From contig NZ_VITI01000003.1 of assembly GCF_007827795.1 (NCBI RefSeq), positions 1-64,000 on the forward strand: DNA of 64,000 nucleotides. Direction: 5' to 3'. The number at the start of each line of letters is the position of its first letter. Position 1 is the stretch's first letter. The translations under genes were made by a program, and so were the position numbers. Source of the stretch: Azospirillum brasilense. Its GTDB lineage: Bacteria; Pseudomonadota; Alphaproteobacteria; Azospirillales; Azospirillaceae. The notes under the pieces were generated by a model. The model was given only the letters and a program-made list of their open reading frames with translations. It was not told where the DNA came from and did not search any database. Of the stretch, positions 1-64,000 are shown piece by piece.

Positions 1-878
1 CGGATCGCCGGGTGGGTCTTGTAGCGCTGGAACTCCTCGAACGGCGACAGGTGCGGGTTCTCGTAGTCGAGCCCGACCACGAAGCCGACCGACACCAAGT
101 TGCCCTCCATGTGGTAGAGCCAGGAGCCGCCGTAGGTCTTGGGGTCCATCGGCCAGCCGATGGTGTGGACGATCAGGCCGGGCTGCGACTTCTCCGGCGC
201 GACCTCCCACAGCTCCTTGATGCCGATGCCGTAGGTCTGGGGGTCGGCGTCGCGGCGCAGGTCGAAGCGCTCGAACAGTGTCTTGGTCAGCGAGCCGCGG
301 CAGCCCTCGGCGAAGATGGTCTGCTTGGCGTGCAACTCCATGCCCGGCGTGTAGTTGCCGGTCTTCTCGCCGTCCTTGCCGATGCCCATGTCGCCGGTGG
401 CGACACCCTTGACCGCGCCCGTATCGTCGTAGAGCACCTCCGCCGCAGCGAAGCCGGGGTAGATCTCGACACCCAGCTCCTCGGCCTGCCCGGCCATCCA
501 GCGGGCGAGGTTGCCCAGGCTGATGATCCAGTTGCCGTGATTGTGCATCTGCGGCGGGGCGAAGGGCGACTTGTAGGCCTTGGTCTCGGTGAGGAAGAGG
601 AAATGGTCCTCGCGCGCCGGGGTGGTCAGGGGGGCGCCCTTCTCCTTCCAGTCGGGGATCAGTTCGTCCAGCGCGTGGGGCTCGAACACCGCGCCGGAAA
701 GCAGGTGGGCGCCGACCTCCGAGCCCTTCTCGACGACGCAGACCGACAGCTCCTGTCCCGCCTCATTGGCGAGCTGTTTCAGGCGGATGGCCGCGCTCAG
801 GCCCGACGGGCCGGCTCCGACGACAAGGACGTCGTACTCCATCACCTCGCGCGGATCGCGAGCCATCTCGTCAGCCAT
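1..878 (-). CDS. Electron transfer flavoprotein-ubiquinone oxidoreductase, C-terminus cut by window edge
   Basis: The reading frame starts at ATG 876-878 and runs off the left edge, so about 292 N-terminal residues are visible. Near the start is an FAD dinucleotide-binding motif, [12 protein letters not shown], followed by ETF-QO-typical stretches ([40 protein letters not shown]). The enzyme passes electrons from reduced electron transfer flavoprotein to membrane ubiquinone. That suits its place beside three acyl-CoA dehydrogenases which reduce ETF. The C-terminal 4Fe-4S cluster region lies outside the window and cannot be checked. Confidence 0.95.
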
Positions 879-911
879 TTCTTCTTCTTTCCTTGCTTCG
901 TGCGAACAACG

Positions 912-1739
912 TCAGTGCGACAACAGAACGGGAAGGGTCATCTGGCGCAGGATCTGGCGGGTGTTGCTGCCCCGCCCGAACAGCGGGAACAGCGAGCCGC
1001 CATAGCCGCCGAAGCCGCCCATCACCAGAAGATCGGCGCCATGGTCCGAGGCACGCGACAGCACGGCGTCCATGGGGGTCATGCTGGCGATGGTCATGCG
1101 CTCCTGCGTCGCCGTCACGCCATGGCTCGCCAGATGCTCCAGTATGTCGACCTGCGGGACGTTGCCGCCCCCCTCCGCTCGCGGCTGGGTGTGGAAGGCG
1201 AGCAAGAGCACGGAACTCGCCTGCTTCAGCAGCGGCAGCGCGTCGTTGACGGCGCGGGTGGCCTCACGGCTGCCGTTCCAGGCGATGACCGGACGGTCGG
1301 CGAGCTGCGGATAGCTGCCGGTGTGCGGCACGATCAGGATCGGGCGCCCGGCGTTCAGCACCACCTCCTCGATCAGGTCCGCCGGGACGCGGCTGTCCTC
1401 CGGGTCGTGCTGGCCGAAGACGGCAAGGTCCACGTAGCGCGAGCAGATCACCGTCTCGGCGATCACATGGCCGTACTCGCCGTGGCTGAGCTGCCACCAG
1501 CGCGTGGTCACGCCGGCTTCGCGGGCCTTCTCCTCGAACAGCTCCCGCGCCCGCTGCGCCGCCTGGGTCAGCGCCGGACCGGCCTTGCGCGTGACGATGC
1601 CGGCGCCGGAGCTGTCGCTCTGCGCGAACAGACCGGTCAGCGCGGCGCCATGCTTCTGCGCCAGGGTCAGGGCGACGGTCAGCCGCTCCTCGCAGCGGTC
1701 GCTGTCGTCCACATGCACCAGCAGGTTCGTGAAGCTCAT
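912..1739 (-). CDS. Universal stress protein, tandem UspA-like (275 aa)
   Basis: The length fits two UspA-like folds. The N-terminal half begins with a typical first strand (NLLVHVDDSD). The C-terminal half ends with the nucleotide-binding signature, MGGFGGYGG followed by RGSNTRQIL, resembling the G-2x-G-9x-G(S/T) pattern of ATP-binding Usp proteins. It is presumably cytoplasmic. It sits between HMG-CoA lyase and ETF-QO on the same strand, about 30 bp from each, so it may be cotranscribed with the leucine genes. The precise role is unknown; Usp proteins are commonly linked to stress or energy state. Confidence 0.88.
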   Translation of the reverse strand: MSFTNLLVHVDDSDRCEERLTVALTLAQKHGAALTGLFAQSDSSGAGIVTRKAGPALTQAAQRARELFEEKAREAGVTTRWWQLSHGEYGHVIAETVICSRYVDLAVFGQHDPEDSRVPADLIEEVVLNAGRPILIVPHTGSYPQLADRPVIAWNGSREATRAVNDALPLLKQASSVLLLAFHTQPRAEGGGNVPQVDILEHLASHGVTATQERMTIASMTPMDAVLSRASDHGADLLVMGGFGGYGGSLFPLFGRGSNTRQILRQMTLPVLLSH

Positions 1740-1769
1740 GGCGCCCTTCCCTTCCCTCGTTCCCGTGTT

Positions 1770-2675
1770 TTACGCACATCCCCGCGCGCGGGCGACCTTC
1801 GAGGCGGTCGGACGGCCGATAGCATCGCTGATATAAGCGCCAGCCGCCACCAGCCGGTCGAGGTCCACCCCCGTCTCGATGCCCAACCCGTTCAGCATGT
1901 AGAGCACGTCCTCGCTCGCCACGTTGCCCGACGCCCCCTTGGCGTAGGGGCAGCCGCCCAGCCCGGCGACGGAGCTGTCAACGACCGCCACGCCCATCTC
2001 CAGCGCCGCCAGGATGTTGGCAAGGGCCTGACCGTAGGTGTCATGGAAATGCACGGCGATGCGGTCCATCGGCACACGCTCCGCCACCGCCGCGATCATC
2101 GCCTGGGCCTTGGCCGGCGTGCCGGTGCCGATGGTGTCGCCGAGCGAGACCTCGTAGCAGCCCATGTCGAGCAGCCGGCCGGCCACCTCGGCCACCGCCG
2201 CCGGGGCGATCTCCCCCTCGTAGGGACAGCCGAGCACGCAAGAAACGTAGCCGCGCACCGGCACGCCCCGGGCCTTCGCCTGCTCCAGCACCGGAACGAA
2301 GCGGTCCAGGCTTTCGGCGATGGAGCAGTTGATGTTCTTCCGGCTGAAGCTCTCCGACGCGGCGGCGAAGACCGCCACCTCGTCGGCGCGGGCGGCGAGC
2401 GCGCCCTCCAGGCCCTTGGCGTTGGGGGTCAATGCTGCGTAGCGCACCCCCTCCTTGCGGCGGATGCCGGCGAAGACGTCCGGCGTGTCGGCCATCTGCG
2501 GGACCCATTTGGGCGACACGAAGCTGCCGGCCTCGATGGCGGTCAGCCCGGCGTCGGTCAGCCGGTCGACCAGACCGATCTTCACCGCCGTCGGGACGAT
2601 CTGCTTCTCGTTCTGGAGGCCGTCGCGCGGGCCGACCTCCACCATGCGGACGCTCTTGGGCAGGCGCATGCTCAT
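1770..2675 (-). CDS. mvaB: Hydroxymethylglutaryl-CoA lyase (301 aa)
   Basis: Cleaves 3-hydroxy-3-methylglutaryl-CoA to acetoacetate and acetyl-CoA, the last step of leucine degradation. The N-terminal motif [13 protein letters not shown] is the HMGL-family catalytic and metal-binding segment. Later, HFHDTYGQ supplies metal ligands and [14 protein letters not shown] carries the signature cysteine of the family's flexible loop. Length is normal. Its ATG overlaps the stop of the carboxylase alpha gene by four bases (ATGA), indicating translational coupling in the leucine operon. Confidence 0.95.
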
Positions 2676-4690
2676 CCCTCCGCCACGTCGAGGACCAGCA
2701 GGTCCACGCCTTCGGACACCTGATCGCCCGCCGCGAAGTTGACGGCGCTGACCGTACCGGCGGCGGGGGCCTTGATGGTGTGCTCCATCTTCATCGCTTC
2801 CAGCAGCATCAGCGGCGCGCCCGCCTCCACCGTCTGGCCGGGCTCGACCAGCACGCGGACGACGGTGCCCGGCATCGGCGCGGTCAGGCGGCCGGAGCCG
2901 CCCTCCTGCTCCGCGGCGCGGGCGGTCGGGTCATCCAGATGCAGGCGCCACACCGCCCCGTCCGACAGGATGGTCAGGTCCAGACCCTGGCAGACCACCG
3001 TGGCGCGGGTGCGCACTGCGTCGATGGTGGCGGTCAGCGTGTCGCCGTCCAGCGTCACCCGCTCCGCCCGCATGGCCGGGCGCCCCTCCACCTCGATCTC
3101 GTAGCCGTCGGGGCGGAAATGCAGGGTCAGGCTGCGCGGTGTGTCGCCGTCGAGCAGGCGCAGGTCGTGGTGGTTGTCGTCGTTGAGGCGCCAGCCGCTG
3201 GCCGACAGCCAGGGCGACCAGGGGTCCGACGCGGCGCGGCGGGCCTTGCGGGCGTCCGCATTGCGGCGCAGCAGCACGCTGAGCGCCGCGATGGCCAAGC
3301 CACGATCCGGCACTGGGGCCGGCGGGGGCAGCAGGTCGGCGCGGTGCCGCTCGATGAAGCCGGTGTCGATCTCCACCGCGCGGAAGGCCGGATGCCCGGC
3401 GATGGCGCCGAGGAAGGCGACGTTGGTCGTCACTCCGACCACCTCGTAGGCGGCGAGCGCCACGCGCAGGCGGCGGAGTGCGGCGTCGCGGTCCTCGTCC
3501 CAGACGATCAGCTTGGCGATCATCGGGTCGTAGAACATGGTGACCTCGTCGCCCTCGCGGACGCCGGTGTCCACCCGGACGTGGTCGTTCTCGGCGGGCG
3601 GGCGCAGGCGGACCAGCTTGCCGATGGCCGGCAGGAACTCGCGCTGCGGGTCCTCGGCGTAGAGGCGCGCCTCGAAGGCATGGCCGCGGCGGGTGAGCTG
3701 GTCCTGCATCAGCGGCAGCGTGCCGCCGGCGGCGACGCGCAGCTGCCACTCCACGAGGTCCTGGCCGGTGATCTTCTCGGTCACCGGATGCTCGACCTGG
3801 AGGCGGGTGTTCATCTCGATGAAGTAGAAACCGCCGTCCTCGTAGAGGAACTCCACGGTGCCGGCGCCGACATAGTTCACCGCCTTGGCGGCGGCCACCG
3901 CGGCCTCGCCCATGCGGCGGCGCAGCTCGTCGGGCAGCGCCGGGGCCGGGGCCTCCTCGATCACCTTCTGGTGGCGGCGCTGGATGGAGCAGTCGCGCTC
4001 GAACAGGTAGACGCCGTTGCCGTGGGTGTCGCAGAAGACCTGGATCTCGACATGGCGCGGGCGGCCCAGATACTTCTCCAGAAGCACGCTGTCGTCGCCG
4101 AAGGCGGCCTTGGCCTCGCGCTTGGCACCGGCCACCGCGTCGGCGAACTCGCCGGCGGTGCGGACCACGCGCATGCCCTTGCCGCCGCCGCCCGCCGATG
4201 CCTTGACCAGCACGGGATAGCCGATGCGTTCGGCCTCCGCGGCCAGCGTCTCCAGGTCCTGGGCCTCGCCGTGGAAGCCGGGGACCAGCGGCACGTCGGC
4301 CTGCGACATCACGCGCTTGGATTCCGCCTTGGAGCCCATGACGCGGATGGCCTCGATCGGCGGGCCGATGAAGACCACGCCGGCCTCGGCGCAGGCCGCA
4401 GCGAAGCCGGCGTTCTCCGACAGGAAGCCGTAGCCGGGATGGATGGCCTGGGCGCCGGTGCGCCGGGCGACCTCAAGAATGACATCGCCGCGCAGATAGC
4501 TCTCGCTGACCGGCGCCGGGCCGATGCAGACAGCCTCATCGGCCATCTCCACATGCATGGCGCGGGCGTCGGCCTCCGAATGGACGGCGACGGTGCGGAT
4601 GCCCATGCGGCGGGCGGTGCGGATGACGCGGCAGGCGATCTCGCCACGGTTCGCGATCAGAATCTTGTCGAACATGTCGGTCTCAACCAT
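2672..4690 (-). CDS. mccA: 3-methylcrotonyl-CoA carboxylase, biotin-containing alpha subunit (672 aa)
   Basis: Contains biotin carboxylase (about residues 5-450) and a C-terminal biotin carrier domain with the biotinylation motif [23 protein letters not shown] is the canonical start of the carboxylase domain, and [12 protein letters not shown] is the ATP-grasp glycine-rich loop. The partner subunit gene is just upstream with the methylglutaconyl-CoA hydratase between, which points to the leucine-pathway carboxylase rather than propionyl- or geranyl-CoA carboxylase. Start chosen at ATG 4688-4690; ATG 4673-4675 is equally possible and would shorten it by five residues. The frame is open further upstream, but that part overlaps the hydratase gene. 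Confidence 0.93.
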
Positions 4691-4695
4691 GGGCC

Positions 4696-5478
4696 TCAGC
4701 TCCGCCACGCGGGTTCGCGTTTCTCCAGGAAGGCGCCGACGCCCTCCCTCCCCTCGTCGCTCGCGCGCTGGCGGGCGATGCGCTCCGCGGTGTCGCGGAC
4801 CAGTGCCTCGTCCAGCGGACGGCGCGCCACGGCGCGGATCAGGTCCTTCGCCGCGGTCTGCGAGGCCGGGCCGCATTGCAGCAGGTTGCGCACCATCACC
4901 TCGACCGCGGCGTCCAGCTCCGCCGCCGGGACGGTCTGGTGCAGCAGGCCGAGCCGCAGCGCCTCGGCGGCGGAGAAGCGTTCCGCCGTCAGAAAGTAGC
5001 GGCGGCAGGCACGCTCGCCCATCGCGGCCACCACATAGGGGCTGATGACCGCGGGGATCAGGCCGAGACGCACCTCGGTCAGGGCGAAGCTGGCGGTCTC
5101 GGCGGCTACGGCGATGTCGCAGGCGGCGACCAGCCCCACCCCGCCACCGAAGGCCGGCCCTTGCACCACGGCGATGGTCGGCTTCGGGCATTCGTCCAGT
5201 GTGCGCAGCATGGTGGCGAGGCCCATGGCGTCCTGGACATTCTCGCCATGGCTGTAGCCCGCCATCTTCTTCATCCAGCCGAGGTCGGCCCCGGCAGAGA
5301 AGCTCTTGCCCGCGCCGCGCAGCAGGATGGCGCGGACGTCCGGATTCGACCCAAGGCTGAGAAAGGCGTCGGTCAGATCGGCGATGACCCGCTCGTTGAA
5401 GGCGTTGTGGACCTCCGCCCGGTTCATCGTGACGGCGGCCACGCCGCTGGCGGCGATGTCGATCAGAATGTCGCTCAT
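4696..5478 (-). CDS. liuC: Methylglutaconyl-CoA hydratase (enoyl-CoA hydratase family, 260 aa)
   Basis: Crotonase fold. SFSAGADLGWMKKM is the oxyanion-hole loop, and GPAFGGGVGLVAACDIAVA is the second family motif. EVRLGLIPAVISPYV supplies the region of the second catalytic residue. It hydrates 3-methylglutaconyl-CoA to HMG-CoA; this assignment rests mainly on its position between the two methylcrotonyl-CoA carboxylase genes. ATG 5476-5478 gives the normal family length; the frame is open far upstream inside mccB, which is a shadow. Seventeen bases separate it from mccB. Confidence 0.9.
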   Translation of the reverse strand: MSDILIDIAASGVAAVTMNRAEVHNAFNERVIADLTDAFLSLGSNPDVRAILLRGAGKSFSAGADLGWMKKMAGYSHGENVQDAMGLATMLRTLDECPKPTIAVVQGPAFGGGVGLVAACDIAVAAETASFALTEVRLGLIPAVISPYVVAAMGERACRRYFLTAERFSAAEALRLGLLHQTVPAAELDAAVEVMVRNLLQCGPASQTAAKDLIRAVARRPLDEALVRDTAERIARQRASDEGREGVGAFLEKREPAWRS

Positions 5479-5495
5479 GCTCGTCGTCCCCCCGC

Positions 5496-7103
5496 TCACA
5501 TCCGGAACACGCCGAAGGTCGTCTTCTCGACCGGGGCGTTCAACGACGCCGACAGGCCGAGGCCGAGCACCATGCGCGTGTCCGCCGGGTCGATGATGCC
5601 GTCGTCCCACAGCCGGGCGGAGGCGTAGTAGGGATGGCCCTGGTCTTCGTACTGCTGGCGGATCGGAGCCTTGAAGGCCTCCTCCTCCTCCGGCGCCCAG
5701 CTCCTGCCCTGGGATTCCATGGCGTCGCGCCGGACCTGGGCGAGCACGCCTGCCGCCTGCTCCCCGCCCATCACGGAGATGCGCGAGTTCGGCCACATCC
5801 AGAGGAAGCGCGGGGAATAGGCGCGCCCGCACATGCCGTAATTGCCGGCGCCATAGCTGCCGCCGATGATGACGGTGAATTTCGGCACCTTGGCGCAGGC
5901 GACGGCGGTGACCAGCTTCGCGCCGTCCTTGGCGATGCCGCCCGCCTCGTACTTCCGCCCGACCATGAAGCCGGTGATGTTCTGAAGGAAGACCAGGGGA
6001 ATCCCTCGCTGGCAGCACAGCTCGACGAAATGTGCACCCTTCAGGGCGGATTCGCTGAACAGGATGCCGTTGTTGGCGATGATGCCCACCGGGTAACCGA
6101 AGATGTGGGCGAAGCCGCAGACCAGCGTCGTGCCGTAGAGCGGCTTGAACTCGTCGAGCACCGAGCCGTCGACCACCCGGGCGATAACCTCGCGCACGTC
6201 GAAGGGCTTGCGCGGGTCGCTGGGGATCACGCCGTAGAGTTCGCGCGGGTCGTAGGCCGGTTCCTGCGGCTCGCGCAGGTCCATGTCGATGCGCTTGCTG
6301 CGGTTCAGGTTCGACACGACCTTGCGCGCCATGGCGAGCGCGTGGGCGTCGTTCATCGCGTAATGGTCGGTCACGCCGGAGGTGCGGGAATGCACGTCCG
6401 CCCCGCCGAGGTCCTCCGCCGACACCACCTCGCCGGTCGCCGCCTTCACCAGCGGCGGACCGCCGAGGAAGATGGTGCCCTGGTTGCGCACGATGATCGC
6501 CTCGTCCGACATCGCCGGGACGTAGGCGCCGCCGGCCGTGCAGCTTCCCATGACCACCGCGATCTGCGGGATGCCCTGCGCGGACATGTTGGCCTGGTTG
6601 AAGAAGATGCGGCCGAAATGGTCGCGGTCGGGGAACACCTCGTCCTGGTTCGGCAGGTTGGCGCCGCCCGAATCGACCAGATAGATGCAGGGCAGGTTGT
6701 TCTGCTGCGCCACTTCCTGGGCGCGCAGGTGCTTCTTGACGGTCAGGGGGAAGTAGGTGCCGCCCTTCACCGTGGCGTCGTTGACGACCACCAAGCATTC
6801 CTGCCCGGCCACGCTGCCGATGCCGGTGATGATGCCCGCCGCCGGGATGTCGTCGTCATAGACCTTGTAGGCGGCCATCTGCGACAGCTCCAGGAAGGGC
6901 GATCCCACATCCAGAAGCTGGCGGATGCGCTCGCGCGGCAGCAGCTTGCCGCGGGACAGGTGCTTGTCGCGGGCCTTCACCCCGCCACCCTGCTTGATCG
7001 CGCCCACCTTCTCGCGCAGGTCGGCGACCAGGGCGGACATGGCGTCGGCGTTCGTCTGGAACTCGGCGGAGCGCGGGTTCAGGGCGCTCTTCAGGACGGT
7101 CAT
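5496..7103 (-). CDS. mccB: 3-methylcrotonyl-CoA carboxylase, carboxyltransferase beta subunit (535 aa)
   Basis: Acyl-CoA carboxyltransferase with both halves of the carboxyltransferase fold. Visible motifs include [28 protein letters not shown] and, in the C-terminal half, [21 protein letters not shown] and [16 protein letters not shown], all typical of MCC beta. It transfers carboxyl from biotin on the alpha subunit to 3-methylcrotonyl-CoA. Normal length. It belongs to the minus-strand leucine operon, with the acyl-CoA dehydrogenase ending 28 bp upstream. Confidence 0.95.
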
Positions 7104-7131
7104 GGCCGTCGTCCTCCCGTCTCTTCTTGTT

Positions 7132-8265
7132 CTACTGCATCAGGGCGCGGCTGATGACCAGCCGCTGGATGTCGCTCGTGCCCTCATAGATCTGGCAGAC
7201 GCGCACGTCTCTATAAATGCGCTCCACCGGGAAATCGTTCAGATAGCCGTAGCCGCCGTGGATCTGGATGGCGTCGGAGCAGACGCGCTCGGCGATTTCC
7301 GAGGCGAACAGCTTCGCCATGGCGGCCTCCTTCAGGCAGGGCTCGCCCGCGTCGCGCAGGCTTGCCGCGTGCAGAACGAGCTGGCGCGCGGCCTCCACCT
7401 TCGTCGCCATGTCGGCCAGCCGGAAGGCCACCGCCTGATGCTGGATGATCGGCACGCCCATGCTCTGCCGCTCCTGGGCGTAGCGGGTGGCGTGGTCGAG
7501 CGCCGCGCGGGCCATGCCGACCGACTGCGAGGCGATGCCGATGCGCCCGCCCTCCAGGTTGGCGAGCGCCACCCGGTAGCCGCCGCCCTCCGCGCCGAGC
7601 ATCAGGTCGGCGGGGATGCGGCAATCCTCCAGCACGATCTGGCAGGTGTCGGAACAGCTCTGTCCCAGCTTCTCCTCGACCCGCGCGACCTGGAAGCCGG
7701 GGGTGTCGGTCGGCACGACGAAGGCGGTGATGCCCTTCTTGCCGGCGTCGGGGTCGCTGACCGCGAAGACGATGGCGACGTCGGCGTTTTTCCCTGAGGT
7801 GATGAACTGTTTGGTGCCGTTGAGGACCCAGTGGTTGCCGTCGCGGCGGGCGCGGGTCTTGATGGCGGCGGCGTCGGACCCCGCCTGCGGCTCGGTCAGG
7901 CAGAAGCAGCCGAGTTGCTCGCCGCGGGCCATCGGCTTCAGGAAGCGGTCCTTCTGCTCGGCGCTGCCGAATTTCAGGATCGGCATGCAGCCGACGGAGT
8001 TGTGCACGCTCATGATGGTGGAAATGGCGCCGTCGCCCGCCGCGATCTCCTCGATGGCGAGCGCGTAGGCGATGTGGTCGGTGCCGGCGCCGTCGAACGC
8101 CTCCGGCACCAGCATGCCCATCAGGCCGAGCCGGCCCATCTCGGCCAGCTCCTCCTTGGGAAAGGCGCCGGTGCGGTCGCGCTCGCCGGCGGTGGGTGCC
8201 AGCCGCTCCGCCGCGAAGTCCCGCGCCATGTCGCGCACCATCCGCTGCTCTTCCGTCAGCCGCAT
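7132..8265 (-). CDS. Acyl-CoA dehydrogenase, short/branched-chain type (377 aa)
   Basis: Full-length acyl-CoA dehydrogenase. [15 protein letters not shown] and [13 protein letters not shown] are the flavin-binding signature segments. [16 protein letters not shown] and YEGTSDIQ near the C-terminus supply the catalytic glutamate of the short-chain/butyryl-CoA type. It reduces ETF. Substrate is uncertain: 2-methylbutyryl-CoA (isoleucine) or butyryl-CoA would fit beside a thiolase and the leucine genes, since a separate isovaleryl-CoA dehydrogenase lies upstream. A GGGAGGG ribosome-binding site precedes the ATG. Confidence 0.92.
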
Positions 8266-8289
8266 TGCTTTCCCTCCCGAATACGTATT

Positions 8290-8374
8290 GCCCCCACCCC
8301 GGCCCTCCCCCGCTGGGCGGGGGAGGGAGTTAGTCCCCTCCCCTGCGTGAGCGGGGGAGGGTTAGGGTGGGGGC
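8290..8374. repeat. REPIN-like inverted repeat, family 1
   Basis: An 85-bp element between the thiolase and acyl-CoA dehydrogenase genes. It starts GCCCCCACCCC and ends GGGTGGGGGC, with inner hairpins around CCCTCCCCCGC and GCGGGGGAGGG. The same termini recur at 23235-23334, 28617-28685 and 45060-45159. Confidence 0.85.
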
Positions 8375-8386
8375 AACACTGCGCCT

Positions 8387-9568
8387 TTACACCAACTCCA
8401 CCGCCACCGCCGTGGCCTCGCCGCCGCCGATGCACAGCGAGGCGACGCCGCGCTTCAGCCCGTTCTTCTCCAGCGCGGCCAGCAGCGTGACGAGAATACG
8501 CGCCCCCGACGCGCCGATCGGATGGCCGAGCGCGCAGGCGCCGCCATGCACGTTGATCTTGTCGTGCGGGATGTCGAGTTCGCGCATGGCCGCCATGGCG
8601 ACCACGGCGAAGGCCTCGTTCAGCTCGTAGAGGTCCACATCCTTGGCCGACCAGCCGGCGCGCTCCAGCACCTTGTTGATCGCACCGACCGGGGCAGTGG
8701 TGAACCAGGCCGGGGCCTGGGCGTGGTTGGCGTGGGCCTTGATCTCCGCGAGGATCGGCAGGCCCAGCTTTTCCGCGTTGGAGCGGGTGGTCAGCACCAG
8801 CGCCGCCGCACCATCCGAGATGGACGAGGCATTGGCCGCCGTCACCGTGCCGTCCTTGGCGAAGGCGGGCTTCAGCGTCGGGATCTTGGCCGGGTCGGCC
8901 TTCAGCGGCTGCTCGTCCTTCTCGACGACCGTATCACCCTTGCGGCCCTTGACGGTGACCGGGGTGATCTCCTTGACGAAGCTGCCGTCCTCGGTCGCGC
9001 GGCGGGCGCGGTTCAGGCTCTCGATGGCGTAGTTGTCCTGCGCCTCGCGGGTGAACTGATAGTGGGTGGCGCATTCCTCCGCGAAGGTGCCCATCAGGCG
9101 CCCGCGGTCGTAGGCGTCCTCCAGCCCGTCGAGGAACATGTGGTCGAGCACGCGGCCATGGCCCATGCGGTAACCGCCGCGCGCGCGGTCCAGCAGATAG
9201 GGGGCGTTGGACATGCTCTCCATGCCGCCGGCCACCATGATCTCCGCCGAGCCGGCCTTGATCAGGTCGGTGGCGAGCATCACCGCCTTCATACCCGACC
9301 CGCAGACCTTGGAGATGGTCGTGCAGCCCGCGGACTCCGGGATGCCGGCGCCGAGCGACGCCTGACGGGCCGGCGCCTGCCCCAGACCGGCGGGCAGGAC
9401 GTTGCCCATGAACACCTCGTCCACGGCGTCCGGTTTCACCCCGGCCCGCTTCAGCGCGGCCTTGATGGCGGCGGAGCCGAGTTGCGGCGCGGTCAGCCCC
9501 TGCAAGTCGCCCTGAAATCCGCCCATCGGTGTGCGGGCGGCGCCCGCGATGACAACGGTATCGGTCAT
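8387..9568 (-). CDS. Acetyl-CoA acetyltransferase (thiolase, 393 aa)
   Basis: Thiolase with the acyl-accepting cysteine in TISKVCGSGMKAVM (about residue 90), the histidine motif NVHGGACALGHPIGASGAR and the C-terminal second cysteine in SLCIGGGEATAVA. Length is that of biosynthetic/PhaA-type degradative thiolases. It can cleave acetoacetyl-CoA or 2-methylacetoacetyl-CoA, so it fits the ends of the leucine and isoleucine routes. It also resembles thiolases of polyhydroxybutyrate synthesis, but no pha genes are nearby. Separated from the next gene by a REPIN-like element. Confidence 0.94.
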   Translation of the reverse strand: MTDTVVIAGAARTPMGGFQGDLQGLTAPQLGSAAIKAALKRAGVKPDAVDEVFMGNVLPAGLGQAPARQASLGAGIPESAGCTTISKVCGSGMKAVMLATDLIKAGSAEIMVAGGMESMSNAPYLLDRARGGYRMGHGRVLDHMFLDGLEDAYDRGRLMGTFAEECATHYQFTREAQDNYAIESLNRARRATEDGSFVKEITPVTVKGRKGDTVVEKDEQPLKADPAKIPTLKPAFAKDGTVTAANASSISDGAAALVLTTRSNAEKLGLPILAEIKAHANHAQAPAWFTTAPVGAINKVLERAGWSAKDVDLYELNEAFAVVAMAAMRELDIPHDKINVHGGACALGHPIGASGARILVTLLAALEKNGLKRGVASLCIGGGEATAVAVELV

Positions 9569-9589
9569 GGTCCTTCCCTTCCTTCCTGA

Positions 9590-9630
9590 CCCCCTCCCCC
9601 GCCCAGCGGGGGAGGGTTGGGGTGGGGGTT
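9590..9630. repeat. Single REP-like hairpin, family 1 half element
   Basis: One hairpin CCCCTCCCCCGC/GCGGGGGAGGG followed by TTGGGGTGGGGG, matching the right half of the family-1 elements but without the left half. It lies just upstream of the thiolase start, so it is probably transcribed in the 5' leader if the promoter lies further up. Confidence 0.7.
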
Positions 9631-9660
9631 CGTTTGCCGAACTTTCCTGTCCCCTGTGAT

Positions 9661-9759
9661 CCCCCTCACCCTAACCCTCTCCCCGCTTTCGGCGGACCAA
9701 AGGTCCGCCTGTCGCGTCAGCGCAAACTCCGTTTGCGCATGAGCAGAGGGGAGAGGGAA
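9661..9759. repeat. Composite inverted repeat with two internal perfect hairpins
   Basis: Bounded by CCCTCACCCTAACCCTCTCC and GAGGGGAGAGGG. The interior holds GGCGGACC-AAA-GGTCCGCC (9691-9709) and GCGCAAAC-TCC-GTTTGCGC (9720-9738), two perfect 8-bp stems with 3-nt loops. Its edges resemble family-2 elements, but the interior is different. It sits between the ivd stop and the thiolase. Confidence 0.75.
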
Positions 9760-9766
9760 TTGGGAA

Positions 9767-10939
9767 TCACGCCGTTTCCTTGAACAGCTCGCGCCCGATC
9801 AGCATGCGACGGATCTCGCTGGTGCCGGCGCCGATCTCGTAGAGCTTGGCGTCGCGCAGCAGGCGGCCCGTCGGGTATTCGTTGATGTAGCCGTTGCCGC
9901 CCAGAGTCTGAATGGCCTCCAGCGCCATCCAGGTCGCCTTCTCGGCGGCGAAGAGGATCGCCCCGGCGGCGTCCTTGCGGGCGGTCTCGCCGCGGTCGCA
10001 GGCCTTGGCGACGGCATACACATAGGCCTTGGCGGCGTTCATGATCGTGTACATGTCGGCCAGCTTGCCCTGCATCAGCTGGAACTCGCCGATCGGCTGG
10101 CCGAACTGCTTGCGGTCGTGCAGGTAGGGGATCACCACGTCCATGCAGGCCTGCATGATGCCGAGCGGCCCGCCGGCCAGCACCGCGCGCTCATAGTCCA
10201 GCCCCGACATCAGCACGTTCACGCCACGTCCGACGCCGCCCAGGATATTCTCCTCCGGCACCTCGCAATCCTCGAACACCAGCTCGCCGGTGTTGGAGCC
10301 GCGCATGCCCAGCTTGTCGAGCTTCTGCGCGACGGAGAAGCCCTTGAACGACTTCTCGATCAGGAAGGCGGTGATGCCGCGCGGGCCGGCGTTGACATCG
10401 GTCTTGGCATAGACCACCAGCGTGTCGGCGTCCGGCCCATTGGTGATCCACATCTTCGTGCCGTTCAGCACGTAGCGGTCGCCCTGCTTCTCGGCGCGCA
10501 GCTTCATCGACACCACGTCGGACCCGGCGTTCGGCTCCGACATGGCGAGGGCGCCGATGTGCTCGCCGGAGATCAGCTTCGGGAGGTAGCGGGTCTTCTG
10601 CTCCGCCGTGCCGTTCTTGCGGATCTGGTTGACGCAGAGGTTGGAGTGCGCGCCGTAGCTGAGGCCGACCGAGGCCGAGGCGCGGGAAATCTCTTCCATC
10701 GCCACGACATGCTCCAGATAGCCCATGCCGGCGCCGCCGTATTCCTCCTCCGCCGTGACGCCGAGCACGCCGAGGTCGCCCAGCTTGCGCCACAGCTCGT
10801 TCGGGAACTCGTTGGTCCGGTCGATCTCCGCGGCGCGGGGCGCGATCTCGTCGGCGGCGAAGCTGCGCACGGTGTCGCGCAGCATGTCCGCGGATTCGCC
10901 GAGGTCGAAGTTCAGGGTCGGATACTGGTTCGACAGCAT
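9767..10939 (-). CDS. ivd: Isovaleryl-CoA dehydrogenase (390 aa)
   Basis: Oxidises isovaleryl-CoA to 3-methylcrotonyl-CoA, feeding the carboxylase encoded downstream, and reduces [17 protein letters not shown] carries the glutamate that isovaleryl-CoA dehydrogenases use as catalytic base, in the middle of the protein rather than near the C-terminus. [15 protein letters not shown] and [15 protein letters not shown] are flavin-site segments; the C-terminal [12 protein letters not shown] has glycine where other dehydrogenases carry the base, as expected for this subfamily. ATG 10937-10939 was chosen because upstream in-frame sequence is promoter DNA with operator-like boxes. Confidence 0.95.
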
Positions 10940-10979
10940 GGTGTTGGCGCTCCCCCCGGAGGTCTGTTCTTCGTTCCCG

Positions 10980-11017
10980 CCATACGGCGACGTATGGAGC
11001 CGTACGGTAGCGTATGG
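10980..11017 (-). promoter_or_regulatory. Two tandem operator-like inverted repeats upstream of ivd
   Basis: Box A (10980-10997) is CCATACGGCGACGTATGG, a 6-bp perfect inverted repeat with a 6-nt centre. Box B (11000-11017) is CCGTACGGTAGCGTATGG. Both lie 41-78 bp before the ivd start. A third version lies directly upstream of the TetR gene at 28037, implying that this repressor controls both. Confidence 0.7.
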
Positions 11018-11043
11018 AGATGGGCGTGGCAAGGCCTCTTAGC

Positions 11044-11160
11044 CCTCTCCCCTCTGGGGAGAGGGTGGCCCAGAGGGCCGGTGAGGGGGATATGCATGGC
11101 GGCGCGTCCGGCAAAAGCGCACCCCCCTCACCCTAACCCTCTCCCCAGAGGGGAGAGGGA
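11044..11160. repeat. REPIN-like inverted repeat, family 2
   Basis: Starts CCCTCTCCCCTCTGGGGAGAG and ends CTCTCCCCAGAGGGGAGAGG, with CCGGTGAGGGGG and CCCCCTCACCCTAACC as inner inverted arms and a short variable core containing GTCCGGCAAAAGCGC. Sister copies lie at 13987-14104 and 57530-57646. It lies between the aldehyde dehydrogenase stop and the ivd promoter and may also act as a transcription barrier. Confidence 0.85.
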
Positions 11161-11174
11161 ACATTGGGGTCCGG

Positions 11175-12668
11175 TCACTTCATGTTGATGATGATCGTCT
11201 TCTTGTGGGTGAAGTGCTCCAGCATCGCCTCCAGCGAGGCTTCCTTGCCGAGGCCGGACGACTTCACGCCGCCGTAGGACAGGTTCGGCTGCACCACCAG
11301 ATTCTGGTTCACCTGCACGAATCCGGCCTCCAGCCGATGCACCGCGTCCATCGCCACCTTGAGGTCACGCGTCCAGATCGTCGCGGCGAGGCCGTATTCG
11401 GTGTCGTTGGCCTGGGCGATGACCTCTTCGTAGTCGGTCCAGCGGATGACGCAGCAGACCGGGCCGAAGATCTCCTCCTGCGCGATGCGGTCGCTGTTCT
11501 TCACGCCGGTGAAGATGTGCGGTTGCACATACAGGCCCTTGGTCAGCTTCGGGTCGGACGGCATGGCGGAGCAGACATGCGGCGTCGCCCCGCCCTCCTT
11601 GCCGATGGCGATGTAGCTCTGCACCCGGTCGAGCTGCTGCGGCGAGACGATGGTGCCGATGTCGGTCGACTCGTCCAGCGGGTCGCCCATCTTCATCGCG
11701 TTCACCTTCTCCTTCAGCTTTTCCACGAAGGCGTCGTGGATGCTGTCATGGACGAAGATGCGCGACGACGCCGTGCAGCTCTGGCCCTGGCGGGTGAAGC
11801 GCATGCCGGCGATGGCGCCCGCGATGGCTTGGTCGAGGTCGGCGTCGCCGCAGACGATCATCGGGCTCTTGCCGCCCAGTTCCAGCGTCACCGGGATCAG
11901 CTTCTCGGCTGCGGTCTTGTAGACAATCTTGCCGGTCTCGACCGAGCCGGTGAAGGTCACCTTCTTCACGTCCTTGTGCGCCACCAGCGGGGCGCCGCAT
12001 TCCGGACCGTAGCCCGACAGGATGTTCACCACCCCCGCCGGGATCACCGTGTTGATGAGTTGCACGACGCGCAGCACGGCGAGCGGCGCCTCCTCCGCCG
12101 ACTTCACCACCACGGCGTTGCCCGCCACCATCGCCGGAGCGATCTTCAGCGCCATCAGCAGCAGCGGCACGTTCCACGGGATGATCGCGCCGACCACGCC
12201 CACCGGCTCGCGCACCGTCATGGTCAGCATGGTGGGGTTGAAGGGAATGGTTTCGCCCTTCAGCTCCGGCGCCAGACCACCGAAGAAGACGAAGGCGTCG
12301 GACAGGACGCCGGCCTCGACGCGCGATTCGGTGCGCAGCGCCTTGCCGGTCTCCAGCGCGATCAGCTTGGCGATTTCCTCCTTGTGGGCGTCGAGCACGC
12401 GCCCGCACTCGGCGACCAGCTTGCCACGCTCCCGCACCGGGCGCTTGGCCCATTCCTTCTGCGCGGCCACCGCGGCGGCCACCGCCGCGTCGACGTCCGC
12501 CGCCTCGCCGAAGGCGGCCTCGGCCACCGTCTCGCCGGTCGCCGGGTTGACGACGGGGAAGCCCTTGCCGGAGGAGGCCGGGCGGAACTCCCCGCCGAAG
12601 AAGTGCTTGCCCGACAGCTCCCTGGCGAGCGCGAAGGGGTCGAGCTGGAGGTCGGTGCTGACGCTCAT
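11175..12668 (-). CDS. NAD(P)-dependent aldehyde dehydrogenase (497 aa)
   Basis: Aldehyde dehydrogenase superfamily. TLELGGKSP supplies the general-base glutamate and RQGQSCTASSR the catalytic cysteine. FTGSVETGK is the cofactor-binding segment and EIFGPVCCV the late family motif. It oxidises an aldehyde to the acid; the substrate is not evident. The last gene of the transporter and ligase cluster ends about 60 bp upstream, so it may act on an aldehyde related to the imported compound. ATG 12666-12668 follows GAGGACC; a longer in-frame start at 12722 would cover an upstream direct repeat and is less likely. Confidence 0.9.
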   Translation of the reverse strand: MSVSTDLQLDPFALARELSGKHFFGGEFRPASSGKGFPVVNPATGETVAEAAFGEAADVDAAVAAAVAAQKEWAKRPVRERGKLVAECGRVLDAHKEEIAKLIALETGKALRTESRVEAGVLSDAFVFFGGLAPELKGETIPFNPTMLTMTVREPVGVVGAIIPWNVPLLLMALKIAPAMVAGNAVVVKSAEEAPLAVLRVVQLINTVIPAGVVNILSGYGPECGAPLVAHKDVKKVTFTGSVETGKIVYKTAAEKLIPVTLELGGKSPMIVCGDADLDQAIAGAIAGMRFTRQGQSCTASSRIFVHDSIHDAFVEKLKEKVNAMKMGDPLDESTDIGTIVSPQQLDRVQSYIAIGKEGGATPHVCSAMPSDPKLTKGLYVQPHIFTGVKNSDRIAQEEIFGPVCCVIRWTDYEEVIAQANDTEYGLAATIWTRDLKVAMDAVHRLEAGFVQVNQNLVVQPNLSYGGVKSSGLGKEASLEAMLEHFTHKKTIIINMK

Positions 12669-12694
12669 GTCGAAAAGGTCCTCGTGTGTATCGG

Positions 12695-12720
12695 GTCGGT
12701 TATCGTTGTTGTCGGTTATC
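12695..12720. promoter_or_regulatory. Direct repeat upstream of aldehyde dehydrogenase
   Basis: Nine-base sequence TCGGTTATC at 12695-12703 and again at 12712-12720, a 17-bp period, in the short gap between the ligase-like gene and the aldehyde dehydrogenase. Possible regulator binding site; function unproven. Confidence 0.3.
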
Positions 12721-12728
12721 AAAGGGTC

Positions 12729-13958
12729 TCAGACGCGGGCGTCTTCGATGACCTTGCCGTCGTTGGGCAGGCTGCCGGGGGCCGCGAACTCCACGACACC
12801 CTTCAATTTGGTGACGGCGGCCAGAGTTTCACGCACCGACGCCGCCAAAGCCTCGCCGGACTCGGGCGACTCGCAGCGCAGGGTCATGGTGTCGTTGGCG
12901 TCCTCACGCCCGACGACGAGGCGGGCCTTGCCGATCTGCGGGTGGCGACGCACCACCTCGGCGATCTGCTGCGGGTGGACGAACATGCCCTTGACCTTGG
13001 TGGTCTGGTCGGCGCGGCCCATCCAGCCCTTCAGCCGCATGTTGGTGCGCCCGCAGGGGCTTTCGCCGGGCAGCACGGCGGAGAGGTCGCCGGTGGCGAA
13101 GCGGACCAGCGGATAGGCCTGGTTGAAGGTGGTGACGACCACCTCCCCCACCTCGCCCTCCGGCACGGGGTCGCCGGTGCCGGGGCGGACGATCTCGACG
13201 ATCACCCCCTCCTCCACCACCAGCCCGGCGCGGGCCGGCGTCTCGTAGGCGACGAGGCCGAGGTCGGCGGTGCCGTAGCTCTGGTAGGCGGCGATGCCGC
13301 GCCCCTCGTAATAGGCGCGGGCGTCGGGCAGGAAGGGACCGCCGGTCAGATGGCCGATCGTGATGGAGGAGAGGTCCAGCCCCAGCTCGTCGCCCTTTTC
13401 CAGGATGATCTTGAGGAAGTCGGGCGTGCCGATGTAGGCCCGTGGCTTCAGATGCGCGGCCACCTGGGCCTGCATCTCCGTGTTGCCGACACCCGCGGGG
13501 ATGACCGCGCAGCCCAGCGCGTGCGCCCCCGTCTCGAACATCGAGCCGGCGGGGGTCAGGTGGTAGGCGAAGCAGTTCTGGACGAGGTCGCCGCCGCGGA
13601 TGCCCGAGGCGTAAAGCGCCCGCGCGGTGCGCCAGGGGTCCGTGCCGTGGGCCTCCGGATCATGGATCGGGCCGGGCGAGGCGAAGACGCGGGCCAGCCG
13701 CCCGATGGCGACGGTGGTCATCCCGCCGAAGGGCGGCGCCTCCTTCTGCAGCGCGATCAGGTCCGACTTGCGGGTGACCGGCAGGGCGGCGAGCGACGCC
13801 CGGTCGCGGACGGCGGCGGGGTCCACATCGGCCAGCAGGCGGGTGAAATAGGGCGCGTTCGCCTTGGCGTGGGCGATCTGCGCCGGCAGCGCCGCGAACA
13901 GCTCCGCCTCGCGCCGGTCGGGGGAGCGGGTTTCGAGTTGATCGTAAGTGTCGGACAC
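12729..13958 (-). CDS. Phenylacetate-CoA-ligase-like protein with degenerate ATP loop (409 aa)
   Basis: Belongs to the PaaK branch of adenylate-forming enzymes. SYGTADLG (adenine/substrate loop), a DLSAVLPG stretch and the C-terminal GWMGRADQTTKVKGMFVHP match PaaK. The P-loop expected as SSGTTGKP reads ASPGPIHDPE (about residues 93-102), so ATP chemistry may be altered. It ends the minus-strand liv transporter operon with a 150-bp REPIN-containing gap after livF. The context suggests handling of an imported aromatic or branched acid, but activity is uncertain. Confidence 0.75.
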   Translation of the reverse strand: MSDTYDQLETRSPDRREAELFAALPAQIAHAKANAPYFTRLLADVDPAAVRDRASLAALPVTRKSDLIALQKEAPPFGGMTTVAIGRLARVFASPGPIHDPEAHGTDPWRTARALYASGIRGGDLVQNCFAYHLTPAGSMFETGAHALGCAVIPAGVGNTEMQAQVAAHLKPRAYIGTPDFLKIILEKGDELGLDLSSITIGHLTGGPFLPDARAYYEGRGIAAYQSYGTADLGLVAYETPARAGLVVEEGVIVEIVRPGTGDPVPEGEVGEVVVTTFNQAYPLVRFATGDLSAVLPGESPCGRTNMRLKGWMGRADQTTKVKGMFVHPQQIAEVVRRHPQIGKARLVVGREDANDTMTLRCESPESGEALAASVRETLAAVTKLKGVVEFAAPGSLPNDGKVIEDARV

Positions 13959-13986
13959 CGATGCCTCCCGGCTGTTTTTCTTCTCC

Positions 13987-14104
13987 CCTCTCCCCTCTGG
14001 GGAGAGGGTCAGGGTGAGGGGGTTGCGCGTGGTGGCACGTCCGGCAAAAGCGCAACCCCCTCACCCAACCCTTCGGGCCACCCTCTCCCCAGAGGGGAGA
14101 GGGA
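13987..14104. repeat. REPIN-like inverted repeat, family 2
   Basis: Same architecture as 11044-11160: outer CCCTCTCCCCTCTGGGGAGAG and CCCCAGAGGGGAGAGGG arms, inner GGTGAGGGGG and CCCCCTCACCC arms, and a core sharing GTCCGGCAAAAGCGC. It separates livF from the phenylacetate-CoA-ligase-like gene. Confidence 0.85.
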
Positions 14105-14109
14105 AACGT

Positions 14110-14958
14110 TCAAATCCAGCGTTTCCGGCGCTTGAAGCTCTTGAGATTCTTGAAGCTCTTGCGCTCTTCGTTGCCGCCGCCGAGGTAGAATTCCTTCACG
14201 TCCTCGTTGTTGCGCAGCTCTTCGGCGGTGCCGTCCAGAACGACCTTGCCGTTCTCCATGATGTAGCCGCGCGTCGCGGCCTGGAGCGCCATGCGGGCGT
14301 TCTGCTCGACCAGCAGGATGGTGACGCCGAGGTCCTTGTTGATCTGCCGGATGATGCTGAAGACCTCCTTCACCATCAGCGGCGACAGGCCCATGGACGG
14401 CTCGTCCATCAGGATCAGCTTCGGCCGCGCCATCATCGCGCGCCCAATGGCCAGCATCTGCTGCTCGCCGCCCGACAGATAACCGGCCAGACCGGTGCGC
14501 TCCTTCAGGCGGGGGAAATAATGGTAGACCATCTCGATGTCGTCCTTCACGCCGCCGTCGCGGCGGGTGAAGGCGCCGAGGCGCAGATTCTCCTGGCAGG
14601 TCATGTCGCCGATGATGCGGCGGCCCTCCATCACCTGGAAGATGCCGCGCCGGACGATCTTGTCGGGGTCGATGCCGTTGATGCGCTCGCCCGCGAAGGA
14701 GATGTCGCCGCGCGTGACCTCGCCATCCTCGGTCTTGAGCAGGCCGGAGATGGCTTTGAGCGTCGTCGATTTGCCGGCGCCGTTGGCGCCCAGCAGGGCC
14801 ACGATCTCCCCCTCCGGCACTTCCAGGCTGAGGCCGCGGAGCACCAGAATGACGTCGTTGTAGACGACCTCGATGTTGTTGACGGACAGCAGCGGCGCCT
14901 TGGCCGTGCCGGGAACCGGAGCCGGGGCGACCGCAGTCGCGGTGGCGGCGTTCATCAT
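14110..14958 (-). CDS. livF: Branched-chain amino acid-type ABC transporter ATPase LivF (282 aa)
   Basis: ATP-binding subunit of an inner-membrane importer. Walker A is GANGAGKST, the signature motif is LSGGEQQMLAIGRAM and Walker B is LILMDEPSMGL, followed by LLVEQNARMAL with the H-loop position replaced as usual in LivF. About 25 extra basic C-terminal residues (SFKNLKSFKRRKRW) lie beyond the normal LivF end. It follows the binding-protein gene in the livG-fadD-livH-livM-SBP-livF operon. Substrate is unknown; the cluster of CoA ligases argues for an organic acid rather than an amino acid. Confidence 0.93.
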   Translation of the reverse strand: MMNAATATAVAPAPVPGTAKAPLLSVNNIEVVYNDVILVLRGLSLEVPEGEIVALLGANGAGKSTTLKAISGLLKTEDGEVTRGDISFAGERINGIDPDKIVRRGIFQVMEGRRIIGDMTCQENLRLGAFTRRDGGVKDDIEMVYHYFPRLKERTGLAGYLSGGEQQMLAIGRAMMARPKLILMDEPSMGLSPLMVKEVFSIIRQINKDLGVTILLVEQNARMALQAATRGYIMENGKVVLDGTAEELRNNEDVKEFYLGGGNEERKSFKNLKSFKRRKRWI

Positions 14959-14989
14959 GCGGCACCTGATGCAGTGTAACGGGACGGAA

Positions 14990-15020
14990 GCCCCCGCCGC
15001 TTGTTCACGGCGGCGGGGGC
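14990..15020 (-). terminator. Intercistronic hairpin downstream of the binding-protein gene
   Basis: An 11-bp perfect GC stem, GCCCCCGCCGC/GCGGCGGGGGC, with a 9-nt loop, just after the binding-protein stop and before livF. There is no T-run, so it is more likely an mRNA 3' stabiliser or partial terminator that keeps the binding protein above livF. Confidence 0.55.
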
Positions 15021-15028
15021 GATCCGGC

Positions 15029-16312
15029 TTACCAGCCCAGCCACTCCGGCTTGCGCGGGACGTCGACGGTGGCGATCTTCTCCAGCTTGATCGTGCCGGC
15101 CTTCACCAGCTCGTCCACCGAACCGCCGGTGTCGCCGGTCACGTTGGCGCGGTACAGGTTGACCTTGTCCATGCCGCGGTGGTCCGTCTCGGTCCAGGTG
15201 GAGGGCACGCAGACGCCCTCCAGGCCCGCCGGCACCCAATCCTTCTTCTGGTACATGCCCTTGCGTATGTTCGGACCGGTCACGCCGCCGTTCTGCTTCG
15301 CCCAGTCCATGGCTTCCTTCATGTAGAAGGCGGAGCAGATGCCGGACACATAGTGCACCGGACGGTAGGCGGTGCCGGCGGCGTCGGAGATCTTGGAGAT
15401 GTCCTTGACGATCTTCATGCCCGGCGCGTCGCCGCCCCAGATCGCCGCGGTGCGGACCGGGAAGATCACGCCGTTGGCGGCGGAGCCGGCGGCCTTGGCG
15501 GCGTTCTCGTCCATGCCCCAGACGTTGCCCATGAACTGCACCTGGGCGCCGACCGTCTGGCAGGCCTTGAGCACGGAGATGTTCGAGCCCGCGGTGTTGC
15601 CGAGATAGGCGTAGTTGGCGCCCGCCTCCTTCAGCGTCAGGCACTGGGCGGTGTAGTCGCCCGGCGTCAGGGCGAACTGCACCGCCGGCAGCACGTCGAA
15701 GCCCAGCTCCTTGGCGAGCGCCTCACCCGCTTCCTTCGGGGCGTTCGGGTAGGGGTGGTTGGCGCCCATGTGGACGTACTTGGGCTTGCCCGAGCCGCCC
15801 TTCTTCTTCCAGTCGTCCGCCGCCCACATCAGCATGGCGCGCAAGCCGTCGGAGTAGGACGGGCCGTAGAAGAAGTTGTAGGGGGCCGGCTTGGAGCCGT
15901 GCGGACCCTTGCCGGTCGGGTCGGTCAGGTGGCCCGAGTAGGAGCCGGAATAGTAGGGGATCTCGTCCTTGCCGACGAAGCCGGTCAGCGCCTCGGTGTC
16001 GGCGGTGCCCCAGCCTTGGATGGCCGCGACCTTGCCGCTGCCCGACGACCACTTCTTGTACTGGCTGATGGCGCGCGGCGCCTGATAGCCGTAGTCCACC
16101 GTCTCGACGTCCATCTGCGTGCCCGCGACGCCGCCGTTCTTGTTGATGTAGGCGAGCGCGTCGGCGACGCCCTGGCCGAAGGGCACGCCCACGTCCGACG
16201 TGGCGCCGGACTGGTCGGCGAGATGGCCGACCGGGATCTTCTGGGCGTTGGCGGCCCCGGTGCCGAGCAGGACGACGGCGGCGGACGCCAGCAGGACGGT
16301 CTTCATGGTCAT
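15029..16312 (-). CDS. ABC transporter periplasmic substrate-binding protein, LivK type (427 aa)
   Basis: Has a clear Sec signal peptide with a predicted cut after residue 23 (GAANA|Q). The mature protein begins QKIPVGHLADQSGATSDVG, typical of periplasmic-binding-protein type 1 (Leu/Ile/Val-like), and is longer than LivK. Segments such as VETVDYGYQAPRAISQYKKW and GWGTADTEAL resemble the subgroup found next to acyl-CoA synthetases. It captures ligand in the periplasm for the LivHM channel. Substrate cannot be read from sequence. Confidence 0.9.
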   Translation of the reverse strand: MTMKTVLLASAAVVLLGTGAANAQKIPVGHLADQSGATSDVGVPFGQGVADALAYINKNGGVAGTQMDVETVDYGYQAPRAISQYKKWSSGSGKVAAIQGWGTADTEALTGFVGKDEIPYYSGSYSGHLTDPTGKGPHGSKPAPYNFFYGPSYSDGLRAMLMWAADDWKKKGGSGKPKYVHMGANHPYPNAPKEAGEALAKELGFDVLPAVQFALTPGDYTAQCLTLKEAGANYAYLGNTAGSNISVLKACQTVGAQVQFMGNVWGMDENAAKAAGSAANGVIFPVRTAAIWGGDAPGMKIVKDISKISDAAGTAYRPVHYVSGICSAFYMKEAMDWAKQNGGVTGPNIRKGMYQKKDWVPAGLEGVCVPSTWTETDHRGMDKVNLYRANVTGDTGGSVDELVKAGTIKLEKIATVDVPRKPEWLGW

Positions 16313-16367
16313 GATGCGTTTTCTCCCAGTCGTTATGTTTTTCAGAAGCCTTGGTGCGAGAACGGCC

Positions 16368-17441
16368 CTAGTGCGAGAACGGGTAGAGCTTCCAGTAGGC
16401 TTTGATCTGCTTCCAGCGGTGGGCCAGCCCGTCCGGCTCGAAGACCAGGAACAGGATGATGACCAGACCGATGGCCATTTCGCGCAGGAAGGCGATCGCG
16501 TCCTTCAGATTCAGCGCGGCGTCGATGGCGGTCCCGGACAGCGCCGTGGTGATGGCCTGCATCACCTCCGGCAGCAGCACCATGAAGGCGGTGCCCATCA
16601 GCGACCCCATGATCGAGCCCAGTCCCCCGATGATGATCATGCCGAGGAACTGGATCGAGAAGAGGATCGTGAAGCCCTCCACCGACACGAACTGTAGATA
16701 GTGGGCGTAGAGCGCGCCGCCGATGCCGGCGTAGAAGGACGAGATGCCGAAGGACATCGTGCGGTACTTGGTCAGGTTGATGCCCATGATCTCCGCGGAG
16801 AGATAATGGTCTCGCACCGCCACCAGCGCCCGCCCGTCGCGGGACCGCATCAGGTTGGTCGCCAGGATGTACATGACGACCACATAGACCAGCACGACGT
16901 AGAAGAAGCTCTCGTCGGTGTCGAAGGCGAAGCCGAACAGGGTGAAGGGCTCCGCGATCGTGCCGGCGGTGCCGCCGGTGAACCAGTCGGCGCGCGAGAA
17001 GAAGTCCTGGAGGATGTACTGCGCCGCCAGGGTGGCGATGGCGAGGTACAGGCCCTTCAGCCGGGCCGCCGGGATGCCGAACAGCATGCCGACCCCCGTG
17101 GTCATCACGCCGGCCAGCGGAATGGCGAGCGCCACCGGGATGCCGAAGCTGTTCGACAGCCACGCCGACGAGAAGGCGCCGAAGCCGAAGAAGGCGGCGT
17201 GGCCGATGGAGATCTGGCCGGTGAAGCCGACCAGGATGTTCAGCCCCAGCGCCGCGATGCCGAGATAGCCGATCTGGATGCACAGGTTCAGCCAGTAGCG
17301 ATCCATGAAGACCGGGCAGAGCAGAAGCAGCGCCACGCCCAGGATCGCGAAGTTGCGGCTGGTCCTGGTCGGGAAGATGGTCGTGTCGGCGGCGTAGCGG
17401 GTCTTGAAGTCGCCGGAGGGGATGAGACTGATGTTCGCCAT
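16368..17441 (-). CDS. livM: Branched-chain-type ABC transporter permease LivM (357 aa)
   Basis: Polytopic inner-membrane protein. Segments such as LNILVGFTGQISIGHAAFFGFGAF and GLYLAIATLAAQYIL are hallmarks of LivM, and a cytoplasmic EAA-like loop precedes the last helices. It pairs with LivH encoded immediately upstream (15-bp gap). The C-terminus ends RWKQIKAYWKLYPFSH. Start at ATG 17439-17441. Confidence 0.93.
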   Translation of the reverse strand: MANISLIPSGDFKTRYAADTTIFPTRTSRNFAILGVALLLLCPVFMDRYWLNLCIQIGYLGIAALGLNILVGFTGQISIGHAAFFGFGAFSSAWLSNSFGIPVALAIPLAGVMTTGVGMLFGIPAARLKGLYLAIATLAAQYILQDFFSRADWFTGGTAGTIAEPFTLFGFAFDTDESFFYVVLVYVVVMYILATNLMRSRDGRALVAVRDHYLSAEIMGINLTKYRTMSFGISSFYAGIGGALYAHYLQFVSVEGFTILFSIQFLGMIIIGGLGSIMGSLMGTAFMVLLPEVMQAITTALSGTAIDAALNLKDAIAFLREMAIGLVIILFLVFEPDGLAHRWKQIKAYWKLYPFSH

Positions 17442-17456
17442 GGTTGCGGCCGCTCC

Positions 17457-18344
17457 TTACACGCGCTCGATGTCCTTGGTGCCGAAGAGGCCGTAGGGCT
17501 TGATCATCAGGATGACGATCAGGACGTAGAAGGGGGCGATCTCGTACATGTTGCCCCAGTTCAGCCACTGGCTGTCGAAGTAGTGGGCCAGATTCTCCAG
17601 CACGCCGACGATCAGCCCGCCCAGAACCGCCCCGGCCACGCTGTCCAGCCCGCCCAGGATGACCGCCGGGAAGACCTTGATGCCGAAGAAGGAGAGCGCG
17701 GAGGACACGCCGTTGACGACGCCGACCGTGACGCCGGCCACCGCCGACACCATGGCGGAGATGGCCCAGCTCATCGCGAACATGTGGCGGACGGAGATGC
17801 CCAGCGACTGCGCCACCTGCTGGTCGAAGGCGGTCGCCCGCATCGCCAGACCCATCCGCGAGTATTTGAAGAACCAGCCGAAGCCCGCCATGATCAGGAT
17901 CGAGATGACCAGGCTCATCACATAGACGGTCTGCACGTCGAGCCCGAGGATGTTCACGGTCGGGCTGGCGAAGATGGTCGGGAAGGGCTTGGCGAAGACG
18001 CCGAACATCCACTTCATCAGCGCCTGGAAGAAGATCGACAGGCCGATGGTGACCATGATGACCGAGATGATCGGCTCGCCGATCATCGGCCGCAGCACGA
18101 CGACCTGAAGCACGATGCCGAAGACCAGCATGAAGGCCAGCGTGATCGGGAAGCCGATCCAGAAGGGCAACTGCCAGGAGGTCAGCAGCCACCAGCAGGT
18201 CCAGGCGCCGATCAGCAGGAACTCGCCCTGGGCGAAGTTCACGATGCGGCTGGCCTTGTAGATCAGCACGAAGGACATCGCCACGACGCCGTACAGCGCG
18301 CCGACGATCAGTCCGTTGACGAGAAGCTGGAAGAACAGGGTCAT
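17457..18344 (-). CDS. livH: Branched-chain-type ABC transporter permease LivH (295 aa)
   Basis: Inner-membrane permease. The N-terminus FFQLLVNGLIVGALYGVVA and the motif ASRIVNFAQGEFLLIGA are characteristic of LivH. VVNGVSSALSFFGIKVFPAVILGGLDSVAGA matches the conserved cytoplasmic loop. ATG 18342-18344 gives the family length; upstream in-frame sequence is REPIN-like DNA. The gap to the preceding CoA ligase contains that repeat, yet all genes stay on one strand and probably form one transcription unit. Confidence 0.93.
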   Translation of the reverse strand: MTLFFQLLVNGLIVGALYGVVAMSFVLIYKASRIVNFAQGEFLLIGAWTCWWLLTSWQLPFWIGFPITLAFMLVFGIVLQVVVLRPMIGEPIISVIMVTIGLSIFFQALMKWMFGVFAKPFPTIFASPTVNILGLDVQTVYVMSLVISILIMAGFGWFFKYSRMGLAMRATAFDQQVAQSLGISVRHMFAMSWAISAMVSAVAGVTVGVVNGVSSALSFFGIKVFPAVILGGLDSVAGAVLGGLIVGVLENLAHYFDSQWLNWGNMYEIAPFYVLIVILMIKPYGLFGTKDIERV

Positions 18345-18361
18345 GGGCGGGTCTCCCCGAA

Positions 18362-18507
18362 ATCCCTCTCCCGTCCCGGGAGAGGGTGGCCGCGAAGCGG
18401 CCGGGTGAGGGTGCATTCAAGGATCGAGAACCAGCCCGTTGCTGGCACCCTCACCCTTCCCGCGCTGTGCGCGGGCCCCTTCCCTCTCCCTGGACGGGAG
18501 AGGGATT
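18362..18507. repeat. REPIN-like inverted repeat, family 3
   Basis: Outer arms CCCTCTCCCGTCCCGGGAGAGG and CCCTCTCCCTGGACGGGAGAGG, inner arms GGGTGAGGGTGC and GCACCCTCACCC, plus GCGCTGTGCGCG. It differs in core from families 1 and 2 but has the same head-to-head design. Lies between livH and the CoA ligase. Confidence 0.8.
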
Positions 18508-18533
18508 TTCTGGCGTGGCGCATCACCGCCCCC

Positions 18534-20480
18534 TCACGCCGCGGCCTGCGCCGGCTTCTTGGCCGGTGCGGGCAGCAGGTCGACCACCTTCAGCACGGTG
18601 CGGATGCGCTGCTTGGTGCCGTCCTGGAAGGTGATGGTGGTGTCCACGTCGATGGCCGGCTGACCCGCGTAGATGGAGTCGATGATCTCGCCGTATTTTT
18701 CGGCGATCACGCCGCGCCGCACCTTGCGGGTGCGGGTCAGCTCGCCGTCGTCGGCGTCCAGTTCCTTGTAGAGCAGCAGGAACTTGGTGATGCGCTGAAA
18801 CTCCGGCAGCGTCGCGTTCACCCGCTCCACCTCCTGGCGCAGCAGTTCGTAGACCTCCGGCTTGGACGCCAGATCGGAATAGGTGGTGAAGGTGATGCGG
18901 TTCTTCTCCGCCCACTTCGACACGATGGGGAAGCGGATGCAGATGATCGCCGACAGGTAGGGCCGCTTGTTGCCCAGGATCACCGCTTCCGCCACATAGG
19001 GGCTGAACTTCAGCTTGTTCTCGATGTATTGCGGGCTGAAGCGGTCGTTGTTGCTGGTGGTGGCGATGTCCTTGATGCGGTCGATGATGACCAGATGGCC
19101 TTTCTTGTCGAAGAAGCCGGCGTCGCCCGTGTGCATCCAGCCGTCGCGCAGGTCCGCCGTGGTCGAGGCCTCGTTGCGGTAGTAGCCGGCGAACATGTTG
19201 GGATGGCTGACCACGATCTCGCCGATGCCGTTCTGGTCGGGCTCGATCACCTTGACCTTGACGCCGTCGTCGAAGGGCACGCCCACCGTGTCGAAATCCA
19301 CGTCGTTCGAGCGGTGCACCGTGTAGGCGCCCATCGTCTCCGTCTGGCCGTAGATCTGGCGCAGCGGCACGCCCAGCGCCTGGAAGAACTTGAAGGTGTC
19401 GGGGCCGAGCGCGGCGCCGCCGGTCGCCGCCGACTTCAGGTTGGTGAAGCCCAGGCGGTCTCGCAGCGCTGCGAAGAGAATGCGGTCGGCGACGGCGGAG
19501 CGGGTTCCGTTGGCGAGCGCCTCCAGCCCCAGCTTCATGCCGTAATCGTACATCTTCTGCTTGAAGGGCGAGGCGTCCATCATGCGGGCGCGCACGTCGG
19601 CGGCGATCTGCTCCCACAGGCGGGGGGCGAACAGCACGAAGCTCGGCCCGATCTCGCGGAAGTCGTTCATCATCGTCTCGGCTTCCTCGACGAAGTTCAC
19701 GCGCATCCGCGACACCATGCCCATGCCGACGGCGTAGATCTGCTCCATGATCCAGGACAGCGGCAGCACCGACACATACTCGTCCGCCGGCCCCTTGGGG
19801 TCCACCGACAGGTAGCTGGCGACGTGGCGGATCAGCCGCCCGGCCGGCAGCATCGCCAGCTTCGGGTTCGAGGTGGTGCCCGACGTGGTGCAGAGCACCG
19901 CCACGTCGTCGCCGCGCGTCGCGCCGACCAGTTCCTCGTAGAGGTTCGGCTTCTCGGCGTGCAGCGCGTTGCCCAGCTTGACCAGCTCCGACGCCTCCAT
20001 CAGGCGCGGGTCGCTGTATTTGCGCATCCCGCGGGGGTCGGAATAGATGATGTGCTTCAGCGTCGGCAGGCGCTCGCCCAGGTTCAACAGCTTGTCGACC
20101 TGCTCCTCGTCCTCCGCGAAGATGACGTGAACGTCGGCGTAGGTGATGAGGTAGGCGACCTCCTCGTCCATGGCGTCGCGGTAGATGCCCAGGCTCATCG
20201 CGCCCATGGCGTGGGCGGAGATTTCCCCCATCACCCAGTCGGGCCGGTTGTCGCCCAGCAGGGCCACCACATGGCCGCGCTCCACGCCCAGCTTGATGAG
20301 GCCGAGCGTGAAGGCGCGCACGCGGGCGTGCATGTCCGCCCAGGTGAACTCGCGCCAGATGCCGAAGTCCTTCTCGCGCATGGCGACCTCGCCGCCATGC
20401 TCACGGGCGTGCAGGGTCAGCAGCTTCGGCAGCGTGTCGTGAGTCTTGATATCGGGCAACGTCAGATCGGGAACAGACAT
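18534..20480 (-). CDS. Long-chain-type acyl-CoA synthetase (AMP-forming, 648 aa)
   Basis: Adenylate-forming enzyme of the FadD15/plant-LACS-like group. The intact P-loop CTTSGTTSNPK (about residues 196-206), the YGQTETMG motif and DGWMHTGDAG followed by IDRIKDI show an active ligase core. A basic C-terminal lysine region (RKVRRGVIAEKYGEI) is present. It converts an acid to its CoA thioester using ATP. Its ATG overlaps the livG stop by one base (TGATG), so uptake and activation are coupled. A GTG one codon upstream is an alternative start. Confidence 0.9.
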   Translation of the reverse strand: MSVPDLTLPDIKTHDTLPKLLTLHAREHGGEVAMREKDFGIWREFTWADMHARVRAFTLGLIKLGVERGHVVALLGDNRPDWVMGEISAHAMGAMSLGIYRDAMDEEVAYLITYADVHVIFAEDEEQVDKLLNLGERLPTLKHIIYSDPRGMRKYSDPRLMEASELVKLGNALHAEKPNLYEELVGATRGDDVAVLCTTSGTTSNPKLAMLPAGRLIRHVASYLSVDPKGPADEYVSVLPLSWIMEQIYAVGMGMVSRMRVNFVEEAETMMNDFREIGPSFVLFAPRLWEQIAADVRARMMDASPFKQKMYDYGMKLGLEALANGTRSAVADRILFAALRDRLGFTNLKSAATGGAALGPDTFKFFQALGVPLRQIYGQTETMGAYTVHRSNDVDFDTVGVPFDDGVKVKVIEPDQNGIGEIVVSHPNMFAGYYRNEASTTADLRDGWMHTGDAGFFDKKGHLVIIDRIKDIATTSNNDRFSPQYIENKLKFSPYVAEAVILGNKRPYLSAIICIRFPIVSKWAEKNRITFTTYSDLASKPEVYELLRQEVERVNATLPEFQRITKFLLLYKELDADDGELTRTRKVRRGVIAEKYGEIIDSIYAGQPAIDVDTTITFQDGTKQRIRTVLKVVDLLPAPAKKPAQAAA

Positions 20481-21367
20481 CACGCGACCTCCTGCTTGGG
20501 CGGCGGGGCCACGGCCTCGGCCTCGTCGTCGTCCTCGCCGAGATAAGCGCGACGAACGCGCGGGTCGGCCAGAACCTCCTCGGGTGTGCCCTCGGCGATC
20601 TTCTTGCCGAACTCCAGAACGATCACGCGGTGGGAGATGTCCATCACGACGCCCATGTCGTGCTCGATCATCACCACCGTCATGCCGAACTCCTCGTTCA
20701 GGTCGACGATGTAGCGGGCCATGTCCTCCTTCTCCTCCAGGTTCATGCCCGCCATGGGCTCGTCCAGGAGGATCAGGTCGGGCTTCAGCGCGATGGCGCG
20801 GGCCAGCTCCACCCGCTTGCGCAGGCCGTAGGAGAGCGTGCCGGCGGTGGCCTTGCGGACATGCTGGATTTCCAGGAAGTCGATGATCTCCTCGACCTCG
20901 CGGCGGTGGGCCAACTCCTCCTTGCGCGCGCCGGTCAGCCAGTAGAGCGACCCGGTGAAGAAGTTGTTCTTCAGCAGGTGGTGCCGCCCGACCATGATGT
21001 TGTCGAGCACCGTCATGTGGCCGAACAGCGCCAGATTCTGGAAGGTGCGCCCGATGCCGAGCGAGGCCCGGTGGTTGGGCGTCATGCCCGTGATGTCCTT
21101 GCCCTTGAAATAGACCTTTCCGTCGGTGGGCCGGTAGCGGCCGGAGATGCAGTTGACCATGGAGGTCTTGCCCGCACCGTTCGGGCCGATGATGGAGAAC
21201 AGCTCCCCCTTGCGGATGCTGAAACCGACGTCGGTCAGCGCCTGCACGCCGCCAAAGCGCAAGGACACGCCCCGGGCTTCGAAGATGGTGTCCGATGGGG
21301 AGGCCGCGCGGGTGGCGTCGGCCGGATGGGCGTAACCGCGTGGCGATGCGACGGGCGCGCCTGACAT
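20480..21367 (-). CDS. livG: Branched-chain-type ABC transporter ATPase LivG (295 aa)
   Basis: First gene of the minus-strand transporter operon. Walker A is GPNGAGKTS, followed by the LivG-typical RTFQNLALFGHMTVLDNIM and long insert. The signature is LSYGLRKRVELARA and Walker B LILLDEPMAGMN, with IEHDMGVVMDISHRVIVL supplying the H-loop histidine. The first 25 residues are an extra low-complexity leader; an internal start is possible. Its promoter region holds the first 17-bp palindrome assigned to the divergent regulator. Confidence 0.92.
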   Translation of the reverse strand: MSGAPVASPRGYAHPADATRAASPSDTIFEARGVSLRFGGVQALTDVGFSIRKGELFSIIGPNGAGKTSMVNCISGRYRPTDGKVYFKGKDITGMTPNHRASLGIGRTFQNLALFGHMTVLDNIMVGRHHLLKNNFFTGSLYWLTGARKEELAHRREVEEIIDFLEIQHVRKATAGTLSYGLRKRVELARAIALKPDLILLDEPMAGMNLEEKEDMARYIVDLNEEFGMTVVMIEHDMGVVMDISHRVIVLEFGKKIAEGTPEEVLADPRVRRAYLGEDDDEAEAVAPPPKQEVA

Positions 21368-21431
21368 TTCCTCCTCCGTTGCTGTGGAACTGCCTTTTTT
21401 ATCGTTCGCCGGACTGTTCGTGCGGCGAACT

Positions 21432-21448
21432 GGTCCATATTGTGGACC
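21432..21448. promoter_or_regulatory. Operator-like palindrome O1 in livG promoter
   Basis: GGTCCATATTGTGGACC, a 17-bp near-perfect palindrome (arms match at 7 of 8 positions), 65-81 bp upstream of livG. It repeats almost exactly at 21548-21564, with centres 116 bp apart. Confidence 0.75.
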
Positions 21449-21547
21449 GTCCTTTATGCAACGACCGAACTATAACCCGTGATGCGCACGGTTTTCAACA
21501 CGGACATTCCGTGTATGCATGTTTTTTGGAGCGACATCCGGCCGCAA

Positions 21548-21564
21548 GGTCCATAATATGGACC
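21548..21564. promoter_or_regulatory. Operator-like palindrome O2 over the regulator start codon
   Basis: GGTCCATAATATGGACC, a perfect 17-bp palindrome with one central base. It covers part of the AAGG ribosome-binding site and the ATG at 21558, so binding here should repress the regulator's own gene. Confidence 0.75.
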
Positions 21565-23222
21565 CCATCATGACCCGGCCCGATTCCGACACCGAAACCA
21601 CCCCCACTGGAGCGTCCGGCGGCACACAGAGCCTGGAGCGCGCCTTGGCGTTGCTGCGCGCCGTTGCGTCCCATGGGGCGGAGGGCGCGCGGCTGGCCGA
21701 CCTGATGGGCGACACCGCCCTGTCCAAGGCGACCGCGCACCGGCTGCTGACCGCGCTGGCGCGGGAACGCTTCATCGACCAGGACCCGCGCAGCCGCCGC
21801 TACCATCTGGGACCGGAGCTGGATTCGCTGGGCCGCATCGCCGCCACCCGCCACCGTGCCGAAAGCGACAGCGCGGTGCCCGGCCCGGCCACCGTTCAGC
21901 CCACCGCCTTCCTCCGCCCGGACTATCAAGGTGACGCGATCCCGCTCGCCGATCTCCTGTGTGACCGTCACGCCCGCGCCGACGGCGCCCGCGCCGCCCT
22001 GCTGCACGAGAGCGTGGCCGGCCAGACGACGGAGCTGAGCTTCGCCCGGCTGGCCCGCGATTCGGCGCGCTTCGCCGCGGTGCTGCGCGGCCTCGGCGTC
22101 GGGCGCGGCGACCGGGTGGCGGTGCTGCTGCCCAAGGGGGCGGAGCTGCTGATCGCCGCCCTGGCGATCTGGCGGCTCGGCGGAGTCTACATGCCGCTCT
22201 TCACCACCTACTCCGCCGCCGCGGTCGCCTACCGGCTGGCCGACAGCGAGGCGCGGGCGATCGTCACCACCGGCTTCCTGCGCCGCAAGATTCCGCGCGA
22301 CAACAGCCGCCCCCTGGTGATGGTGGAGGGCGACGAGGCCTTCGGTCCCGGCGCCGACGCGGTGCCCTTCTGGTCGGCGCTTCATGAATCGGCCCCCTTG
22401 CCCGACATCGCCCGCTACGCCGACCGCGACGCCTTCGCGCTGATCTACACCTCGGAAGCCGAACCGAAGCCGCTCGGCGTCTCGCTGCCCGTCATGGCGC
22501 TGGCCGGGATCGAGCAGTACATGCGCATCGGCCTCGACCTGCGCGACGACGACATCTACTGGAACATGGCCGATCCCGGCTGGGCCTACGGCGCCTATTA
22601 CGGGCTGGTCGGGCCGCTGCTGCTCGGGCGCACCACGATCTTCTGCGACGGCCCCTACGACGTGCGACAGGGCTACCGCATGCTGACGAAGTTCGGCGTC
22701 ACCAACCTGACCTGCGCGCCGTCCCAGATCCGCGCCTGGCACAGCGCCGACCCGGAGGGCGGCCCGCACAAGCTGGCCCTGCGCATCCTGTCGGTGGTCG
22801 GCGAACCGCTGCCGCCGGAGTTGATCGGCTGGGCCAATCGGGTGGTCAGCGTCCCCCTGCTCGACCAGTACGGGCAGCGCGAGACCGGCATCTTCATGAT
22901 GAACCGCTACGACCCCGGCCACGCCGACCGCACCGCCGATTCCTCGCTGGGACGGCCATTGCCGGGCTTCCGCGTGGTCATCCTCGACCCGCAGGGCCGC
23001 GAGGCACCGGTCGGCGGCGCGGGCGAGATCGCCATCGACGTGGACTCCTCGCCGCTCTTCTGGTTCGACGCCTACGCCAACGATCCGACGCGCACCGCCG
23101 CCCGCTTCCGCCACGGCCGCCGCTATTACCTGACCGGCGACTGGGCGTTCCTGGACGGCGACGGCAACATCCACTTCCGCGGCCGGGCGTCCGACGCCAT
23201 CGTCATGCAGCAGGCGGATTGA
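21558..23222 (+). CDS. IclR-type helix-turn-helix fused to truncated acyl-CoA-synthetase domain (554 aa)
   Basis: Residues about 24-90 are an IclR winged helix (SLERALALLRAVASHG, then SKATAHRLLTALARERFI and RRYHLGPEL). Instead of the usual IclR effector domain, residues about 125-554 resemble the large domain of medium-chain acyl-CoA synthetases, including NMADPGWAYGAYYGLVGPL, YGQRETG (about 438) and YLTGDWAF (about 523). The ATP P-loop is broken (YTSEAEPKPLGV, about 297-308). The protein ends just after the hinge motif GRASDAIV, so the C-terminal lid with the catalytic lysine is missing. It is probably an acid or acyl-CoA sensor controlling the divergent liv/CoA-ligase operon. Start: ATG 21558 with AAGG eight bases upstream; ATG 21570 and ATG 21519 are alternatives. 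Confidence 0.85.
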   Translation: MDPIMTRPDSDTETTPTGASGGTQSLERALALLRAVASHGAEGARLADLMGDTALSKATAHRLLTALARERFIDQDPRSRRYHLGPELDSLGRIAATRHRAESDSAVPGPATVQPTAFLRPDYQGDAIPLADLLCDRHARADGARAALLHESVAGQTTELSFARLARDSARFAAVLRGLGVGRGDRVAVLLPKGAELLIAALAIWRLGGVYMPLFTTYSAAAVAYRLADSEARAIVTTGFLRRKIPRDNSRPLVMVEGDEAFGPGADAVPFWSALHESAPLPDIARYADRDAFALIYTSEAEPKPLGVSLPVMALAGIEQYMRIGLDLRDDDIYWNMADPGWAYGAYYGLVGPLLLGRTTIFCDGPYDVRQGYRMLTKFGVTNLTCAPSQIRAWHSADPEGGPHKLALRILSVVGEPLPPELIGWANRVVSVPLLDQYGQRETGIFMMNRYDPGHADRTADSSLGRPLPGFRVVILDPQGREAPVGGAGEIAIDVDSSPLFWFDAYANDPTRTAARFRHGRRYYLTGDWAFLDGDGNIHFRGRASDAIVMQQAD

Positions 23223-23234
23223 GGAGCGGCGTTT

Positions 23235-23334
23235 GCCCCCACCCCGGCCCTCCCCCGCTGGGCGGGGAGGGGGATTATAGCGAAGCGACGGCAGTTCCCT
23301 CCCCCGCCCAGCGGGGGAGGGTTAGGGTGGGGGC
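23235..23334. repeat. REPIN-like inverted repeat, family 1
   Basis: A 100-bp element starting GCCCCCACCCCGGCCC and ending GGGTTAGGGTGGGGGC, located between the convergent stops of the fusion regulator and mmsB, where it could also help end transcription from both sides. Confidence 0.85.
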
Positions 23335-23345
23335 AATGTTCGCCC

Positions 23346-24236
23346 TCACACTTTCCCGCGCAGCAGATTGACGATGCCGGAGAAGTCCTTGCCGCCGAAA
23401 CCGGCGTTGCAGAACAGCGCGTACATCTGCGCGGCCTCGCCGCCAAGCGGCAGCGGGCTGCCGGTGCTCTGCCCGGCCTCCACCGCCAGCTTCAGGTCCT
23501 TCAGCATCAGCGCGGCGGCGAAGCCCGGCTGGTAGTCGCGGTTGGCCGGCGAGGTCGGGACCGGACCCGGCACCGGGCAATAGCTGGTCAGCGACCAGCA
23601 CTGGCCCGACGATTTCGACGCCACGTCGAACAGCTTCTGCGAATCCAGCCCCAGCTTCTCGGCGAGCGCGAAAGCCTCCGACACGCCGAGCATCGAGATG
23701 CCGAGGATCATGTTGTTGCAGATCTTCGCCGCCTGACCGTTGCCCGGCCCGCCGGTGTGCACGATGGCCTTGCCCATCGCCGACAGGATCGGCTCGGCGC
23801 GGCGGAAGGCGGTGTCGCTGCCGCCGACCATGAAGGTCAGAGTCGCCGCCTCGGCGCCGCCGACGCCGCCGGAGACCGGCGCGTCGACCATGGCGTGGCC
23901 AGCCGCCTCCGCCGCCGCGGCGACGAAGCGGGCGCTGTCGACGTCCACGGTGGAGCTGTCGATGAACAGGCTGCCCGGCTTGGCCTTGGCGATGATGCCG
24001 TCCGGCGCCGTGTAGACCTCGCGCACATGCTTGCCGGCGGGCAGCATGGTCACGACCACCTCGGCCTCCCCCGCCGCGGCGCCGGGGCCGGTGGCGATGG
24101 TGGCGCCGGCGTCGCGCGCGGCGGTGCAGGCGGCTTCCGACAGGTCGAAGGCCAGGACGGTGTGGCCGGCCTTCAACAGGTTGCGCATCATCGGCGCACC
24201 CATGTTGCCCAGACCGATAAAGGCGATCGTCGCCAT
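23346..24236 (-). CDS. mmsB: 3-hydroxyisobutyrate dehydrogenase (296 aa)
   Basis: Oxidises 3-hydroxyisobutyrate to methylmalonate semialdehyde in valine degradation. The N-terminal FIGLGNMGAPMMRNL is the NAD-binding glycine motif. DAPVSGGVGGAEAATL is the substrate-binding signature and GNGQAAKICNNMILG contains the catalytic lysine of the beta-hydroxyacid dehydrogenase family. Normal length. It follows an isobutyryl-CoA-dehydrogenase-like gene by about 30 bp, so the two are probably cotranscribed. The next enzyme, MmsA, is encoded at 57.7-59.2 kb. Confidence 0.94.
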   Translation of the reverse strand: MATIAFIGLGNMGAPMMRNLLKAGHTVLAFDLSEAACTAARDAGATIATGPGAAAGEAEVVVTMLPAGKHVREVYTAPDGIIAKAKPGSLFIDSSTVDVDSARFVAAAAEAAGHAMVDAPVSGGVGGAEAATLTFMVGGSDTAFRRAEPILSAMGKAIVHTGGPGNGQAAKICNNMILGISMLGVSEAFALAEKLGLDSQKLFDVASKSSGQCWSLTSYCPVPGPVPTSPANRDYQPGFAAALMLKDLKLAVEAGQSTGSPLPLGGEAAQMYALFCNAGFGGKDFSGIVNLLRGKV

Positions 24237-24267
24237 AGCGTTTCCCCCTCGCTTTATAATGACGCTA

Positions 24268-25413
24268 TCAACCGCCGGTCAGATGGCGGGCGATGATGAC
24301 GCGCATGATTTCGTTGGTGCCTTCGAGAATCTGGTGCACCCGCAGGTCGCGGAAAATCCGCTCGATCGGGTACTCCTTGATGTAGCCGTAGCCGCCGTGA
24401 AGCTGCAGCGCCTCGTTCACCACCTGGAACCCCGCGTCGGTGGCGAAGCGCTTGGCCATGGCGCAATGGGCGGTCGCCTCCGGCGATCCAGCGTCGAGGC
24501 TGGCGGCGGCGCGGTGCAGCATCAGCCGGGCGGCGTCCAGTTCCGTCGCCATGTCGGCCAGCTTGAACTGGAGCGCCTGGAAGGCGTTCAGCGGCTTGCC
24601 GAACTGCTTGCGCTCCGTGGTGTAGGCGACGGCCTGCTCCAGGCAGAAGCGCGCCCCGCCGACCGAGCAGGCGGCGATGTTCAGGCGCCCCCCGTCCAGC
24701 CCCTTCATGGCGATGCGGAAGCCCTCCCCCTCATCGCCGATGCGGTTGGCGACGGGGACGCGGCAGTTCTCGAAGATGACCGCCGACGTCGGCTGGCTCT
24801 TCCAGCCGAGCTTGTGCTCCTGCTTGCCGAAGGACAGGCCGGGCGTGCCCTTCTCCACGACGATGCAGGAGATGCCCTTGGGGCCGGGCTCGCCGGTGCG
24901 GACCATGCAGACATAGACGTCCGACGTGCCGCCGCCGGAGATGAAGGCCTTCGACCCATTCAGCACGTAGTGGTCGCCGTCCCGCTCCGCCCGCGTGCGC
25001 AGCGAGGCCGCGTCGGACCCCGCCCCCGGCTCGGTCAGGCAATAGCTGGCGAAATGCTCCATGCTCGTCAGCTTGGGCAGGAAGCGCTCACGCTGCTCCG
25101 GATTGCCGAAGCGGTCGATCATCCAGGAGGCCATGTTGTGGATGGAAATGTAGGCCGCCGTGGACGGGCAGGCCGCCGACAGCTCCTCGAAGATCAGCGC
25201 CGCGTCCAGCCGCCCGAGCCCGGAGCCGCCGAACTCCTCCCCCACATAGATGCCGGCGAAGCCGAGCGCCGCGGCCTGTCGCAGGGTGTCGACGGGAAAG
25301 ACGCTGTTCTCATCCCAGTGCGCGGCGTTCGGCGCCATTTCCTGCTGCGCGAAGTCGCGCGCCGTGTCGCGGAACGCCTGCTGCTCCTCCGAAAGCGCAA
25401 AATCCATGCGCAT
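24268..25413 (-). CDS. Isobutyryl-CoA dehydrogenase-like acyl-CoA dehydrogenase (381 aa)
   Basis: Full-length flavoprotein with [15 protein letters not shown], the [17 protein letters not shown] segment and the C-terminal catalytic glutamate in LEGTNEIMR. Stretches such as [16 protein letters not shown] and [17 protein letters not shown] resemble ACAD8. Together with mmsB downstream this points to isobutyryl-CoA oxidation in valine catabolism, with electrons passing to ETF and ETF-QO. The start could be the ATG at 25413 or the one six bases later. Confidence 0.88.
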
Positions 25414-25508
25414 CCTCCCCAGAACCGCAGTGGCCCGGAGTCCATGGCGGATCTCCGGTTCTCATTGTTGGGTGGAAGGACTATCATGCTGGATACGCGC
25501 TGTCCATC

Positions 25509-25521
25509 TCTTGTATACAGA
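25509..25521. promoter_or_regulatory. MatR-like operator between acyl-CoA dehydrogenase and GntR gene
   Basis: TCTTGTATACAGA with the perfect core TGTATACA (25512-25519), in the divergent promoter region. The TTGTATAC core recurs in inverted orientation at 26275-26284 before the malonyl-CoA synthetase gene. It resembles the binding sequence I recall for rhizobial MatR (TCTTGTA/TACACGA). Confidence 0.6.
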
Positions 25522-25568
25522 GATTGGAGCGGCGGAAGGCCGCGGATGAGGAAGAGGACACGCTCGGG

Positions 25569-26264
25569 ATGAGCGACCGGATTGCCGTCGGCAAGATCGC
25601 CGATAAGGGTGCCACCCGCGCCGACGAGGTGCGGCTCGCCATCGAGGAGGATATTTTCCTCGGCCGGCTGCGCCCCGGAACGCGGCTGGACGAGGAGAGC
25701 CTCGCCCAGCGCTTCAACATCTCCCGCACCCCGATCCGCGAGGCGATCCTCCAGCTCGTCCACGCCGGGCTGGTGGAGAAGCAGCCGCGCCAAGGGGCGG
25801 TGGTGGCCCCGCTGAAGCTGCACCGCATGGTGCAGATGTTCGAGGTGATGTCGGAAATTGAGGGGCTGTGCGCCCGCTTCGCCGCCCGCCGCATGTCGGA
25901 GGAGGAGAAGCAGGCCCTGAAGCGCCTGCACGACACCTCCAAGGCGCATATGGAGGCGCGGGAACTGGACGCTTATTACGCGGTCAACCGCTCCTTCCAC
26001 GAGGCGGTCCAGGCGGGCAGCCACAACGAGCCGCTGCAGGAGATCGCGCGGGGGCTGTTCGCCCGGCTGGCCCCCTACCGCCGCTACCAGCTCAACCACC
26101 CCAACCGCGTCCAGGACAGCTTCACGGAGCATGACGACGTGGTCGAGGCGATCCTGGCCGGTGACCCGGAGGCCGCCTACGCCGCCATGCGGCGGCACGT
26201 GACCATCCAGATCGACATCTTCACCGAGTTCGTGTCCATCATGGGCGGGAGCGAAATACAATAG
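25569..26264 (+). CDS. GntR-family (FCD-type) repressor, MatR-like (231 aa)
   Basis: An N-terminal winged helix contains LDEESLAQRFNISRTPIREAI, the canonical FadR-subfamily recognition helix. It is followed by an all-helical FCD ligand domain with metal-site-type histidines (NRSFHEAV and later EHDDVVEAI). It is placed directly upstream of a malonyl-CoA synthetase gene and between two TTGTATAC boxes, matching the matR-matB arrangement of rhizobia. It probably represses matB and itself, released by malonate. ATG 25569 is preferred, with purine-rich GAGGAAGAGGA upstream; the frame is open from a TTG at 25524. Confidence 0.87.
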   Translation: MSDRIAVGKIADKGATRADEVRLAIEEDIFLGRLRPGTRLDEESLAQRFNISRTPIREAILQLVHAGLVEKQPRQGAVVAPLKLHRMVQMFEVMSEIEGLCARFAARRMSEEEKQALKRLHDTSKAHMEARELDAYYAVNRSFHEAVQAGSHNEPLQEIARGLFARLAPYRRYQLNHPNRVQDSFTEHDDVVEAILAGDPEAAYAAMRRHVTIQIDIFTEFVSIMGGSEIQ

Positions 26265-26274
26265 GCCAGCTTAC

Positions 26275-26284
26275 CGTATACAAA
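26275..26284. promoter_or_regulatory. Second MatR-like box, upstream of malonyl-CoA synthetase
   Basis: CGTATACAAA; its complement carries TTGTATAC, the same core as the box at 25509-25521. It lies about 75 bp before the ATG of the synthetase gene, directly after the GntR stop. Confidence 0.5.
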
Positions 26285-26355
26285 AATGTGGTCCACGGCA
26301 TGCGCCTGTGCTAAACCCTGGGCACCGGATCACCGGGTGCATGGAGGGAATCACG

Positions 26356-27912
26356 ATGTCCGAAGTGGGTGGCAATCTGTTCGAGCTGTTCCGTTCCCGC
26401 TTTCCGGCGGACCGCAGCCGCCCCTTCGCCGAGACCGAGCCCGGCACGGACAACGCCCGCATCGTCACCTACGGCGATCTCGAAGCGCTGACCGGCCGCT
26501 ACGCCAACCTGCTTGCCGACCTCGGCCTGAAGAAGGGCGACCGGGTCGCCGTGCAGGTGGAGAAGTCGGTCGAGAACATCATCCTCTACCTCGCCACCGT
26601 GCGGGCGGGCGGCGTCTTCCTGCCGCTGAACCCGGCCTACACGAAGGCGGAGGTCGAGTATTTCCTGACCGACGCGGAGCCGCACGTCTTCGTCGCCCGT
26701 CCCGAATCCGCCGACGCGCTGCGCGAGGTCGCTGACAAGGCCAAGGTCGCCCATCTGCTGACGCTCGGCACCCATGGCGAGGGCACGCTGCCGGAGCAGG
26801 CCGCCGGCAAGGGCACGGACTTCGCGACCGTCCCGGCCGAGGCTGATGATCTTGCCGCGATCCTCTACACCTCCGGCACCACCGGGCGGTCGAAGGGCGC
26901 GATGATGAGCCACCGCAACCTCGGCTCCAACGCGCTGACGCTGCACAAATACTGGGGCTTCCAGCCGGACGACGTGCTGCTGCACGCCCTGCCGATCTTC
27001 CACACGCACGGCCTGTTCGTGGCGACCAACTGCGTGCTGCTGAACGGCTCCTCCATGCTGTTCCTGCCGAAGTTCGACGCCGAGCAGGTCATGGGGCTGC
27101 TGCCGCGCGCCACGGTGATGATGGGCGTGCCGACCTTCTACACCCGCCTGCTCGCCCATCCCGGCCTGACGCGCGAGGCGACGGCGCACATGCGGCTGTT
27201 CGTCTCCGGTTCGGCGCCGCTGCTCGCCGACACGCACAAGGAGTTCTCCGCCCGCACCGGCCACGCCATCCTGGAGCGCTACGGCATGACGGAGACCGGC
27301 ATGCTGACCTCCAACCCGCTGGACGGCGACCGCATCCCCGGCACCGTCGGCTTCCCGCTGCCGGAGGTCTCCGTGCGCGTCGTCGACCCGGAGACCGGCG
27401 CCAGCCTCGGTACCGACGAGATCGGCATCATCGAGGTGGCCGGGCCGAACGTCTTCTCCGGCTACTGGCGGATGCCCGAGAAGACGAAGCAGGAAATCAA
27501 GCCGGACGGATTCTTCATCACCGGCGACGTCGGCAAGGTGGACGGGCGCGGCTATGTGCACATCGTCGGGCGGGCCAAGGACCTCATCATCTCCGGGGGC
27601 TTCAACGTCTACCCGAAGGAGGTCGAGACGGTCATCGACGGCATCGACGGCGTGGTCGAATCGGCGGTGGTCGGCGTACCGCACCCCGACTTCGGCGAGG
27701 CGGTGACCGCCGTCGTGCTGCGCAAACCCGGCGCCACCATTCCGGACGAGGCGGCGGTGATCGCCGTCTGCAAGGAGCAGCTCGCCAACTTCAAGGTGCC
27801 CAAGCGCGTCTTCTTCATGGACGAGCTGCCGCGCAACGCGATGGGCAAGGTGCAGAAGAACCTGCTCCGCGACGCCCACAAGGACCTGTTCACCGCGGCA
27901 AAGGCGCGCTGA
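26356..27912 (+). CDS. matB: Malonyl-CoA synthetase-like AMP-forming ligase (518 aa)
   Basis: Adenylate-forming enzyme with an intact P-loop ILYTSGTTGRSKGAMMSH (about residues 170-187), the adenine motif ERYGMTETGM and FITGDVGKVDGRGYVHIVGR. The catalytic lysine sits in the C-terminal lid at RNAMGKVQKN. Overall sequence and length match rhizobial MatB, which makes malonyl-CoA from malonate, ATP and CoA. The linked MatR-like GntR gene supports this. No malonyl-CoA decarboxylase or malonate carrier gene is adjacent. Start ATG 26356 follows GGAGGG; an upstream ATG at 26341 would cover this site. Confidence 0.88.
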   Translation: MSEVGGNLFELFRSRFPADRSRPFAETEPGTDNARIVTYGDLEALTGRYANLLADLGLKKGDRVAVQVEKSVENIILYLATVRAGGVFLPLNPAYTKAEVEYFLTDAEPHVFVARPESADALREVADKAKVAHLLTLGTHGEGTLPEQAAGKGTDFATVPAEADDLAAILYTSGTTGRSKGAMMSHRNLGSNALTLHKYWGFQPDDVLLHALPIFHTHGLFVATNCVLLNGSSMLFLPKFDAEQVMGLLPRATVMMGVPTFYTRLLAHPGLTREATAHMRLFVSGSAPLLADTHKEFSARTGHAILERYGMTETGMLTSNPLDGDRIPGTVGFPLPEVSVRVVDPETGASLGTDEIGIIEVAGPNVFSGYWRMPEKTKQEIKPDGFFITGDVGKVDGRGYVHIVGRAKDLIISGGFNVYPKEVETVIDGIDGVVESAVVGVPHPDFGEAVTAVVLRKPGATIPDEAAVIAVCKEQLANFKVPKRVFFMDELPRNAMGKVQKNLLRDAHKDLFTAAKAR

Positions 27913-28001
27913 GGCGCGCCCGGCTTCCCCTCGCCGGTCAAATCCGTATAAGGTTCAGCGCTTTTTCCACCCGGCGGGTTGTGGACAGGCCATCGGCGAC
28001 T

Positions 28002-28019
28002 CGATACGCTGCCGTATGG
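28002..28019 (+). promoter_or_regulatory. Operator-like box upstream of TetR gene
   Basis: CGATACGCTGCCGTATGG shares the CRTACGG/CGTATGG pattern with the two boxes before ivd (10980-11017). It lies 18-35 bp upstream of the TetR start, where binding would block its own promoter or leader. Confidence 0.65.
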
Positions 28020-28036
28020 TCTCCGGAGTGTTATCG

Positions 28037-28603
28037 ATGGAAGCGAAGACGCTGAACCGCGAATCCTGGCTGTCCGCCGCCTTTTCCGCACTGGCGGAGG
28101 GCGGCGTCGAGCAGGTGCGGGTCGAGCTTCTGGCCAAGCGGCTGAAGGTGACCAAGGGCAGCTTCTACTGGCACTTCCGCGACCGGATGGAGCTGGTGGA
28201 GGCGATGCTGGAGGGTTGGAAGACCGGCCGCATCGAGGCGATCAAGGCGCAGACCCGGCTGGACGGCCGCACGCCCGCCGAGGGGCTGCGCTACGTGCTG
28301 TCGCTGTATGGCGGCAGCAGCAACCCGCGCGGCATCGCCATCGAACTGGCGATGCGCGACTGGGCGCGCCGCGATCCCCGCGCGTCCGAGATCGTGGCGG
28401 AGGTCGACCGCGAGCGCCTGCGCTGCGTGTCGGACCTGTTCGCCGGCCTGGGGCTGGACCCCGACGACGCCTTCGCGCGGGCGTATCTGTTCTACTCGTT
28501 CATCTTCGGGGAAGGGCTGCTCGCCCGCTCCGCCGCGCCGGACCGCTTCGAGAAAGCGCGGGACATCTGCGGGAAGGTGCTGGTGCCGGAAGGTATCGTT
28601 TAG
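28037..28603 (+). CDS. TetR/AcrR-family regulator, candidate leucine-catabolism repressor (188 aa)
   Basis: The N-terminal helix-turn-helix ends in the TetR signature VTKGSFYWHFRDRMELVEAM. The remaining helices form an unassigned ligand pocket. ATG 28037 follows GGAG at nine bases; an earlier in-frame ATG at 28016 overlaps the operator box. The shared promoter box with ivd implies control of the leucine operon, in the way TetR-type LiuQ proteins act in some proteobacteria. The ligand is probably a pathway acyl-CoA. That link is inferred from the sites, not from protein similarity. Confidence 0.85.
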   Translation: MEAKTLNRESWLSAAFSALAEGGVEQVRVELLAKRLKVTKGSFYWHFRDRMELVEAMLEGWKTGRIEAIKAQTRLDGRTPAEGLRYVLSLYGGSSNPRGIAIELAMRDWARRDPRASEIVAEVDRERLRCVSDLFAGLGLDPDDAFARAYLFYSFIFGEGLLARSAAPDRFEKARDICGKVLVPEGIV

Positions 28604-28616
28604 CGGGCGCGGTGTT

Positions 28617-28685
28617 GCCCCCACCCTCCCCACTTCGTGGGTCCCCTCCCTCCCCCGCCCAGCGGGGGAGGGTCAGGGAGGGGGC
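28617..28685. repeat. REPIN-like inverted repeat, family 1, short variant
   Basis: GCCCCCACCCTCCCC to GGGTCAGGGAGGGGGC around CCCTCCCCCGCCCAGCGGGGGAGGG. At 69 bp it is the shortest two-armed copy. It lies between the convergent TetR and DUF2336 genes. Confidence 0.8.
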
Positions 28686-28707
28686 AAGCGTCGCGACAAC
28701 CCCACCT

Positions 28708-29886
28708 TCACGTCCCCGTCCCGCGCACCGGCGCGAAGGGCAAGCCCGCCTGATCCAGCGCACGGTCGATCACCTCGTCCGACGCGCCGTCGAACAGTTG
28801 CAGCAGCAGTTCATCCACCACCCACTCGTTCGTCGGGGTCAGGGCGGCGAACAGGTCGGCCATCACCTCCGCCTGGAAATCGTCGCGGCGGTTGTCGCTG
28901 CCCTCGTAGCCCATGCGCTTGGCCGTGGCGATCGCCACCTGGAAGGGCGGCACCAGGACCGGCGCGACCGACGCCTTCTTCAGCACCGCCCGCAGCCCCA
29001 GCGCCCCGTCGTCCCAGGCCAGCTTGCGGGCGTTCTCCGCCGGAATGCCGGCCTTCGCCCCCAGCCCCGCCGCGAACAGCGCCACGTCGCCCGCGCACAG
29101 CACGCGGAACAGCAGCGCCGCGGTGAAGCGTCCGTTGGCGTGCAGCCAGCGGGCCACCGCCTCCACATCCTCGTTGCCGCGCAGCGCCGGGCGCAGAAGC
29201 CGCAGCGTCGCCGACTCGCGGCCGCGGTTGGCCAGCCGGTCCACCAGATCCTTGGACAGTCCGTGGCTGTGGGCCAGCGTGGCGCGCACCGCGTCGGAGA
29301 CGAAGGCGACCAGCCGTTCCACCACGGCCAGCGGCAGGCCGGGGCGGGTTGCCGCGGCCTCGCTGACCATGCGCACCCGGCCGAACCGGTCCAAGGCCCG
29401 GTGCAGCGCCGGTTCCGCCAATTCGGCGCCGGGGTTGCGCAGCAGCGCGGTCACCACCGCGACATTGCCGGTTTCGACGACGGCCCCGGCCACCCGCGCC
29501 GACACGGTGTGGCGGTTGGCGACGGCCATGTGCTTGCCGGCGTCGGGGTCCGCCAGCACGTCGAGCAGCAGCTCGTCGCTGAGGCTTCCGGCGTCGCGCA
29601 GGATCGGGAAGGCCACGCGGGCCACGTCCTTCACCAACCGCTCGGCCAGCTCCGCGGTCAGCATGGCGTTGTTGCGGATCTGCCAGGCCACCGCCTCGCG
29701 CACCGCGACCTGGGCGTCGGCGGCGAAGCAGTGCATGACCTCCAAAGCCAGCGACCGCTCGGCGTCGGTCAGCCCGCCTTTCTCCAGATCGCCGGCCAGC
29801 TTCTGCATCGTCTCGATGCGGGCCTCCGCCGACGAGGATTCGAGCAGACGCTCGACGTCGCGGATGGACAGGGATGAGTCGCTCAT
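28708..29886 (-). CDS. DUF2336 domain protein (392 aa)
   Basis: An all-alpha, HEAT-like repetitive protein matching the DUF2336 family common in alphaproteobacteria. Leu/Ala-rich helices repeat (for example SLALEVMHCFAADAQVAVRE, VAFPILRDAGSLSDELLLDVLA). There is no signal peptide or membrane segment, so it is presumably cytoplasmic. Function is unknown for the family. ATG 29884-29886 was chosen because upstream in-frame sequence overlaps the MarR gene. It ends at the REPIN between it and the TetR gene. Confidence 0.82.
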   Translation of the reverse strand: MSDSSLSIRDVERLLESSSAEARIETMQKLAGDLEKGGLTDAERSLALEVMHCFAADAQVAVREAVAWQIRNNAMLTAELAERLVKDVARVAFPILRDAGSLSDELLLDVLADPDAGKHMAVANRHTVSARVAGAVVETGNVAVVTALLRNPGAELAEPALHRALDRFGRVRMVSEAAATRPGLPLAVVERLVAFVSDAVRATLAHSHGLSKDLVDRLANRGRESATLRLLRPALRGNEDVEAVARWLHANGRFTAALLFRVLCAGDVALFAAGLGAKAGIPAENARKLAWDDGALGLRAVLKKASVAPVLVPPFQVAIATAKRMGYEGSDNRRDDFQAEVMADLFAALTPTNEWVVDELLLQLFDGASDEVIDRALDQAGLPFAPVRGTGT

Positions 29887-29936
29887 GTGCGGATGCCTGC
29901 GGATGAAAGATGCATAAGGCGTTTCAATCGAGCCAC

Positions 29937-30473
29937 TCAATCGAGGCCCTGGCCGGCGTAGCGGACCATGTCGCCCCAGATGCGGTCGAGCCGGCGCAGC
30001 GTGCGGTAGGCGGCCTTCAGATCGGCCGCCTCCGCCTCGTTGCGGACCAGCGCGGTGGCCTGCACCTGCTCCAGCGTGAACAGCTCGTCGCGCAGCGTCC
30101 GCCCCTTGTCGGTCAGGCGCAGGCGGGCCGTGCGGCGGTCGCGCTGGCTGGCGCCGCGGTCGATGTAGCCGGCCTCCACCAGGATCTTCAGGCTGTAGGA
30201 CGCGTTGGACCCCAGATAGTAACCGCGCTCCATCAGGTCGCGGACCGACGGTTCGTCGTCGCCGATCAGCATGACCATCAGCGCCTGAACCGGCCCGATG
30301 TCGTCGATCCCCTGACGCAGCAGGCCGGCCCGCACGACGTCGAGGAACCGGCGGTGCATCCGCTCGATCAACCGGGCAAGCCCGTGATACTCGGCCAGTT
30401 CCGCCGCATCGATGGCATCCGGTTTGGTTTCGGCCGGCTTGGATTCGGCACCCGCCCGGCGCTGCGTGCTCAT
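29937..30473 (-). CDS. MarR-family transcriptional regulator (178 aa)
   Basis: Winged-helix regulator. LIGDDEPSVRDLMERGYYLGSNASYSLKILVEAGYIDR is the recognition-helix region, followed by the wing DRRTARLRLTDKGR typical of MarR. The N-terminal 25 residues are charged and probably disordered. ATG 30471-30473 follows GGAGAAAAGAGGG. It sits between galE and the DUF2336 gene on the same strand and could regulate either. No ligand can be inferred. Confidence 0.88.
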   Translation of the reverse strand: MSTQRRAGAESKPAETKPDAIDAAELAEYHGLARLIERMHRRFLDVVRAGLLRQGIDDIGPVQALMVMLIGDDEPSVRDLMERGYYLGSNASYSLKILVEAGYIDRGASQRDRRTARLRLTDKGRTLRDELFTLEQVQATALVRNEAEAADLKAAYRTLRRLDRIWGDMVRYAGQGLD

Positions 30474-30487
30474 CCCTCTTTTCTCCG

Positions 30488-31507
30488 TCACTCGGCGGCC
30501 TGCGCCAGGGCCGGACCGCGGTAGCCGCCCGGATGACGGCGGCGCCATTCCCACGCGCTGCCGATGATGCTGTCCAGATCGGGGAAGCGCGGGGTCCAAC
30601 CAAGCTCGCTCCGGATACGCTCCGACGAGGCGATCAGCACCGCCGGATCGCCGGCGCGGCGCGGCCCGACCTTCACCGGGACCGTCAGGCCGGTGACGCG
30701 CTCCGTCGCCTCGATCACCGCGCGGACGCTGTAGCCCGTGCCGTTGCCCAGGTTGAAGCGGACGCTCCGCGTCTCCAACGCCGGCAGCACCCGCAGATGC
30801 GCATCGGCCAAGTCGCAGACATGGATGTAGTCGCGCACGCAGGTGCCGTCCGGCGTCGGGTAGTCATCGCCGAAGATCTCGATGTGCGAGCGCCGGCCGC
30901 TGGCCGCGTCGAGCACCAGCGGGATCAGGTGGGTTTCCGGGTGATGGTCCTCGCCAATGATCCCGTTCGGATGCGCGCCGGCGGCGTTGAAGTAGCGCAG
31001 GCAGGCGGAGCGCAGGCCGTGGCAGCGGTCCGCCCAATGCAGAGCGCGCTCAATGAAGAACTTGGATTCGCCGTAGGGGCTGCCGGGGTCGATGGTGGTT
31101 TCCTCGTCGATCGGCAGGCGCTCCGGCGTGCCGAACAGGTTGGCGGTCGAGGAGAAGACCATCTTGCACACACCGGCCGTGGTCGCCGCGCGGATCAGGT
31201 TCAGCGAGTTGACGGTGTTGCCGTGCAGATAGAGATGCGGGTCCCGCATCGATTCACCGACCAGCGACAGGGCGGCGAAATGGAACACCGCGTCGAAGCG
31301 CCATTCGGCGAAGACACGGGTCAGCGCGTCCATGTCGGCAAGGTCGGCCTCCACGAAGGCGGCGTCGGACGGCACGGCGGCGCGGTGGCCCTGGCGCAGG
31401 TTGTCGAGCACGACGACCCGGAAGCCGCGGTCGAGCAGTTCGGCCACGCAGTGACTGCCGACATAGCCGGCACCGCCGGTCACGAGTACGGTCTGGGGCG
31501 TGTTCAT
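30488..31507 (-). CDS. galE: UDP-glucose 4-epimerase (339 aa)
   Basis: Short-chain dehydrogenase/reductase-type sugar nucleotide epimerase. VLVTGGAGYVGSHC binds NAD, and YGESKFFIE holds the tyrosine/lysine of the catalytic motif. RYFNAAGAHPNG and VRDYIHVCDLADAH are GalE signatures. It interconverts UDP-glucose and UDP-galactose, supplying precursors for surface polysaccharide; the glycosyltransferase region begins about 5 kb downstream on the other strand. ATG 31505-31507 follows AAGGA. Confidence 0.94.
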   Translation of the reverse strand: MNTPQTVLVTGGAGYVGSHCVAELLDRGFRVVVLDNLRQGHRAAVPSDAAFVEADLADMDALTRVFAEWRFDAVFHFAALSLVGESMRDPHLYLHGNTVNSLNLIRAATTAGVCKMVFSSTANLFGTPERLPIDEETTIDPGSPYGESKFFIERALHWADRCHGLRSACLRYFNAAGAHPNGIIGEDHHPETHLIPLVLDAASGRRSHIEIFGDDYPTPDGTCVRDYIHVCDLADAHLRVLPALETRSVRFNLGNGTGYSVRAVIEATERVTGLTVPVKVGPRRAGDPAVLIASSERIRSELGWTPRFPDLDSIIGSAWEWRRRHPGGYRGPALAQAAE

Positions 31508-32008
31508 CGTAAATATTCCTTGGATTTGAGAAATATTCGTCAGTCCAGGCACCCGCCGGCATCAAAGGATCGTACATCCCCCGGTGGCAAGTGCAAGAGT
31601 TCCGCGATGCACCATGCCGTCAATTCAGACGGAAGGCCAGTTGACGAAAAAGAGACATGGGCACCGTGCAAGGCTCGGCGTGTGATCGGAAAAATGTTTT
31701 GGAACAACATTTTACAGCGCTGCAAATACCCCTTTCGATCGTTGTCGGACGGGGTAAGGGCTCAAAGTTGTCACACGCCGCAGCGCAGCGTCGGACGTAA
31801 GCGGAAATGGCGCGGGACCAGTCTTCCCGCAATGGGCGGCCTTTGTCCGGACTTCGTCTCAAAAGGAGTTCATGCGACGCGGCCGCATCTCAACATTTCG
31901 TTAACCATGAAACCCTTTGCATGACCGGCTTCATGGCCCGCCCCCAAACCTGAGAACGCGGGACTCCGGAACGCGGCCGGAACGCAGGACGCAAGAAAAG
32001 GAATCGGC
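31508..32008. other. Intergenic region between galE and the type I secretion operon
   Basis: About 500 bp of lower-GC divergent promoter DNA with no supported gene. It holds a perfect 8-bp inverted repeat at 31691-31713 and a Shine-Dalgarno-like AAGAAAAGGA just before the ABC transporter. No recognised sigma-70 or sigma-54 promoter could be assigned with confidence. Confidence 0.6.
31691..31713. promoter_or_regulatory. Perfect inverted repeat in secretion-operon promoter region
   Basis: AAAATGTT-TTGGAAC-AACATTTT, 8-bp arms around 7 nt, embedded in otherwise GC-rich DNA about 300 bp upstream of the ABC transporter and 180 bp upstream of galE. Probable regulator binding site. Confidence 0.45.
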
Positions 32009-33730
32009 ATGAGCGGTACGGATCGGACCCTGCTGACCCAAGCCTACCGGAAGATCGGACGCGGCCTGCTGCTGGCCGGCGCCCTCACCTTCTTCGTCAA
32101 CATCCTGATGCTGGTGGTGCCGCTCTACACGATGCAGGTGTACGACCGCGTGATGAGCAGCCGAAGCCTGGAAACGTTGACCATGCTCGCGGTGATCTCC
32201 GTGGGCGGGCTGGTGCTGTACGGCGTGCTGGACTTCATCCGGGCGCGCGCCTTCCTGGTCTGCGGGGCGGTGATCGCGCACCGCTTCAACGTGCCGGCGC
32301 TTCAGGCCGCCATCGTGGACGCGCTGGGCGGCGGAACGCGCAACGCCGGCCAGACGATGCGCGATCTGAACGACCTGCGGAACTTCATGACCAGCAACGC
32401 CGTGGTGGTGCCGCTGGACCTGCTGTGGACGCCGATCTTCCTGGTCATCCTGTTCATCCTGCACCCGATCTACGGCTGGATCGCGGTGGGGTCGGCCCTG
32501 CTGCTGCTGACCATGAACGCGCTGACCGACGCGCTGACCCGCCGCCCCATCGCCGACGCGAACGAGGCGTCGGCCAAGGTGTTCGCCGACGTCGCCAGCA
32601 CCGTCCGTCACGCCGAGGCCATCGAGGCCATGGGCATGCTGCCGCCGCTGGCCCGGCGCTGGCAGATGGCGCAGATCGGCTCCGCCTCGCTGATCGACCG
32701 GGGCGTGGTGCTGTCGCGCGGCATGGCCTCGGCCTCCCGCTCGCTGCGGCTGATCCTGCAGATCGCCACCATCTCCGCGGGCGCGGCGCTGGTCATCCGG
32801 AACGAGGCGTCGCCGGGCAGCATGATCGCCACCGGCATCATCATGGCCCGCCTGCTCCAGCCCTTCGAGCATCTGGTGGAGAACTGGCGGCAGTGGGTCG
32901 TCGCCCAGACCGCCCACAAGCGCATCCGCGAGCTTCTGAACGGCGAGGGCGCGCGGCGCAGCACCATGCCGCTGCCCCGCCCCGACGGGCGCCTGACCGT
33001 CGACCGCGTCAGCCATGTGCCGAAGGGCCTGCAGCGCCCGGTGCTGCGCGGCGTCTCCTTCGCGCTGGAGCCGGGGGAGGTGCTGGGGATCATCGGGCCG
33101 TCGGGGGCCGGCAAATCGACGCTCGCCCGCCTGCTCGTCGGCATCTGGGAGCCCACCGCCGGGGGCATCTACCTGGACGGCACCAGCACCTTCCTGTGGG
33201 AGCGCGAGAGCTTCGGCCAGTATGTCGGCTACGTCCCTCAGTCGGTGGCGCTGCTCGACGGCACCATCGGCGAGAACATTTCCCGCATGGCCCAGGCCGA
33301 CCCGGCGGAGATCGTGCGCGCCGCCCGGCTGGCTGGAGTCCACGACATGATCGGGCGCCTGCCCTTCGGCTACGACACGCCGGTCGGCGAGAACGCCTTC
33401 GCCCTGTCCGGCGGCCAGCGGCAGCGCATCGCGCTGGCCCGCGCGCTGTTCGGCAAGCCCCGCCTGATCGTGCTGGACGAGCCGAACTCCAACCTCGACC
33501 ACGAGGGCGAGCAGGCGCTGCTGACCGCGATCAACCACGCGCGCCGCGACGGTGCCACCATCGTGATGGTCGCCCACCGCCCCTCCATCGTGTCGGTCGC
33601 CGACAAGCTGCTCGTCCTCAAGGACGGCATGGTCGAGCATTTCGGCGAACGCACCGACGTGCTGAAGATGGTCCAGCCCGGCGGCGCCGTGAAGGTGGCC
33701 CGACTGGTCCGGACGGGAGAATCCGCATGA
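32009..33730 (+). CDS. Type I secretion ABC transporter, PrtD/AprD type (573 aa)
   Basis: An inner-membrane exporter with an N-terminal six-helix domain (first helix GLLLAGALTFFVNILMLVVP) and a C-terminal ATPase. Walker A is GPSGAGKST, the signature LSGGQRQRIALARA and Walker B LIVLDEPNSNLD. It lacks the N-terminal peptidase-like domain of HlyB or bacteriocin exporters, as PrtD does. It forms the energised core of a type I system with the adaptor encoded next, and is the obvious exporter for the RTX protein 2.4 kb downstream. No TolC-like outer-membrane gene is nearby. Confidence 0.93.
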   Translation: MSGTDRTLLTQAYRKIGRGLLLAGALTFFVNILMLVVPLYTMQVYDRVMSSRSLETLTMLAVISVGGLVLYGVLDFIRARAFLVCGAVIAHRFNVPALQAAIVDALGGGTRNAGQTMRDLNDLRNFMTSNAVVVPLDLLWTPIFLVILFILHPIYGWIAVGSALLLLTMNALTDALTRRPIADANEASAKVFADVASTVRHAEAIEAMGMLPPLARRWQMAQIGSASLIDRGVVLSRGMASASRSLRLILQIATISAGAALVIRNEASPGSMIATGIIMARLLQPFEHLVENWRQWVVAQTAHKRIRELLNGEGARRSTMPLPRPDGRLTVDRVSHVPKGLQRPVLRGVSFALEPGEVLGIIGPSGAGKSTLARLLVGIWEPTAGGIYLDGTSTFLWERESFGQYVGYVPQSVALLDGTIGENISRMAQADPAEIVRAARLAGVHDMIGRLPFGYDTPVGENAFALSGGQRQRIALARALFGKPRLIVLDEPNSNLDHEGEQALLTAINHARRDGATIVMVAHRPSIVSVADKLLVLKDGMVEHFGERTDVLKMVQPGGAVKVARLVRTGESA

Positions 33731-35100
33731 CCGACACGACGCTTTCCCAGCCGGCGAACGCGCCGTCCCCCCTCACCGCCGCCTGGGCGCCGGTCATCGA
33801 CGTGACGCCGCAAGAGCCGACGCTGCGCGGCACGGCGCTGGCGGGTGCGCTGGCCGTCGCCATCGGCTTCGGCGGCTTCTTCGGCTGGGCCTTCACCGCC
33901 AGCCTGGACAGCGCGGCCATCGCGCCGGGCACCATCATGGTGGAAAGCCACCGCAAGACCGTCTCCCATCTGGAGGGCGGCATCCTCAGCGAACTTCTGG
34001 TCAAGGACGGCGATCTGGTGACGGCCGGGCAGGTCCTGCTGCGGCTCGACACCACGCAGAGCGGCGCGGTGGTCGCCCAGCTTCACGGGCAGTACTGGAC
34101 CTCGCTGGCCCGGCTGGCCCGGCTGCGCGCCGAGCAGACCGACGCCAAGGCTCCGGTCTACGCCGACGAGCTGGTGGCCGCCGCCAAGACCAGCTCCGTC
34201 GCCGCCGAGGCCCTGGCCGCCGAACAGCGCCTGTTCGAATCGCGGCGCGACGCCTATCAGGGGCAGATCTCCATCCAGCGCAAGCGCATCGGGCAGCTCC
34301 GCGACGAGCTGGTGGCGCTGGAGTCGCAGCGCGTCGCCGCCAACGACCGGCTGCGCTACACCCAGGAGGAGCTGCGGATCGTCGAGACGCTTCTCGCCAA
34401 GGGCTACGAGCGCAAGCCGCGCATGCTGGAGCTTCAGCGCAACGTCGCCGACACCAGGGGCCGGCTGGGCGAGATCCAGGCCGACAAGTCGAAGGCCGAG
34501 CAGGGCATCGCCGGGGCGGAGCTGGAGATCATCAACCTCGGCAACACCCGCCGGTCGGAGGTCGGGAACGAGCTTCAGACCATCCAGGCCACCGTGTCGG
34601 ACCTGTCGGAGCGGCTGCGCAGCGCCGGGGACGTGCTGAAGCGCCAGGAGCTGGTCGCCCCCCAGGCGGGCCGGGTCACCAACCTGCGCTTCTACACGAC
34701 GGGCGGCGTCATCCCGGCCGGCCAGGGCATCCTCGACATCGTCCCCCAGGACGACGGGCTGATCGTCGAGGCCCGCGTCGCCCCCGCCGACGTGCAGAAC
34801 ATCGACGTGGGCGGCAGCGCCATGGTGCGGCTGGTCGGCTACCGCCAGCGGCTGGTTCCGCCGGTGCAGGGGAAGGTCCTCACCCTCTCCGCCGACCAGC
34901 TCGAGGACGAGCGCACCGGGCAGGCCTATTTCCTCGCCCGGATCAGCCTCGACGCAGCGGCGCTGAAGGCCCTGCCGAACGTCGACCTGCATCCCGGCAT
35001 GCCGACCGAGGTGATGATCCACGGGCACACCCGCAAGGCCATCGAGTATTTCCTGAGCCCCTTGACCGACGGCATGAACCGCGCCTTCCGCGAGAACTGA
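33727..35100 (+). CDS. HlyD-family type I secretion membrane fusion protein (457 aa)
   Basis: Its ATG overlaps the ABC transporter stop by four bases. One N-terminal membrane helix lies at about residues 35-58 (GALAVAIGFGGFFGWAFTASL). A lipoyl-type hairpin follows (VSHLEGGILSELLVKDGDLV), then a long coiled-coil (about 120-300) and a second lipoyl half plus beta-barrel (ELVAPQAGRVTNL). This is the PrtE/HlyD adaptor fold linking the inner-membrane exporter to an outer-membrane channel. Confidence 0.93.
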   Translation: MTDTTLSQPANAPSPLTAAWAPVIDVTPQEPTLRGTALAGALAVAIGFGGFFGWAFTASLDSAAIAPGTIMVESHRKTVSHLEGGILSELLVKDGDLVTAGQVLLRLDTTQSGAVVAQLHGQYWTSLARLARLRAEQTDAKAPVYADELVAAAKTSSVAAEALAAEQRLFESRRDAYQGQISIQRKRIGQLRDELVALESQRVAANDRLRYTQEELRIVETLLAKGYERKPRMLELQRNVADTRGRLGEIQADKSKAEQGIAGAELEIINLGNTRRSEVGNELQTIQATVSDLSERLRSAGDVLKRQELVAPQAGRVTNLRFYTTGGVIPAGQGILDIVPQDDGLIVEARVAPADVQNIDVGGSAMVRLVGYRQRLVPPVQGKVLTLSADQLEDERTGQAYFLARISLDAAALKALPNVDLHPGMPTEVMIHGHTRKAIEYFLSPLTDGMNRAFREN

Positions 35101-35171
35101 CCTCGCCGCCGCACCGGATCATTTCGCACGCTCCCCCGTTGCCCAGCAGGCAGGAAAAGGAGCGTGCGAGC

Positions 35172-35387
35172 ATGACCACCCAATGGGACCGGAACACCCT
35201 GAAGCGCGTCGCCGACGCCATCGGCGACGTCCATCTCTACGACAAGCACCACACCGGCGAGTTCATCGCCATGCGCCTGCGCGATTCGCTGGCCGACAGC
35301 CCCGGCTATGACCGGGCGGCGGTCGACGACAAGCTGATGCAGCTGGCGCGGGTCGCGCTGGACGCCGCAGAGGCCGGGAAAGCCTGA
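35172..35387 (+). CDS. Small hypothetical protein (71 aa)
   Basis: Not recognised. Short, charged and soluble, with predicted helices (TLKRVADAIGDVHLYDKHHTG, then YDRAAVDDKLMQLARVALDAAEAG). A good AAGGAG ribosome-binding site lies about ten bases before ATG 35172. It follows the adaptor gene by 71 bp and is the last gene before the AT-rich leader of the RTX gene, so it may be cotranscribed with the secretion genes. Codon use agrees with neighbours. Confidence 0.65.
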   Translation: MTTQWDRNTLKRVADAIGDVHLYDKHHTGEFIAMRLRDSLADSPGYDRAAVDDKLMQLARVALDAAEAGKA

Positions 35388-36108
35388 TCCGACACAGGCG
35401 CAAGATAAAAATTTTCGTCCCCTCGGGGGCGTCGCCCTCAGCCGTCCGGCGGCGTTCGGCCCGACATCGGTGCGTCGCCGGAACGGCTCGGGCCTCGGGC
35501 AATGCCCGTTCGGGTCGTCTCGTGGAGCGCCTTTCGAACGCCGTGCGCTCCCAAACGGACCGCACCGCTCCGCCCCCGCTTTCAAATTCCGGCTTTTAAA
35601 ATGGCTTGTCCTTCTCGCCGGATTTTTAAAAATCCGGGGTTTTGAATGCGATGCAGCATCGGCTGCATCTCCGAGGTGCAATGATCAACGACATAATCCT
35701 AAGCCAAACGCATAGGACTTAAGGATCAACTCAAGGCATTTTGTCGAATTTCAGCAAAAACGCCCTCCTGGCATCTTTAAAAGTATTACGGGCAAACGAT
35801 TCTGTTTCTTTTGTTGATTATGAGTCTTCGTCTTTGAGAGGGGCCGTAAAAACGCCGATCTGCCGCGACGTACAAAATTAGATGTTTAGATTTTCGAAGG
35901 GTTTTGAAGCCAAGGTGACAGCAATGACGTAATGAACGTTGATGATTATTGTGTTTTGACTCTATGAACTCAAGATTTGCCTGGGTTTGACCTTAGTTTT
36001 GTCACAGCTCTGCCGAACGGTATTTGGGTAAAGGCTTGGGGGTACCTCGCCATTTCGGGGTAGGAAATCACCCACCCCACCGAATCCCATCGTTAAGGAG
36101 TATGATTC
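35388..36108. other. Long AT-richer intergenic region before the RTX gene
   Basis: About 720 bp with no supported gene. The second half (from about 35580) is markedly AT-richer than the rest of the window. It carries a perfect 20-bp palindrome at 35618-35637 and ends with AAGGAG before the RTX ATG. Probably an extended promoter and 5' leader; no specific promoter was assigned. Confidence 0.6.
35618..35637. promoter_or_regulatory. Perfect 20-bp palindrome
   Basis: CCGGATTTTTAAAAATCCGG, with no loop bases. It could be a dimeric regulator site, or in RNA a hairpin with a small loop ending the upstream transcript. It lies about 230 bp after the small hypothetical gene and 470 bp before the RTX gene. 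Confidence 0.45.
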
Positions 36109-36930
36109 ATGGCCACCCTTCCTGGCGGCAACTATGACGACATCATCACCGGCACCAACGGCAGCGACTTCATCGACGGCAGCAACGGTGACGACATCCT
36201 GATGGGTGGAAACGGCGCCGACACGATCCTGGGCGGCGACGGGCGCGATGCCCTGTTCGGCGGGAACGGCGACGACGTTCTGGGCGGCGGCAGCGGGGCC
36301 GATGTCCTCGACGGCGCCAACGGCAACGACACGCTGGATGGCGGGGACGGCGACGATTACCTGTCCGGCGGCAACGGCGACGACGTGCTGATCGGCGGCC
36401 GCGGCAACGACATCCTCGACGGCGGCAACGGTGACGACGTCCTGAACGGCGGCGACGGTGCCGACATTCTGAAGGGTGGCAACGGCGACGACGTCCTGAC
36501 GGGCGGTGGCCACAACGATTACCTGGACGGCGGTGCGGGCAACGACATCCTGATGGGCGGCACCGGCGACGACATCCTGAAGGGTGGCGAGGGCGACGAC
36601 TTCCTGTCCGGCGGCGACGGCAACGACATTCTGGAGGGCGGTGCGGGCAACGACATCCTCGTCGGCGGCGCCGGCAACGACATCTTCGTCTTCTCCGGCG
36701 GCGGCGGCCAGGACGTGGTGCTCGATTTCCGCGCGGGCGAGGACGTCCTGCAGATCGAGCGCAACATCAACGGTCTGGAGATCAACGACGCCTCCGATCT
36801 GGCGGCCCGCGTCACCGACATGGGCGGCAACGCCATGATCGATCTCGGCAACGGCGACAGCATCATGCTGAAGGGCGTTTCGGCCGACGAAGTTCACAAC
36901 AACCCGAACGACTTCTTCGTCATTCACTAA
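36109..36930 (+). CDS. Secreted RTX-repeat calcium-binding protein (273 aa)
   Basis: Residues about 15-194 are some 20 uninterrupted nonapeptides of the form GGNGDDVLx, the calcium-binding RTX beta-roll. Residues about 195-273 form a C-terminal domain beginning DVVLDFRAGEDVLQIE, as at the ends of serralysin-type type I substrates, and finish NDFFVIH, resembling an uncleaved C-terminal secretion signal. There is no signal peptide and no enzymatic domain. It is very acidic. It is probably exported by the adjacent type I system and folds on calcium binding outside the cell; a surface or matrix role is inferred. Confidence 0.9.
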   Translation: MATLPGGNYDDIITGTNGSDFIDGSNGDDILMGGNGADTILGGDGRDALFGGNGDDVLGGGSGADVLDGANGNDTLDGGDGDDYLSGGNGDDVLIGGRGNDILDGGNGDDVLNGGDGADILKGGNGDDVLTGGGHNDYLDGGAGNDILMGGTGDDILKGGEGDDFLSGGDGNDILEGGAGNDILVGGAGNDIFVFSGGGGQDVVLDFRAGEDVLQIERNINGLEINDASDLAARVTDMGGNAMIDLGNGDSIMLKGVSADEVHNNPNDFFVIH

Positions 36931-36956
36931 AGCCGTAACCCACTCAGGTACCGGAC

Positions 36957-36983
36957 CGGCGGCGTGCTGAATGCACGCCGCCG
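36957..36983 (+). terminator. Hairpin between RTX gene and glycosyltransferase
   Basis: CGGCGGCGTGC-TGAAT-GCACGCCGCCG, a perfect 11-bp stem with a 5-nt loop, 26 bp after the RTX stop. No T-run follows, so it may be a partial terminator or stabiliser that keeps RTX mRNA more abundant than the downstream genes. Confidence 0.6.
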
Positions 36984-37004
36984 ATGGGTCCGGCTAAGGA
37001 ACGC

Positions 37005-39356
37005 ATGACCGTGCTCGCCGTCCTGCCGGCCTCCGCCTCCATCGCGTCCGCCCAGCTCCATGCGCTCGGCGACGATTTCGTGCTCGCCTCGTGGGAGAGC
37101 GACGGACCGGAGCCCTCCGGCCGGGTCGTTCCCACCCTCGACGGCGAGGAGGTCCGGCCCCCCTACACCACCTTGTCCGTCCGGACGAGCTGGGGTGGGC
37201 AGCGGGTGCTGTCGATCCTGCGGGCGCCCCGGACCTCCGGTGCGCCCGTCCGTTTCGTCGCCCAGGGCCGCGTCGTCGCGGAGGTCCTGGCCGAACCGCA
37301 GGTTCCCGACCCTGACCCCGCCTTCCTGCTCGGCAGCCTCGACGCGCCCTCGCGGCTGCGCGTGGTCCGTTTCCTTTTCGATTTCGCGCGCTCCACCCCG
37401 GCGCTGCGCAGCGACGCCGGCTTCGCCACGGTCTGCCGCCGCATGGTGCTGGAGCTGTCGCCCACCCCCTCCCCGCTCGTCGCCCGCGCCCTGGCGACCG
37501 ACGAGCTTCTGCTCTGCGGCGGGTCGCTCTCGTCGGGCTTCGGCGAGGTGACGGGGGCGGTCATCATCACACCGGGCGCCGTCGGCCCCTCCCCCTTCGA
37601 CGTCTGCGTCGGCTCCGCTCTGGACCGGCGCGGGCGCGCCGCCATGTCGCTGCTTGTCGACAAGGCGCTGTGCGCGCCGGGCAACCTGCTGGTGGTGCTG
37701 GGCCGCAACGGGCTGGCCTGCCGCGCCTTCTCGGCCGTGGCACCCAACCTGCCGAGCCTGACCGAGCGGCTGTCCACCCGCCGCGACACGCCGCTGGAGC
37801 TGCGCCAGTACATTCTGAACGCGCTCGCCCGGCGCGGGCGGTCGGACGCCACGGCGGCGGCGGCGGTGCGCGAGCTCCAGGTGCTCGCCCCGCTGCCCAA
37901 GCGGCAGGTCGCCGACGCCAAGCGCTCGATCGGCGCCGCCCTTGACCTCGCGGTGCCGACCGGTGACGGCGGGCTGTTCCTGGCCGGCTGGGTGCACGAT
38001 CCGCACGGCCTGTCGGGCGGCCTCACCGTGCACACGCCCTTCGGCGGCGAGCGTCGGCTGGAGGTGCTGGAACACCGTTTCCCGCGCGAGGACGTGGCGA
38101 AGCTGTTCGGCACCGCCCCGTCCACCGACCGCAGCGGCTTCGTCGCCTATCTGCCCGGCGCGCCCGAGCCCGCCGCGGCGCTTCAGGTCCACGCCGAACT
38201 TCGCCTCGGCTCCGGCGGGTCGATCCGGCTGGTGCCGCCGCTGCGCCCGCTGTCCCCCGCCGACGCCCGCGCCGCGGTGCTCGGCAGCCTGCCGCCGCAG
38301 CACGCGACTCCGCTGGTTCTGGAAACGGTGATCGCCCCGGCCGTGGCACCGCTCCACGCCGCCCACATGGCGAGCCGCGGCGAGCCGGAAACCGTCGGCT
38401 TCGGGCGCGGTCCGGAGACGCCCGCCGTCTCGGTCATCATCCCGCTCTACAAGGCGCTGGAGTTCCTGCGCTTCCAGCTCTCCAGCTTCGCCACCGATCC
38501 CGGCATGGCCGGGGCGGAGCTGATATTCGTACTCGACAGCCCGGAGCAGCGCGACGAGCTGGTGCACATGCTGCACGGCTTCCACGCGCTCTACGGCCTG
38601 CCGATGCGGGTGCTGGTGCAGCCGGCCAACTACGGCTACTCGGCGGCCAACAACGCGGGCGTCGCGGCCTCCGCCGGGCGGACCCTCCTGTTCCTGAACT
38701 CCGACGTGATTCCCGACCAGCCCGGCTGGCTGCCCGCCCTGCTCGGCGCGCTGGAGCGCGCGCCGGGGGCCGGGGCGGTCGGGCCGAAGCTGCTGTTCGA
38801 CGACGACAGCCTGCAGCACGCCGGCCTCTACTTCGACCGCGACGTCCGCGGGCGCTGGTACAACCATCACTTCTTCAAGGGCCTGCCGCGCGACTTCCTG
38901 CCCGCCCGGCGGGAGCGCAGCGTGCCCGGCGTGACCGGCGCCTGCCTGATGATGACCCGCGAGACCTTCGACTCCGTGGGCGGCTTCTGCGAGGACTACG
39001 TCATCGGCGACTACGAGGACTCCGACCTCTGCCTGCGCATCCGCAAGGCCGGGCTGGACATCCGCTACGTCCCCTCGGTCGAGCTGTACCATCTGGAGCG
39101 CCGCTCGATCAGCCGGCACCAGGGCTACACCCGCGGCGTCGCCTCCGAATACAACGGCTGGCTCCACGCCCGCCGCTGGGCCGCGATGATGGAGGAGCTG
39201 GCCGCCCGCGACTGGAACGAGCCGCCGCCGCCGCCCGCGCTGGAGGACAGCCTGATGCGCCCCCTGTCGGCGGGCGCCCCCACAGACACCGCCCTTCCCG
39301 TTGCCGTTCCGGGCAAATCCCGCCTGTTCGGGCGCGCGACCCGGAACCGGAGCTGA
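37005..39356 (+). CDS. Large family-2 glycosyltransferase with N-terminal accessory domain (783 aa)
   Basis: The C-terminal part is a GT-A family-2 glycosyltransferase starting at about residue 474 (VSVIIPLYKALEFLRFQL). The acceptor/donor loop is YGYSAANNAGVAASAG, the DXD-like metal site is LFLNSDVIPD (about 563-572) and a late acidic motif is EDYVIGDYEDSDLCLRI. The first 470 residues are not recognised except for a GLFLAGWVHDP segment shared with the 724-aa paralogue downstream. It presumably adds sugars to a surface glycan or secreted protein. ATG 37005 with AAGGA is preferred to ATG 36984, which falls at the base of the hairpin. Confidence 0.85.
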   Translation: MTVLAVLPASASIASAQLHALGDDFVLASWESDGPEPSGRVVPTLDGEEVRPPYTTLSVRTSWGGQRVLSILRAPRTSGAPVRFVAQGRVVAEVLAEPQVPDPDPAFLLGSLDAPSRLRVVRFLFDFARSTPALRSDAGFATVCRRMVLELSPTPSPLVARALATDELLLCGGSLSSGFGEVTGAVIITPGAVGPSPFDVCVGSALDRRGRAAMSLLVDKALCAPGNLLVVLGRNGLACRAFSAVAPNLPSLTERLSTRRDTPLELRQYILNALARRGRSDATAAAAVRELQVLAPLPKRQVADAKRSIGAALDLAVPTGDGGLFLAGWVHDPHGLSGGLTVHTPFGGERRLEVLEHRFPREDVAKLFGTAPSTDRSGFVAYLPGAPEPAAALQVHAELRLGSGGSIRLVPPLRPLSPADARAAVLGSLPPQHATPLVLETVIAPAVAPLHAAHMASRGEPETVGFGRGPETPAVSVIIPLYKALEFLRFQLSSFATDPGMAGAELIFVLDSPEQRDELVHMLHGFHALYGLPMRVLVQPANYGYSAANNAGVAASAGRTLLFLNSDVIPDQPGWLPALLGALERAPGAGAVGPKLLFDDDSLQHAGLYFDRDVRGRWYNHHFFKGLPRDFLPARRERSVPGVTGACLMMTRETFDSVGGFCEDYVIGDYEDSDLCLRIRKAGLDIRYVPSVELYHLERRSISRHQGYTRGVASEYNGWLHARRWAAMMEELAARDWNEPPPPPALEDSLMRPLSAGAPTDTALPVAVPGKSRLFGRATRNRS

Positions 39357-39360
39357 CCTG

Positions 39361-40188
39361 ATGAACGAGATCCTGACCGGGCGCCGCCTCGCCGTCCTGC
39401 GTCGCAACACCGACCCGCGGCTGGAATGGCTGTGCGCGCAGATCGCCCGCAACCGCTTCCTGCCCGTGCCGCCGCCGGACCGCGTGTTCATCGGCGACGG
39501 CGACTTCCGGGCCATCGGGGCGGAATTCCTGCGCCATTTCGTGCGCGTCGGCGGGCTGAAGCCGAAGCACCGCGTGCTGGAGATCGGCTGCGGCATCGGG
39601 CGCATGGCCGTGCCGCTGACCCAGTACCTCGATTCCAGCTACGACGGCGTGGACATCGTCGAGGACGGCATCCGCTGGTGCGCGGAGACGATCACCCCGG
39701 CCTATCCGGAGTTCCGCTTCCGGACGCTCGACGTGGCGAACGCGCTCTACAACCCCGGCGGGGCGGAGGATGCGGCGCAGACCCGCCTGCCCTTCCCGGA
39801 CGGCGGGCATGATTTCGTCATTCTGACCTCGGTCATCACCCATCTGCGGACGGCGGAGACGGTGCGCTACGCGGCGGAGATCGCCCGCGTGCTGAAGCCG
39901 GGCGGGCGCTGCTTCCTCAGCCTGTTCCTGGTGGACGCCCGTGCGCGGGATGGCATTGCCAAGAAGACCGCCCGCCCGGCCTTCCTTGAGGCCGCCGGGC
40001 CGGAGTTCATCGCCGACGAGGCCAACCCGAACGCCGCCGTCGCCTACGGCGAGTCCTTCCTGCTGGACACCTTCGCGGCGCAGGGGCTGCGCCCGGCGCG
40101 CCCGGTCCTGCGCGGCCACTGGAGCGGGCAGCGCAACGCCGAGAATTTCCAGGATCTCCTGGTTCTGGAAAAGGAGGGCGCGCGATGA
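39361..40188 (+). CDS. SAM-dependent methyltransferase, class I (275 aa)
   Basis: The SAM-binding motif I is VLEIGCGIGRMAVPL (about residue 76), followed by a Rossmann-type acidic residue in YDGVDIVEDGIRW and LPFPDGGHDFVILTSVITHL as motif IV. It follows the large glycosyltransferase by four bases, and its stop overlaps the next glycosyltransferase start (ATGA), so the genes are tightly coupled. It probably O-methylates a sugar of the glycan; substrate not determinable. Confidence 0.88.
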   Translation: MNEILTGRRLAVLRRNTDPRLEWLCAQIARNRFLPVPPPDRVFIGDGDFRAIGAEFLRHFVRVGGLKPKHRVLEIGCGIGRMAVPLTQYLDSSYDGVDIVEDGIRWCAETITPAYPEFRFRTLDVANALYNPGGAEDAAQTRLPFPDGGHDFVILTSVITHLRTAETVRYAAEIARVLKPGGRCFLSLFLVDARARDGIAKKTARPAFLEAAGPEFIADEANPNAAVAYGESFLLDTFAAQGLRPARPVLRGHWSGQRNAENFQDLLVLEKEGAR

Positions 40189-41486
40189 GCCTGCCCCGCG
40201 TCCTCGTCGTCGCCCACAACCACCCCAGCCTGCACCCCGGCGGCACGGAGATCTTCGCGCACGAGCTGTTCGGCAGCCTGAAGGCCAAGGGGGCGGAGGC
40301 CCTGTTCCTCGCCTGCACCAACGGCGTCCACCGCGACCGCAAGCCCGGCACCAACCTCCAGACGCTGGGCCGCAGCGCCGACGAGGTGGTGCTGTGGGCC
40401 GGGCATTTCGATCACTTCTTCCAGAGCCAGATCGACCTGCACGGCATCGTGCCGGACCTGTCGAACCTGCTGCGCGCCTTTCAGCCGGACATCGTGCACA
40501 TCCACCACACGCTGCTGCTGGGCGTGGAGATGCTGTTCCTGATCCGCCGCGTCTGCCCGCGGGCGCGGATCGTCTACACGCTGCACGACTACTACCCGAT
40601 CTGCGCCAACGACGGGCAGATGGTGACGACGAACGGCCACGCCCTGTGCCGCATGGCCTCGCCCGACGCCTGCCACCGCTGCTTCCCCGACCGGCCCGCC
40701 GACCAGTTCGTCCTGCGCGAGAAGCACATCAAGGCAATGTTCGGGCTGGTCGACCATTTCCTGGCGCCCAGCGCCTTCCTGCGCGACCGCTACATCGCCT
40801 GGGGCGTCGACCCGGACAGCATCTCCGTCATGGAGAACGGGCGCCCGGCGGTCCGTCCGGCGCCGCACCGGCCGCTGCCCACGGGTGCGCCGCGCAACGC
40901 CTTCGCCTATTTCGGCAACCTGAATCCCTTCAAGGGAATCACGGTCGCGCTGGACGCCGCCGCCCGGCTGGAGAAGCAGGGGCAGGACCTGACTCTGGCC
41001 GTCCATGGCGGCGCGCCGTTCCAGACCGACGCCTTCAAGGACAAGGTCGAGCAGGGCTTCAAGGGCGCCCGCGGCACCGCCGTCCGTCACGGTCCCTACC
41101 GGCGCGAGGAGATGCCCGAACTGATGGCCGCCGCCGATTGGGTTGTGATGCCGTCGATCTGGTGGGAGAACGCCCCGCTGGTCATCCGCGAAGCCTTCCA
41201 GCACCGCCGCCCGGTCATCTGCAGCGGCATCGGCGGCATGGCGGAATCGGTGACCGACGGGGTGGACGGGCTGCATTTCCGGGCGGGGGACGCCGCGGAT
41301 CTGGCGCGCGTGATGACGCGCGCGATGACCGAGCCGGGGCTCTGGGACCGGCTCGTCTCCAACATGCCGGCGGTTCCGACGACCGAGGAGTCCGCCGAAA
41401 GACACGTCATTCTCTATGACGACATAATGAACGGTCCGGGGGGAACGCATGGGCAGGGCTCGATTGCGGGGAGCATCGCGGTATGA
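40185..41486 (+). CDS. Family-4 (GT-B) glycosyltransferase (433 aa)
   Basis: The N-terminal donor/acceptor cleft motif is NHPSLHPGGTEIFAHELF. In the C-terminal half MPSIWWENAPLVIREAF carries the E-x7-E donor-sugar motif, and SGIGGMAESVTDGVDGLHF is typical of GT4 retaining enzymes. Cysteines at 140, 155, 163 and 166 form a conserved set also present in the second GT4 at 43.7 kb. Start and stop overlap neighbours by four bases on both sides, so it belongs to a coupled glycan operon. Confidence 0.9.
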   Translation: MSLPRVLVVAHNHPSLHPGGTEIFAHELFGSLKAKGAEALFLACTNGVHRDRKPGTNLQTLGRSADEVVLWAGHFDHFFQSQIDLHGIVPDLSNLLRAFQPDIVHIHHTLLLGVEMLFLIRRVCPRARIVYTLHDYYPICANDGQMVTTNGHALCRMASPDACHRCFPDRPADQFVLREKHIKAMFGLVDHFLAPSAFLRDRYIAWGVDPDSISVMENGRPAVRPAPHRPLPTGAPRNAFAYFGNLNPFKGITVALDAAARLEKQGQDLTLAVHGGAPFQTDAFKDKVEQGFKGARGTAVRHGPYRREEMPELMAAADWVVMPSIWWENAPLVIREAFQHRRPVICSGIGGMAESVTDGVDGLHFRAGDAADLARVMTRAMTEPGLWDRLVSNMPAVPTTEESAERHVILYDDIMNGPGGTHGQGSIAGSIAV

Positions 41487-43657
41487 AGGAACCGATCACC
41501 AAGGCCGACATCACGGCGGCCATTCTACTTGACGACGACACGCTCGTCCTGTTCGGCGCCATCGACCGGGCGCTGCCCGCGCAGGGCGCCGTTCATCTCG
41601 ACGGGTCGGTGGAGGGCCGCTACGCCGGACGCTCCTGGGCCGACGCGGAGGGCGAGCGCTGGTTCCTAGGCGGCATCCGCGTGCCGGGGCTGGCCCAGAT
41701 GCGCCCGTCGCGCGTCGAACTGGCGGACGAGAAGGGGGAACGCCTCGTCCTGCCCCGCCTGTCCAACGTCCGCACCAACCCGTCGCACCTCGTCTCGGCG
41801 CTGAAGGGCTTCCAGCCCGGCGCGCTGGCCCTGGCACTGGATTTCGCAATCCAGCTCGCCGCCTCATCGAAGGACGGGGCGGACAACGAGTCCGACCGCA
41901 TCGGGCGCCTGCTCTCGGGCCTCGCCCAGGAGGTGTCGCAGCCGGACGGTTTCGCCGAGGTGTTCGGCCGCTTCCGCGACGGCAGCCTGATGCTCCAGGG
42001 CTGGGCGCGCAGCTTCCGCAACGGCGCACAGAAGATCCTGATCGAGGCCGAGGAGACCGCCGCCTACCGCGCCACCGCCGGGGCCTTCGCCCGTCCCGAC
42101 CTGCCGCCGGAGGCGTCGGGCGTGATGGCGGTGCTGACCGACCAGACTCCGCTCCCCACCGCCATCCGCCGCATCCACTACCGCGCCGCCGAAGGCTGGC
42201 GCCATCTGGAGATCTTCGAGCACCGCACCATCCTACCCGACGGTGTGGCCTCCGCCCATGTGCGCGACATGCTGGGCAACATCCAGGACGCCGAGACGCG
42301 CCAGCGGATGGCCCGCATCGCCGCGTCCCGCTACGACGGGGCGGAAACGGTGTCGCGGCTCGACATCCCGGTGCGCACCGGGCTGGACATGGCGCTGCGC
42401 GTGCCGGGGGCCGGGCTGTTCGTCGCCGGCTGGCTGCTCGACCCGACGCGGCAGGTCCGCGCCATCACGCTGAAGGGACCGGGCGTCGCCGTCCGGCTGG
42501 ACGAGGGCTGGTCGCGGCTCGCCCGCCGCGACGTGACGGAGGCCTTCCAGCATGACGGCCTGTTCGCCGGGCGCATGATCCCCGGCCAGGACCAGCACGG
42601 CTTCACCGCTTTCGCCGCCGAACCGTCGGGCCTGCCCCCGGGCGCCGAGTTCCATCTGGAACTGGAACTGGCCGACGACCGCTTCGCCTTCCTGCCGCTG
42701 AGCTGCCTGCCCCCCGCGCCGGAAGCGCTGCGTCGGATGCTGTCGCTGGTCAATCTGGACAGCCCGTCCATCGACACGCTGATCGCCCGCCATGTCGGGC
42801 CGATGCTGCGCACCGCCCGCGCCCGCTCCGGTGTCGCGCCGTCGGCGGGCGTGCACCCGATGGGCCGCCCGGTGAAGGCGCCGCGCGTCTCGGTGATCCT
42901 GCCGGTGACCGACGCGCGGGAGGACGTGGACCTCAACATCGCCCGCCTCGCCATCGACCCGGACTTCGCCGAGACCGAGCTGCTGGTGGTCGCCGCCGCC
43001 GGCACGCACGAGCGATTGGGCGGTGCGGTCCGTCAGGCCGCCGCCTTCTACCGCATGGCCGTCACCTTCGTGGCCGCTCCGGACGCCACCGACGCGTTCG
43101 AGGCGATGGCCGCCGCCCTGCCCCACGCCCGCGGCGAGCGGGTGCTGACGCTCTCCCCCTCGGTCCTGCCGACCGAGAAGGGCTGGCTGTCGGCGCTGGA
43201 GCGGGTGTCGCGCAAGTCCGGCGGGCCGGTGATGGTCAGCCCGACCCTGCTCTACGAGGACCATTCGATCCGCTTCGCCGGCATCATGGCGGTGGAGGGT
43301 GCGGACGGCACCAAGACATTCGAGCGCCGCTTCGCCGGCTATCCGCGCGACTGGCTGAAGGAGCAGGACGCGGCGACGGTGGACGCCGCCGCCCCGGAAT
43401 GCGCGCTGCTGCCCAAGGACGCGCTGGTCCGGGCGCTGGCGACGATGGGGTCCTACATGGGGGCCGACCACAAGGGGCTGGATCTCTGCCTGCGCCTGCG
43501 CGCGCTCGGCGGGGCCTGCGTCTGGCTGCCCCGCGTCACGCTGGTGGCGCTGGACGAGCAGCCGCGCGACGCGCACGCCGACCGCTGGCGGCGCGCCGGC
43601 GCCATGGTGGACCGCTGGAGCTTCGAGGACATCTGGTCCGCCCGCGCCGCCGCCTGA
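41483..43657 (+). CDS. GT2-like protein paralogous to the upstream large glycosyltransferase, catalytic motifs lost (724 aa)
   Basis: It has the same layout as the 783-aa protein: an N-terminal region with AGLFVAGWLLDPTRQVRAI, then from about residue 469 a GT2-like fold (VSVILPVTDAREDVDLNIARL). Where the active paralogue has LNSDV, this one reads LTLSPSVLPTEKGW. The late EDYVIGDYEDSD motif becomes MGADHKGLDLCLRLRALGG. The metal site is therefore probably lost. It may be a non-catalytic partner or scaffold of the active enzyme. Coupled by ATGA overlap to the GT4 gene upstream. Confidence 0.78.
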   Translation: MKEPITKADITAAILLDDDTLVLFGAIDRALPAQGAVHLDGSVEGRYAGRSWADAEGERWFLGGIRVPGLAQMRPSRVELADEKGERLVLPRLSNVRTNPSHLVSALKGFQPGALALALDFAIQLAASSKDGADNESDRIGRLLSGLAQEVSQPDGFAEVFGRFRDGSLMLQGWARSFRNGAQKILIEAEETAAYRATAGAFARPDLPPEASGVMAVLTDQTPLPTAIRRIHYRAAEGWRHLEIFEHRTILPDGVASAHVRDMLGNIQDAETRQRMARIAASRYDGAETVSRLDIPVRTGLDMALRVPGAGLFVAGWLLDPTRQVRAITLKGPGVAVRLDEGWSRLARRDVTEAFQHDGLFAGRMIPGQDQHGFTAFAAEPSGLPPGAEFHLELELADDRFAFLPLSCLPPAPEALRRMLSLVNLDSPSIDTLIARHVGPMLRTARARSGVAPSAGVHPMGRPVKAPRVSVILPVTDAREDVDLNIARLAIDPDFAETELLVVAAAGTHERLGGAVRQAAAFYRMAVTFVAAPDATDAFEAMAAALPHARGERVLTLSPSVLPTEKGWLSALERVSRKSGGPVMVSPTLLYEDHSIRFAGIMAVEGADGTKTFERRFAGYPRDWLKEQDAATVDAAAPECALLPKDALVRALATMGSYMGADHKGLDLCLRLRALGGACVWLPRVTLVALDEQPRDAHADRWRRAGAMVDRWSFEDIWSARAAA

Positions 43658-43704
43658 GTCCCCTGAAGCCTCCCCCAGCAGCCCCATTCGAGATCGGCCC
43701 GACC

Positions 43705-45018
43705 ATGAGCAACAAGCGCGTCCTGATCATCAGCCACGGCCATCCCGCCTTCTCGCTGGGCGGCGCGGAGGTGGCCTCCTACAACCTGCACCAGGGGCTT
43801 CACGACCTGCCCGGTTGGGAAAGCCATTACCTGGCCCGCACCTCCCCGCCGGTCACGCCGCACGGCAGCTCCGCCCTGATGGCGCTGCGCCAGAAAGAGC
43901 GGGAGGTCCTCTACCACGCAAACGACTACGACCATTTCCGGCTGTCGAACCGCAACCTGCCGGGGCTGGAGAAGGATTTCGTGCGCTACGTCCGCGACCT
44001 CCAGCCGGACGTGGTGAACTTCCACCATTTCCTGGGGCTGGGTATCGAGACGATCCAGGCGATCCGGCAGGCGCTGCCCCGCGTGCCGATCGTGGTGACC
44101 TTCCACGAGTATCTGTCCATCTGCCACCACCACGGCCAGATGGTGAAGACCAGCCGCAACACACTGTGCTACCGCGCCAGCCCGGCGGACTGCGCCGGCT
44201 GCTTCCCGCACATCGGCGAGGCCCAGTTCTTCAAGCGCGAGCTGTTCCTGAAGACCTTCCTGGAGCAGGCGGACTTCTACGTCAGCCCGTCGAACTTCCT
44301 GATCGACCGCTACGTCGACTGGGGCCTGCCCCGCGAGAAGTTCCGGATGATCGAGAACGGCCTGACCATCGAGGGCATCGCCCCGCCCCGCCCGCTCGCC
44401 CGCGGCGGCAAGCGCAACCGCTTCGCCTTCTTCGGCCAGCTCACCGAGTTCAAGGGCGCCCATGTGCTGGTCGAGGCGATCGGCCGCGTCTCGGAAAAGG
44501 CGTGGGGCGAGGACGGCGCGCTGATGATCTTCGGCGGCAACCTGGAGCGCCAGCCCGAAGCCTACCAGAAGAAATTCAACGAGGCGGTGGAGCGCGCCGG
44601 CGACCGCGTGCGCTTCTACGGCAGCTACCGCTCCGCCGAGCTGCCCGGCCTGATGAAGGACGTGGACTGGGTGGTGATGCCCTCCATCTGGTGGGAGAAT
44701 TCGCCGGTGGTGATCCAGGAGGCGTTCCTGCACGGCCGCCCGATCATCTCCAGCAACATCGGCGGCATGGGCGAGAAGGTCACCCACGGCGTGGACGGCC
44801 TGCATTTCCGCAACGCCAGCGTCGAGGATCTGGTGGACCGCCTGACCGAGGCGCTGACCACGCCGGACCTGTGGGACCGTCTGCGCATGCGCATCCGCCG
44901 CCCCATCGACCGCGCGGAATGCGCCCGCCGCCACGCCGACGTGTTCGACGCGCTGATCGCGAATGCGGGCGGCGGTGCCGTGTCGATGCCCGAGCGGGCG
45001 GTGGCGCAGAAGCCGTGA
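43705..45018 (+). CDS. Family-4 (GT-B) glycosyltransferase (437 aa)
   Basis: Paralogue of the GT4 at 40.2 kb. The N-terminal motif is GHPAFSLGGAEVASYNLH and the donor motif MPSIWWENSPVVIQEAF is followed by SSNIGGMGEKVTHGVDGLHF. Cysteines at 140, 155, 163 and 166 are in register with the other enzyme (ICHHHGQMV, LCYRASPADCAGCF). It probably acts on the same glycan. ATG 43705 was chosen because upstream in-frame sequence lies in the preceding gene. Its TGA overlaps the next ATG by one base. Confidence 0.9.
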   Translation: MSNKRVLIISHGHPAFSLGGAEVASYNLHQGLHDLPGWESHYLARTSPPVTPHGSSALMALRQKEREVLYHANDYDHFRLSNRNLPGLEKDFVRYVRDLQPDVVNFHHFLGLGIETIQAIRQALPRVPIVVTFHEYLSICHHHGQMVKTSRNTLCYRASPADCAGCFPHIGEAQFFKRELFLKTFLEQADFYVSPSNFLIDRYVDWGLPREKFRMIENGLTIEGIAPPRPLARGGKRNRFAFFGQLTEFKGAHVLVEAIGRVSEKAWGEDGALMIFGGNLERQPEAYQKKFNEAVERAGDRVRFYGSYRSAELPGLMKDVDWVVMPSIWWENSPVVIQEAFLHGRPIISSNIGGMGEKVTHGVDGLHFRNASVEDLVDRLTEALTTPDLWDRLRMRIRRPIDRAECARRHADVFDALIANAGGGAVSMPERAVAQKP

Positions 45019-46322
45019 TGGGGATGTTCGGGAGACGGGGCCCCACGTCCGGCACACGGGCCCCCACCCTAACCCTCCCCCGCTGCGCAGGGGAGGGAAC
45101 TCCGCCGCATGCCCTTCAATCCCCTCCCCCGCCCAGCGGGGGAGGGTTAGGGTGGGGGCAATACGCCGGCATCCTCCTCACCACCCTCCTCCTCGCCACC
45201 CCCTCGCACGCCGCGGACCTCCGCGTCAGCGTCCCCCAGGGCGCTACGCTGGAGACCGTCTACGACCACCGCACCCAGGCCTGTGAGGATTGGGACGTGC
45301 CGGACGCCCCGGCGCGCGCCTGGAAGGCGGCGGACGGCAGCGTCCGGCTGCTCGCCGCGCACACCCGCGCGCGGACCTTGAGCGGCCCGTCGCTGAACGA
45401 CCTGCACCACGCCTGCAGCATCGTCTTCCAATCGGCCAAGCGCGACGACCCGGCACGCTTCGACGACATGGGCTGGCTGACCTCGCCCTACACGCTCGAC
45501 GGCACGACCGTCTACGGGCTGGTTCACAACGAGTACCACGGCCACAAGCGCCGCGACCTCTGCCCGACGGGCGACTACATGGCCTGCTGGTGGAACGCGC
45601 TGACCCTCACCGTCTCGCACGACGGCGGGCAGAGCTTCGGGCCGGCGCGCTACGTCGCCGGGGTGCCCTACCGCTTCCGCGGCGATCTGGGGAAGCGGGC
45701 CGGGTTATTCGCGCCGAGCAACATCGTCGAGCGCGACGGCTGGTACTACGCCATGGCCTTCGCCGAGGGCATCGGCGCGCAGAAGCGCGGCGTCTGCCTG
45801 ATGCGCACCCGCGACCTCGCCGATCCGGCGTCCTGGCGGGCGTGGGACGGGCGGGACTTCACCGTCCGCTTCCGCGATCCCTACACCCAGGGCGAGGCCG
45901 ATCCCGAGGCGTCGGTCTGCGCGCCGCTGCCGCCCGACCGGCTGCCCTTCACGGTCACCAGCCTCGTCCGCCACACGCCGAGCGGCCTCTACGTCGCGGT
46001 GATGGCCGGGCGGCGAGCGGAACGCAAAGGGGCGGAGCCGGTGTCCGGCGTGTGGGTGTCGACCTCCGCCGACCTGATCGGCTGGTCCGCCCCCCGCCTC
46101 GCCTGGGCGGCACCGCTGCTCACCGACAAGAATTGCGCCGTGGACGAGACCTTCTACTACCCGGCCATTCTCGATCCGGACGCCAGAAGCCGGAATTTCG
46201 AGGACACGGATGGAAACGCCCAGCTCTATCTGACCCGGCTTGCCCAGAAAAATTGCAAGCCGACCAGGGATCGCGATCTGGTCCGAATAATGATCCGGGT
46301 TGAGCCGTCCCAAGGCGGCTAA
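45018..46322 (+). CDS. Secreted Asp-box/beta-propeller-like protein with a REPIN in its 5' coding region (434 aa)
   Basis: Function not recognised. The TGATG overlap with the GT4 gene marks ATG 45018 as the start. Residues about 15-48 are encoded by a family-1 REPIN-like repeat and are Pro/Gly-rich. A hydrophobic core at about 50-61 and a signal-peptidase-like site (PSHA|AD, about 65) follow. The mature part has an Asp-box (SHDGGQSF, about residue 200) as in sialidase-type propellers, and several cysteine pairs. It may bind or cleave glycans in the periplasm or outside. Whether export still works with the extended leader is unclear. Confidence 0.6.
   Translation: MGMFGRRGPTSGTRAPTLTLPRCAGEGTPPHALQSPPPPSGGGLGWGQYAGILLTTLLLATPSHAADLRVSVPQGATLETVYDHRTQACEDWDVPDAPARAWKAADGSVRLLAAHTRARTLSGPSLNDLHHACSIVFQSAKRDDPARFDDMGWLTSPYTLDGTTVYGLVHNEYHGHKRRDLCPTGDYMACWWNALTLTVSHDGGQSFGPARYVAGVPYRFRGDLGKRAGLFAPSNIVERDGWYYAMAFAEGIGAQKRGVCLMRTRDLADPASWRAWDGRDFTVRFRDPYTQGEADPEASVCAPLPPDRLPFTVTSLVRHTPSGLYVAVMAGRRAERKGAEPVSGVWVSTSADLIGWSAPRLAWAAPLLTDKNCAVDETFYYPAILDPDARSRNFEDTDGNAQLYLTRLAQKNCKPTRDRDLVRIMIRVEPSQGG
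45060..45159. repeat. REPIN-like inverted repeat, family 1, inside a coding sequence
   Basis: A 100-bp copy starting GCCCCCACCCTAACCC and ending GGGTTAGGGTGGGGGC, the same termini as the intergenic copies at 8290 and 23235. It lies wholly within the 5' end of the secreted Asp-box protein gene, and the frame stays open through it. Confidence 0.85.
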
Positions 46323-46385
46323 AATTAATCAAGATAAAACCCGAACCCCGCAACCTTCCACCACCCCGACCCCAGGAGAATTAAA

Positions 46386-47573
46386 TTGGCTAACATCCTA
46401 GTCATGATTCCCTCCGGCGAAGTCTATGACCATGACTGCGTGCGGTGGTACAGCTACCAGAACATTCAGCGTAGCATCAATCATTACCACAACATCGGCG
46501 ACGCCTTCGTCTATGATTCCTCGCTGAAGCTGCTGACCTTCGACCGCCTCGACGTCGTGGAGATCCGCGAGTTCAAGCAGGAGGTGGTGGACCGGGCCAA
46601 CGCCGAATACGATTACGTGTTCCTGCGCGGGTCGAACTACATCCACGACCACATGACCTGGCCGGAAGGCACCGAGCAGGTGCTGTCCAAGCTGCGCATC
46701 CCGGTCATCGCCTTCGGCGTCGGCGCCCAGGCCCCGGCCACCGGCAAGCTGACGCTGTCGGACGAGAGCAAGCGCATCTGGCAGATGTTCGCCGACAAGT
46801 CGACGACGCTCGGCGTGCGCGGCACCTACACCGCCGAAGTGCTGTGGGACCTCGGCATCAAGAACGTGCGCATCGTCGGCTGCCCGACCGCCTTCCGCAA
46901 CCGCGATCCGGAACTGCGCATCGACCTGCCGTCGCTGGACAGCGTGCGCAACGTCGGCATCACCATGCGTCGCGAGGTGTCCAGCCACTATTCGCCGGAC
47001 GTGAAGACCTACCTCACCCGCCACCGCGACTTCGTCAAGGACATGAGCCGCCGCTTCGACACCGTCCTGATGATGCAGGGCGAGGTCGAGGAGAAGAAGC
47101 TGCTCTGGGGCACCGACGAGCAGAAGGCCGAGGCCTGGGACGAGCTGCACAACAACAACTGGCTGAAGAACTGGTACTTCGACGAGGAGTTGGACGAGCT
47201 GTACCGCTCGCGCCTGTGGTACTCGGACGTCGTTGCCGACTACGAGAACATCGTGCGCTCGAAGGACCTCGTGCTGGGCTACCGCCTGCACGGCAACCTG
47301 ATGGCGCTGTCGAACGGCACGCCGTCGGTCTATTTCAGCTATGACAGCCGTACGGCGGAGTTCGCGGAGACCTTCGCGATCCCCTGCTACGACGTCTATT
47401 CCGACAAGCCCTTCGTCCTTGAGGAATACTGGGACCAGAGCCTGTTCGAGAAGTTCAACCGCACCTTCTACCAGCGCTACCGCGACATGCGGGAGTTCCT
47501 GGACGAGAACTACATCCCGCACCGCATGCCCAGCCCGACCGCGCGCAAGTCCCCGCAGCGCAAGGCGGCCTGA
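46386..47573 (+). CDS. Polysaccharide pyruvyltransferase-family protein (395 aa, TTG start)
   Basis: WcaK/AmsJ/CsaB-like fold. The C-terminal motif GYRLHGNLMALSNGTPSVYFSYD is the family signature, with a GT-B-like N-terminal half (FGVGAQAP, LGVRGTYTAEVL). It would ketal-link pyruvate to a sugar of the exported polysaccharide, although some members have other roles. The start is TTG 46386, because AGGAGA lies seven bases upstream; the first ATG (46404) has no ribosome-binding site and would delete the first strand. Part of the glycan cluster, 63 bp after the previous gene. Confidence 0.82.
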   Translation: MANILVMIPSGEVYDHDCVRWYSYQNIQRSINHYHNIGDAFVYDSSLKLLTFDRLDVVEIREFKQEVVDRANAEYDYVFLRGSNYIHDHMTWPEGTEQVLSKLRIPVIAFGVGAQAPATGKLTLSDESKRIWQMFADKSTTLGVRGTYTAEVLWDLGIKNVRIVGCPTAFRNRDPELRIDLPSLDSVRNVGITMRREVSSHYSPDVKTYLTRHRDFVKDMSRRFDTVLMMQGEVEEKKLLWGTDEQKAEAWDELHNNNWLKNWYFDEELDELYRSRLWYSDVVADYENIVRSKDLVLGYRLHGNLMALSNGTPSVYFSYDSRTAEFAETFAIPCYDVYSDKPFVLEEYWDQSLFEKFNRTFYQRYRDMREFLDENYIPHRMPSPTARKSPQRKAA

Positions 47574-47591
47574 CGGCGGTTGCCGCAAAGA

Positions 47592-47633
47592 GGGGCGCCG
47601 GTCCCGGAGGGCGTTCTCCGGGGCCGGCGCCCC
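47592..47633 (+). terminator. Strong hairpin terminator after the pyruvyltransferase-like gene
   Basis: GGGGCGCCGG pairs with CCGGCGCCCC, and the interior forms a second short stem. It is followed by GTTCCCGTTCTTTCTTC, a T-rich though not pure T tail. It probably ends the glycan operon. Confidence 0.65.
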
Positions 47634-47672
47634 GTTCCCGTTCTTTCTTCCGCTTACTCGCGAGTGCCCGCC

Positions 47673-48446
47673 ATGCCCGATGTCGCCACGCCCGACTCCA
47701 TGTCCTCCACTCCCGTCGCGGCGGAGCCTGCGGCGTCCGTCATCGAAGGCCGGGTGGACGCCGTCCAGGCCGGACGGATCTACGGCTGGGCCTGGGACCG
47801 CTCCTACCCCACCGACCGGTTGCAAGTCGAGTTCCGCGCCGAGATGCCGGACGGCCGCAGCGTCGTCCTGGGGCGCACGCTGGCCGACCGCCCGCGCGAG
47901 GATCTGGTCGGCGGCAATTTCGGCGACGGGCACCACGCCTTCGAGGCCGACCTCGCAATTCCGGACGGGCTCGACCCCACGCGCGTCGTCGCCGTGGTCG
48001 TCGCCCCAAGCACCGGCACCATCGCCACCTTCGCCCAGCCGAGCGCCGAGGAGAAGCTGCTGGAGCGCACACTCGCCCCGCATCTCGTGCGCATCGGCGC
48101 CGGGCTGGACGCCGCCCGCCGCGACCACCAGCAGATCGCCGCCGGCCAGCAGGGCATCGCCCGGCTGCTGCGCGAGACGCAGGAGCGCATCGCCACCGGC
48201 CAGGCCGGAGCCGGTGGTGCCGCCGCGGCGCAGCAGGCCGCCCTGTTGGACGCGCTCAACAGCCTTCAGGAGCGGGTCGCCGGGCTGGAGGTCTTCCTCG
48301 TCCGCATGGACACGACGCTGCGCGGCTTCGACGACGCGCTGAAGGTGAAGTCGGCCAAGTCGCACGCCCCCACGATCATAGCCGCCCTGGCCTCGGCCGT
48401 CGGGGCCTTCGCCGCGACGGTGATCGGGCTGGCGATCTTCGGGTAA
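47673..48446 (+). CDS. Hypothetical protein with GWAWD domain, coiled-coil and C-terminal membrane anchor (257 aa)
   Basis: Not recognised. Residues about 23-100 form a beta-rich domain beginning EGRVDAVQAGRIYGWAWDRS, a motif also found next to glycosyltransferases; the two large GT2 proteins here carry similar AGW-x-x-DP segments. Residues about 125-230 are helical and probably coiled-coil (RRDHQQIAAGQQGIARLL). The last 23 residues form one membrane helix (IIAALASAVGAFAATVIGLAIFG), so it is a tail-anchored inner-membrane protein. There is no signal peptide. It may organise the glycan machinery. Confidence 0.7.
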   Translation: MPDVATPDSMSSTPVAAEPAASVIEGRVDAVQAGRIYGWAWDRSYPTDRLQVEFRAEMPDGRSVVLGRTLADRPREDLVGGNFGDGHHAFEADLAIPDGLDPTRVVAVVVAPSTGTIATFAQPSAEEKLLERTLAPHLVRIGAGLDAARRDHQQIAAGQQGIARLLRETQERIATGQAGAGGAAAAQQAALLDALNSLQERVAGLEVFLVRMDTTLRGFDDALKVKSAKSHAPTIIAALASAVGAFAATVIGLAIFG

Positions 48447-48511
48447 CGGCGGCCCGCCGCCCTCCCGGCTCCTACACCCAGACTCCGTTTCCTCGTCTTT
48501 CCAGGCGCTTC

Positions 48512-48537
48512 AGCCGCCGCCGAAACCGGCGGCGGCT
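48512..48537 (+). terminator. Hairpin terminator
   Basis: AGCCGCCGCCG-AAAC-CGGCGGCGGCT followed by TTG; an 11-bp perfect GC stem with a 4-nt loop, 65 bp after the tail-anchored protein gene. Confidence 0.6.
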
Positions 48538-48696
48538 TTGCCGTGCGCTGGTGGTGGACGCGCCGCCGTTCCGGGTGCCACCCTGTATGACCGCGTCCCG
48601 GCGGGATTGCGGGCCGCGGCGGCGTCCAGAATGCCCCTGAAGCGATCCGCATTCCAGACCGACAAGGCCGGCGGCCTTTACCGGGAGACATGCGAC

Positions 48697-49170
48697 ATGC
48701 CCGCAGATGGTCCTTCCATCCCTCCGACCTCCCCGCTTGGCGGCGACCTCATCACGCCCAAGGATCTCCACGCGATCACCGAAGCTCAGGAGATGGCGCG
48801 GCGGAAGGAGGCCCAGGAGCTTGAGAAGAAAAGGCAGGAGGAGCAGAGCGCGATCCACGACGCCTTCATGCACCAGCACGTCCGCCCGGACGCCAAGGAG
48901 CGCTTCACCCGTGCCGTCCGCGCGGCGGCGGAACGCGGGGAGACCGAAATCGAGATCGTGCGCTTTCCCAGCGGCTATTGCAGCGACGGCAGCCGGGCGA
49001 TCAACAATATGTCGAGCCCGACCTAGCCGGACAGCCTCACCGGCTTCGTGCGGGAGTTCTACGACAGTTGCGAGCGGTATCCGCGCCCCGCCGGCTACAA
49101 GCTGCGCGCCCAGATTCTGAGCTATCCCGGCGGCATGCCGGGCGATGTCGGCGTCTTCCTGCACTGGTGA
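48697..49170 (+). pseudogene. Hypothetical gene interrupted by an in-frame amber codon
   Basis: From ATG 48697 (GGGAG nine bases upstream) a reading frame runs 109 codons to TAG at 49024-49026, then stays open in the same frame for 47 more codons to TGA 49168-49170. The downstream part keeps the same codon bias and reads like protein (SLTGFVREFYDSCERYPRP, ending GDVGVFLHW). The N-terminal part is helical and charged (residues 20-50, EAQEMARRKEAQELEKKRQ). Family not recognised. Either a recent nonsense mutation, a sequencing error or readthrough; a 109-aa shortened product is possible. Confidence 0.6.
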
Positions 49171-49218
49171 TCGCCGGCATCTGAACGCACCGACGCCCGG
49201 CCAAGGAATGGCCGGGCG
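49094..49218. terminator. Bidirectional hairpin between convergent genes (stem at 49194-49218)
   Basis: CGCCCGGCCA-AGGAA-TGGCCGGGCG forms a perfect 10-bp stem at 49194-49203 and 49209-49218 with a 5-nt loop. It lies just after the amber-interrupted gene and before the convergent beta-helix gene, so it probably ends both transcripts. The upstream part of this span is coding. Confidence 0.55.
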
Positions 49219-49254
49219 CGGTCGTCGCCGAAAATGTGGAGAGAGACCCCGTCC

Positions 49255-50967
49255 TTACGCGGTCGGGCTGGCCTTGTTAGCCGAGGAGATGGTGTTGTTG
49301 GCGACGTTCTGGCTGATGCTGTCGGCGATGGACACGGCGGAGCGGCCGTTGTTGTTGTTGAAGATGTTGTCGTGCACGTCGAGCGTGATCGACCCGGCGC
49401 CCTTCAGGTGCTCCATGATGCCGCCGTTGTTGTTGAAGATCTCGTTGCCGTAGATCTTGTAGGTGACGCTGGTGCCCTGGTTCTGGCCGACCGAGATGCC
49501 GACGTTGGCGTTGCCGTAGATCGTGTTGTCGTAGATCTCGGTGCTCGACTTGGCGAGGATGCCGGCGCCGCGCGGGTTGTCGTAGATGGTGTTGCCGTGG
49601 ATCTTCAGCGTGCTGTTGGCCTGGCTGTGGTCGTGGTACAGCCCGTGCGACCGGCCGTCGCCGCCGCCGGCGCCGTTGTTGAAGATCGTGTTGTCGGCGA
49701 TCTCTCCGCTCAGGATGCGGCCGTTCCAGCCCGAATACACACCGTCGGTCCGCCAGCCGTTGTCGCTGATGGTGTTGTTGGTGAAGTACTGGTCGGTGTT
49801 GTCGGCGGAGTAATGCACGATGCCGTAGGCGCCGTTGCCGTCGATGGTGGAATGGTCGATCCGCAACCCGTGGGACGTGCCGCTGATGACGACGCCCGAG
49901 CCCTGGTTGTCGACGATCTGCGAGTTGGTGACCTTCACGTTGTCGGCGCCGCCGTTGAGCAGCAGGCCGGCATCGCCCGAGCCCTTCATGGTCAGGCTGT
50001 CGAAGGTGATGTTGTCCTTGTTGTTCAGGCTGACGGCGTAGCTGGAGCCGCTGGCCGCCTCGATCACCGGGTTGGCGCCGGTGCCGTAGGCGCCGTAGAT
50101 GATCGGCTTGTCGGAGGTGCCGGAGGTCGAGGCCAGCAGGCTGTCGTGCCAGGTCTCGCCACGCTCGAACAGGACCAGCGAGCCGGCGGCGAAGTTGGTG
50201 GCGTTCACCTTGTCCAGCGACTTCCAGGCCTGGTTCGCGTCATGGCCGGAGTTGCTGTCGCTGCCGTTGGTCGCATCGACGTAGTAGATCTGCGAGGCCG
50301 GGGTGGACGGGTAGTCCGACGTGCCCGAGGATGGCGCCGTGGGGGCGGCCGGGGCCGCGGCGGCGGTCGTCGCGAAGAACTCCTTGGGAGCGGCGACGGC
50401 CAGCGTGCCGTTCCACCACATGTTGGCCTGACCCGGAACGACGTCCTTGCCGTCGAGCGCGCCCTTGTCATAGGTGACGGACGGATCGGTCGGGGCGACC
50501 TTGTGGCCGTTGATGGAGATGGCGTTGACCGTCAGGTTGCGGTCCTGCCCATCGACGGCGCCGTCGTTGTCGTACTGGATCTGAATCTTGTGCGCCTGAT
50601 CGGCGGTCACGTTGGCGTCGAAGGAAAAATCCTTGGCATCGCCGCCCGCGGTGCCTTCGCCGACCACGGCGCCGTCCACCAGCAGCTTGAAATGGGGCGA
50701 CACGCCGCCCGCGGCTGTGCCGGAGGCGTTCACGACGATCTTGGCAGTGGCGGCGGCAGCGGCCGTGGCGTCGGCCAGCGCCAGAGGCTGTGCGGTGGTC
50801 TGGAGTGCCTGGAGATGGAGAATTGAGTCCGGCGTTGCGGTGCTGTCGGCGGTCACCGGGGTGATGCTGTCGACAACAGCCTGGAACGGATCGGCAGCAG
50901 AATCACCGACAAAACCGGTCGTGTCGGCGTGGTTCTGATGATCAAGCTCAATGGCCATATGTTCCAT
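49255..50967 (-). CDS. CBM-like and right-handed beta-helix protein, probable polysaccharide-active (570 aa)
   Basis: Residues about 75-160 resemble calcium-dependent xylan-binding modules (KIVVNASGTAAGGVSPHFKL, YDNDGAVDGQDRNL). Residues about 225-560 begin YYVDATNGSDSNSGHDANQAWKSL and form a right-handed parallel beta-helix with many Asn-rich coils (NTIYDN, NEIFNNNGG), the fold of pectate lyases and epimerases. There is no signal peptide; the N-terminus is acidic and Ala/Thr-rich, so export may be by a type I or unknown route. It could trim or bind the glycan made by the neighbouring operon. No catalytic residues were assigned. Confidence 0.75.
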   Translation of the reverse strand: MEHMAIELDHQNHADTTGFVGDSAADPFQAVVDSITPVTADSTATPDSILHLQALQTTAQPLALADATAAAAATAKIVVNASGTAAGGVSPHFKLLVDGAVVGEGTAGGDAKDFSFDANVTADQAHKIQIQYDNDGAVDGQDRNLTVNAISINGHKVAPTDPSVTYDKGALDGKDVVPGQANMWWNGTLAVAAPKEFFATTAAAAPAAPTAPSSGTSDYPSTPASQIYYVDATNGSDSNSGHDANQAWKSLDKVNATNFAAGSLVLFERGETWHDSLLASTSGTSDKPIIYGAYGTGANPVIEAASGSSYAVSLNNKDNITFDSLTMKGSGDAGLLLNGGADNVKVTNSQIVDNQGSGVVISGTSHGLRIDHSTIDGNGAYGIVHYSADNTDQYFTNNTISDNGWRTDGVYSGWNGRILSGEIADNTIFNNGAGGGDGRSHGLYHDHSQANSTLKIHGNTIYDNPRGAGILAKSSTEIYDNTIYGNANVGISVGQNQGTSVTYKIYGNEIFNNNGGIMEHLKGAGSITLDVHDNIFNNNNGRSAVSIADSISQNVANNTISSANKASPTA

Positions 50968-51468
50968 GGTCTTTCACTCTTTCCTTTTTTACAGCGCCAC
51001 GTTTGTGGCGGTGGGCGGGAATGAGCGCGGATCGCGCCGTCCCGCTTGCTGTGCGCTCAATCGTTTTCGACAGGACCGGAGCCTAACCAGCCCCGTGTGG
51101 CCTTAAATGGTTCGATTTTAGGATAATTAGTTTTTGAAATGCGCCAAATCCATCACAGGAATTTCCCTAACGAAGGAGGTAGTTCCTCGAATTTAAGCGC
51201 TAACACGAACGGGGTAACGCTTTCGGCAAATTCTTGAAATTGCAGCGAACTACAAGAATTTAGCCGCCGATTTCCGATGGATTCCTGCGCCGCACCCAGT
51301 GATTGGCCCCGTCGTCTTGTGACATTCCTGTTGAAGAAAGCTGGGATGCCACATACCATACGCCACACGGACAGTTCGATGAGCGAACAATCCGTCTCGC
51401 CAGACAATCCAAAAATGATGAGCCGTGCCGACGGAAGCCCGGCCACCCATAAAGGGAAGGAATGAGGC
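50968..51468. other. Divergent intergenic region between the beta-helix gene and tctC
   Basis: About 500 bp, AT-richer than its flanks around 51110-51250, with no supported gene. Purine-rich ribosome-binding sites flank both ends (AAGGAAAG on the minus side; GGAAGGAATGAGG before tctC). Promoters for both genes must lie here; none was assigned. Confidence 0.6.
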
Positions 51469-52542
51469 ATGAAGGACGTACAGCGCCCGCGTTGCGCGCG
51501 GAAGACCCCTTTTGACTCCTTCGCTTTTAAAAAGCCCTATGGAAGATCGCTCGCAAGCGGCACGGCCTTGGCCGGCGCGCTCGGCCTTCTGCTGATTCCG
51601 AACGCGGCCCAGGCCGCTTGGGAACCGACCAAATCGGTCGAATTCGTCGTCCCGGCGGGAACCGGTGGCGGCGCCGACCAGATGGCGCGGATGATCCAGG
51701 GCATCATTCAGAAGAACAACCTGATGGGCCAGCCCATCGTCGTCATCAACAAGTCGGGCGGCGCCGGTGCGGAAGGCTTCCTCGATGTCAAATCGTCGAA
51801 CCGCAACCCGCACAAGATCATCATCACCCTATCCAACCTGTTCACCACGCCCCTGGCGACCGGCGTTCCCTTCTCCTGGAAGGACATGACCCCGGTGGCG
51901 ATGCTGGCGCTGGACAACTTCGTCCTGTGGGTGAACAGCGAGGCTCCGCAGAAATCGCCCAAGGAGTTCGTCGAGGCCGCCAAGGAGGGCGGCGCCAACC
52001 GCTTCAAGATGGGCGGCACCGGGTCCAAGCAGGAGGACCAGATCATCACCGCCGCCATCGAGCAGTCGGCGGGCGTAACCTTCACCTACGTCCCCTACAA
52101 GGGCGGCGGCGACGTGGCGGCCCAGCTCGTCGGCAACCACATCAACGCCAGCGTCAACAACCCGATCGAGGCGGTGTCGCAATGGCGGGCCGGCGCGCTG
52201 CGGCCCTTGTGCGTTTTCGACAAGGAGCGCATCCCGCTGAAAGAGCCGGTGGCCGACGGCAAGTCGTGGAACAGCATCCCCACCTGCAAGGAATCCGGGC
52301 TGGACGTCGAATACACCATGCTGCGCGGCATCTTCATGGGACCGGGCGTCACGCCGGACCAGGTCGCCTATTACGTGGATCTCTTCAAGAAGGTCCGCGA
52401 GACGGAGGAGTGGAAGGACTTCATGGCGAAGGGGGCCTTCAACGTCAGCTTCAAGACCGGCGACGACTTCAAGACCTGGTTGACCGCGGCGGAAACCCAG
52501 CACAAGACCCTGATGGACAAGGCGGGCTTCACCAAACAATAG
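51469..52542 (+). CDS. tctC: Tripartite tricarboxylate transporter substrate-binding protein (357 aa)
   Basis: Periplasmic binding protein of the TctC/Bug family. The signal peptide is unusually long (about 49 residues, hydrophobic core ASGTALAGALGLLLIPNAAQA). The mature part starts EPTKSVEFVVPAGTGGGADQMAR, the Bug-family signature, and has MGGTGSKQEDQI and YVPYKGGGDVAAQLVGNHI, typical ligand-site loops. It delivers a carboxylate (citrate, tricarballylate or another acid) to TctAB. First gene of tctCBA. Confidence 0.93.
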   Translation: MKDVQRPRCARKTPFDSFAFKKPYGRSLASGTALAGALGLLLIPNAAQAAWEPTKSVEFVVPAGTGGGADQMARMIQGIIQKNNLMGQPIVVINKSGGAGAEGFLDVKSSNRNPHKIIITLSNLFTTPLATGVPFSWKDMTPVAMLALDNFVLWVNSEAPQKSPKEFVEAAKEGGANRFKMGGTGSKQEDQIITAAIEQSAGVTFTYVPYKGGGDVAAQLVGNHINASVNNPIEAVSQWRAGALRPLCVFDKERIPLKEPVADGKSWNSIPTCKESGLDVEYTMLRGIFMGPGVTPDQVAYYVDLFKKVRETEEWKDFMAKGAFNVSFKTGDDFKTWLTAAETQHKTLMDKAGFTKQ

Positions 52543-52564
52543 CCCTCCCGTCCGACGCGCGGCC

Positions 52565-52585
52565 CCCGGGGCATCGCGCCCCGGG
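52565..52585 (+). terminator. Intercistronic hairpin between tctC and tctB
   Basis: CCCGGGGC-ATCGC-GCCCCGGG, a perfect 8-bp stem, 22 bp after the tctC stop and without a T-run. Probably stabilises tctC mRNA so that binding protein exceeds the membrane subunits. Confidence 0.5.
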
Positions 52586-52625
52586 CGCCCTCCCCCACCG
52601 TTCAGGTTTCTTGTGGGAGTGAGCC

Positions 52626-53132
52626 ATGGAGCATGGAACGCAGAACAGTGATCCGGTCGTCTCGAACCGGACCATGGAAATCGTCGTCGCCGGTCTGTTC
52701 GCCCTGGTCGCCCTCGTGGTGATGGCCGACAGCATCCGCGTCGGCAACGGCTGGGGGTCCGACGGACCGAAGGCCGGCTATTTTCCCTTCTATGTCGGCC
52801 TCATCATGCTGGTCAGCAGTCTGGCCACGCTGGCCGTCAACATCTGGCGCCACAGCGGCGAACGCACCGCCTTCGTCGAGAAACACCAGCTCGCCCTGGT
52901 TCTCAAGGTGCTGGTCCCCAGCGCCGTCTTCGTGATCCTGACCGCCTTCCTGGGCATCTATCTGTCGGCGGTGCTGTTCATCGCCTTCTTCATGCATTGG
53001 GTGGGCAAGTATCCGCTCAAGACGATCCTGCCCGTCGCCATCCTCGTGCCCGCGGGCCTCTTCGTGATGTTCGAGATCTGGTTCCTGGTTCCGCTTCCCA
53101 AGGGGCCGGTGGAGACGATGTTCGGGTTCTAA
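52626..53132 (+). CDS. tctB: Tripartite tricarboxylate transporter small membrane subunit (168 aa)
   Basis: Small four-helix membrane protein. Helices begin at about residues 18 (MEIVVAGLFALVALVVMADSI), 50 (GYFPFYVGLIMLVSSLATLAV), 90 (LALVLKVLVPSAVFVILTAFLGIYL) and 135 (TILPVAILVPAGLFVMFEIWFLV), the TctB pattern. The loop GNGWGSDGPKAGYFPF is conserved in the family. It works with TctA in the inner membrane and is encoded between tctC and tctA. Confidence 0.9.
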   Translation: MEHGTQNSDPVVSNRTMEIVVAGLFALVALVVMADSIRVGNGWGSDGPKAGYFPFYVGLIMLVSSLATLAVNIWRHSGERTAFVEKHQLALVLKVLVPSAVFVILTAFLGIYLSAVLFIAFFMHWVGKYPLKTILPVAILVPAGLFVMFEIWFLVPLPKGPVETMFGF

Positions 53133-53189
53133 CGGGGTTCGGGTTCTGACGGGTCCAGTTTTTACCAATCCAGTTTTTTAAAAGCCGGG

Positions 53190-53209
53190 GCGGCCGCGGG
53201 AACGGCCGC
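53190..53209 (+). terminator. Hairpin between tctB and tctA
   Basis: GCGGCCG-CGGGAA-CGGCCGC, a 7-bp stem with a 6-nt loop, in the roughly 200-bp gap before tctA. Weak; could simply be a local GC palindrome. Confidence 0.35.
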
Positions 53210-53337
53210 GCACACCGAAGCAGCGGCGGGCATCCGCGACGAACCAGCCCATGCGGCAGGGACGAACCCTGTCCTGCGCGCTCAAGACGCGACGTTTCCA
53301 GATGGAACGGGCGCGGATGCCGGAAAGGGAGGGAAAC

Positions 53338-54864
53338 TTGGAAGCGCTCGGGTCACTCATACAGGGGTTCGGCGTGCTCGCCGATCCCATGAACATCGCC
53401 TACATGTTCATCGGCATCACGCTGGGCGTCCTGATCGGCGTGCTGCCGGGGCTGGGCGGGGCGAACGGGGTGGCGATCCTGCTGCCCCTGACCTTCAGCA
53501 TGTCGCCGACCTCGGCCATCATCATGCTCTCCTGCATCTACTGGGGGGCGTTGTTCGGCGGGGCCATCACCTCGGTCCTCTTCAACATACCGGGCGAGCC
53601 GTGGTCGGTGGCGACCACCTTCGACGGTCACCCCATGGCGCAGAAGGGCCATGCGGGCGAGGCGCTGACAGCGGCCTTCACCTCGTCCTTCTTCGGGGCG
53701 TTCGTCGCGGTCCTGCTCATCACCTTCCTGGCCCCGGTGATCGCCGGCTTCGCCCTGCGCTTCGGCCCGGCGGAGTTCTTCGCGGTCCAGCTCCTGACAT
53801 TCTGCAGTTTCGTCGGCATGGGCAGCGAATCCCCCTTCAAGGTGCTGTGCGCCATGATGCTGGGCTTCGCCTTGGCCGCGGTCGGCCTGGACAGCGTGAC
53901 CGGCGAGTTGCGCATGACCTTCGGCTCGGTGGAACTGCTGCGCGGCTTCGACTTCCTGATCGCGGTCATCGGCCTGTTCGGCATCGGCGAGATCCTCCTG
54001 ACCATGGAGGAAGGTCTGGCCTTCAAGGGCAAGAGCGCCAAAATCAACGCCAAGGTCGTGTGGGAGACCTGGAAGAGCCTGCCCCGCTACTGGATGACCG
54101 CCATCCGCGGCTCCATCGTCGGCTGCTGGATGGGCATCACACCCGGCGGCGCCACGCCGGCCTCCTTCATGAGCTACGGCCTCGCCAAGCGCTTCTCCAA
54201 GAACCGCCAGAATTTCGGCAACGGCGAGATGGAGGGGGTGGTCGCTCCGGAAACCGCGGCCCACGCCGCCGGCACCAGCGCGCTTCTGCCCATGCTGACT
54301 CTGGGCATCCCCGGCTCGCCCACCGCGGCGGTGCTGCTGGGCGGCCTGCTGATCTGGGGGCTCCAGCCCGGCCCGCTGCTCTTCGTGGAGCAGAAGGAGT
54401 TCGTCTGGGGCCTGATCGCCAGCATGTATCTGGGCAACATCGCTGGCCTGATCGTGGTGCTGACCACGGTTCCGGTCTTCGCCTCGATCCTGCGCATTCC
54501 CTTCAGCATCATCGCGCCGGTGATCGTGGTGATCTGCGCGGTCGGCGCCTACACGGTGCACAACGCCTTCCTCGACATCGTCATGATGCTGGTGTTCGGC
54601 GTCGTCGGCTACGTCTTCAAGAAGCTGTCCTACCCGCTGGCCCCGCTGGTGCTGGCCCTGGTGCTGGGCGACATGGCCGAAAGCTCCTTCCGGCAGGCCA
54701 TGCTGGTGTCGCAGGGCGATCTGGCGATCTTCTGGTCCAACCCGCTGGTCGGCAGCATCGTCACGCTGGCGCTGGTCATGCTGTTCTGGCCGGTGTTCTC
54801 CGCCCTGCTGCGCAAGCGCCAGTCCCGGCAGGACGGCGGGACCCAGGTCATCCCCGTGAAATAG
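53338..54864 (+). CDS. tctA: Tripartite tricarboxylate transporter large membrane subunit (508 aa, TTG start)
   Basis: Polytopic TctA. IGVLPGLGGANGVAILLPLTF is the family signature, with a second related one in the C-terminal half (AAHAAGTSALLPMLTLGIPGSPTAAVLLGGL). About eleven hydrophobic segments. The start is assigned to TTG 53338 because GGAGG lies five bases upstream and the product then begins at the usual family position (MEALGSLIQGFGVLADP). ATGs at 53302 and 53317 give longer N-termini with poor ribosome-binding sites. Confidence 0.92.
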   Translation: MEALGSLIQGFGVLADPMNIAYMFIGITLGVLIGVLPGLGGANGVAILLPLTFSMSPTSAIIMLSCIYWGALFGGAITSVLFNIPGEPWSVATTFDGHPMAQKGHAGEALTAAFTSSFFGAFVAVLLITFLAPVIAGFALRFGPAEFFAVQLLTFCSFVGMGSESPFKVLCAMMLGFALAAVGLDSVTGELRMTFGSVELLRGFDFLIAVIGLFGIGEILLTMEEGLAFKGKSAKINAKVVWETWKSLPRYWMTAIRGSIVGCWMGITPGGATPASFMSYGLAKRFSKNRQNFGNGEMEGVVAPETAAHAAGTSALLPMLTLGIPGSPTAAVLLGGLLIWGLQPGPLLFVEQKEFVWGLIASMYLGNIAGLIVVLTTVPVFASILRIPFSIIAPVIVVICAVGAYTVHNAFLDIVMMLVFGVVGYVFKKLSYPLAPLVLALVLGDMAESSFRQAMLVSQGDLAIFWSNPLVGSIVTLALVMLFWPVFSALLRKRQSRQDGGTQVIPVK

Positions 54865-54961
54865 GTCATCCCCGTGACATAGCTCCACCCATTCCTCCGC
54901 CGGCGTCCGGGACGGGAAGCCCGGCGGGGGACCTTCTTCTCACATCGGGGGGTTCGGGACG

Positions 54962-55666
54962 ATGGACACGTCCGATTTCATGATCGCTCTGCTCCAGATC
55001 ATCTGGATCGACATCCTGCTGAGCGGCGACAACGCGCTCGTCATCGCGCTGGCCTGCCGCTCGCTGCCGCCGAAGCAACAGAAGATCGGCGTCTTCCTCG
55101 GCACCGCCGCGGCCATCGTGCTGCGCGTGCTGTTCGCCGTCATCATCGCCTATCTGCTGGCCATTCCGTATCTGAAGATCATCGGCGGGGCGCTGCTGTT
55201 CTGGATCGCCATCAAGCTGATGCTGCCGACCGAGGAGGAGGAGCAGGCGGAGCATGCCGGCACCTCCGCCGGGCTGTGGGGGGTGGTCCGCACCATCGTG
55301 ATCGCCGACGCGGTGATGAGCCTGGACAACGTCATCGCCATCGCCGCCGCCTCGCACGGCAACACGGTGCTTCTGATCCTGGGGCTCGCCATCAGCATTC
55401 CGCTGATCGTCTTTGGCAGCACCCTGATCCTGAAGGCCATCGAACGGCTGCCGGCCCTGGTCTATGCCGGCGCCGGGCTGCTCGGCTACATCGCGGCGGA
55501 GGTCATCCTCACCGACCCGAGCATCCATTCCCACGTGACGGAAAGCCTGCCGGTGCTGACCGGGACGGCGCCCTTCGTCGCGGCGCTGGGGGTGATGACG
55601 GCCGGTTTCCTGATGGCCCGCAGCATCAATCGCCGCCGCGCCGTGGTGGAAACCGATCCGGCCTGA
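54962..55666 (+). CDS. TerC/YjbE-family integral membrane protein (234 aa)
   Basis: About seven membrane helices with two acidic repeats, LSGDNALVIALA (about residues 20-31) and SLDNVIAIAAA (about 120-130), the conserved aspartate-asparagine pairs of TerC-type metal transporters. Members of this family are linked to manganese or tellurite handling. It follows tctA by about 100 bp but probably has its own role. Its stop lies within a short palindrome (TGAGAACTTCTCA). Confidence 0.88.
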   Translation: MDTSDFMIALLQIIWIDILLSGDNALVIALACRSLPPKQQKIGVFLGTAAAIVLRVLFAVIIAYLLAIPYLKIIGGALLFWIAIKLMLPTEEEEQAEHAGTSAGLWGVVRTIVIADAVMSLDNVIAIAAASHGNTVLLILGLAISIPLIVFGSTLILKAIERLPALVYAGAGLLGYIAAEVILTDPSIHSHVTESLPVLTGTAPFVAALGVMTAGFLMARSINRRRAVVETDPA

Positions 55667-55673
55667 GAACTTC

Positions 55674-55862
55674 TCAGCAGGAGGACGGGCGACGGGGCTC
55701 GCGGCAGCGACCGCCCCGGACCGCCCGGAAACGGCTCGGCAGGGCCATGGCGCGCACATCGGTGGTGATCTCGGAGATGAGCCCCGGATCGTTCCGCAAA
55801 ATCTCTGTCACCACGGCGGCCAACCCGGCCAGGGCGAACACGACGGCAAGGCTCTCCAACAT
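55674..55862 (-). CDS. Small hypothetical membrane-associated protein (62 aa)
   Basis: Not recognised. From ATG 55860-55862 the product starts MLESLAVVFALAGLAAVVTEIL, a hydrophobic helix that could be a membrane anchor, followed by a short polar part and a basic, arginine-rich tail. It is convergent with the TerC-family gene. It could be a real small protein, as Azospirillum-type genomes contain many such, but no ribosome-binding site is strong and support is limited. Confidence 0.4.
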   Translation of the reverse strand: MLESLAVVFALAGLAAVVTEILRNDPGLISEITTDVRAMALPSRFRAVRGGRCREPRRPSSC

Positions 55863-56023
55863 GGGGAACTCCGGACTCTGACCACACTCATGCTGCGTTG
55901 CAGCAGAGATGACGCAAAGTCCGTTGGGGAGCAAGGGATAAGAAAACGAGCATTTCGTATACCAGACACGCAGCAGGAGCCGGACACAGGCTCCGCACCG
56001 CCAGTTCAGGGAGGAACGTCGAG

Positions 56024-56710
56024 ATGCAAGCGAAGGATGTCATGACATCGCCGGTCATCACGGTGGCGCTGGACACCCCCGTGCCGGACATCGCCGAACT
56101 GCTTTTGACCCATCGGATCAGCGGCTTGCCGGTCGTCGACCAGGACGGCCGCGCCGTCGGCATCATCAGCGAGGGGGACCTTCTGCGCCGGGTGGAGACG
56201 GGAACCGACCGTCCGCGCGCCCGCTGGCTGGAGATGCTGGTGGGCCGCAACGTGCAGGCCGCCGACTTCCTGAAGACCCATGGGCGCTGCGCGCGCGACG
56301 TCATGTCGCGCCCGGTCCAGGCCGTCTCGCCCGACACCGAGATCGCGGAGATCGCTGACCTGATGGAGGACAAGCGGATCAAGCGCGCCCCCGTCCTGGT
56401 GGATGGGCGCCCGGTCGGCATCATCAGCCGGGCCAACCTGCTGCACGGGCTGCTCCGCAACCGGCGGGGTGCCGCCGGTGTCGGCGCGTCCGGCGACGAG
56501 GCGATCCGCGCCGCCCTGCTGGAGGAACTGGGCAGCCAGTCCTGGGTGGACCTCAATCAGGTCAACATCGTCGTCAACGACGGGGTCGTGCAGCTCTGGG
56601 GTGTGGTGGACAGCGAGGAGCAGCGCCGCGCCCTCCACACCGCGGCGAGCGGCGTGAGCGGCGTGAAGCGCGTGGAGGAGCATTTGAACCGGAACCGCTT
56701 CGTCGGGTGA
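56024..56710 (+). CDS. CBS-domain pair plus BON-domain protein (228 aa)
   Basis: Two CBS motifs, about residues 7-60 (DVMTSPVITVALDTPVPD, ending GIISEGDLLRRV) and 90-142 (DVMSRPVQAVSPDTEIAE, ending GIISRANLLHGL), bind adenine nucleotides. A C-terminal BON domain follows (about 155-225, VNIVVNDGVVQLWGVV, GVSGVKRVEEHL). It is probably a cytoplasmic energy-state sensor. Single gene, followed by a GntR regulator 36 bp downstream. Confidence 0.92.
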   Translation: MQAKDVMTSPVITVALDTPVPDIAELLLTHRISGLPVVDQDGRAVGIISEGDLLRRVETGTDRPRARWLEMLVGRNVQAADFLKTHGRCARDVMSRPVQAVSPDTEIAEIADLMEDKRIKRAPVLVDGRPVGIISRANLLHGLLRNRRGAAGVGASGDEAIRAALLEELGSQSWVDLNQVNIVVNDGVVQLWGVVDSEEQRRALHTAASGVSGVKRVEEHLNRNRFVG

Positions 56711-56745
56711 TCCCCGCCCACCCGCCCCATCGAAGGAGCAGCCCG

Positions 56746-57504
56746 ATGCCGCCACCCGAACTGTCCGTCCAGCCCCTGGATTCCGGCGCCACCTTTCGCA
56801 ACCAGGTTTATCGACGATTGAAGCAAGCCATCATCCAGATGGACATCTACGACCACCCCGGCGACGTCCGGCTGGACGAACGCCAGCTCAGCGGCCTGCT
56901 GGGCGTCAGCCGGACCCCGATCCGCGAGGCCCTGACCCTGCTGGAGCAGGAGGGGCTGGTGCGGCTGGAGCCGCGGCGGGGGATCTACATCGTCCGCAAG
57001 ACCAAGACCGAGATCATCGAGATGATCATCGCCTGGGCGGCGCTGGAGAGCATGGCGACCCGCCTCGCCGCCGAACGCGCCACCGAGGAGGACATCGGCA
57101 CGCTGTGGGACATCTTCCGCAGCTTCGAGGAGCAGGCGCCCTCCGACAACATCCAGGAATATTCCGACGCCAACATCGAGTTCCACAAGGCGATCATCCG
57201 CCTCAGCCGGGCGCGCATCCTGGAAACGCTGACCGACAACCTGTTCATCCACATGCGGGCCATCCGCAAGCTGTCGATCCGGCAGGACAACCGGGCCGAA
57301 CAGTCGATGCACGAGCACCGCGACATCATCCGGGCGCTGGAGCGGCGCGACGGCGAACTGGCCGAGCGTCTGGCGCGCGAGCACACGCTGGGTCTGGCCG
57401 CCCATGTCGAGCGGCACGGCGATTTCCTCGACTGGCTGCGGCTGGCCGAGGTCCGGGGCGCCGATGTCAAGGCCGCGTTCAAGGATGGTTTGCCGTTGAT
57501 GTAG
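56746..57504 (+). CDS. GntR-family (FCD) transcriptional regulator (252 aa)
   Basis: The winged helix contains LDERQLSGLLGVSRTPIREALTLLEQEGLV, and the C-terminal FCD domain has FHKAIIRLSRA and EHRDIIRALERRD with the histidines expected for a metal/ligand site. ATG 56746 follows AAGGAG. It lies convergent to mmsA, behind the CBS-BON gene, so its target is unclear; nearby candidates are tctCBA or mmsA. The extended tail (ADVKAAFKDGLPLM) is unusual in length but not in composition. Confidence 0.88.
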   Translation: MPPPELSVQPLDSGATFRNQVYRRLKQAIIQMDIYDHPGDVRLDERQLSGLLGVSRTPIREALTLLEQEGLVRLEPRRGIYIVRKTKTEIIEMIIAWAALESMATRLAAERATEEDIGTLWDIFRSFEEQAPSDNIQEYSDANIEFHKAIIRLSRARILETLTDNLFIHMRAIRKLSIRQDNRAEQSMHEHRDIIRALERRDGELAERLAREHTLGLAAHVERHGDFLDWLRLAEVRGADVKAAFKDGLPLM

Positions 57505-57529
57505 AGCGGCTGAAAGACCGTGCTTTAAT

Positions 57530-57646
57530 CCTCTCCCCTCTGGGGAGAGGATGGCCCGGAGGGCCGGTGAGGGGGTTGCGCTTGTGCCGAACGCCCCGAC
57601 ACGCGCACCCCCCTCACCCTGACCCTCTCCCCAGAGGGGAGAGGGA
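57530..57646. repeat. REPIN-like inverted repeat, family 2
   Basis: Outer arms CCTCTCCCCTCTGGGGAGAGG and CTCTCCCCAGAGGGGAGAGG, inner GGTGAGGGGG and CCCCCTCACCC. Placed between the convergent GntR and mmsA genes, where it may also end transcription. Confidence 0.85.
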
Positions 57647-57658
57647 AACGCGCTCCGC

Positions 57659-59158
57659 TCACTTCATCGACGGGAAGGAAAACTGCGCGCCTTCACGCAC
57701 GCCGCCGGCAGGCCAGCGCTGGGTGATCGTCTTGCGCCGGGTGTAGAAGCGCACGCCGTCCGGCCCGTAGGCCGCCAGATCGCCGAACAGCGACCGCTTC
57801 CAGCCGCCGAAGCTGTGGTAGGACACCGGCACCGGCAACGGCACATTCACCCCGACCATGCCGACCTTGATCGCGTCGGTGAAGTAGCGCGCGGCCTCGC
57901 CGTCGCGGGTGAACAGGCAGGTGCCGTTGCCGTACTCGTGGGCGTCGATCAGATCCATGCCCTCCTGCATCGTCGCCACGCGCACGACGCAGAGGACCGG
58001 GCCGAAGATCTCCTCCCGGTAGATTCTCATGTCCGGCGTCACCCGGTCGAACAGGCAGCCGCCGAGGAAGAAGCCGCCCTCGTTCCCCGGCACCACCAGC
58101 CCGCGGCCGTCGACCACCAGATCCGCCCCTTCGGCGACGCCCTGGTCGACAAAGCCCTTCACCTTCTCAAAATGGGCGCGGGTGACCAGAGGACCCATGT
58201 CGCAGCCGGCGCCGGTCCCCGCCCCGACTTTGAGGGCGCGCACCTGCTCCGCCAGCATCGCCACCACGCGGTCGGCGGTTTCATCGCCCACCGCGACGAC
58301 CACGGAGATCGCCATGCAGCGCTCCCCGCAGGAGCCGTAGGCCGCCCCCATGATCGCGCTGACCGCGTTGTCGAGGTCGGCGTCGGGCATGACGATGGCG
58401 TGGTTCTTGGCCCCGCCCAATGCCTGCACCCGTTTCCCATGGGCGGTGCCGGTGGCGTAGACATACTCGGCGACCGGGGTGGAGCCGACGAAGCTGACCG
58501 CCTGGACGCGCGGGTCGGTCAGCAGCGTGTCGACCGCCTCCTTGTCGCCGTGGACGACGTTCAGCACTCCCGGCGGCAGGCCCGCCTCCTGGGCAAGTTG
58601 CGCGACGAGCAGGGAGGCGCTGGGGTCGCGCTCCGACGGCTTCAGGATGAAGCTGTTGCCGCAGGCCACGGCGACCGGAAACATCCACAGCGGGACCATC
58701 GCCGGGAAGTTGAAGGGCGTGATGCCCGCCACGACGCCCAGCGGCTGGAACTCCGACCAGCTGTCGATGCCCGGTCCGACATTCTTGGAATGCTCACCCT
58801 TCAGCAGATCGGCGATGCCGCAGGCATATTCGACGTTCTCGATGCCGCGGGTCAGCTCGCCGCGGGCGTCCTCCAACGTCTTGCCGTGCTCCCGCGTGAT
58901 CGCCGCGCAGATGCGGTCGGCGTTGTCCTCCAGCAATTGGCGGAAGCGGAACATCACCCGCGCCCGCTTGGCCGGCGGCGTTGCCCGCCACGCCGGGAAT
59001 GCGGCCTCTGCGGCGGCAATGGCCGATTCCACGGTGGCGCGGCTGGCCAGCGGGACGCGGCCGACGGTCTCGCCCGTCGCCGGGTTCACGATGGCGGCGC
59101 TGCGGGTCTCGGCGGGGGCGTCGGCCCTGCCGCCGATGAGGTGCGGAACGAGAGTCAT
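57659..59158 (-). CDS. mmsA: Methylmalonate-semialdehyde dehydrogenase, CoA-acylating (499 aa)
   Basis: Aldehyde-dehydrogenase fold of the MmsA type. The catalytic cysteine is in [12 protein letters not shown], the cofactor loop reads [15 protein letters not shown], and [16 protein letters not shown] replaces the usual ELGGK, as in CoA-acylating family members. It converts methylmalonate semialdehyde to propionyl-CoA, or malonate semialdehyde to acetyl-CoA. It thus serves both valine catabolism (with mmsB) and beta-alanine catabolism, the latter supported by the aminotransferase gene just upstream. Confidence 0.94.
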
Positions 59159-59186
59159 GGCTCTTCCATTGTCCTCCGTCGATGGC

Positions 59187-60548
<1,362 letters not shown>

Positions 60549-60673
60549 CGGGCGGCACTCCTGCTGGTTCGGGTGGGCGTCGGGGATCGTTCCGGAAAAC
60601 AGTGTGCGCGGAGGCTTGGTTGCGGTTAAATCCAAACCATTCAAACCTTACGCAAGCATACGCTTACCTATTC
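60549..60673. promoter_or_regulatory. Divergent promoter between aminotransferase and LysR gene
   Basis: A 125-bp gap typical of LysR-controlled divergent pairs. The stretch TTACGCAAGCATACGCTTACC (about 60648-60668) has AAGC-ATAC-GCTT symmetry and is the best candidate LysR site; the classical T-N11-A box was not unambiguous. Confidence 0.45.
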
Positions 60674-61621
60674 ATGACCAAGCCCGCCCGCCCCTTGAGC
60701 GGCCTCAACGACGCCGACCTGCGCCTGCTGCGCGTCTTCAAGACGGTGGTGGAGTGCGGCGGCTTTTCCGCGGCGGAGGTGGAGCTGAACATCAGCCGCG
60801 CCGCCATCAGCCTGCACATGGCCGATCTGGAACGGCGGCTGGGGCTGCGGCTGTGCCGGCGCGGGCGGGCGGGCTTCCTGCTGACCGACGATGGGCGCAT
60901 GGCCTACGAGGCGGCGCTGCGCCTGTTCGCCGGGCTGGAGAGCTTCCGCAGCGAGATCAACGCGGCGCACGGGCGGCTGCGCGGCGAATTGAACATCGGC
61001 ATCACCGACAACCTCGTCACCATGCCGAAGATGCGCGTTACCGACGCGCTGCGCGGCCTGAAGCAGCAGGGGCCGGAGGTGCGGGTGAACATCCGCATGA
61101 TCCCGCCCAACGAGATCGAGCGCGGCGTGCTGGACGGGCGCCTGCATGTCGGCGTCGTGCCCGCGCGCCGCGCCCTGCCCGGCTTGGACCGTCTGCCGCT
61201 ATACCAGGAGGAGTCACACCTTTACTGCGGGCGCGGCCATCCGCTGTTCGATGCGCAGACGGTGCCCGACGCGGCGGTGGAGGCCGCCGACGCCGTGGCC
61301 CCGACCGAGGCGCGGCAGGTGCCGGAGGCGGCGGGGGTGCAGCAGGCGCTGACCGCCACCGCCACCGCGACCGACCGCGAGGGCGTGGCCTTCCTGATCC
61401 TGACCGGCTGCTACGTCGGCTTCCTGCCCACCCATTACGCGCGGCAATGGGTCGAGCGCGGCGCGATGCGCGCCCTGCTGCCGGAGCGCTTCCATTACGC
61501 CCAGGAGTTCCAGGCGGTCACCAAGAAGGGCGCGCAGCCCAATCTGGTGCTGGAACGGTTTCTCGACCTGCTGAGACGGACGGGGCCGGAGGGAGAAGGC
61601 GGACCCCAAAAACAAGGGTGA
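60674..61621 (+). CDS. LysR-family regulator (315 aa)
   Basis: The N-terminal winged helix-turn-helix is DLRLLRVFKTVVECGGFSAAEVELNISRAAISLHMADLE, with a C-terminal periplasmic-binding-like sensor (GELNIGITDNLV, CGRGHPLFD, GCYVGFLPTHYA). It is divergent from the aminotransferase gene with a 125-bp gap, the classical LysR arrangement, so it probably activates aminotransferase-mmsA in response to beta-alanine or a related compound. ATG 60674 was chosen for alignment; the frame is open upstream. Confidence 0.9.
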   Translation: MTKPARPLSGLNDADLRLLRVFKTVVECGGFSAAEVELNISRAAISLHMADLERRLGLRLCRRGRAGFLLTDDGRMAYEAALRLFAGLESFRSEINAAHGRLRGELNIGITDNLVTMPKMRVTDALRGLKQQGPEVRVNIRMIPPNEIERGVLDGRLHVGVVPARRALPGLDRLPLYQEESHLYCGRGHPLFDAQTVPDAAVEAADAVAPTEARQVPEAAGVQQALTATATATDREGVAFLILTGCYVGFLPTHYARQWVERGAMRALLPERFHYAQEFQAVTKKGAQPNLVLERFLDLLRRTGPEGEGGPQKQG

Positions 61622-61700
61622 TTTTCATTGACGCCGGCCCCCTCACGCCCCACCGTAATTGAGGGGAATACGAACAAAGAACCGATGGGGGAGCGCGGCC

Positions 61701-62261
61701 ATGGTGATGCTGACCGAACAGTTCATCATCGACTACCTGCTGTTCGCCGCCGTCCTTCTCACCGTCACCTGTTCCCTGCTCGGCAGCTTCTTTCTCAGCG
61801 CGCTCAGCCGCCAGACGGGAGCCCTGTCCCGCCTGCTGCTTTGGGGCGTTCCGGCGACCCTGCTCAGCACCGCCCTGTGGTCGCTGGCCATGCCGATAGA
61901 CCGGGCGCTGGTCGTCGGTGCCGCCACCGCCGGAGCGACGCTCATCGGGCAGCATCTCCTCCCCTTCGGTCCGGTCGGCCAAGCCGGCTGCTGGTCATGG
62001 GACGCGCTGGTCTTCCGCGGTCTGTCCTGGACCGGGCGCACCGCCCTGATGCTCGCCCCCGCCGTTTGGCTCGGCGGCATGCCGCCCTGGATCTTGTGGT
62101 TCGCGCTGGCCGGAGCGATGAACGCCGCCATCTTCGCCCTGTGCCAGTTGCGCGGCACCAACCCGGCGCTGCGCCGGTCGGTGGAGCAGGGCGACGTTTT
62201 GTGGGGTGGCTCCCAAGGGGCGGTTCTGGGCGGCCTGCCGGCGTTCCTAATGCTGTTGTGA
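61701..62261 (+). CDS. Hypothetical integral membrane protein (186 aa)
   Basis: Not recognised. About five hydrophobic segments: LLFAAVLLTVTCSLLGSFFLS, LLLWGVPATLLSTALWSLAM, ALVVGAATAGATLIG, TALMLAPAVWLGG and WILWFALAGAMNAAIFAL. No signal peptide beyond the first helix. Start ATG 61701 follows GGGGGAG; ATG 61707 is also possible. Located between the LysR and DUF4112 genes, with no functional clue from the neighbours. Confidence 0.65.
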   Translation: MVMLTEQFIIDYLLFAAVLLTVTCSLLGSFFLSALSRQTGALSRLLLWGVPATLLSTALWSLAMPIDRALVVGAATAGATLIGQHLLPFGPVGQAGCWSWDALVFRGLSWTGRTALMLAPAVWLGGMPPWILWFALAGAMNAAIFALCQLRGTNPALRRSVEQGDVLWGGSQGAVLGGLPAFLMLL

Positions 62262-62459
62262 CGGAGCCCCGATAAATTGGGGATGATTCCATCGTACTCA
62301 TACGAAAATATACCGGGCGGGTCTTGCGCGGGCGGAAGAACCGGGCCATCTGTGCGGGACTGGCTCCGGGCCCCTCTGGCGGTCCACATGGTACGGACCG
62401 CGATGTCGGAGCCCTTCACTTGAGCGGACGGTGCAGCCGTCCCCTTCTGGAGGGTCCGT

Positions 62460-62927
62460 ATGACCGATACGTCTTTTTCCTCTTTCCAGTACGGTTCCGC
62501 TTACGCTGAGACGGAGCATTTTGCGGCGCGCCGGCGGTTGGAATGGCTGGCGCGGATGATGGACAGCGCCGTCCGCGTGCCGGGCACCAACATCACCTTC
62601 GGCGCCGACGCGATGCTGGGTCTGGTGCCCGGCTTCGGCAATCTCGCCACCACGGCGGTGTCCGGCTATCTCATCCGCGAGGCCTGGAGGCTCGGCGTGC
62701 CGCGCGGCAAGCTGCTGCGCATGGTCGGCAACGTGGCGATGGACAGCCTGATCAGCGCCGTCCCGGTCGCCGGCAACATCGCCGACGTGTTCTGGAAGGC
62801 CAACCGCAAGAACATGGCGATCCTGGCCGAACATCTGGACCGCCAGCCCCCGCAGGGCGACCGGCCCCATCATCGCCGCCGCTCGGCGCCCTACACCATC
62901 GATGGCGAGTGGCGCCGGACGCGGTGA
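62460..62927 (+). CDS. DUF4112 domain protein (155 aa)
   Basis: Residues about 25-130 match DUF4112: RRLEWLARMMDSAVRVPGTN, GADAMLGLVPGFGNLATTA and VGNVAMDSLISAVPVAGNIADVFWKANRKN, with two short hydrophobic segments suggesting membrane association. The C-terminal tail is basic (DRPHHRRRSAP). Function is unknown for the family. Convergent with the flavin split-barrel gene, nine bases apart. Confidence 0.88.
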   Translation: MTDTSFSSFQYGSAYAETEHFAARRRLEWLARMMDSAVRVPGTNITFGADAMLGLVPGFGNLATTAVSGYLIREAWRLGVPRGKLLRMVGNVAMDSLISAVPVAGNIADVFWKANRKNMAILAEHLDRQPPQGDRPHHRRRSAPYTIDGEWRRTR

Positions 62928-62936
62928 CGGAGCGCG

Positions 62937-63662
62937 CTACTCCCCGCCGAACCTGATGCGGTGGTTCTCCACCATCAATTCGTCCAGCCGGCGGCCGGCG
63001 GTGAATCCCGCCAGCCCCGGCGGGACCGGCGTATCGGCGGGAAGCCGCGGGCAGGGCTCGGCAGCGCCGATCACCTGAACCACCGGGTAGCGGGCGGTGT
63101 AGACGGGCAGACGCATGTCCTCCCCCTCGTCGGACAGGCCTTTGCTCCGGACCTTGGCGCTCGCCTCCTCGATCTCCATGCCGACCACCATGGTCGCCTT
63201 GATTTCCTGCACCGTGCTGGCCCGCAACTCGGCGCTGCGCCCCGGATAGAAGCGGTCGACCATGGCGTCGAGCGCGCGGGCCTTGGCCTCCGGCTCCTCC
63301 ACGATGCGCGCGGTGCCGAAGCACATGGCCGACCGGTAATCCGCCGAATGGTTGAACCCGCAGCGGGCCAACACGAGGCTGTCGAGATGCGTCACGGTCA
63401 GGCAGACCGGCAGGCCGTCGCGCTGCGACCGCAGCATCCGGCTGGCCGAGGAGCCGTGCCAATAGAGATGTTCGCCCTCCCGCCAGAAGGCCGTGGGAGT
63501 GCAGTAGGGCTGGCCGTCGACGACGTAGGCGATGTGCGCGATCATCGCGGCGTCGAGGATAGCGTGAACGGACTCCCGATCATAGCGCCCCCGCTCGTGC
63601 AGGCGCTTCACCCGGTTGCGGTCGGTGACGGGATAGCTGTCGGACGGAACGGCCTCGGACAT
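62937..63662 (-). CDS. Pyridoxamine 5'-phosphate oxidase-like FMN-binding split-barrel protein (241 aa)
   Basis: The motif RGRYDRESVHAILDAAMIAHIAYVVDGQPYCTPTAFW is the N-terminal strand set of flavin-nucleotide-binding/PNPOx-like proteins, followed by YWHGSSASRMLRS, typical of this FMN-binding subgroup. The C-terminus has an RLDELMVENHRIRFGGE tail. It is divergent from a MocR-type gene, an arrangement seen with PLP-related regulators. ATG 63660-63662 was chosen; the frame is open upstream into the promoter. Confidence 0.86.
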   Translation of the reverse strand: MSEAVPSDSYPVTDRNRVKRLHERGRYDRESVHAILDAAMIAHIAYVVDGQPYCTPTAFWREGEHLYWHGSSASRMLRSQRDGLPVCLTVTHLDSLVLARCGFNHSADYRSAMCFGTARIVEEPEAKARALDAMVDRFYPGRSAELRASTVQEIKATMVVGMEIEEASAKVRSKGLSDEGEDMRLPVYTARYPVVQVIGAAEPCPRLPADTPVPPGLAGFTAGRRLDELMVENHRIRFGGE

Positions 63663-63712
63663 CGCGGAACTCTCTTCGCGGCGGTGGACAACGGCGCCAT
63701 TAGAGCCTAGCC

Positions 63713-63759
63713 ATTGGTCCGGCGTGAGAGCCAATTACGACCTTGTCGACTGGACCAAT
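63713..63759. promoter_or_regulatory. Separated inverted repeat between flavin-barrel and MocR genes
   Basis: ATTGGTCC (63713-63720) and its reverse complement GGACCAAT (63752-63759), 31 bp apart, in the divergent promoter just before the MocR ATG. Likely binding site of the MocR-type regulator. Confidence 0.55.
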
Positions 63760-63762
63760 CCG

Positions 63763-64000
63763 ATGCCCGCCGATCTGTCCGACCTCATGCTCCTGCCCAT
63801 TGACCGGACGGGCGGCGAGCCGCTGCTGCGGCAGGTCTACCGGGAGCTGCGCCGGGCCATCCTGTCCGGCGCCCTGCCGCCCGGCGGGAAGTTGCCACCG
63901 ACGCGCGCCCTGGCCGAACGGCTCGGCGTCGCCCGCAACACGGTGGTCGCCGCCTATGAGCAGCTTCTGGCCGAGGGCTTCATCGAAGGGCGCGTCGGGG
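63763..64000 (+). CDS. MocR/PdxR-type GntR regulator, 3' end beyond window
   Basis: Only about 79 N-terminal residues are visible: LLPIDRTGGEPLLRQVYRELRRAILSGALPPGGKLPPTRALAERLGVARNTVVAAYEQLLAEGF, split here in description by its GntR winged helix and the TRALAERLGVARNTV recognition helix. This entry shape is typical of MocR proteins, which carry a downstream aminotransferase-like PLP domain. It is divergent from a pyridoxamine-phosphate-oxidase-like gene, supporting the assignment, but the PLP domain lies outside the window. Confidence 0.8.
   Translation, partial: MPADLSDLMLLPIDRTGGEPLLRQVYRELRRAILSGALPPGGKLPPTRALAERLGVARNTVVAAYEQLLAEGFIEGRVG

What the first reader, a model, noticed from the sequence alone, without database searches (positions are those of the whole stretch)
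21558..23222. Candidate new one-component sensor: IclR DNA-binding domain fused to a catalytically broken acyl-CoA-synthetase domain
The protein starts with an ordinary IclR winged helix, but the IclR effector domain is replaced by the large domain of a medium-chain acyl-CoA synthetase. The ATP loop is destroyed (TSEAEPKPLG instead of TSGTTGxPKG) and the chain stops at the hinge, so the lid domain and catalytic lysine are absent. Acid- and nucleotide-pocket segments such as YGQRETG and YLTGDW remain. An enzyme pocket seems to have been turned into a ligand sensor controlling a divergent transporter and CoA-ligase operon. I do not recall a characterised regulator of this design.
Basis: partly seen in the sequence, partly recalled or inferred. 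Interest (0 to 1): 0.85.

Follow-up and report, generated by a model that had tools for sequence, protein, structure and literature searches.

The report
Dead enzyme became a gene switch
This Azospirillum gene encodes an IclR-type DNA-binding domain joined to an acyl-CoA synthetase domain that has lost its ATP loop and its catalytic lid; it lies back to back with a transporter and CoA-ligase operon that it likely represses until an acid predicted to enter by that transporter fills the old enzyme pocket, and its relatives likely record how an enzyme turned, in steps, into a gene switch.

Summary
ORF 21558-23222 (554 aa) is one uninterrupted fusion: IclR winged helix, no IclR effector domain, then an acyl-CoA synthetase large domain with a destroyed ATP loop, ending at the hinge. 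Matches occur in 42 of 45 genomes of the genus, under strong purifying selection (dN/dS 0.03-0.16 in the synthetase domain, 8 comparisons). It is divergent from a liv-type ABC transporter/ligase operon in 26 of 26 loci. Two 17-bp palindromes, 116-118 bp apart, occupy the shared intergenic region; they are missing in 7 of 7 operon loci without the regulator. Relatives add a series: none of 84 fusions has the canonical ATP loop (the closest keeps 7 of 9 motif residues), while 86 of 86 non-fused homologues, two fragments set aside, do. One branch keeps the lid with a partly eroded loop; the other has lost the lid. The tree needs one gain of the HTH and one loss of the lid. Acyl and adenosine pockets are retained, so I infer a repressor released by the imported acid (with AMP, or as its adenylate). 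Ligand and sign of regulation are untested. The principle has a precedent (BzdR), but my searches listed no DNA-binding regulator with an acyl-CoA-synthetase fold: a new variant of a known kind.

The parts
21558..23222 (+). IclR-HTH / pseudo-acyl-CoA-synthetase fusion gene (554 aa; alternative start 21570)
21630..21788 (+). IclR winged helix-turn-helix, residues 25-77
   Evidence: Pfam PF09339, 43.4 bits; confident in the model
21813..21866 (+). predicted linker helix, residues 86-103 (its second half has low confidence); residues 87-118 are the fast-evolving linker
   Evidence: predicted structure; dN/dS 0.25-0.90
21912..23192 (+). acyl-CoA-synthetase large domain, residues 119-545
22446..22478 (+). 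destroyed ATP loop YTSEAEPKPLG, residues 297-307
22869..22889 (+). retained adenine/acyl segment YGQRETG (residues 438-444), with Arg441 where enzymes have Thr
23127..23141 (+). retained ribose-contact segment YLTGD (residues 524-528; Asp528 invariant in the 81 aligned proteins)
23181..23219 (+). degenerate hinge at which the chain ends; no lid and no catalytic lysine follow
21432..21448 (.). operator-like palindrome O1 GGTCCATATTGTGGACC, about 20 bases downstream of the predicted liv promoter
21548..21564 (.). operator-like palindrome O2 GGTCCATAATATGGACC, overlapping the start of the regulator gene
21469..21498 (-). predicted sigma-70-type promoter of the liv operon (TTGAAA-18-TATAGT)
   Evidence: 1 found; mean 0.0 in 50 shuffles
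20480..21367 (-). livG-type ABC ATPase, first gene of the divergent operon
18534..20483 (-). AMP-binding CoA ligase (649 aa) with loop TSGTTSNPK and AMP-binding_C_3 domain
17457..18416 (-). livH-type permease (name given by its place in the operon)
16368..17441 (-). livM-type permease (name given by its place in the operon)
15029..16312 (-). solute-binding protein (427 aa; weak match to a branched-chain amino acid binding protein model)
14110..14958 (-). livF-type ABC ATPase (name given by its place in the operon)
12729..13958 (-). PaaK-like AMP-binding protein (409 aa)

Best explanation
The protein is an IclR winged helix fused to an acyl-CoA synthetase domain that lacks its ATP loop and lid, and it likely works as a local repressor whose old acyl/adenosine pocket would bind the acid predicted to be imported by the divergent transporter, releasing the DNA. 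Shown: the fusion, the loss of ATP loop, hinge and lid, the retained acyl- and adenosine-pocket residues, purifying selection, the shared divergent operon, the paired palindromes and their absence where the gene is absent. Inferred: a dimer, through the winged helix and linker helix, binds O1 and O2. These lie 116-118 bp apart, close to eleven helical turns, so a loop is possible. O1 sits just after the predicted liv promoter and O2 at the regulator's own start, so binding would repress both. The acid (with AMP, or as its adenylate) would enter the retained pocket; the bond-making chemistry should not follow, because the ATP loop is gone, so binding would act only as a signal that moves the HTH pair off the DNA. 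Transporter, CoA ligase and regulator would then be made.
For: Regulator: HTH_IclR in as many members (61) as there are fusions in the 81-sequence alignment; both palindromes at 3 mismatches or fewer in 25 of 26 Azospirillum/Arenibaculum loci with upstream sequence (the 26th, L034, has one such site and a second at 4 mismatches), 116-118 bp apart; a like pair, 138 bp apart, in the lid-bearing MAG locus with a different neighbour (0 of 200 shuffles reach the count); 0 of 7 operon loci without the regulator have a site at 2 mismatches or fewer near livG. Repression: the predicted liv promoter lies about 20 bases upstream of O1. Dead enzyme: canonical loop absent in 84 of 84 fusions. Pocket kept: in the Azospirillum-type rows, positions aligned with Acs W309, V310, T311, G387, E388, D411, W413, W414, E417 and D500 have the enzyme group's commonest residue in 21 of 21, and R515 in 19 of 21. 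Working protein: dN/dS 0.03-0.16 in the synthetase domain in 8 of 8 comparisons with the window. Dedicated target: livG to livF in the same order in 26 of 26 loci, the other flank in only 9 of them (L009-L017).
Against: No binding or expression data. The pocket is not simply the enzyme's: at Acs Thr416 this clade has Arg, and at V386 it has Val in 21 of 21 where the enzymes have Ala in 19 of 20. Retained residues could be kept for folding. The operon persists in 10 of 53 genomes without the regulator, so it does not need it. In the Xanthobacter-type rows some pocket residues differ (Asp411 to Asn, Val310 to Glu in 11 of 11), so the ligand may differ or be lost there. A few further genes may be regulated: of 13 other genomic places at 1-2 mismatches, 3 lie outside ORFs of 150 aa or more and 1 overlaps a possible start codon. 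With 3 mismatches allowed, 4 of 100 shuffles of the window reach its number of palindrome hits, though the real sites have 0 mismatches. Activation instead of repression is not excluded.
Confidence: 0.55

Rival explanations
1. Same repressor, but the ligand is the acyl-CoA product of the pathway rather than the acid or adenylate.
For: CoA esters are known inducers of catabolic operons, as for BzdR with benzoyl-CoA (PMC3602430). Arg242 and Lys244, conserved in the enzymes, are kept in 81% and 100% of the Azospirillum-type rows; whether they contact CoA is not known.
Against: The lid and gate residues that help hold CoA in Acs (positions 523, 526, 584; roles recalled) are changed or absent in the Azospirillum-type rows, while adenosine-contact positions are kept.
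Confidence: 0.2
2. It is an activator, or a dual regulator, of the liv operon instead of a repressor.
For: IclR-type regulators include activators (recalled). A conserved element between the palindromes is not fully explained.
Against: O1 lies downstream of the predicted liv promoter and O2 overlaps the regulator's own start, a layout that suits repression.
Confidence: 0.15
3. The synthetase domain is only a dimerisation scaffold or bulky tail and senses nothing.
For: No ligand is known; the canonical ATP loop is missing in every fusion seen.
Against: Acyl- and adenosine-contact positions stay fixed while the linker evolves freely; the lidless rows share a pocket change, Thr to Arg441 (29 of 32).
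Confidence: 0.08
4. Pseudogene, assembly error or chance read-through of two genes.
For: One genome, Azospirillum sp. B506, shows an internal stop (L028; G030 has the same contig coordinates, so it is counted once).
Against: 42 of 45 genus genomes match; dN/dS is far below 1 in both domains; the 61 fusions in the tree are separated from the enzymes with full support.
Confidence: 0.01
5. A bifunctional protein that still makes acyl-AMP or acyl-CoA.
For: Most pocket residues remain. Lid-bearing relatives keep part of the machinery: P0122 has 7 of 9 loop residues, the catalytic lysine is present in 17 of 29, and 11 of 31 keep PxTxxGK, so activity is not excluded for them.
Against: In this protein the loop is destroyed (TSEAEPKPLG) and lid and catalytic lysine are absent.
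Confidence: 0.02

Closest known systems
BzdR (XRE-type HTH plus inactive shikimate-kinase-like domain; benzoyl-CoA sensor)
   Same: DNA-binding domain fused to a former enzyme; loss of catalysis goes with regulation; controls a catabolic operon (PMC3602430: abstract and concluding section read).
   Different: Other HTH family and other enzyme fold; there intermediates were made in the laboratory, here a lid-bearing branch with an eroded loop exists in nature.
IclR family regulators
   Same: Winged helix; palindromes next to a divergent target (family habit recalled).
   Different: The IclR effector domain is replaced by a synthetase domain.
AMP-forming acyl-CoA synthetases (ANL superfamily), e.g. 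Brucella canis 5u2a and Salmonella Acs
   Same: Fold, acyl pocket and adenosine-contact residues.
   Different: No ATP loop, hinge, lid or catalytic lysine; a DNA-binding domain at the front.
MocR/GabR, ROK repressors and FapR (recalled, not looked up)
   Same: Sensor domains derived from enzyme folds.
   Different: Aminotransferase, kinase and hotdog folds, not a CoA-synthetase fold.

Membership tests
IclR family | IclR-type winged HTH | tested here: met
   PF09339, 43.4 bits against cut-off 22; 61 members of the 81-row alignment match, as many as it has fusions
IclR family | IclR C-terminal effector domain | tested here: not met
   No such domain listed at E <= 0.001; the region is AMP-binding
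IclR family | Binds a palindromic operator near a divergently transcribed target | tested here: inconclusive
   Conserved palindromes present; binding not tested
AMP-forming acyl-CoA synthetase | Large-domain fold | tested here: met
AMP-forming acyl-CoA synthetase | ATP loop TSGTTGxPKG | tested here: not met
   TSEAEPKPLG; 0 of 84 fusions have the canonical loop
AMP-forming acyl-CoA synthetase | C-terminal lid with catalytic lysine | tested here: not met
   Chain ends at the hinge and PF13193 is not found; in the 81-row alignment 49 members match PF13193, as many as it has enzymes (20) plus lid-bearing fusions (29)
AMP-forming acyl-CoA synthetase | Catalytic activity | not testable with these tools
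   Needs protein
BzdR-type enzyme-derived regulator | XRE HTH plus shikimate-kinase-like domain | tested here: not met
   IclR HTH plus AMP-binding domain
BzdR-type enzyme-derived regulator | Ligand-dependent release from operator DNA | not testable with these tools
   Needs protein and DNA

The most novel reading that the evidence does not exclude
A natural family of one-component transcription factors in which the acyl-adenylate pocket of an acyl-CoA synthetase has become the sensor, with the order of events still readable in living relatives: fusion to an IclR winged helix and erosion of the ATP loop first, loss of the lid later, then a new arginine in the pocket that tunes it from catalysis to ligand sensing.
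Probability: 0.6. Interest if true: 0.82.

Novelty: new variant of a known kind. Interest (0 to 1): 0.72.

Why it matters
Acyl-CoA synthetases are a widespread enzyme fold whose pockets accept many acids (recalled). A natural example of that pocket wired to a DNA-binding domain would be a new class of acid sensor, with a defined operator pair and a defined target operon, useful for biosensors. The living series (enzyme; lid-bearing fusion with an eroded loop; lidless fusion) makes the question 'how does an enzyme become a regulator, and which activity is lost first' testable on natural proteins. For BzdR the intermediates had to be built (PMC3602430). It also means that some proteins now labelled 'acetyl-CoA synthetase' or 'AMP-binding protein' (names) are likely misannotated regulators.

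Tried and rejected
Rejected: pseudogene or fusion artefact; a large regulon (besides the two palindromes, 13 other places in the genome match with 1-2 mismatches, only one of them with 1; I read all 13 neighbourhoods for mechanical ORFs of 150 aa or more: 10 lie inside such an ORF, among them the 1-mismatch site; C2:388317, C1:638252 and C7:154040 do not, and C1:248052 overlaps a possible start codon of an ORF of about 500 aa or more; a few extra targets are therefore not excluded); the right flank mmsB/acd/gntR/malonyl-CoA synthetase as the target (found in 9 of 26 loci with the regulator); a still-working synthetase in this clade.

Led nowhere: gene context of the Xanthobacter-type clade. 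Two class-level samples (385 and 388 genomes) returned at E <= 1e-100 only genomes of the window's genus and the MAG G355, so that clade's operator and target are unknown. In the family of G355, 1 of 39 genomes (G355 itself) has a lid-bearing fusion, so that branch is sporadic and its context rests on one locus. Mutant-fitness literature gave no substrate for the operon (listing; passages of PMC9007349 only, no mention of Azospirillum in its main text). Arg191 and Arg194 of Acs fall in gaps of my alignment even for the enzyme group, so CoA-site conservation could not be judged there. Literature searches for a described IclR/acyl-CoA-synthetase or ANL-fold regulator showed none in their listings; searches found no paper, searches listed 20 of 161 and 20 of 5,923, and most subscription papers are not in that library. 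The structure comparison speaks for the synthetase part only, since the listed matches span residues 113-553; the HTH rests on Pfam and the prediction. No dimer was modelled.

Full report

NOT AN ARTEFACT. In 82 genomes of the order, 43 match at E <= 1e-80: 42 of 45 in the window's genus (the window's own included) and 1 in a second genus; 0 of the other 36. In 5 of the 43 rows (G024, G026, G034, G041, G045) the listed match starts at residue 104-108, so those rows do not show the HTH. One genome, the draft of Azospirillum sp. B506, has an internal stop (L028; it is the same contig position as G030). In 8 comparisons with the window (8 of 15 orthologues loaded) dN/dS is 0.03-0.16 for the synthetase domain and 0-0.26 for the HTH, but 0.25-0.90 for the linker 87-118. 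The changed loop itself (14 codons, so a rough figure) gives 0-0.21. The comparisons share one sequence and are not independent. The former enzyme domain is thus under strong selection although its loop is gone.

FAMILY AND ORDER OF EVENTS. Among 172 homologues of at least 450 aa from two searches, each listing its best 120, 84 carry the HTH, the window's protein included; none has the canonical ATP loop, strict or loosely defined. Of the other 88, 86 have it loosely defined (81 strictly), and the remaining 2 are fragments of Azospirillum fusions. Scored on nine motif residues, the 86 have 7-9; the 78 fusions that could be scored have 1-7, and 6 had gaps or an insertion. The closest fusion is the lid-bearing P0122 (TSGRPGAPKG, 7 of 9), so erosion is graded and that branch is not clearly dead in every member. 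A third search, started from the closest non-fused enzyme P0070, listed three fusions, all known already, in its best 120 of 6,014; of its 50 new proteins 46 have the loose loop and 4 read TSGTEGNPKG. So no fusion with a canonical loop was seen, within capped lists. Of the 84 fusions, 31 are 600 aa or longer and 53 are shorter, two of the latter apparently cut before the hinge. In the 81-row alignment, AMP-binding_C matches 49 members, as many as it has enzymes (20) plus lid-bearing fusions (29). In those 29 the catalytic lysine is present in 17; 11 of the 31 long fusions keep PxTxxGK. A maximum-likelihood tree of the synthetase domain, with HTH, loop and lid columns left out, separates the 20 enzymes from the 61 fusions (100/99) and unites the 32 lidless fusions (100/100). 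HTH and lid each need one change. Whether the lid-bearing fusions form one clade is weakly supported (53/17), and several enzyme branches are long. Read from the enzyme side: one fusion, erosion of the loop in all fusions seen, and one later loss of the lid. Separate decay of the loop in the two branches is not excluded. The Xanthobacter-type sequences nest inside the Azospirillum-type ones (97/86).

WHICH PARTS OF THE SITE SURVIVE. I numbered the alignment by Salmonella Acs (sequence; roles of residues recalled, though V386, R194, R584 and K609 appear in entry titles). In the 21 Azospirillum-type rows the positions of W309, V310 (Ala in this subfamily), T311 (Tyr), G387, E388, D411, W413 (Tyr), W414 (Gly), E417 and D500 have the enzyme group's commonest residue in 21 of 21, and R515 in 19 of 21. 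The loop positions 266-268 and 272, the hinge position 517 and the gate positions 523, 524 and 526 are changed, while loop positions 264, 265 and 271 are mostly kept. Against a simple copy of the enzyme pocket, V386 is Val in 21 of 21 where the enzymes have Ala in 19 of 20. The phosphate-contact Thr416 is Thr in 19 of 20 enzymes, Ala in 22 of 29 lid fusions, and Arg in 18 of 21 Azospirillum-type and 11 of 11 Xanthobacter-type rows (Arg441 here). Of 147 positions conserved in at least 90% of the enzymes, 115 keep the enzyme residue in at least 80% of the Azospirillum-type rows, against 95 in lid fusions and 90 in the Xanthobacter type. All fusion groups share C363-D364-G365 and Q371, each found in under 30% of the enzymes. 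My reading (inference): the acyl and adenosine parts of the pocket are kept, while ATP-phosphate chemistry and the CoA half-reaction are discarded.

OPERATORS AND TARGET. Two palindromes, GGTCCATATTGTGGACC (21432-21448) and GGTCCATAATATGGACC (21548-21564), lie in the intergenic region with 0 mismatches to the pattern drawn from them; at 3 mismatches allowed, 4 of 100 shuffles of the window reach the number of hits. In the whole genome at up to 2 mismatches there are 13 other places, one of them with 1 mismatch and inside an ORF; 3 lie outside ORFs of 150 aa or more and 1 overlaps a possible start codon. The pattern read backwards gives 3 hits against 21. Of 26 related loci with upstream sequence, 25 have both sites at 3 mismatches or fewer, 116-117 bp apart; the 26th (Arenibaculum, L034) has one such site and a second at 4 mismatches, 118 bp apart. 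All 26 have the divergent genes livG-ligase-livH-livM-solute-binding protein-livF, and 25 of them also show part of the following PaaK-like gene, at the end of the fetched stretch. The right flank is shared by 9 of the 26 (L009-L017). In the lid-bearing MAG locus (L074; its contig has the length given for P0060, labelled a Rhodospirillales MAG) a like pair occurs 138 bp apart, each with 2 mismatches (0 of 200 shuffles reach the count), but the divergent neighbour is a tannase/feruloyl esterase, with an NMT1-type ABC transporter downstream. Ten of 53 genomes with the solute-binding protein lack the regulator. I read 7 of these 10: none has a site at 2 mismatches or fewer near livG, and one has a site at 3. 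In two of them (G014, G029) livG directly follows mmsB on the same strand. The one promoter-like site found in 21300-21650 points to livG and ends about 20 bases before O1.

MECHANISM. Shown: architecture, destroyed loop, missing lid, selection, shared operon, paired palindromes. Inferred: dimer binding to both palindromes, repression of both promoters, and release by the imported acid held in the acyl/adenosine pocket (with AMP or as adenylate). 116-118 bp is close to 11 helical turns and 138 bp to 13, so looping is possible but untested. I prefer acid or adenylate over acyl-CoA because adenosine-contact positions are kept while the lid and gate are gone. This is the least secure step.

COMPARISON AND NOVELTY. 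BzdR is the best precedent for an enzyme turned sensor: HTH plus shikimate-kinase-like domain, benzoyl-CoA as effector, and loss of catalysis described as essential (PMC3602430; abstract and concluding section read). The present family uses a different HTH and a different fold, and natural intermediates exist. It fails a defining feature of the IclR family (effector domain) and of acyl-CoA synthetases (loop, lid), so it is filed under neither. Eight literature searches listed no described regulator of this design in the open-access library searched; two of them showed only the top of long lists. Verdict: a real, conserved, new variant of the enzyme-derived one-component regulator; ligand and sign of regulation await experiment.

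Noticed in passing
window 21490-21532; alignment A2: A strongly conserved element between the two palindromes (GTTWTCAACAC-GACATTCCG...GCATGTTTTTT in most of the 16 aligned sequences) is only partly explained by the -35 of the liv promoter; it may be the regulator's own promoter or a further binding site.
   Followed up: partly
L088 (G014) and L089 (G029): In two genomes of the genus without the regulator, mmsB is followed directly by livG on the same strand, so the regulator and its palindromes look like a removable cassette between a 3-hydroxyisobutyrate dehydrogenase gene and the transporter operon.
   Followed up: partly
window residue 441 (22878-22880): Thr416 of Acs is replaced by Arg in 29 of 32 lidless fusions and by Ala in 22 of 29 lid-bearing ones: a clade-specific change in the heart of the pocket.
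   Followed up: partly
window residues 363-371; alignment A1: A signature C-D-G and a following Gln shared by all three fusion groups and rare in the enzymes; its role is unknown.
   Followed up: no
window 23233-23336: A 40-nt inverted repeat (88% complementary, 24 nt between the arms) lies between the regulator gene and mmsB, possibly a bidirectional terminator or a mobile palindromic element.
   Followed up: no
L074 7221-15327: The lid-bearing homologue in the MAG faces a tannase/feruloyl esterase gene and is followed by an NMT1-type ABC transporter and an amidase gene, which may point to aromatic acids as ligands in that clade.
   Followed up: partly
L028 (Azospirillum sp. B506; the same place as G030:C477:13638): One genome has an internal stop in the regulator gene; real loss or sequencing error was not resolved.
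   Followed up: partly
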